IMG/VR virus record: IMGVR_UViG_3300044522_000116 | Coordinates: 1-23,151 of that record | Source of the DNA: a virus | Reading direction: 5' to 3' (one strand) | Length of the DNA: 23,151 nt | Shown here: positions 1 through 23,151 of the stretch, piece by piece | How the letters are laid out: every line of letters starts with the position of its first letter | How positions within the stretch are numbered: the stretch's first letter is position 1 | Position numbers and translations under genes: made by a program | The notes under the pieces: model-generated | What the model was told of the DNA's origin: nothing | Database searches by the model: none | Seen by the model: only the letters and a program-made list of their open reading frames with translations

Positions 1-885
1 CGCTGGGCGGTGCAGCCGAGCTTTCCAGGTCGCATCCTCCGCCTGTTTCGCCGGGGCCGTGAGGAGGAAGTTAATATTATCAACGACCTTCGTGCGATTG
101 GGATGGATGTGAGAAAAGTCTCATCTCAGCATCGGGTGGATTTTGGGAGCCATGTGTCGGGGAGCCTCGATGCCATTATTGATTCTGGCGTGCCGGAAGC
201 TCCGAGGTCAAAGCATATTGCAGAATTCAAAACCGCATCAAAAAAGGCATTTGATGCGCTGGTCAAGGATGGCGTAGAGAAGTCCAAGCCTGAGCATTTT
301 ATTCAGATGCAGGTCTATATGTCAGGCACCAAGATCGACCGCGCCTTGTATCTGACCGTCTGCAAAGACGATGACCGCATTCACACCGAACGCATTAAAT
401 ACGATAAGGCTGTGGCAACCAAGGCTATCGAGCGCGGCAAACGCATTGCCCTGGCTGACAGGATGCCGGAGCCGATCAGTTCAGATCCGTCCTGGTATCA
501 ATGCAAATTCTGCGATGCCCACGACTTTTGCCACGAATCCAAGACCACCAAGCACGTGAACTGCCGCACCTGCGCCCATGCTACTGCATTGCAGGATTCA
601 ACATGGCATTGCGCCAGATGGGATGCTGTAATCCCATATGATACCCAGAAAGAAGGCTGCGAATCTCACGTTCTGCATCCTGACCTGGTGCCGTGGAAGC
701 GCAAGGACGGGCCGGATGAGTGGACAGCAATCTATGAAATCAACGGGGTCGATCTGGCCAATGGCGAGGGTGACGCTAATGTTTACACCAGCAAAGAACT
801 GCTGGCTAACCCTGCTGCCTGCGCTGGTGGAGATCCGTTCGTGGCTGAGTTGCGGCAGGACTTTGATGGGAGGATTGTGGGGTGA
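1..885 (+). CDS. Cas4/RecB-like PD-(D/E)XK nuclease with Fe-S cysteines (5' end outside window)
   Basis: The reading frame is open to the left edge, so the GTG at 10 is probably not the real start; phage relatives carry an N-terminal Cys/LWY segment that would lie outside. Numbering from the GTG, the nuclease core is visible: D54 in GSLDAII, E72 and K74 in AEFKTA (the E-x-K pair), and Q99...Y103 in QMQVY. C165, C168 and C174 form the C-x2-C-x5-C group that, with one upstream Cys, binds a 4Fe-4S cluster in Cas4/AddB-type nucleases. A second Cys group (C185, C188, C201, C217) could bind zinc. It likely cuts or resects DNA during phage replication or recombination. The stop overlaps the helicase start (TGATG), so the two are translationally coupled and may act together. 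Family assignment is strong; the exact role is inferred. Confidence 0.85.
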   Translation, partial: RWAVQPSFPGRILRLFRRGREEEVNIINDLRAIGMDVRKVSSQHRVDFGSHVSGSLDAIIDSGVPEAPRSKHIAEFKTASKKAFDALVKDGVEKSKPEHFIQMQVYMSGTKIDRALYLTVCKDDDRIHTERIKYDKAVATKAIERGKRIALADRMPEPISSDPSWYQCKFCDAHDFCHESKTTKHVNCRTCAHATALQDSTWHCARWDAVIPYDTQKEGCESHVLHPDLVPWKRKDGPDEWTAIYEINGVDLANGEGDANVYTSKELLANPAACAGGDPFVAELRQDFDGRIVG

Positions 886-2489
886 TGCTCCGTGAATATC
901 AAAGCCGCGCACTGGAGATGCTTTACGCGTGGTTTGAAAAGAACGCGACCGGCCATCCAGTTCTAAATATGCCGGGCGGGTCTGGGAAATCAGTAGTGAT
1001 TGCATCACTGGCAAAGGAGGCGCTGCAAAACTGGCCAGATACGCGCATCTTAATGCTGGTGCATTCAAAAGAACTGATCTTGCAAAACGCCGACAAGCTG
1101 CGAAAGTTGTGGCCTGGTGCACCACTTGGCATTTATAGCGCCAGCGTTGGCAAGCGCCAGTTGGAGGAACCAATTACATACGCCGGTATTGGGTCTGTGG
1201 CAAAACGCGCTAAGCAGATCGGGCAAATTGATTTGTGCATCATTGACGAGGTGCACGCTGTGTCAAATGCTGAAAGTGGCATTTATCGCAAGCTAATTGC
1301 CGACTTGTTGGAGATTAATCCGGCCATGCGAATTGTTGGCCTGAGTGCCAGCCCGTATCGGCTTGGGCAAGGTTTGATAACTGAAGGGCCGACCGCCATT
1401 TTTTCAGAGATTCTGGAGCCGGTGAGCATTGAAGAATTGGTATTAAAAACTTACCTTGTGCCGTTGCGCTCAAAGATCACCATGCACAAACTTGACGCGG
1501 ACGGTCTGCACAAGCGCCAGGGTGAATACATTGCATCTGAGATGGAAGCCAAGTTCAACACCAAAGACCATAACAGCGCCGTAGTTGATGAGATTATTGA
1601 CAAGGCAAGCAGTCGGGCGCACTGGTTGATTTTCTGCTCTGGTGTTGCACACTCTGAGGCGGTAGCCGCGTGCTTGCGTATTGCTGGCATTGCTGCCGAA
1701 GCATTAGACGCAAAACACAGCAAAACGGAGCGTGAGCGCAAGCTGGCCGATTTTGAATCTGGCAAGTTGCGTGCATTGTGCAACTTTGGGATTTTAACTA
1801 CTGGCTATGACTTCCCTGCGCTGGACTGCATTGCGTTTTTGCGGTCAACGATGTCACCAGGGCTTTACCTACAAATGGCCGTGAGAGGAATGAGGCCGCA
1901 TCCAGGAAAGGCCGACTGCCTGGTGCTGGACTTTGCCGGTGTGGTTGAGGCGCATGGGCCGATCACCAACGTCCAGCCGCCCAAGAAGGGGAGCGATGGC
2001 AATGGCGAGGCACCGGTCAAGGTCTGCGACAACTGCCAAGAGCTTGTCCATATCTCGGCGGCAGTATGCCCTGCCTGCGGTGCCATGTTCCCGGAGCCGG
2101 TCAAGAAGGCACTGGTGCTGCATCACGATGACATCATGGGGCTTGAAGGAAAAGACCTTGAGATTACAACCTGGAACTGGCGCATCCACACCAGCAAGGC
2201 CAGCGGGAAGCTGATGCTGTCATGCACCTACTACGGGGAATTGAGCGACAAGCCGATCACTGAATACCTGCCGGTGCTCCATGATGGCTATGCAGGCCAG
2301 AGGGCCATGCAGCAATTGTTTACGATGGCTGCATCGTCTGGGGCTGATCTTGCCGAGGCATCCACCCTGCAAGGTGACGAGGCGCTGGATTATATGTCGG
2401 TGCAGATGAGCAATTCAGCACCGCCAAAGCTGATTGAATACCGCAAAGATGGGAAGTTCTTTCGAGTCATTAAGAGGAATTGGACATGA
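885..2489 (+). CDS. SF2 DEAD/H-box helicase with C-terminal zinc ribbon
   Basis: A 534-residue superfamily 2 helicase/ATPase. Seen in order: Q-motif-like LREYQ at residues 2-6, Walker A MPGGSGKS (29-36), Walker B DEVH (121-124), motif III LSASPYR (153-159), TTGYD (305-309) and motif VI QMAVRGMRP (330-338). A four-Cys zinc ribbon follows (C381, C384, C395, C398), then about 130 residues of unassigned C-terminal domain. It should unwind or remodel nucleic acid using ATP, probably at phage replication or recombination intermediates. An in-frame GTG at 882 precedes the ATG at 885; I chose the ATG because it overlaps the upstream TGA. The same layout (short helicase, RecA-like domains, zinc ribbon) is common in phage replication modules. 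It sits directly after a Cas4-like nuclease, which suggests a nuclease-helicase pair. Confidence 0.9.
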   Translation: MLREYQSRALEMLYAWFEKNATGHPVLNMPGGSGKSVVIASLAKEALQNWPDTRILMLVHSKELILQNADKLRKLWPGAPLGIYSASVGKRQLEEPITYAGIGSVAKRAKQIGQIDLCIIDEVHAVSNAESGIYRKLIADLLEINPAMRIVGLSASPYRLGQGLITEGPTAIFSEILEPVSIEELVLKTYLVPLRSKITMHKLDADGLHKRQGEYIASEMEAKFNTKDHNSAVVDEIIDKASSRAHWLIFCSGVAHSEAVAACLRIAGIAAEALDAKHSKTERERKLADFESGKLRALCNFGILTTGYDFPALDCIAFLRSTMSPGLYLQMAVRGMRPHPGKADCLVLDFAGVVEAHGPITNVQPPKKGSDGNGEAPVKVCDNCQELVHISAAVCPACGAMFPEPVKKALVLHHDDIMGLEGKDLEITTWNWRIHTSKASGKLMLSCTYYGELSDKPITEYLPVLHDGYAGQRAMQQLFTMAASSGADLAEASTLQGDEALDYMSVQMSNSAPPKLIEYRKDGKFFRVIKRNWT

Positions 2490-2683
2490 AAACAAGACCG
2501 CCAGCACCACAGTTTGTCACCGATTACCGGGAATGGGTCAAGGCTGGCCCACCGAAATGCTGCCATACCTGCGAGAGCTACGGCACCGATGGGCTTTGCA
2601 CCGAGTTTTTTATGGAGCCGCCAGCGGAGTTTGCTGCCACCGTCGATGCCTGTCCGAAGTGGGAATGTGAAGTTCCTTTTTGA
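2486..2683 (+). CDS. small Cys-rich protein, probably zinc-binding
   Basis: A 65-residue protein with six cysteines (25, 26, 29, 38, 56 and 61), in a CCHTC...C...C...C pattern that suggests one metal site. No enzyme domain is recognisable. The start is the ATG at 2486, which overlaps the helicase TGA (ATGA) and follows an AGAGGAA ribosome site about 7 bases upstream; a TTG at 2480 would add only two residues. It belongs to the same early operon as the helicase. Small Cys-rich proteins of this sort are frequent in phage replication regions, but I cannot name a function. Confidence 0.75.
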   Translation: MKTRPPAPQFVTDYREWVKAGPPKCCHTCESYGTDGLCTEFFMEPPAEFAATVDACPKWECEVPF

Positions 2684-2698
2684 TAATGGGGAAATAAA

Positions 2699-2884
2699 AT
2701 GAACGAGAAACTTGAAGCTGCAATTACTTACCTGCGTAGTCGAAACAAATACATTATCGATGTGGGGTGCAAGTTCATACCGACGAAGCCGGTGCTAACT
2801 GATGTTGCCGAGACCATCCGCAAGTATCGTATGGAGGTGGAGAACGTAGCACCAGTGCAATTGGTGAAGGGCAAGAAGAAATGA
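2699..2884 (+). CDS. hypothetical 61-residue protein
   Basis: A small soluble protein with a helical N-terminus (LEAAITYLRS) and a basic tail ending GKKK; it has one Cys and no motif I recognise. The start is the ATG at 2699, preceded by a purine-rich GGGGAAAT site. Its stop overlaps the next gene's start (ATGA at 2881-2884), so it is translated as part of the operon. The small size and phage-typical overlap support a real gene; the function is unknown. Confidence 0.7.
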   Translation: MNEKLEAAITYLRSRNKYIIDVGCKFIPTKPVLTDVAETIRKYRMEVENVAPVQLVKGKKK

Positions 2885-3147
2885 AATGCGACTGCGGGGG
2901 GAATACGCGTGTGCTGGACAGTCGAGGGGTGAACAGGCGCAGGGAGTGCCTCAAATGCTGTATGCGCTTTTCGACCGAGGAAGTCGTTGTCACCAAGCCA
3001 GAGAAAAAAAAAGTCCAAACTAAAAAGCGTGTCAAAAACATCCTGCCGGCAAACAACTGGCAACAACTGGCAAAGAACATCAGTGCACGCCGAAAGTTGG
3101 AAGAACTTCGCGACACCATAAAAGAAGATGACTATGAAAATTACTGA
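2881..3147 (+). CDS. NrdR-like zinc-ribbon protein without ATP-cone
   Basis: The first 35 of 88 residues resemble the N-terminal zinc ribbon of the ribonucleotide-reductase repressor NrdR: DSR at residues 13-15, RRREC (19-23), then CxxC and RFSTEE. Ligand candidates are C3, C5, C23 and C26 (C27 adjacent); note C-x-C rather than the usual C-x2-C at the first pair. The ATP-cone of NrdR is absent, replaced by a Lys-rich linker and a basic helix. It could bind DNA or RNA, perhaps acting as a small regulator or decoy, but this is inference. It overlaps the upstream gene by 4 bases and the following nuclease gene by 14 bases. Confidence 0.75.
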   Translation: MKCDCGGNTRVLDSRGVNRRRECLKCCMRFSTEEVVVTKPEKKKVQTKKRVKNILPANNWQQLAKNISARRKLEELRDTIKEDDYENY

Positions 3148-3517
3148 TCGGATTCCGACCGAGCACGAGGAACAAAGAGAACTGGTTCGCTGGTTTAGAC
3201 AGACTTTTAAAGGTGTCCGTATTTTTGCCATTCCGAACGGTGGGGCAAGAAGCATTATTACCGCGGGGCGGTTGAAGGCTGAAGGCGTATCAGCGGGAGT
3301 GCCTGACCTGTTTGCACCGGCCTGGCATCTGTGGATTGAGATGAAGCGCACAAAGGGAGGGAGCCTAAGTGCAGAGCAGAAAGATTGGATTCAATATCTT
3401 GAAAGTGAAAATTATTATTGTATTGTCGGAAAGGGTGCAGAGGATGCAAAGGCAAAGATCAAAGAGTTTTCAAAAAAAGAATTAACAAGTCCATTGTTGA
3501 TAAGGGAAAAAGAATGA
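3134..3517 (+). CDS. VRR-NUC domain nuclease
   Basis: A 127-residue, single-domain VRR-NUC protein of the PD-(D/E)XK superfamily. Visible core: an N-terminal acidic cluster EHEEQ (10-14), PNGGAR (34-39), GVPDL with D58, and IEMK with E69 and K71, followed by the typical SAEQKDWIQYLE helix. Phage stand-alone VRR-NUC proteins are structure-specific DNA nucleases, often proposed to resolve branched replication or packaging intermediates. I chose the ATG at 3134 because AAAGAAG lies 6 bases upstream; the ATG at 3128 would add two residues but has almost no spacing to that site. The last residues overlap the next gene by four bases (ATGA). Confidence 0.88.
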   Translation: MKITDRIPTEHEEQRELVRWFRQTFKGVRIFAIPNGGARSIITAGRLKAEGVSAGVPDLFAPAWHLWIEMKRTKGGSLSAEQKDWIQYLESENYYCIVGKGAEDAKAKIKEFSKKELTSPLLIREKE

Positions 3518-3678
3518 AAACTAATCAGATGTGCAACGGCAACTGCAACCAGGGCCGAAGCTGCGACTGCGTGACGGATTACGTATTCGATGGCCTGTTT
3601 ACTCTGGGTTTTATGGTGACGGTGCTGGCGGCTGGCGGCATCGTCGGGTTTTTGGTTGGCTATTTGGTGGGGGAGTGA
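3514..3678 (+). CDS. small four-Cys single-span membrane protein
   Basis: A 54-residue protein. The N-terminus carries C7, C11, C17 and C19 within CNGNCNQGRSCDC, a short Cys motif I associate with small proteins in proteobacterial phages. Residues about 28-50 form one hydrophobic membrane segment rich in Gly and Val. The start at 3514 overlaps the VRR-NUC stop (ATGA) and follows AAGGGAAAAA; the longer frame from 3418 lies inside the nuclease gene and is not used. The role is unknown. Confidence 0.7.
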   Translation: MKTNQMCNGNCNQGRSCDCVTDYVFDGLFTLGFMVTVLAAGGIVGFLVGYLVGE

Positions 3679-3679
3679 A

Positions 3680-3910
3680 ATGAAACCGTATGTCATTGAT
3701 GGGAAGGTGATGTTTAAACGCATGGTCGTAGTGCTGGTGGCAGGGCTGTTTGTTGGCGCTGCTGCGGCAGCGGTTGGGTATCGGGTCAAGGAAGTCGAAC
3801 CGGCGATGCAGAAGGTCGCGCTGTCGGTATGCCCACTGCCGCAGACGGAAGGTGAGATGACTGTGTATGTTGTTGAGAACGGTAAGATCAAATGCTGGAG
3901 GTGGAAATGA
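3680..3910 (+). CDS. small membrane-anchored protein
   Basis: A 76-residue protein with one strong hydrophobic segment (about residues 13-32, Val/Ala/Gly-rich) after a short charged N-terminus, then a polar domain containing two Cys and ending CWRWK. The likely topology is N-in with the C-terminal part in the periplasm. The start at 3680 has an excellent GGGGGAG site six bases upstream and begins two bases after the previous stop. No family is recognised. It sits next to another small membrane protein, so the pair may act together at the host membrane, but nothing shows how. Confidence 0.65.
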   Translation: MKPYVIDGKVMFKRMVVVLVAGLFVGAAAAAVGYRVKEVEPAMQKVALSVCPLPQTEGEMTVYVVENGKIKCWRWK

Positions 3911-4176
3911 GTAACGAATCACTTGTAAAGAAACTCAGAGTAATCGCGCTACTGAATAGAGGCGTGTCCGAGATTTATATTGAGAAAGCCGCCGACGAAA
4001 TTGAGAGGCTTGAAGGGCTGCTGGCGGAGGCGCGAGAAGAAGGAAGGATTGCGGGGCTGCGAGAAGCAAAAGAGATTATCAACAACCTTACAAAAAACCG
4101 GACAAAAGAAGATTTTTATCCAGACGCGTATGACTGCCGAGACGCAATCACCCGCGCAGCGGAGGGGATGAAATGA
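3907..4176 (+). CDS. hypothetical coiled-coil protein
   Basis: An 89-residue, Glu/Lys/Arg-rich protein with a clear heptad-like helix around residues 22-60 (EKAADEIERLEGLLAEAREE and onward), so probably an oligomeric coiled coil. The start at 3907 overlaps the upstream stop (ATGA) and has a perfect GGAGG six bases before it. Its stop overlaps the QueD-like gene start by four bases, which places both in one translational chain. No function is recognised. Confidence 0.7.
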   Translation: MSNESLVKKLRVIALLNRGVSEIYIEKAADEIERLEGLLAEAREEGRIAGLREAKEIINNLTKNRTKEDFYPDAYDCRDAITRAAEGMK

Positions 4177-4571
4177 AAACATCATGGCCCCGCGTTGAGT
4201 GCAGGGTAAGCGTGTTATTTGACGCAGACCACGACTTGCCGCAAATGAATAAACAAGGAATCCATCGTCATAATTATTGGCTTGAGGCGGGTTACTGGCA
4301 GGAAATTAACCCACACACCGGATGCACTAAAACCATGTCTGATATGCGCGTTGACGTTGACGAAATAGTTGAGAAAATTAAAAACAAAAACTTAAACGAT
4401 ATGCTGCCGGTAACTCCAACGGCTGAGTTCTTGGCTTGTTGGTTTCTGATGCAGTTACCGGCCTATTGGGATTTTGTGGTTATCCGCTGTTACGGCGGAT
4501 TTGAGTGTCGTATAGACCGTAAAAACATGACCCAAGCATGGAAGGATAACGTCAGTGCTTGTCCTGCTTGA
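4173..4571 (+). CDS. QueD/6-pyruvoyl-tetrahydropterin synthase-like protein with altered active site
   Basis: A 132-residue protein matching the T-fold QueD/PTPS family in order: FDADHDLP (H20), HRHNYWLE (H31, H33) giving the zinc-binding His triad, MRVDVDEIVEKI, LND (74-76), then PTAEFLACW (82-90) and a terminal VVIRCYGG strand. QueD makes 6-carboxy-tetrahydropterin on the route to preQ0 and 7-deazaguanines. The usual catalytic residues look lost: the Cys four residues before the HxH is K27, the Asp-His pair before the LN motif is replaced by Lys/Asn, and the Glu near the C-terminus is Cys/Tyr. It overlaps the transglycosylase-like gene by 17 bases, implying a joint role in base modification. 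It may bind a pterin or deazaguanine without normal QueD chemistry. The fold call is good; the function is inferred. Confidence 0.72.
   Translation: MKTSWPRVECRVSVLFDADHDLPQMNKQGIHRHNYWLEAGYWQEINPHTGCTKTMSDMRVDVDEIVEKIKNKNLNDMLPVTPTAEFLACWFLMQLPAYWDFVVIRCYGGFECRIDRKNMTQAWKDNVSACPA
4542..4546 (+). promoter_or_regulatory. ribosome binding site for the transglycosylase-like gene
   Basis: AAGGA lies 8 bases before the GTG at 4555, inside the end of the QueD-like gene. It decides the GTG start, since no ATG is nearby and the next residues (LVLLDTS) form the expected first beta strand. Confidence 0.6.
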
Positions 4572-5157
4572 TACAAGTCAAAAGCTAGACGTTTGCGCCG
4601 CAGAGCTTGGGTGCGAGGTCGAGCAGTTGCTAACGCCATTGACTCGCTATAAGTTGCAGCGCCCTGAGTCTAGGTTTGCAATTGACAATGGCGCATTTTC
4701 TGCGTTTGACGCAAAGGCTTTTAACGCATTGCTGGCGAGGGAATACGACCGCCGAAGCCAGTGTATTTTCGTTTGCGCCCCTGATGTTGTTGCGTCAGCT
4801 CGCAGAACGCTTGAGGTATTTGACCGCTGGAAAGATAGGCTAAATGATTGGCCTGTCGCTTTGGTCGCGCAGGATGGACAACAGGACTTGCCGATACCGT
4901 GGGATGAAATAAAAGCAATATTTATCGGCGGCACCACAGAATTCAAGCTATCTGAGTCAGTTATGCAAATTGTAAAGGCGGCAAAAGCATTGGATAAGTG
5001 GGTTCATGTCGGGCGGGTAAATACACCGGGGCGTTTTGAATATTTTGAAAAGATGGGCGCTGATTCTATCGACGGAACTGGACTTTCTCGTTACTCATGG
5101 ATGCGCGAGAAAATTTACATAGAACATAGACAACCGGAGCTTGTATGCCTTTCCTAA
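4555..5157 (+). CDS. tRNA-guanine transglycosylase/DpdA-like protein, short form
   Basis: A 200-residue protein whose motifs follow the TGT barrel in order: IDNGAFS (D44, compare the TGT DSGGFQ Asp), APDVV (D77), VAQDG (Q106, compare VQGG), FIGGTTEFKLS (123-133, compare the GG substrate loop), HVGRVNTPGR (151-160) and GADSIDGTGLSR (168-179), with D173 aligning with the TGT nucleophile in the DCVxPTR motif. DpdA proteins are TGT relatives that put 7-deazaguanines into DNA in bacteria and phages. Here the protein is about half the length of bacterial TGT and lacks the C-terminal CxCxxC...H zinc site. It uses a GTG start and overlaps the QueD-like gene, so the two are co-translated. Likely substrate: host- or phage-made preQ0-type base and phage DNA; this is inferred. 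A tRNA or other substrate is possible. Confidence 0.75.
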   Translation: MLVLLDTSQKLDVCAAELGCEVEQLLTPLTRYKLQRPESRFAIDNGAFSAFDAKAFNALLAREYDRRSQCIFVCAPDVVASARRTLEVFDRWKDRLNDWPVALVAQDGQQDLPIPWDEIKAIFIGGTTEFKLSESVMQIVKAAKALDKWVHVGRVNTPGRFEYFEKMGADSIDGTGLSRYSWMREKIYIEHRQPELVCLS

Positions 5158-5381
5158 CCGAACTAAAAGACGTTTTAGCAAACTCAAACGCAGCACTCGC
5201 CGGAGTATTCCTCCGCAGTCACGCAAAAGAAATCGCCGCGCTGGTTGAGGCTGTGCAGGGTGAGCATGGTGGAGAAATCAACAATCCTCGATGCCCTATT
5301 TGCATCGCCATCGCCGCGCTGGACAAAGAGCCAATAGACCCCAACAAATGGGCCTTTGACCGGGGGCTGGAGAGCTACTAG
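5145..5381 (+). CDS. hypothetical 78-residue protein, last gene of the plus-strand operon
   Basis: A small helical protein with a central CPIC pair (CPICIAIAAL) and a polar C-terminus ending in RGLESY. The two cysteines alone are not a full metal site. The ATG at 5145 overlaps the transglycosylase-like gene by 13 bases and follows CCGGAGC five bases upstream. Its TAG at 5379-5381 overlaps the holin stop on the other strand. It may belong functionally with the QueD-like/DpdA-like pair because of the overlap, but no domain supports that. Confidence 0.65.
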   Translation: MPFLTELKDVLANSNAALAGVFLRSHAKEIAALVEAVQGEHGGEINNPRCPICIAIAALDKEPIDPNKWAFDRGLESY

Positions 5382-5770
5382 CGCCGTTTGAGAGCGTCAG
5401 CAATCCCTGGCGCTATCTTTTCAACACTTCTTCCAACCACATATCCGCCAAGCCCAAACTCAACAATCGACCACAGTTTGATGTATTCGGCCTCGGCCAG
5501 GTTGGGTGCTGCCCATCCGAACCATCGCGCAACGATCAGGCCGAGGAATACCAGCATGGTGATCGGTCGCCAGTTTGCCGCCAGCCAGTGCGACGAGGCT
5601 GCTTCGGCCTGGATGATGGATGCCGCCGCAGTCTCAATCTGCTGCTGGTGCTGCATCAACTGAACCAACACCTCCTGCTCGGCTTTGGCCTTCTGCTCAG
5701 GATCGGGGAAAAGATTGCCGACCACCTTCCCAAGTATAGGGGCCAGCGCCGGGATTAGAAGATTGAGCAT
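5378..5770 (-). CDS. holin, three-TM family
   Basis: A 130-residue protein with a hydrophobic N-terminus (about 1-20), a polar Gln/Glu-rich middle, and two further segments (about 70-88 and 98-113). The SHWLAANWRPITMLVF segment is the recognisable signature of the phage Holin_3TMs family. It forms inner-membrane lesions that release or activate the endolysin. The start is the ATG at 5770, preceded by GGAG with an 8-base spacer; the longer frame up to 5929 runs inside the endolysin gene and is rejected. It is the last gene of the late operon and lies one base after the endolysin stop. The stop overlaps the convergent plus-strand gene. Confidence 0.85.
   Translation of the reverse strand: MLNLLIPALAPILGKVVGNLFPDPEQKAKAEQEVLVQLMQHQQQIETAAASIIQAEAASSHWLAANWRPITMLVFLGLIVARWFGWAAPNLAEAEYIKLWSIVEFGLGGYVVGRSVEKIAPGIADALKRR
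5379..5415. repeat. inverted repeat at the convergent gene junction, possible weak terminator
   Basis: TAGCGCC at 5379-5385 and GGCGCTA at 5409-5415 are perfect 7-base inverted arms separated by 23 bases. On the plus strand they are followed by TCTTTTC, a poor U-tract. The element could end the rightward transcript, but it also encodes the holin C-terminus, and the loop is long. A fortuitous repeat is possible. Confidence 0.3.
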
Positions 5771-5771
5771 G

Positions 5772-6134
5772 TTAGTAGCTCCAGATCGTTGGCCTGGGTG
5801 CGTCTGCCAGATCGTCAACGTGGATAAAACGACCACCTCCCTTCTGATTGATTCCAATTCCGGTAAAACCGTGGTCAAAAGCCAGCTTTGCGATCCGGTA
5901 TGCGTCTGCCCTGTCCACATCGAAGTCAATCGCTCTGCCGGTAGTATGTGGGCCGGTAGCGCCGGTCTTGGATACCTTGGCGTTGTGCGTTGGGCATCGG
6001 GCCGCGCTGGTGATGCCTAGAGGCTTCCCGAAGGCAATCCGCAGGCGTTCCACCTTGTCCATAAAGTCCTGCGCCGGCAGCATTCCGCAGCCGCATTTGC
6101 AGGCCAGTTCCGCGTTGCTAAAATGTGGAGTCAT
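5772..6134 (-). CDS. endolysin, M15 family peptidoglycan peptidase
   Basis: A 120-residue single-domain M15 (VanY/L-Ala-D-Glu or D-Ala-D-Ala type) metallopeptidase. Zinc ligands are visible: H63 and D70 in GPHTTGRAID, and H105 in FIHVD, with an acidic residue at D107 next to it. SAARCPTHN (43-51) is the usual substrate-side segment. An N-terminal CKCGCG cluster (12-17) is common in phage members of this family. It would cut the peptide part of the host cell wall; it lacks a signal peptide, so export depends on the holin next door. It overlaps the upstream small lysis gene by four bases (ATGA). Confidence 0.92.
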   Translation of the reverse strand: MTPHFSNAELACKCGCGMLPAQDFMDKVERLRIAFGKPLGITSAARCPTHNAKVSKTGATGPHTTGRAIDFDVDRADAYRIAKLAFDHGFTGIGINQKGGGRFIHVDDLADAPRPTIWSY

Positions 6135-6421
6135 TTTTTCGCCATCAACAAGTCGGTGATCTTGTCGAGTTTCGTATCAAAATGAATGCGCTGCTGCTTG
6201 ATTTCATCGAATAACGACGTTTCGGTTTCTCGGCGTTCGTCTCTATATTTTTCCGACCGGACAATGTAATCATCAAAGGTTTTCTGATTGACCTTGCCTT
6301 CCTCCAGCTTAGTGATCCTACCCATTGTTGTTGACCACAGCCACGCAAAGACTGCTGCGATTGCAGCGGCTACCCACGCGATGATCTGCGAAATAAAGGA
6401 GGCTTCGTCTGTTGGCGGCAT
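6131..6421 (-). CDS. TM plus coiled-coil protein of the lysis cassette
   Basis: A 96-residue protein with one N-terminal membrane segment (about residues 11-31) followed by a highly charged helix (KLEEGKVNQKTFDDY and on) typical of a coiled coil. The layout resembles small i-spanin or XhlA-type hemolysis-enhancing proteins, and the position between a membrane protein and the endolysin supports a lysis role. No o-spanin or lipobox was found nearby, so a spanin call is not secure. The stop overlaps the endolysin start. Confidence 0.6.
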   Translation of the reverse strand: MPPTDEASFISQIIAWVAAAIAAVFAWLWSTTMGRITKLEEGKVNQKTFDDYIVRSEKYRDERRETETSLFDEIKQQRIHFDTKLDKITDLLMAKK

Positions 6422-6430
6422 GGGTTTCCA

Positions 6431-6736
6431 TTACTGATGCGGTAGGCGTTTAATAACCAGAATATTGTTGATGATAATGCCGGCGTAGAAAATTGACAAA
6501 ATTATTGACCCAATCTCACTGCCGTATGCAACATAAACACTGATAGCAGAACCCACAATTTTGGCAATGACAAGCCACGCCCACTTCGCATTGGTGAATA
6601 GCCTGGTGACCTCGGCCAGTTTAATCAGCACCGGGTTGGCCTCACGGCCTACACCATTGCGAAGCGCATACCAAGTGGTCAGCAAGTCAGCAACTTGCAG
6701 AGCCACCAGCATGATGATGTAGGTGGTCGAGGTCAA
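6431..6736 (-). CDS. DUF5658-like polytopic membrane protein
   Basis: A 101-residue protein with about three hydrophobic segments. The segment QVADLLTTWYALRNG followed by GREANPVL is characteristic of the DUF5658 family, small membrane proteins of unknown function found in phages and bacteria. The start is a TTG at 6736, directly after the stop of a 16-codon ORF; CAGGG lies about 8 bases upstream. An ATG at 6712 would remove the first eight residues but has no ribosome site. Position in the lysis cassette suggests a holin- or antiholin-like role, which is only inferred. Confidence 0.65.
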   Translation of the reverse strand: MTSTTYIIMLVALQVADLLTTWYALRNGVGREANPVLIKLAEVTRLFTNAKWAWLVIAKIVGSAISVYVAYGSEIGSIILSIFYAGIIINNILVIKRLPHQ

Positions 6737-6787
6737 TTAAATACCCTGGCCCGGCGAGTTTTTTCTTGCTTTGGAAAGTGTGGTCAT
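6737..6787 (-). CDS. 16-codon ORF between tailspike and DUF5658-like gene
   Basis: ATG at 6787 to TAA at 6737-6739 encodes MTTLSKARKNSPGQGI. It has a good AAGGAA site six bases upstream and lies in a gap of otherwise gap-free gene packing. Its stop directly abuts the TTG of the following gene, so it may act as a leader that feeds ribosomes to that weak start. It could also be a chance ORF; nothing is known about such a peptide. Confidence 0.35.
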   Translation of the reverse strand: MTTLSKARKNSPGQGI

Positions 6788-6802
6788 GTGAGTTCCTTAT
6801 AT

Positions 6803-9154
6803 TTACGCAACTCGATCAGCATTTAAAAAACCACCCTTATTGATAGCGAGAGCAGTTCCGCTACTGGTGGATTGTGCAAACTGAAGCTGCACTTCCCCTG
6901 CCGTTGTGCTGTTCAATACCCATACCGACACACGCAGTCTGCCAAATGAAATGCCAGTCATGTTTGCTGTGGTAAAATCTAGCGCACCGCCCGATGTGCC
7001 TGTTCGCAAAAACAATGCGCGGGTTGCGCCAGTAATTAGGTCGGGCTGTATTTCCGCGCCAATCTCCTGCGTTGCACCGGATGGTGTTGTAACAGCAACC
7101 TTAAATCCTGTGGTAAACAACGACGAACCAATAGGCACTGAAAACTCACACACCCATTCTTCACTTGGGCCGATAGGGAATACCATCTCAGTGCAATTTT
7201 GAAGAACCGTTTGAGTAGTTAGTGCTTGGTCTGATGTTTTTCGTTTTGCAAAATTACCCATACTTGGGGTAAAACCCGTTCCACGCATATTGAACGCGGT
7301 TCCGCCAGATGCCGGTTGAAACAAGTTTCGTAAAATCGGGATTGGCCCTGACGCGACTGTAATGCAACGGGCAAAATTCTTGAATGTGTTCCCTTCAATC
7401 ACAGGGTCTGCAACGTAATCCCTAATATTTATGCCGTTGTGATTGTTGGTTGACCCTGTTCCATTGAAGTATTCAAAGTGGTTACTTGTGATGGTCACAC
7501 GATCTACGGTTGTGGCAGCGTTCGTCACAATAACGACTGTTCCTGCTACCGATGCCGGTTGATAATTCGGAGTTGCATTTGGCACCGACTTCATGTTGTT
7601 ATTAGCAATTATTATGTCTTTGTAACCGGCCTTTAAGCCGTGAACAGTAACGCACGACAAGAAGTAATTGCTAGCATCTGGACAATGAAAAATGTTGTCT
7701 GCGACAGTCAACCCTTCGCAAGCAGTGGTGTTATCAGTTCCGCCAGCGCTACTGCCAGTTAAGGCATAAATGCCTTTCTGCCATCCGGCACCTTTTGCTA
7801 AAAACAAATTTCCTATAATGATGACGTTCTTATGCGGCCCATTGTTTACGGTAACGTCACGCACGGTTACAGTGATTAAGTTGTTCTGCGAACCTGCGCC
7901 GCCGCCACCAGGCGTGGTGTCGAGGTCGGCGTCGCACTGGTCAAACAGGTTATTAGAAATGACAACATTACGAGACGATGACAACCGCAGAACTGTGCCA
8001 TATCTGTAAACGCCACCAATAAATTTGTTATTTGAAATTATTCCATGTTCGTCCGGTTCCCCAGGCAGTGACGCATCAGAAGTCTGACCCATTACGTCAA
8101 TGGCCCCACCCCAATAAGACGGGTTCGCAGCCGTAGTTCCAGAGAATGTGTTTTCACTTATCTCCCAGTATTTGTTTGCGTTGTTGAGCCACACACCCGA
8201 CCACCCGAACTTGATGAAGTCGTTGCCAACGATCTTCGCGCGTTCAGTGTCGATCAGGAAAACAGGTGAACCACTGATCGTGTCGAACACGTTGTCGCGG
8301 ACCAGCAGGTTGTCGACTTGTTTCGCGTAGATGCCGTGCATGACGGTCGTGGTCGCGGGGATCGTTCCACTGTATTGTGCGAGGTTCGTGAACCGGCAGT
8401 CTCGGACAGAGATGTTGTCGTATCGCGTTGCACCGGAAGGTTCGCACGATAAGACGTAACGGTTGACGCTGGTTATGGTTCCGGTGATTCCGGTAGCGTC
8501 GAACGTGAGTCCGTTAAACGATACATCTGATGCAGTAATTTCAAACAGTCTGCCGTTTGCGTTTGATGTGGCGACCGGGAAGTCGAACAGGATGGTTGCA
8601 CCATAGCCAAAGACGTCGGTGGCGCTGGTGATGTTGAGCTTTGACCGAACACGATAGGTTGCCGGGGGGAATAGCAAGGAACCACCAGCGGCGGCAGTAA
8701 TCGCCAGTTGAATGCTGGCGCTATCGTCAGTCACCCCATCACCCACCGCACCAAAATCCTTAACGCTGACACTCTCCCGCAGCTTGGTCTGAACGGTTGT
8801 TGCCACCGCGCCCGTTCCAGCAGGATCGTAAATTATTCCTGCCGCATTTTGACTAATACCAGACCCATCCGGGAAGTTGTAAACCATCGAGCCTTTGCTG
8901 TCTTGCACCAGAATGCTGAAGTTCACGCCATCAACATAAACCTGGGCCGGTGTGCCTGCGTTTGAAATGTAGCCATTGAGCGTCCGCAAAGGCTGTGCCG
9001 CAACGATAGTCAGTTCCGAGTCAAAATACGCCACGACTGGGTTGGTTATCGGATACAGATTTGCAGTGCCAATCCAGACGTAGCCATTGTCCAGTGGCTG
9101 TCCATCGCGGTCTTGAAATACCGGGAAAGGAACTTGAATGCTGAGTGCGGTCAT
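6803..9154 (-). CDS. tailspike with P22-type head-binding domain and beta-helix
   Basis: A 783-residue receptor-binding protein. Residues about 3-100 match the P22 tailspike head-binding domain (QVPFPVFQDRDGQPLDNGYV, then the LYP, AQPLRT and VYVDG strands). Next comes SVKDFGAVGDGVTDDS (130-145), the start of a pectate-lyase-like right-handed beta-helix that runs through most of the protein with repeated NN/NNxF-type turns. The C-terminal about 140 residues form a beta-rich trimerisation region. P22-type tailspikes bind, and often cut, lipopolysaccharide O-antigen; the specificity here cannot be read. It is longer than P22 gp9 (about 667). The ATG overlaps the upstream fiber gene by four bases. 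A segment near 8140-8560 has a clearly different base composition (see findings). Confidence 0.93.
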   Translation of the reverse strand: MTALSIQVPFPVFQDRDGQPLDNGYVWIGTANLYPITNPVVAYFDSELTIVAAQPLRTLNGYISNAGTPAQVYVDGVNFSILVQDSKGSMVYNFPDGSGISQNAAGIIYDPAGTGAVATTVQTKLRESVSVKDFGAVGDGVTDDSASIQLAITAAAGGSLLFPPATYRVRSKLNITSATDVFGYGATILFDFPVATSNANGRLFEITASDVSFNGLTFDATGITGTITSVNRYVLSCEPSGATRYDNISVRDCRFTNLAQYSGTIPATTTVMHGIYAKQVDNLLVRDNVFDTISGSPVFLIDTERAKIVGNDFIKFGWSGVWLNNANKYWEISENTFSGTTAANPSYWGGAIDVMGQTSDASLPGEPDEHGIISNNKFIGGVYRYGTVLRLSSSRNVVISNNLFDQCDADLDTTPGGGGAGSQNNLITVTVRDVTVNNGPHKNVIIIGNLFLAKGAGWQKGIYALTGSSAGGTDNTTACEGLTVADNIFHCPDASNYFLSCVTVHGLKAGYKDIIIANNNMKSVPNATPNYQPASVAGTVVIVTNAATTVDRVTITSNHFEYFNGTGSTNNHNGINIRDYVADPVIEGNTFKNFARCITVASGPIPILRNLFQPASGGTAFNMRGTGFTPSMGNFAKRKTSDQALTTQTVLQNCTEMVFPIGPSEEWVCEFSVPIGSSLFTTGFKVAVTTPSGATQEIGAEIQPDLITGATRALFLRTGTSGGALDFTTANMTGISFGRLRVSVWVLNSTTAGEVQLQFAQSTSSGTALAINKGGFLNADRVA

Positions 9155-9888
9155 TTTGACTCCAGCGCTTTAATGCGAGATTTAAGTGATTCAATAGTTG
9201 CTAAAGCCTTCTGCAACGACATGACAGTCACAGCAAGAACTGACCTGTCGTAATATCCCCACGGCTTACCTTCTTCTGGTTCTGGTGCCGCCTCTGGCCC
9301 AATAGCTGCATTGACGTTTTGCGCGTAGAACCCTAACTGCCGGTCTGCGCCAAATGTTTCTTTTTTCTCATCGTTGTAATACCAGTATCCAGGCTCCAAC
9401 TTTTTAAGCATTGCATCGGGGTCGGTTGGAACACCGTCTTTTGTTTTCCACGTTTCATCAGATACCGATGAAATAACACCCGCAGCGGAAAATGTTGCGG
9501 AGCCAGCGCCATAATTTGAGAATGTCACCACGCCAGTTGCGCTTAAGGTGCCGGTGACTGCTACGCCGGAATTTGCAGTTAAAGCGCCAGTGATGCTGAC
9601 TGTTGAACCTTGCAGTAGCAGAGGTTTGAATGCAACTACTCCAGTGCTATCAGTTGCTGCAATCTGAACGCCAGTTGCGTCTGCTTGAGGCGCAATACGT
9701 AGCGCGTTGCTTACCCCTTTACCCAAAATAAAATAGGCGCTACTGGTAAGCATACTCTGCGACACAGTAACTACACCCGTCGCACTCACCGTAGTAAACG
9801 CACCCGCAGCAGGTGTCGTAGCGCCAATCGGAGTGTTGTCTATGCTGCCGCCAGTTTGAGCGCGGTTTGCTCCTGCTGTTTTTAACAT
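9151..9888 (-). CDS. tail fiber with C-terminal S74 intramolecular chaperone
   Basis: A 245-residue protein. The N-terminal half holds fiber-type Thr/Ala/Gly-rich strands (NTPIGATTPAAGAFTTVSATG and similar SATGVVTxS repeats). The C-terminal half is a peptidase S74/endosialidase-type chaperone: SDETWKTKDG with S143 and K148 spaced as in the self-cleaving family, then PGYWYYNDE, LGFYAQNV and a terminal helix (ATIESLKSRIKALESK) that likely trimerises. Such chaperones fold a trimeric fiber and cut themselves off. It sits just before the tailspike gene and overlaps it by 4 bases, so the virion may carry two receptor-binding proteins. Confidence 0.88.
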   Translation of the reverse strand: MLKTAGANRAQTGGSIDNTPIGATTPAAGAFTTVSATGVVTVSQSMLTSSAYFILGKGVSNALRIAPQADATGVQIAATDSTGVVAFKPLLLQGSTVSITGALTANSGVAVTGTLSATGVVTFSNYGAGSATFSAAGVISSVSDETWKTKDGVPTDPDAMLKKLEPGYWYYNDEKKETFGADRQLGFYAQNVNAAIGPEAAPEPEEGKPWGYYDRSVLAVTVMSLQKALATIESLKSRIKALESK

Positions 9889-9889
9889 A

Positions 9890-10243
9890 TTACAATCCTT
9901 CGCCTGGTGTTACGTAAACCGTTCCTGCCACAGTCGTCACAGCGGAAAAATAAGAATTGACGGAAAATCTCAAGATTTCCACTGCGCCTGCAACCAGCGG
10001 TATGCCTGCGCCTGGTGTTCCGGCTGTGGCCGCTACCGCCGCCGCCGTTGCCAGTGCCGCAGTTGGGCCTACGCCGATGTGAACCAGCGCCGATCCGTTG
10101 TTCACAAAGCGGTATTGGCCTACTGCCTGCGCTGTGATTTGTGTGCGAACCGGGACTTGTAGTCCTGCTGGTGCCACTGGGTTTGCCGCGATTACTACGG
10201 TGTTGCCCAGTGGGGCGAAGGCGATCTGACTGTTGTTTGACAT
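9890..10243 (-). CDS. small beta-rich virion protein, unknown
   Basis: A 117-residue Ala/Val/Gly/Thr-rich protein with alternating beta strands (RFVNNGSALVHIGVG, FSVNSYFSAVTTVAG) and no catalytic motif. The composition and layout resemble the other small virion proteins at 15742-16077 and 17457-17792, though I cannot show homology. The start at 10243 follows AGGAGAAT at somewhat long spacing (about 11). It lies between the gp16-like ejection protein and the fiber, so a capsid, tail or fiber attachment role is plausible. Confidence 0.7.
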   Translation of the reverse strand: MSNNSQIAFAPLGNTVVIAANPVAPAGLQVPVRTQITAQAVGQYRFVNNGSALVHIGVGPTAALATAAAVAATAGTPGAGIPLVAGAVEILRFSVNSYFSAVTTVAGTVYVTPGEGL

Positions 10244-10244
10244 T

Positions 10245-12611
10245 TTATTGATTCTCCTGGTCGAATTGTCGCTCGGCTTGGGTTGCTGTCTGCAACCATT
10301 GAATCCTTGCGTCTAGTGCTTTTGGGATTTTAGCTGCGTCTGCAAAATTCTGGAATGATTGTGACATGGCAGTGCGTCGAATACTATTTGCACTGGGTGT
10401 TCCCTTCGTCGCGGCTTCGATGGCAAGTTTCTGAAACCCATCATCAGCAAAGAGTTTACCTGCCGCCTTGAGCGCATCCTTATTGCCTTGCGTCATGGCG
10501 CTGGTGATCACCGATGTGGCTGCTGCTGCAATAGGGCCACCCATTGCGGCTGCACCAGTTACCACGCCTTTGGCAAGGGTGCTCTCCATGACCTTACCGA
10601 TCAGGCTTTCGGCCTGCATACCCTGCAGTAGCGCCTGGTTTGCCTTGCCGGTGGTCAGCACATTGGCTCTGGCTTCGGTGACGCGCTTGGAAACTTCAAA
10701 CAGGTCACGCAGAACATCTGCCGATTCCTTGCCGAGAGTATCCACGATGGTCTTGTAGACGGGAGGATTGGCACGCAGTTTGGGGTAGATGTCGGCAAAC
10801 TCAGAGAATCCGAATCCACCCTTTTCTGCACCCCTAGCCGACCGCGTAACGGATGCCAGCGCGGTGGCTATTGTCTCTTTGCGTAAATCCTCTGGAACTG
10901 CTTTTAGCAGGCGGTTGAACTCGCCGGCATCGCCTTTGGCTGCGCCTGTGATGGCGGTTCGCATCTTGTTGGCTACGCTGCCCTCGATGTCCTGGCCGAA
11001 CACATTCACGATGCGCTTGCCCAAGGCACGCTCTTTGGCGTAGAGCAGGTTGGCCGCACGTAGTTGCTGGCGCAGTTCCTCGCCGCCGATGTTGCCAACA
11101 TTCGTCAGTTGATCGTCAGCCAGTGCCGCATACAGGCGCTTTAGGTCTGCCTCGGCCATGCTGCCGTAGGGTGACTCCATCTTGTTTAGAGCCTTGCCGA
11201 TCAATCCCTTTTCGCGCTTGAGTAGCCCGTAGGTCACATTTCCGCGCTCAATCATAAGCGCCAGTTTTTTCTCGGCTGCGGACATGCCTTCTTCGGTGAC
11301 TTCTGCCTTGATAGCGTCGAGGGTTGCTTTGAGCTTTGGCAGTTCGACCACTGTTGTCTTTGGCACCACTTCATCGACCGCATCGTAAACCTTGCCAGCC
11401 TGCTTATTGAGGTCTGATCGGGTGGCGGTCAGCGAGTCCTTGATTTTCTGCGAGACCACGCCAGGCGCAACTGCGCCTTCCACAAAGGTGGCGTCGAATT
11501 GCTTGATTACATCGTCGGCCTTGTCAACGGCTTGCGATACGGTAGTTCGCCATGCGGACTCTGCCTCGCTGCCTGCCGCAGATCGGGTCAGTCCTGCGGC
11601 TGCTCGGACTTGCGGGTTGTCGCTGAACACGTCAGCCGGCAGTTGGATGCCGAGCCGGTCGGCGGCTTCCTTGGCTGCTAGATTGACCTGGGCAAGATCG
11701 GCCAGCCGGTCGCGTGCGCCGGCAGATCCAAAGCCTGTGCCTGCCGCTTGCTTAACCAGCTTTCCGACTTCTTCCTCGGCCACTTCCGCCACAACCGGGG
11801 CCACTGGTGCTGCCGGGGCCACTGCTGGGGCTGCTGCAGGGGCTTCTGGGGCCATTGCCGCACCCATTGGAGCACCTGGGGCCACCGCAGGCGCAGGCGC
11901 TGCCGCAGGACGCCCTGTGACGCGCTGTGCGACCTTCTTGACCGTTTGCACGACCGGAGGGGCCACGCGCTGCAAAATCTGCCCTGCCGGGCCGGTTGCG
12001 CCAGCCAGCAATACCTCGCCAGTGTCAAACTTGCCGCCAGTTCCTGCTTGACTTGCTTCAATGGCTGCTTGGGTAGCACCAGCGCCAATGATGGCACCAG
12101 GAATAGTTGCGGCTCGGCCAGCCGGCGTAAAGGCTGCAATGGCTCCGGCAGCGCGGGGAATGTCGCCCAGGCTGAAGCCTGGCGGTATTGCGTATTCCTT
12201 TTGATCGACCGACGAGCGCAACAGGTAGTTGCCTTTGGCATCTTGTCGAATCTGAACGCCAGGGAAGTTGGCCTGTAAAATCTGCACCGTCTCCTTCGGA
12301 TTACTCAGGAGTGTGCCGAGGGCTGTCTTGAACGATGCCACGCTCATCTGGTTCAGTTCCGGCATACTTGTCCACTCAGGCAGCGTCTGGGTCTCAGGCG
12401 TTGCGCGTGCGCGTCCTGTGACCGACTCGGCTATACCTTCAAAAAATCCCATCTTGGGCTGCTCTGCTGGAGCTGGTGGCTCAAGAGCCGCCGCACCACC
12501 ACCAGCACGAATTAACGCCACCCGAGCCTTTAGATCAGACGAATCTGGCGCAACATCGTCAGGGATGTTGTTAATGGTGATGCCATCTTTTGTGGTGATG
12601 GAATAAGCCAT
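10245..12611 (-). CDS. internal virion/DNA-ejection protein at the P22 gp16 position
   Basis: A 788-residue protein, third after gp7- and gp20-like proteins as in P22. Residues 1-150 are polar; about 153-215 form a Gly/Ala-rich amphipathic or hydrophobic stretch (AAGAIAAF, IPGAIIGAGATQAAI). An Ala/Pro linker follows (about 235-280), then a long charged helical region and a second hydrophobic block near 670-715 (GVVTGAAAMGGPIAAAATSVI). This fits a protein that leaves the capsid and inserts in or crosses the host envelope during DNA delivery. Sequence identity to P22 gp16 (609 residues) is not obvious, so the call rests on position and composition. No lytic-transglycosylase motif was seen. Confidence 0.75.
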   Translation of the reverse strand: MAYSITTKDGITINNIPDDVAPDSSDLKARVALIRAGGGAAALEPPAPAEQPKMGFFEGIAESVTGRARATPETQTLPEWTSMPELNQMSVASFKTALGTLLSNPKETVQILQANFPGVQIRQDAKGNYLLRSSVDQKEYAIPPGFSLGDIPRAAGAIAAFTPAGRAATIPGAIIGAGATQAAIEASQAGTGGKFDTGEVLLAGATGPAGQILQRVAPPVVQTVKKVAQRVTGRPAAAPAPAVAPGAPMGAAMAPEAPAAAPAVAPAAPVAPVVAEVAEEEVGKLVKQAAGTGFGSAGARDRLADLAQVNLAAKEAADRLGIQLPADVFSDNPQVRAAAGLTRSAAGSEAESAWRTTVSQAVDKADDVIKQFDATFVEGAVAPGVVSQKIKDSLTATRSDLNKQAGKVYDAVDEVVPKTTVVELPKLKATLDAIKAEVTEEGMSAAEKKLALMIERGNVTYGLLKREKGLIGKALNKMESPYGSMAEADLKRLYAALADDQLTNVGNIGGEELRQQLRAANLLYAKERALGKRIVNVFGQDIEGSVANKMRTAITGAAKGDAGEFNRLLKAVPEDLRKETIATALASVTRSARGAEKGGFGFSEFADIYPKLRANPPVYKTIVDTLGKESADVLRDLFEVSKRVTEARANVLTTGKANQALLQGMQAESLIGKVMESTLAKGVVTGAAAMGGPIAAAATSVITSAMTQGNKDALKAAGKLFADDGFQKLAIEAATKGTPSANSIRRTAMSQSFQNFADAAKIPKALDARIQWLQTATQAERQFDQENQ

Positions 12612-12612
12612 A

Positions 12613-13977
12613 TTAGTAATTCACCGTCACATTTTTCTGTGCAGCAGCAGGGGTTGGTGTTGCAGCAGCAGTTGGTGATGCGGGGGGTGGCGCTGCCGCT
12701 GTCTCAGGCCCAAACACGTTTTCAGGATTGAGGCGGTAGTTCTTGACAACCACGCCAAGAGCCTTTTTATCTTCTCCTGCCTTTTTGTTTGCCGAGTCCA
12801 GATATTGCTTGGCCAGATTAACAAATTCATTACGCTGGCCGGGCTGCAGGAATTGTCCGCTTTCCGCCTTCTTCAGACTGTTTTCCAGCCTTGTGTATAG
12901 GCCGGCAGTATCCCTTGCGGTCGCAAATTCTGTTTCGCGCACCACTGAGCCTGGATCGAGCATTTTCATAAATCCAGTAATCAGCGCAATGTCACCGGGG
13001 CCAGTATTGGCTTGGGCAGATGATTGAATATTGGAAAATATAGTTCCAAGCTCAGCATAAACCTTGGTGCGAGCTTGGAATTCTTTACGCAGTTTTTCTT
13101 CCTGCTCAAATGCTTTTGGAGTGGCTAAAGTTCCACCTTTCTTAAGTGCTTCCAATTCAAGAATGGCTGCGCTTGCCTCTGCTCCAAGTTTTCGACCTTG
13201 AGCCAATGCCGATCCGGTCTGAGCTTTTGTCAATCCAAGATCGGCGGCCTTCTTCTCAAGTTCTGCAATCGCAAACCGGTCCGCATACTTGGCCTCGACT
13301 GCTGCCTTTTCTGCATCAGCCTTGGCCTTGGCCGCATCTGCCTTCGCCTTCTCTGCTGCATTGGTGGCCGTGGCCTGCGCTATGGTGGCATCTGCCACGG
13401 CTCTGTCTGCTTTTGCAACAGCCTCGGTCAATGCGCTTGGTGCTTGCGCCGCTGAAGATACAGCCTCAACCGACTTTTTAAAACGATCAGGATCAAGCGC
13501 CGTTAATGCAAAGTTAACGCCAGCCTGTGCGCCTTTAATGTTTCCGCTTTCAAGTGCGGTATAAATATCCTCATAAATCTTGGACGGTTCGCCTGCGTTC
13601 TTTTTTGCTTGGATGATGGTTTGCACTCTCGCCATAGCCACATCCGGCGCATTGTTCTCAAGGGCCGTGGAGATTTCAAAGCCCTGCGTAAACTCGTTTT
13701 TTAGACGTTCCTCGCCAACGCCTTTCCTCACATCTCCGAATGCCTCTCGGAATTGAGGATACTTGGCGATCATGCCAGTCCATGCTTTTTGAGATCCATC
13801 GGCCTGCGCTGCTTGTAGGTCGGTGGCAAATTGCTGCTTTGCCTGCTGCGCTTGCTGCTGGGCAATTTGCTGATCCTGCATCTGGCGAAAAGTCGCGCCA
13901 AGTCGCAAGCCAGATGTAAGGCTTTGGGCTAAATCCACCTGCGGGATTTGAGACATGTAGTTAATTGGTTGAACCAT
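12613..13977 (-). CDS. DNA-ejection protein, P22 gp20-like
   Basis: A 454-residue protein (P22 gp20 is about 470). The N-terminus (MVQPINYMSQIPQVDLAQSL, then LGATFRQMQDQQIAQQQ) is typical for phage ejection proteins in this slot, followed by a helical region and a Lys/Ala coiled coil at about 190-250 (AEKAKADAAKAKADAEKAA). The C-terminus is Pro/Ala/Thr-rich. It likely leaves the virion with the DNA and helps form a trans-envelope conduit. Gene order gp7, gp20, gp16 is conserved on both sides. Confidence 0.82.
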   Translation of the reverse strand: MVQPINYMSQIPQVDLAQSLTSGLRLGATFRQMQDQQIAQQQAQQAKQQFATDLQAAQADGSQKAWTGMIAKYPQFREAFGDVRKGVGEERLKNEFTQGFEISTALENNAPDVAMARVQTIIQAKKNAGEPSKIYEDIYTALESGNIKGAQAGVNFALTALDPDRFKKSVEAVSSAAQAPSALTEAVAKADRAVADATIAQATATNAAEKAKADAAKAKADAEKAAVEAKYADRFAIAELEKKAADLGLTKAQTGSALAQGRKLGAEASAAILELEALKKGGTLATPKAFEQEEKLRKEFQARTKVYAELGTIFSNIQSSAQANTGPGDIALITGFMKMLDPGSVVRETEFATARDTAGLYTRLENSLKKAESGQFLQPGQRNEFVNLAKQYLDSANKKAGEDKKALGVVVKNYRLNPENVFGPETAAAPPPASPTAAATPTPAAAQKNVTVNY

Positions 13978-13989
13978 GTTTTTACTGCC

Positions 13990-14796
13990 TCAAAATTTAG
14001 TGTATCTAAAGCCAGAGCCGCCGCCGCCCACACTTTGGCCAGTGCCGCCCGATAGTGAAAATTCACCGGGAACTGCTCCAGTAGGTGCGCCACCAAATGC
14101 GCCAGCGCCATAAGCTGCACCAGCAAGCGAGGCGAGTGTGCCGAATGTGCTGCCAACCACGCCGCCTTGCGCCAGTTGTGCGCCTGCCGTGGCTGCACCT
14201 TGCTGCCCAAGCAGGCCAGCCACGTTTTGGCCTAGCTGCATACCTGACGATGCTTGCCCGGCTGCTGATGCTTGGCCCAGGCTGGTAAGGCCACTGGTGA
14301 CGCCAAGTCCTGCGCCTGATATTCCACCCAATCGCCCGTATTGCTGATTGATCAGGTTGGACAGCAGCGCCGGTCTAAATTGTGCCAGTGCGCCCTGTAT
14401 GTTTCCACCACGCAGGCCACCGGTAGCAGACGCATTTTGCAGCATGGCTTCTTCGCCTTGCCTGGCCAGCGCCTGAAATGTCTCGCCACTGCTAATACGC
14501 TCAATGGCTGCACGCTCTGCCTCTGGGCCTTGTAAGCCTATCAGGGCTTGCTGCTGGCCGAATGCTTGCTGGCCTGCCTGCTCATACGGGGCAAGCCGAC
14601 CGATGGCACCTGTGCCTGCCGTAACGTAGGGGGCCATGAGCTCAACAAGCTTGTCAAACTGCCTTTGCTGCTCGGCAATGCCTGCGGCTGATGCAGCCAC
14701 CTGTGTGGCGCTTGCGGATTCTGCTGCATCGGCTGCTTGTGATGCGCCAGTAATGCCGCCGAAAACGTCACCAATTGCGTCACCAATAAAGCTCAT
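13990..14796 (-). CDS. DNA-ejection protein, P22 gp7-like
   Basis: A 268-residue protein with the recognisable core QRQFDKLVELMAPYVTAG, then RLAPYEQAGQQAFGQQQALIGL, NASATGGLRGG and QYGRLGG, which is shared by ejection proteins of many P22-like phages and prophages. The remainder is Gly/Ala/Gln-rich, with hydrophobic stretches near the C-terminus and a Gly/Ser tail. It is carried in the capsid and delivered into the host with DNA. The start overlaps the GNAT gene stop by four bases (ATGA). Confidence 0.88.
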   Translation of the reverse strand: MSFIGDAIGDVFGGITGASQAADAAESASATQVAASAAGIAEQQRQFDKLVELMAPYVTAGTGAIGRLAPYEQAGQQAFGQQQALIGLQGPEAERAAIERISSGETFQALARQGEEAMLQNASATGGLRGGNIQGALAQFRPALLSNLINQQYGRLGGISGAGLGVTSGLTSLGQASAAGQASSGMQLGQNVAGLLGQQGAATAGAQLAQGGVVGSTFGTLASLAGAAYGAGAFGGAPTGAVPGEFSLSGGTGQSVGGGGSGFRYTKF

Positions 14797-15248
14797 AATT
14801 TACCCCAATCTGTGCGCGTCATGCCGAGGACGTAGACGCCTTTAATTTGCCCCGATTGGAAGCACGCATCGCGACGGAATCCTTCAAACTTCATGCCAAG
14901 TTTTAAGCCGTAGTTTTTAGCCGACTCCAAGCCCTCGATGATGTAGGCGGTAACGCGCAAAATGGGCTGGGCAAACGCCCACGCCAAAAAAGCGTAGCCA
15001 AGGTCGCGGGAGTGCTTGATAGCGGACTTGTGCAAAAGCGAGTGCCACTCAATCTCGGTGCTGGAAAACCGTATTGCCATGAATGCGCCAGCAAAGCGAC
15101 CGCCTACAGTTGCGGTCAAGTATGTGACGCTGGGATGGTCAATGGGTGCCGCTGGCCGGTGGTCGTGACCGATCTTTGCGGTAATGTAAGGATCAGAATA
15201 GACCTCCAGAAGGTGGCCTTTTGTGATTCCTTCCGTAACGACCGACAT
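14793..15248 (-). CDS. GNAT-fold protein at the P22 gp14 position
   Basis: A 151-residue protein with a GNAT acetyltransferase layout: YLTATVGGRFAGAFMAIRF, HSLLHKSAIKHSRDLGYAFL (helix with the acetyl-CoA-side segment), VTAYIIEGLESAKNYGLKLG and MKFEGFRRDACFQSG, the standard end-of-fold strand and loop. Small GNAT-like proteins occur just before gp7-type genes in P22-like phages, where gp14 is needed for head assembly or ejection. The canonical R/Q-x-x-G-x-G/A loop is not clear, so catalysis is uncertain. The ATG at 15248 has AGGAG six bases upstream. An in-frame ATG at 15326, almost abutting the previous stop, would add 26 residues but has only a weak site. Confidence 0.75.
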   Translation of the reverse strand: MSVVTEGITKGHLLEVYSDPYITAKIGHDHRPAAPIDHPSVTYLTATVGGRFAGAFMAIRFSSTEIEWHSLLHKSAIKHSRDLGYAFLAWAFAQPILRVTAYIIEGLESAKNYGLKLGMKFEGFRRDACFQSGQIKGVYVLGMTRTDWGKL

Positions 15249-15253
15249 TGAAC

Positions 15254-15259
15254 ACTCCT
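15254..15259 (-). promoter_or_regulatory. ribosome binding site deciding the GNAT start
   Basis: Read on the minus strand this is AGGAGT, with a spacer of about 5-6 bases to the ATG at 15248. It favours that start over the in-frame ATG at 15326. Confidence 0.6.
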
Positions 15260-15330
15260 GTGCAACAGGGTGAGCTACTGGCGGCTCGAACGGCTCAGTG
15301 GGGCTTATTTTCGCACATTTTGGCATTTGG

Positions 15331-15729
15331 TCAATCCATCTCGGATTCGCGTTCTTCCCAAGCCTGGCAAACGCGCATGTCATTGCAGATAAAGTTGAGC
15401 TTTTCGCAATGCCCACGGAACCCTGCGCCCTTGTCATAAGCCGCCATCGGAATGCGCTCAATCCTGACTTGGGTCATGAGGCTGTTGTCGTAATACTCGC
15501 AGTTGGAGCAGTGCTTACGCCTTGCGTCCTTTTCGTCGCACTGCATCGCCTGCGCCAGCCCTGCGTAAAACTCCTTGTTTGCGCCAGCCTCATTGGTCGG
15601 CACTTCGGGGCCGTAGTTCCAGTCCTGCACCGCAATGGCGTAATTCTTCTTGTTCTCGGCTGTGCTAATGAATTCTTCCTCCATCGGCAGTCCTGAAAAG
15701 CCACGCGGAATAACCATAAAGTCTTTCAT
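15331..15729 (-). CDS. Cys-rich protein inside the virion gene cluster
   Basis: A 132-residue soluble protein with six Cys: C64, then C74-x2-C77 (HCSNCEYY), and C108, C115, C121 (HCEKLNFICNDMRVCQAW). This strongly suggests a bound metal, either zinc or an iron-sulfur cluster; the GxCxxxxFxC...RxCxxW end recalls small ferredoxin/HiPIP-like proteins, but the spacing does not match HiPIP. The start at 15729 has a perfect AGGAG. Its role among late structural genes is unknown: it may be a virion or assembly protein, or a host-directed cargo gene. Confidence 0.75.
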   Translation of the reverse strand: MKDFMVIPRGFSGLPMEEEFISTAENKKNYAIAVQDWNYGPEVPTNEAGANKEFYAGLAQAMQCDEKDARRKHCSNCEYYDNSLMTQVRIERIPMAAYDKGAGFRGHCEKLNFICNDMRVCQAWEERESEMD

Positions 15730-15741
15730 GCCGTTCTCCTT

Positions 15742-16077
15742 TTAGGTGATTTCTCGGCCAGATGCGCGGATGGTCAGTGATGTGGCTGCGCCGGCAATGG
15801 TTGAAATAAATCCACCGGACTCTAGCGCCTGGCCGACCAGTTCGGGGCAAGTGTAGGTCTCGTCGGGCGCAATTGCGCGGGTGTCAATAATCAGGTTTGC
15901 TGCACTAGCAGCGCCGCCACTCGTCACCAGATTGGCGCTGATCGTCACATTGCCTGCCGTGGTGTTGGTGATCGTGAACTTGTCAATGATCGCCTTGCAG
16001 TTCACCGCAGTGTATTGCGTGGTCTGGGCGTTCTCGGCTTGCTTGGCCGGGATAAGAACTTTTATTGAGACGGTCAT
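15742..16077 (-). CDS. small beta-rich virion protein, paralog of 17457-17792
   Basis: A 111-residue, Thr/Ala/Ile-rich beta protein. It shares the NTTAG segment, a following LV-S stretch, a near-identical LTIxASGxE end and an IxPAK start with the equally long protein at 17457-17792, so the two look like an old duplication. No enzyme motif is present. It probably decorates the head or tail, or adapts fibers. The ATG at 16077 lies three bases after the previous stop. Confidence 0.7.
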   Translation of the reverse strand: MTVSIKVLIPAKQAENAQTTQYTAVNCKAIIDKFTITNTTAGNVTISANLVTSGGAASAANLIIDTRAIAPDETYTCPELVGQALESGGFISTIAGAATSLTIRASGREIT

Positions 16078-16080
16078 TTT

Positions 16081-16887
16081 TTACGCTCCAACGTAGTAAG
16101 AGCAGTTAATACGATTAAGAACAGCAAGACCAGCGGCAGGCATCACAATCGTAGTGGCTGTATTTGCGACCAGTGATTTCAATGGGGTAGAAGGCTGCAT
16201 GTCAATATCTACTTGTGAACCACCGGCAACCATCGCATTGCCAACACTCCATGCAGGAGTTCCAGGCAGATTGGTGCTGGTGATAATCAGAGTGGCACTG
16301 CCAGCAAGAGCAGCCGTTGCATTTCTCGCAGCGTTCAGGTAGGTAATGTAATGGAACAAACCCACGCCCGGAGCCGGGAGCGTGCAGGTAGCAATCGTAT
16401 TAGCAGCAGCAGTTACCGTCACGTGCTTTGTTGCCGGAATAATTTTGTCGTAAATAATAAAGTTGCCAACGCTTGCCCTTGGCGTGACAGTGACATTGCC
16501 GCTTACGTATGCAGAAACACGAATGCGAACAAACTTATACCCAGAGCATCCTATCGTGTAAACGCCTGAATGAGTGGTTGCAATAGCTACGGATGCAACG
16601 TATTCCTCCTGCAAAGCAGCCGCTACCAGTAATTGAAAGATTGAAAACATCGGAATTGCAAAGTAATTGGTTCCGTCAATACTTCCCTCTGCCAGATAAG
16701 TAAGATTGGCTGCGGCAGTTCTTGCGTCAAGTGCTATGGTCGATTTTCCATTTAATGCAATAACCACTTCTGCATTAAGAGCGCCAAGCGTGAAACTCTG
16801 AACGCGAGCATCAACGATTGCTTGCCCACCGATCTGGTCAATTGAGCCTAGATATTCGTTGCCGCGTGCGTCTACAATTTGTGGCAT
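16081..16887 (-). CDS. virion protein, beta-rich, unknown
   Basis: A 268-residue protein, mostly beta strands with Ala/Thr/Val, a hydrophobic LLVAAALQEEY segment near residue 90, and SGYKFVRIRVSAYVSGNVTVTPRAS, a segment typical of beta-sandwich phage structural proteins. No signal peptide is present and no catalytic motif was seen. A strong AAGGAAAA site precedes the ATG at 16887. Placement in the stretch between gp10- and gp14-like genes, where P22 has its tail needle, suggests a tail-tip or fiber role; the needle itself is not recognisable here. Confidence 0.7.
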   Translation of the reverse strand: MPQIVDARGNEYLGSIDQIGGQAIVDARVQSFTLGALNAEVVIALNGKSTIALDARTAAANLTYLAEGSIDGTNYFAIPMFSIFQLLVAAALQEEYVASVAIATTHSGVYTIGCSGYKFVRIRVSAYVSGNVTVTPRASVGNFIIYDKIIPATKHVTVTAAANTIATCTLPAPGVGLFHYITYLNAARNATAALAGSATLIITSTNLPGTPAWSVGNAMVAGGSQVDIDMQPSTPLKSLVANTATTIVMPAAGLAVLNRINCSYYVGA

Positions 16888-16896
16888 GATTTTTCC

Positions 16897-17457
16897 TTAA
16901 GTTGCTCTGCTATAGTTAATATTGTATGCGCCAAAAAGCATACTTGTATCCATAGAAAACAGTTCCAGCGTAAAAGAGCCAGCGGCAGCTATCGAATTAA
17001 AAGCAACTTGCCCCATGCTAGGGCCATTTTGATCTGTTGCCACACAGTTTCCCCAAGTCACAACAATGCGATCTGTTGCGGTAACTGTTGCGTCCACTAC
17101 CGTTACGGAAGTTTCAAGCGCAGGAGTGATCACGCTTACCGTCGCTGCCGTAATAACGTCGCCGCCAGAACCGGAAACAACCAAGTTTCCAGCGCCCAAG
17201 ACAGAGCTTCCATTGATAGTCTTGATGTTCGTCGTGCTGACTAGCGTAGCCTGAACAGAAACACCAATGTCTGCACTCTTTAAAATAGTAGTATCGTAGC
17301 CCTCTACCGATACACCAATATTTGCTGATTTAAGAATAGTTGCATCAGCCGTTTCTGCGCCAACGTCTCCTGCTGTCAGGACAACGACTCCAACTTGGGT
17401 ATTAACAGAATCAACAGCGCCACCACCAGTTGCCGGAGGAAATTGATTTATAGCCAT
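16897..17457 (-). CDS. fiber- or knob-like virion protein with 17-residue repeat
   Basis: A 186-residue protein. The N-terminus has VNTQVGVVVLTAGDVGA, a motif seen in tail fibers (VN-GVVTLTAADVGA type). A 17-residue unit is then repeated nearly in tandem: DATILKSANIGVSVEGY, followed by DTTILKSADIGVSVQAT. The C-terminal about 90 residues form a beta domain with a GQVAFNSIAAAGSFTLELFS pattern like a C1q/knob fold. The start overlaps the upstream stop (TGATG). Likely a fiber or spike part. Confidence 0.7.
   Translation of the reverse strand: MAINQFPPATGGGAVDSVNTQVGVVVLTAGDVGAETADATILKSANIGVSVEGYDTTILKSADIGVSVQATLVSTTNIKTINGSSVLGAGNLVVSGSGGDVITAATVSVITPALETSVTVVDATVTATDRIVVTWGNCVATDQNGPSMGQVAFNSIAAAGSFTLELFSMDTSMLFGAYNINYSRAT
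17261..17346. repeat. imperfect tandem repeat, 51-base period
   Basis: Two copies starting at 17261 and 17312 share ACACCAAT...CTGA/CAC-TTTAAAATAGTA-GTATC type sequence and encode the 17-residue repeat of the fiber-like protein. The copies have diverged by several bases, so the duplication is old and kept in frame. Confidence 0.6.
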
Positions 17458-17792
17458 CAGATTGCCTCCGCGCCAGATGCGGTAATTGTTAGCCCAGCTC
17501 CAGATGCTTGAATTTGGATTGTGTCGCCCGCATTAAGAATCTGCACCCCGACCCATTGGGTTGTGCTGTTTGCATTGATCGGCACATCATAAAAAAGCGC
17601 ATTGCTTGTTGCCGCCACACCAGCAGACGGAACCAAAAAAACTCTTAGGTTAAGAGCGCCTGCCGTTGTGTTTGCAATGTCAATGTCTTTTACAAACGTG
17701 CGTGTTGATGCCGGAACCGTGTAAAGAGTGGTCACGCCAACGGTTATTGCAGCTTGGCCGAGCTTGGCTGGTGTGATTACATCGAAAGCCAT
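17457..17792 (-). CDS. small beta-rich virion protein, paralog of 15742-16077
   Basis: A 111-residue protein with PAKLGQAAITVGVTTLYTVP at the start, IANTTAGALNLRVFLVPS in the middle and LTITASGAEAI at the end. These elements recur in the same order in the 111-residue protein at 15742-16077. The YTVPA-x-D-I-x-NTT layout is common among phage proteins that coat or adapt the virion surface. It overlaps the upstream gene by 16 bases and the next by three, so it is well embedded in the operon. Confidence 0.72.
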   Translation of the reverse strand: MAFDVITPAKLGQAAITVGVTTLYTVPASTRTFVKDIDIANTTAGALNLRVFLVPSAGVAATSNALFYDVPINANSTTQWVGVQILNAGDTIQIQASGAGLTITASGAEAI

Positions 17793-18199
17793 GTGAGCAC
17801 CTGATTTGACCGCACCGAGGCGGTTTGGTTTGCGTAAGGCAGGATGCCATTCACATCGTGCGACAGTTCTACATTGTTACGCACCGGAGCCAGCGCCAGC
17901 AATTCAAGCGCTTGAGCCAATCTCGGAATGGCGTCGAGCGCCTGCTGCACCTTGGCATTCAGCACCGCATCATCGACGGCGGTATCCTGCGCCAGCGCAA
18001 TGATCTGGGCCAGCGCATTGTTGGCATTGGCCGCAGCACTGTCAGCCTGATACTCAAAGTCGGTTCCGATAATGACTTGGAGTTCATCAACGGCAGAAAA
18101 CAGCAATTCAAACTGCCTGATCTGCTGCTGGTCAGTCAAAAATGCCGAAAGCTGATCCCGCGTCAGATTGAGCCGGCGAGAGAAAGGTGCAGCAGCCAT
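17777..18199 (-). CDS. helical virion protein following gp10; tail-needle candidate at best
   Basis: A 140-residue, mostly helical protein (LNLTRDQLSAFLTDQQQIRQFELLF at the N-terminus, then Ala/Leu/Gln-rich heptads) with a C-terminal HDVNGILPYANQTAS tail. In P22 the gene after gp10 is the needle gp26, a coiled-coil trimer, so the position is suggestive, but the protein is shorter and shows no clear gp26 similarity. The start overlaps the gp10-like stop (TGATG) and depends on coupling, as no ribosome site is visible. Confidence 0.7.
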   Translation of the reverse strand: MAAAPFSRRLNLTRDQLSAFLTDQQQIRQFELLFSAVDELQVIIGTDFEYQADSAAANANNALAQIIALAQDTAVDDAVLNAKVQQALDAIPRLAQALELLALAPVRNNVELSHDVNGILPYANQTASVRSNQVLTWLSM

Positions 18200-19602
18200 C
18201 AGAATGCCAACGCCTCAATCTGGGCTTCAAGCCGCACAAAGGACACATGCGCGTCACTGTCGCCACGGAAACACTGAATCCGCCAGTTCCTCATGTGGCC
18301 CTGCTGAAACCACGCCAGGCGCTTGTTGCTGCCAATTGTGCCGACTGAGATAAAGCGCTGCTGGCTGTATGCCTTCCCGTCGAGGCTGTAACTGGTGCTG
18401 ATCTGTGGGTTGGTGCCAATGGCCACGCTGCCGGTCAGACTAACAAGTTCCAACTCGTTGAAAATCGCCCCATTGCCCTCGTTGTAGACGATGAGCGTGC
18501 CAAACTCCCAGCGCACTTGAGCGCCCCAATGGTGGCCGGTATCCTGCACCAGGTAGCCAACATTGCTGGATTGTGGATCTCCGACCAGCCACTTGTCATA
18601 GGCCCAGACCATGTTGCGTGCGCGGTATTGAGCGAAGCCGACGATGGTAGTGGTCAGCGTGAACCATACCGGCTCGCCTAGCGCCTCGGATGCCGTTGCG
18701 TCATAGACCACGGTTCGGTCAGGCAGGTGGACGTATAGGTGCTGGTGATTCTTGTCGTTGCGTGCCTCCAGCTTTACACCAGCCAGTTGCGCCTCGGTGT
18801 ATTGCAGGAGCAGGTTGTCTATCTCCTGCGTGCTGGCCTTCTGCGTTACGGCTGCTGCGCCGACGTATATGCCTGGTGCCTCGTTGCGACCACTGCCTAA
18901 AAATGCAATGGCCTGTATAAAAATACAGCAGGCTTGCGTTCCGACAACGCCCTTTTGTATTTGAGCGCCTTCGATGCGTGCGAATGGGAAAAGGTCGCCA
19001 CCCACGTTGTCGAATACCTCGATGGTGTTGCGGTTCAGGGCATAGATTTCGTTCCGCAGCTTCAGCAGGGCCACTACCGGGTCAGGATCGGCTTCTGAGC
19101 TTCCGTATTTCAGCGGATTGACTACCAGCGGGTCGGTCAGTTCGGTGACGATCAGAAACTCACCGTCCGTGGTCATAAAGTAGCCGTCCACCCACACCAC
19201 ATCGAGCACGACTCCAAGATCGGTGTCTGTGACTTGAGTCAGGGTTGCGCCATCCCAATAATACAGCCGGCCACCGGATGCAATGGCCAGGAGGTCAAAA
19301 CTATAATCAAATGTTACTAGCTCACCGGATGAGCCACCCACATCGCCCAGAGTGGTCACTGTGCCGTTGCTGTCTATCTCGACCAGCTTGGTGCCCATCA
19401 CACGATATAAACTGTCCTGCCAGTTGATGCCGCCCCGGTCGATGCCTGGGCCTGTGCCGTTGGCCACAATGCCATCACCAGGGCGCAAGAAACCGTTGCT
19501 GATACCGGACTTTTTCGGCACCGGCACCATGTTGATGGGGTAGCTGGTGCGAAGCTCCGGCGTGCTGTCAGAATATATGCCGTTGAGGATGGGGATTTGC
19601 AT
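18199..19602 (-). CDS. tail accessory/head-closure protein, P22 gp10-like
   Basis: A 467-residue protein (P22 gp10 is about 472) with the family N-terminus: IPILNGIYSDSTPELRTSYPINMVPVP, NGFLRPGDG and a series of WD-like beta segments (YRVMGTKLVEID, GRLYYWDGATL). Later come FPFARIEGAQIQKGVVG and LYVHLPDRTVVYD. This is the packaged-DNA stabilisation protein that joins gp4 rings to the needle and tailspikes and keeps DNA in the head. It starts right after the stop of the small basic protein (TAAATG) with a weak GAAG site. Confidence 0.93.
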   Translation of the reverse strand: MQIPILNGIYSDSTPELRTSYPINMVPVPKKSGISNGFLRPGDGIVANGTGPGIDRGGINWQDSLYRVMGTKLVEIDSNGTVTTLGDVGGSSGELVTFDYSFDLLAIASGGRLYYWDGATLTQVTDTDLGVVLDVVWVDGYFMTTDGEFLIVTELTDPLVVNPLKYGSSEADPDPVVALLKLRNEIYALNRNTIEVFDNVGGDLFPFARIEGAQIQKGVVGTQACCIFIQAIAFLGSGRNEAPGIYVGAAAVTQKASTQEIDNLLLQYTEAQLAGVKLEARNDKNHQHLYVHLPDRTVVYDATASEALGEPVWFTLTTTIVGFAQYRARNMVWAYDKWLVGDPQSSNVGYLVQDTGHHWGAQVRWEFGTLIVYNEGNGAIFNELELVSLTGSVAIGTNPQISTSYSLDGKAYSQQRFISVGTIGSNKRLAWFQQGHMRNWRIQCFRGDSDAHVSFVRLEAQIEALAF

Positions 19603-19899
19603 TTACTTCTTTGCCTTGTTTCTGGCCGATATTTTCCTAGCCTTCTCCTGTGCATCAGCCTTGGACGATGCGCCCCATGCCCTCAAGCTCAACAGCAGGC
19701 GGGTAGGTTCACCGTTCTTGTATTCAGGGCCAGCACTGCCACCCATACGGGCCAAGAATGACGCCCTGCGCGGATTGTCACCGGACTTGACAGGGGGCTT
19801 CAGGTTCATGCCTTCGGCCTTGGCTGCGGCACGCCCTTTGGCGTTTAAACCGCCATTTGGGTTTTGGCCTTCCTTACGCGCATAAGCGGGGGTTTTCAT
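19603..19899 (-). CDS. small basic phage protein (DUF6321-like)
   Basis: A 98-residue, Lys/Arg/Gly-rich protein beginning MKTPAYARKEGQNPNGGLNAKGRAAA, then LKPPV, NPRRASFLARMGG and a Lys-rich end. This pattern (KEGxNPxGGLNxKGR ... FxARMGG) occurs in a family of short basic phage proteins of unknown function, which I recall as DUF6321. It may bind DNA or RNA. Its start overlaps the stop of a 17-codon ORF (ATGA) and its stop abuts the gp10-like start. Confidence 0.75.
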   Translation of the reverse strand: MKTPAYARKEGQNPNGGLNAKGRAAAKAEGMNLKPPVKSGDNPRRASFLARMGGSAGPEYKNGEPTRLLLSLRAWGASSKADAQEKARKISARNKAKK

Positions 19900-19949
19900 C
19901 TAAAGCTCGTGTAGTTGCCAGCCGCATTGACTGTGGACTTAGCAGCCAT
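19896..19949 (-). CDS. 17-codon ORF, possible remnant of a small basic phage gene
   Basis: ATG at 19949 to TGA at 19896-19898 encodes MAAKSTVNAAGNYTSFR. Its start overlaps the fiber stop (TAATG) and its stop overlaps the next start (ATGA), filling the gap exactly. The first 14 residues resemble the start of small basic phage proteins (KVNAAGNYTKP...) that often precede genes like the next one. It may be a truncated remnant retained for translational coupling, or a real micro-protein. Confidence 0.45.
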   Translation of the reverse strand: MAAKSTVNAAGNYTSFR

Positions 19950-21166
19950 TATGCGACTGCCGCACCACGTAATCCAACAACCCACCAGTCAGTGCCAGCA
20001 AACTGGAGCGTTACAGCATCACCAACAGCGTTGAATGTGATAGTGGTTGCACTGCCGAGGTTGGTCGGGGTCAAAATACCAGTATCACCACCTGCTGCTT
20101 CTGCAACATAAATAATGGTCTTGAGTTGCCCTTGTGCGCCATCTGCAAGGGTCAGAGCATTACCTGCTGCAGTCGAAGTGAAGGCAGTAACAAGTCCGGT
20201 AATATTGACAGCGCCGGGGCCACTCAATGCCTGACCCGTTGACGATGCGCCAGTGCCTCCATGATGAACCGGCAGACCACCAGTTACGCCTGTAGCCAGC
20301 GGCAATCCGGTGCAATTGGTAAGCGTGCCAGAGGTCGGCGTGCCAAGCAGCGGGGTAACAAGGGTTGGGCTAGTTGCAAATACGCTTGCGCCAGTTCCGG
20401 TCTCATCCGTCAAGGCTGCGGCAAGATTGGCCGAGGTAAACGAACCAAGCGATGCGGCATTGCCAACCGATGTAATGGCACCAGTCAGGTTTGCATTGGT
20501 GGTGACGTTTCCTGCTGTAAGCCCGGCTGCAGTGCCAGTAATGTTTGTGCCGATAAGGGCGGTAGGCGTTCCCAGCGCAGGCGTGACAAGCGTCGGGCTG
20601 GTGTTGAATACCAACAGACCGGTGCCGGTCTCGTCGGTCATTGCCGCACGCAGATTGGCGCTTGATGGCACAGTCAAAAATGCCTGCACGTTTGCGCCAT
20701 AAACCGTCTCGGCGTTGATCTGATACCAAGAGTTTGTCGGCTGGTAGAAACGGATCGCCGTGGCACTTCCAGCAGCCAAGAACGACACACCGCCAAAAAT
20801 AGCCGAAGCGCCATTCAGGGCAATGGTCAGGGAAGTGATTTCTTGGGTCGTAGTGATCAGCACCGTAGTGCCATCAGGCACGCCAGTGTTTAGCGGCAAG
20901 GTGATCGTGCCAGTCGCAAGCGTTCCGGCAGGCTGCAGCAGCATCCACTGGTCATTGCTGACGGGGGTCGGCACCGTGATATTGAAGCCAGAGCCGGGAA
21001 CGTAAAGATTCACCGCCAGCGTTGGCGATGCAAAGCTCTGCTGGAAAAACGTCAGCAAAGAGCCAATCGAGGTGCGCCTTGCATCGCCGTTGTTGGGCGA
21101 GTAGACGGGAAGCTGGTCGCCGCTGGATATGGTGCTCAGGACTGGCAACTGGTTAATGGTGGGCAT
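19949..21166 (-). CDS. fiber-like virion protein between gp4 and gp10 equivalents
   Basis: A 405-residue protein. Residues 1-45 (TINQLPVLSTISSGDQLPVY, then NNGDARRTSIGSLL) form an attachment module seen at the start of many podovirus fibers. Residues about 170-206 and 247-283 are a near-exact protein repeat (TDETGTG...SPTLVTPxLGTPT). GLPVHHGGTGASS (298-310) is a fiber motif leading into a C-terminal beta domain. The TSPTLVTPALGTP motif is typical of phage fibers. Likely an appendage or fiber anchored at the portal or tail. The start has AAGGAAG upstream. P22 has no such gene between gp4 and gp10. Confidence 0.82.
   Translation of the reverse strand: MPTINQLPVLSTISSGDQLPVYSPNNGDARRTSIGSLLTFFQQSFASPTLAVNLYVPGSGFNITVPTPVSNDQWMLLQPAGTLATGTITLPLNTGVPDGTTVLITTTQEITSLTIALNGASAIFGGVSFLAAGSATAIRFYQPTNSWYQINAETVYGANVQAFLTVPSSANLRAAMTDETGTGLLVFNTSPTLVTPALGTPTALIGTNITGTAAGLTAGNVTTNANLTGAITSVGNAASLGSFTSANLAAALTDETGTGASVFATSPTLVTPLLGTPTSGTLTNCTGLPLATGVTGGLPVHHGGTGASSTGQALSGPGAVNITGLVTAFTSTAAGNALTLADGAQGQLKTIIYVAEAAGGDTGILTPTNLGSATTITFNAVGDAVTLQFAGTDWWVVGLRGAAVA
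20318..20659. repeat. direct repeat inside the fiber gene, 231-base period
   Basis: 20318-20428 and 20549-20659 encode the same 37-residue module with period 77 residues. Many codon positions differ, but GCCAAG/CCCAGCG, GGTAACAAG/CGTGACAAG and AGATTGGC are shared. This reflects an in-frame duplication in the fiber shaft. Confidence 0.7.
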
Positions 21167-21177
21167 GATCTTCCTTA

Positions 21178-21657
21178 TTAGAATTCGATAGGCCCATCAG
21201 GGCCAGCGTTTACAGGCAAATAGGGGGGCCGCACAAACGGGTTATCGGTGACTCTCCACGGCTTGTTGCCAGCGCCCGATGGGGTCGTGGCTGGCAGTTG
21301 CTTCTCAAGCGGGAAGGTGGCCCTCTGCAGCAAGATGTCGTATCCCTGCTTTGCAGTAGTCTTGGTCTCGATCATTACTTGCTTGCCGTAGCTCGGCGCC
21401 AGCCGGATGCCCAGGCTGCAAATAATCGCCTCGTAAGCGGAATCGGGAACGAGCGTATCCTCGTCAAGGTCGCTGTCCTGGGGGCTGGATGGCAAAGGAT
21501 AGCCCAGGCGTATGCCTTTGGCGTTCCAGTCGGCCATCATTGCATCTAGCCGGCGCAGGGCAGAGTCAAGCTGTTCTGGCTGCAGATCAAACACATAGGA
21601 CGCAAGGCCGATTTCCTCAAAAGCAGCGCTTATGAATTGTCGTTTTTTGTAGCCCAT
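21178..21657 (-). CDS. head-to-tail connector accessory protein, P22 gp4-like
   Basis: A 159-residue protein (P22 gp4 is about 166) with the family N-terminus GYKKRQFISAAFEEIGLASY, then LQPEQLDSALRRLDAMMADW and GIRLGYPLPSS. The first two helices and the LD(A)MMADWN stretch are typical of the portal-ring extension protein that binds gp1 and begins tail assembly. It overlaps the upstream gene by 28 bases and is followed by the fiber gene after 11 bases. Confidence 0.92.
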   Translation of the reverse strand: MGYKKRQFISAAFEEIGLASYVFDLQPEQLDSALRRLDAMMADWNAKGIRLGYPLPSSPQDSDLDEDTLVPDSAYEAIICSLGIRLAPSYGKQVMIETKTTAKQGYDILLQRATFPLEKQLPATTPSGAGNKPWRVTDNPFVRPPYLPVNAGPDGPIEF

Positions 21658-21938
21658 GCCGATTCCTCGATGTGTTTAAGTAGTGTCGCATCTGACCAGC
21701 GTTTGTCAACCTTCAGCCCGATCACTTCGGCTCGTTGCAGCATTTCGTTACGGGTTGCCGGGCCATTGTCTACAGGCGCTTCAACTTTAGGCTCCCGTCT
21801 ACCAATCGGAGTCGGACAAACCTGCTTTATTGCTTTGCGCTCAATGGTCTGCGCCTTTTTCAGCCTGCGCTTTTCCAACCGCAATTCCTTCCACGGGGCC
21901 AGAGCCTTGGTCTTGATAATTGCGGCAGATTTAATCAT
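21630..21938 (-). CDS. hypothetical basic protein with possible HeH/LEM-like end
   Basis: A 102-residue protein, Lys/Arg-rich in the first half (ELRLEKRRLKKAQTIERKA). The C-terminal part (ATRNEMLQRAEVIGLKVDKR then SDATLLKHIEE) has the helix-extended-loop-helix pattern of small HeH/LEM/SAP-type nucleic-acid-binding motifs. It overlaps both neighbours, by four bases upstream and 28 downstream. The role is unknown. Confidence 0.65.
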   Translation of the reverse strand: MIKSAAIIKTKALAPWKELRLEKRRLKKAQTIERKAIKQVCPTPIGRREPKVEAPVDNGPATRNEMLQRAEVIGLKVDKRWSDATLLKHIEESAWATKNDNS

Positions 21939-22105
21939 TTCATCTTTTTCATCGGTGCTTTACCTGGCTTGCCAGCGGCTTTTGCCGACTTGCTTGCCAT
22001 GCCGAGAGCCATAGCCACGGCCTGCTTTTGGGGCTTTCCGGCCTTCATTTCCATAGCAATGTTCTTGCTGATTGATTTCTTTGAGTAACCCTTGGTCATT
22101 GGCAT
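21935..22105 (-). CDS. small basic phage protein
   Basis: A 56-residue protein, highly basic (MPMTKGYSKKSISKNIAME, then KAGKPQKQAVAMAL and a Lys/Ala tail). This TKGYxKKxISKNI...GKPQKQAVAxAL pattern recurs in short phage proteins near the portal/coat genes. The start is set by GGAG six bases before the ATG at 22105; in-frame starts further upstream run into the terminator. It is the first gene after the internal terminator and overlaps the next gene by four bases. Confidence 0.72.
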   Translation of the reverse strand: MPMTKGYSKKSISKNIAMEMKAGKPQKQAVAMALGMASKSAKAAGKPGKAPMKKMK

Positions 22106-22118
22106 ATCGTTCTCCATT

Positions 22119-22149
22119 AAAAAACAGGCCAGCATCTCTGCCGGCCTGT
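22119..22149 (-). terminator. intrinsic terminator after the coat/decoration genes
   Basis: On the minus strand a 10-pair stem (ACAGGCCGGC with GCTGGCCTGT, including one G-U pair) closes a 6-base loop AGAGAT and is followed immediately by TTTTTT. It lies in the only clear non-coding gap of the late operon, between the decoration-like gene and the next small gene. It would limit expression downstream relative to the coat and decoration proteins. Confidence 0.8.
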
Positions 22150-22158
22150 CTTGGTTGG

Positions 22159-22761
22159 TTAGCCGATCCGATACGAAACGAAGGTTTCGTCAGCAGTCTT
22201 GCGAGTGCGCCATGCGCCAGAGGTGACGGTGGCAACTGCGCCGGTGCCAACAACCGTGTGACCCGTTGCGGCGGCTGTAACCGTGAAGGCATTTGCGCCC
22301 GTAGCGATTACAGACCAGTCGAACGAATCACCAATTTCAAACTCACTGGCAGCGTCCAATACCGCACCGGTCGGCAGCGTGCCAGCAACAGCAGCAGCCG
22401 TGGTGGAGGTAACGATACCCGACAGGATCATCGCAGCGGTCAAGGCACCGGTAGCGTTCAGCACGCCCGGCGTTCCTTGAAGCTGAAACTTTCCATCATC
22501 CGAAACAACCGGATCGGTGCCGACCGCGTAAGTTGCACCCGACGCGCCGGCCTGAATGGTCACATTCGTGGCATTCGTGAAAGCGGCAGAGACGTAGGTG
22601 GTGTTCTCGACTACGGTCAGCAAGTCCTGCGATTCAGGAAAGTTGGGATAGCCAACTTCCTGAAACACACTCGCGGGCGAGTAGGCTTGGACGGCGATCT
22701 TCTCGCCTGCCGGCACAGTAACAACAGCGGTGCCTTGGGTAAAAATGGTGTTAAAGCTCAT
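22159..22761 (-). CDS. head decoration-like virion protein
   Basis: A 200-residue Thr/Ala/Val/Gly-rich beta protein with no Cys, directly following the coat gene with a very strong AAGGAG site (spacer 8). Features include FQEVGYPNFPESQDLLTVVEN near residues 33-53, an Ala/Thr/Gly middle and a terminal TVTSGAWRTRKTADETFVSYRIG that resembles the end of short head-decoration or fiber-type domains. Its position, strong ribosome site and following terminator point to a high-copy capsid protein, though no named family is certain. P22 itself has no decoration protein; its relative phage L does. Confidence 0.72.
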   Translation of the reverse strand: MSFNTIFTQGTAVVTVPAGEKIAVQAYSPASVFQEVGYPNFPESQDLLTVVENTTYVSAAFTNATNVTIQAGASGATYAVGTDPVVSDDGKFQLQGTPGVLNATGALTAAMILSGIVTSTTAAAVAGTLPTGAVLDAASEFEIGDSFDWSVIATGANAFTVTAAATGHTVVGTGAVATVTSGAWRTRKTADETFVSYRIG

Positions 22762-22772
22762 GATTTATCTCC

Positions 22773-23151
22773 TTACGGCGTTTGATTGAACAAGAGAATA
22801 CCGGACATCTCGGGCTGTTTGTTGACCACGCCGAAAAGGGTATCGAGGCGATACTTGGTTTTCATCGTGTTCACATCGTATTGCTTCTGCATCACCAGTT
22901 CGATGCCTTGGTCGGTGGAGGCACGCATTACTGCGACGCCAGCATCCGAGGGAACAGCGTAACGACCAGGCAGGATTTCAAGCGCATCTTTCTGCCAGAA
23001 GCAGTTGATCGGCGCAGCATCCACGTTCAGGCGATTGATGGTCCGGCCAGCAGCAGCGGTCACGATGCAGTTTTGATACTGCAGTTCGGCATCCGTTCCA
23101 CCTTGTGCCGAAATGATCGGCGGGGTGATGACGCAAGTGGTTGCATTGGTC
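22773..23151 (-). CDS. major capsid (coat) protein, P22 gp5-like, C-terminal part
   Basis: The frame is open to the right edge, so only about the last 125 residues are present; the GTG at 23063 is internal. Reading in from the edge, the protein has PPIISAQGG, YQNCIV, AAAGRTINRLNVDAAPINCFW, KDALEILPGRYAVPSDAGVAV, ELVMQKQYDVNTMKTKYRLD, LFGVVNKQPEMSGILLFNQ. This is the C-terminal part of P22-type HK97-fold coat proteins (about 430 residues). It is the first late gene in the window in reading direction; scaffold, portal and terminase should lie beyond the edge. Confidence 0.9.
   Translation of the reverse strand, partial: TNATTCVITPPIISAQGGTDAELQYQNCIVTAAAGRTINRLNVDAAPINCFWQKDALEILPGRYAVPSDAGVAVMRASTDQGIELVMQKQYDVNTMKTKYRLDTLFGVVNKQPEMSGILLFNQTP

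Follow-up and report, generated by a model that had tools for sequence, protein, structure and literature searches.

The DNA analysed here, a stretch of 23,151 bases referred to below as the window, is a linear record from IMG/VR and probably represents an incomplete virus. Its + strand carries gene 1 (4173..4571, 132 aa, ATG start), encoding a QueD/PTPS-fold protein, and gene 2 (4555..5157, 200 aa, GTG start), encoding a compact TGT/DpdA-like protein of the phrog_15826 family. Both open reading frames and the 17-base overlap between them (4555..4571, +), reported in a preliminary description of this DNA, were confirmed. The GTG start of gene 2 is preceded by AAGGA ~10 nt upstream. An upstream ORF of 94 aa (3892..4176, +), for which Pfam and PHROG gave no significant family, overlaps gene 1 by 4 bases and likely forms one transcription unit with it. 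Downstream, an ORF of 78 aa (5145..5381, +) overlaps gene 2 by 13 bases and closes the early + strand run. The early genes around the pair include those for a Cas4-like exonuclease, a DEAD/ResIII helicase and a VRR-NUC nuclease; an 88-aa ORF upstream of the nuclease (2881-3147, +) encodes an NrdR-like zinc ribbon that scored slightly below the Pfam cut-off. After the early run, structural and lysis genes occupy the opposite strand, and a Peptidase M15 endolysin-like gene and a GTA-type holin gene (5772-6134, - and 5378-5929, -) lie at the strand switch just past the pair.

The closest relatives of the helicase occur in phages of 34-40 kb, several of them from Idiomarinaceae and Alteromonas, so about one third of the genome may be missing from the window. 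None of QueC, QueE, FolE or a second DpdA was found in the 23 kb, a result that describes the window rather than the phage, the record being probably incomplete. An Rfam scan of the window returned no RNA element and, thus, no catalogued preQ1 riboswitch is located there.

Gene 2 matched phrog_15826 (4.7e-37), which is annotated in PHROG as function unknown. Homologues from mycobacteriophages and Arthrobacter phages, with 40-44% identity, are annotated as 'DpdA-like tRNA-guanine transglycosylase', and the other relatives in isolated phages as hypothetical. Gene 2 had no match in Pfam or NCBIfam, with the TGT family (PF01702) giving no match up to an E value of 1, and a comparison with PDB sequences produced nothing useful. 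Profile-profile comparison (hhalign) of the gene 2 family with 12 phage DpdA sequences gave a probability of 95.5, an E value of 1.4e-8 and a score of 64.4. The controls scored far lower, reaching a maximum of 22.5 among 60 column shuffles, 16.3 for the reversed profile and 10.4 for a QueD profile. D44, D77, the GG pair and D173 of gene 2 were aligned with the corresponding DpdA positions. The preliminary description had placed gene 2 among TGT/DpdA enzymes and named the lack of any profile match as evidence against this; with the match to DpdA, the relationship holds at the superfamily level. The same method gave no significant match between gene 2 and the single E. coli TGT.

An alignment of 36 sequences identified D44 N45, P76 D77, Q106 D107 G108, G125 G126, H151, R154 and D173-G176 as invariant. 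In the AlphaFold2 (AF2) model of gene 2 (pLDDT 89.8), eight strands form a complete (beta-alpha)8 barrel, with the invariant residues at the C-terminal ends of strands 3-8 and the Asp, Asp, GG and predicted nucleophile Asp positions at the ends of strands 3, 4, 6 and 8. The motifs D-N-G-F / P-D / Q-D-G / G-G / G-R / D-G-T follow the order found in E. coli TGT (DSGGFQ / DECTP / QG / GGL / MGVG / FDC), where they make up the active site and are followed by the zinc motif CxCxxC. Gene 2 therefore resembles TGT (PF01702) in barrel fold and in the order of its active-site motifs, including the Gln, but is about half the size and lacks the C-terminal zinc site (CxCxxC...H), only 27 residues remaining after D173. 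Fold searches with the model retrieved TGTs among many other TIM barrels in the PDB (ThiG, GlpQ, pyruvate kinase) and several queuine tRNA-ribosyltransferases in a viral library. The modelled fold alone does not decide the enzyme class of gene 2. Given these mixed fold matches and the lack of a match to E. coli TGT, the assignment depends on the match to the DpdA profile, the order of the motifs and the gene context.

The curated DpdA models (NF041059 and the PADLOC DpdA model) did not match gene 2. These models perform poorly for phage DpdA, as the DpdA of Escherichia phage SHIN8 itself scored far below the NF041059 cut-off. A PADLOC NDT_II-A match of gene 2 (E 0.001, 47 residues) was weak and partial and was judged to be due to chance.

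Gene 1 exceeded the cut-off of the Pfam PTPS family (PF01242; 33 bits, cut-off 22.4) and the best PDB match of its AF2 model (pLDDT 85) was E. coli QueD (TM 0.73-0.84), although this structural match is not independent because canonical QueDs were present in the alignment behind the model. The QueD fold had been recognised correctly in the preliminary description; the role of early pathway enzyme given to gene 1 there was not borne out by its residues, which we mapped by HMMER alignment to the E. coli and P. aeruginosa QueDs. The roles of the catalytic and zinc-binding residues are well established for the PTPS family. The zinc histidines (H20, H31 and H33) align with those of QueD and are invariant across the window clade, which comprises the window and three related contigs (L010, L011 and L026). 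However, the catalytic Cys, the Asp-His pair and the pterin-anchor Glu are all replaced in the window, L010 and L011. In gene 1 the catalytic Cys aligns with Gln in one alignment and Gly in another, and the loop there is shortened; the Asp-His of the LDH motif has become Lys-Asn, and HGH has become HRH. The partner in L026 has Lys-Leu in place of Asp-His and has lost the pterin-anchor Glu; its Cys29 lies out of position, with different spacing, two residues before the first HxH histidine. In this contig the altered QueD and the gene 2 relative are separated by 141 bases, demonstrating that the 17-base overlap is not general; a small Cys-rich, zinc-finger-like ORF (L026, 7841-8000) lies between them.

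All full-length canonical QueDs in the comparison, which were mostly partners of gene 2 relatives, have kept the catalytic Cys, Asp and His and the Glu. Loss of this set was limited to the window clade, and a wider search for relatives of the altered QueD returned the same three contigs and no others. Against the NCBIfam QueD equivalog (TIGR03367), gene 1 scored 29 bits, far under the cut-off of 89.25, whereas the canonical QueD partner in contig L016 scored 94.5. Gene 1 thus shares the T-fold, the three zinc histidines and the Pfam family of QueD but not its catalytic or pterin-binding residues.

Both genes of the pair are under purifying selection. For gene 1, dN/dS was ~0.04-0.05 between the window and its two nearest relatives (dN/dS components of 0.055/1.33 and 0.071/1.46), some other pairs being saturated at synonymous sites. 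These values show that the gene is not decaying, and we ruled out a pseudogene in decay on the basis of dN/dS ~0.04. Gene 1 thus encodes a protein that is still maintained but, judged by its residues, is very probably no longer active as a QueD and should not convert dihydroneopterin triphosphate into 6-carboxytetrahydropterin. We also considered whether gene 1 might still act as QueD, or as something close to it whose catalytic residues have moved elsewhere, and boost the host supply of preQ0 to gene 2. The retained fold and zinc histidines, the strong selection, the cysteine kept by L026 close to the first HxH histidine and the pairing of similar gene 2 proteins with canonical QueD in related phages would all fit such an enzyme. 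Yet replacement of the entire catalytic set, the shortened loop, the change to HRH and the shortfall against the equivalog cut-off that the L016 partner exceeds make this unlikely.

We then asked how widely gene 2 and its neighbours are distributed. The phrog_15826-type family occurs in at least 299 places in IMG/VR and at 55 loci in bacterial genomes. With gene 2 itself as the query, 17 loci were retrieved, of which 9 had a QueD-like neighbour and 6 a QueC. Conversely, the canonical L016 QueD retrieved 53 loci, and a gene 2 relative was found within 1 kb in 46 of these, in both gene orders. An IMG/VR sample was picked by the gene 2 family profile alone, whatever Que genes lay nearby, giving 80 loci that clustering at 90% identity reduced to 47 clusters. 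In 21/47 clusters the flank contained DpdA or a gene of the preQ0 pathway: QueC alone in 7, QueD alone in 7, the altered QueD in 1, QueE alone in 1, combinations in 4 and DpdA with pathway genes in 1; the remaining 26 had none. Wherever a cluster had a near Que gene (20/20), the closest one either abutted the gene 2 relative or lay no more than 240 bases away. The pair had been described as standing without FolE, QueE or QueC in the window, and the same is true of most related phages that carry it. Across 46 records of such phages (contigs up to 61 kb, many of them fragments), the search identified QueC in 8, a weak radical SAM match in 1 and FolE in none (0/46).

On a tree of 95 gene 2 family members, partner identity switched at least 19 times (~19-20), demonstrating that the link between gene 2 and Que genes has been made repeatedly. 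This was a quick tree with many weak forks, and its well-supported branches force at least three changes of QueD. The closest family members that fall outside the window clade (L146, L012, L013, L149 and L155) have no Que neighbour, so the altered QueD appears, as far as seen, to be special to the window clade. The gene 2 family is a broad one, common among uncultured phages, that swaps its Que partners and recurrently lies against just one preQ0-pathway gene (QueD, QueC or QueE), usually with neither FolE nor a complete pathway on the same contig; about half of its members have no Que neighbour. Among isolated phages, Synechococcus phage Ssp-JY42 and Mycobacterium phage Ksquared have a gene 2 relative with neither Que nor DpdA beside it. 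Relatives lacking a Que neighbour also occur in many Burkholderiaceae genomes (L095-L140, Caballeronia and Paraburkholderia contigs), where they are often ORFs of 250-300 aa. In two distant phages, ReqiPine5 (L007, 6511-7428) and R6L (L008, 7391-8434), PAPS-reductase-like PP-loop proteins are encoded close to the relatives of gene 2; as QueC is likewise a PP-loop enzyme, they are possible additional partners.

The frequent lack of a Que neighbour, together with the mixed TIM barrels retrieved from the PDB, would be in keeping with gene 2 being a TIM-barrel enzyme with no base-exchange function and its Que neighbours being present by chance or through mobility. We consider this highly improbable, since the DpdA profile match lies far over its controls and close Que genes recur in 20 clusters, belong to three Que families and accompany repeated partner switches on the tree. 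The frequency of QueC as a partner raises a different alternative. In the CBASS and Qat systems, protein deazaguanylation is either catalysed by members of the QueC family or has been proposed for them (PMC13329287, PMC13279940). By analogy with type IV CBASS, in which a QueC-like protein joins deazaguanine to a protein, gene 2 with its Que partner could make or remove a deazaguanine-protein conjugate in counter-defence or protein modification. We regard this as quite unlikely: apart from the weak chance match noted above, the PADLOC defence models, including those for CBASS, whose type IV system has its own TGT-like protein, did not match gene 2, the QueC partner in contig L024 scored slightly above an NCBIfam QueC equivalog cut-off, and the window clade has neither a QueC nor a known target protein.

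Several phages carry a gene 2 relative as well as a full DpdA. In phages SHIN8, R29Z and Sonali and in contig L221, a separate DpdA is accompanied by FolE, QueC and QueD, with QueE present in most. In L221 (5000-6522), which has QueE alongside the other three, the gene 2 relative directly follows the full DpdA, an arrangement suggesting that the small protein may act together with DpdA. The SHIN8 relative (L003, Seuratvirus; 9932-10524) lies beside DNA polymerase and clamp genes and is broken into two overlapping ORFs, by either a frameshift or a programmed event. Since relatives of gene 2 stand beside a full DpdA, gene 2 is not simply a DpdA orthologue, and since their genomes also have the pathway, its role may differ from the main insertion step. 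Beside DpdA it may serve a second target or base, or act as a partner.

The closest known system is phage DpdA of the 9g type (Hutinet et al. 2019, PMC6884629). The two families share profile-level homology and the D / D / GG / D positions, and both co-occur with preQ0-pathway genes. However, gene 2 has 200 aa against ~300 aa, has Gln-Asp-Gly where DpdA has Phe-His, was missed by phmmer with a DpdA query and usually has one Que gene rather than the full pathway set. Based on these differences in length, motif and gene network, we rejected the idea that gene 2 is an ordinary full DpdA.

The Gln, which 9g-type DpdA replaces with His, and the TGT-like motif order would also be compatible with action of the pair on host tRNA, with gene 2 as a small TGT that inserts or removes 7-deazaguanine and so tunes host translation. 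The hosts of most DpdA-only phages do have the Q pathway (PMC6884629). Nevertheless, tRNA seems a rather unlikely target, as the C-terminal zinc site seen in tRNA TGTs is missing from gene 2, phage DpdA, which acts on DNA, is its best profile match, and its relatives adjoin genes for DpdA and DNA polymerase.

Hutinet et al. 2019 described DpdA, DpdA2 and phages that carry DpdA alone or a partial pathway, and suggested that the host supplies preQ0 (PMC6884629). Phage MED16 has modified DNA, and its DpdA groups with DpdAs from phages that have no preQ0 genes (PMC8306585). Gene 2 is like these 'singleton' DpdAs in that it too would need a host-made or imported 7-deazaguanine, but its family forms its own PHROG (15826), some members of which carry a DpdA-like annotation from SEA-PHAGES. 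Our literature search found no description of a short family with a single Que gene, or of an altered QueD beside it. Further subfamilies in a 2023 NAR study, DpdA3 and DpdA4, reportedly belong to other viruses.

The explanation we favour, and to which we give about an even chance, is that gene 2 is a minimal guanine transglycosylase using a host-made 7-deazaguanine and that gene 1 is a repurposed QueD acting as an accessory. Asp44, Asp77, Gln106, Gly125-Gly126 and Asp173 would then be the base-recognition and nucleophile positions, equivalent to the Asp, Asp, Gln, Gly-Gly and nucleophilic Asp of TGT. Gene 2 would cut guanine off the sugar, hold the sugar covalently on Asp173 and then install preQ0, or a derivative, from the host queuosine pathway. 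Its most likely substrate would be phage DNA, and 7-deazaguanine bases in DNA block restriction enzymes. DNA modification by the pair is plausible.

The predicted ancestor of gene 1 is QueD, the committed-step enzyme that related phages add and that probably raises preQ0 flux. In the window clade, this protein would have lost QueD catalysis and been retained in a different role. It would most likely assist the transglycosylase or the host pathway as a folded accessory that holds zinc; the accessory role is deduced purely from the loss of QueD catalysis. More tentatively, the pair may form a two-part base-exchange enzyme in which the altered QueD-fold protein is a dedicated subunit of the minimal 200-residue transglycosylase, possibly as a substrate holder, as a specificity or activation factor, or as the site of new zinc chemistry. 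An enzyme of synthesis would then have turned into a partner of the one consuming the product of its pathway.

Taken together, the evidence points to a widespread and somewhat unusual miniature version of a phage DNA-protection system already known, in which the gene 2 family and its repurposed partner are of more interest than the single pair. Gene 1 illustrates that a QueD-derived gene can lose the catalytic residues known for it and still be strongly maintained by selection and, for this reason, a 'QueD' annotation would mislead. For phrog_15826, a large phage family annotated as function unknown, our analysis provides a candidate function that can be tested. It also suggests that, for many phages, the host carries out most of 7-deazaguanine synthesis, the phage itself encoding only a miniature insertion enzyme and one pathway gene. 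If this reliance on the host is true, a larger set of phages would be expected to have restriction-resistant DNA.
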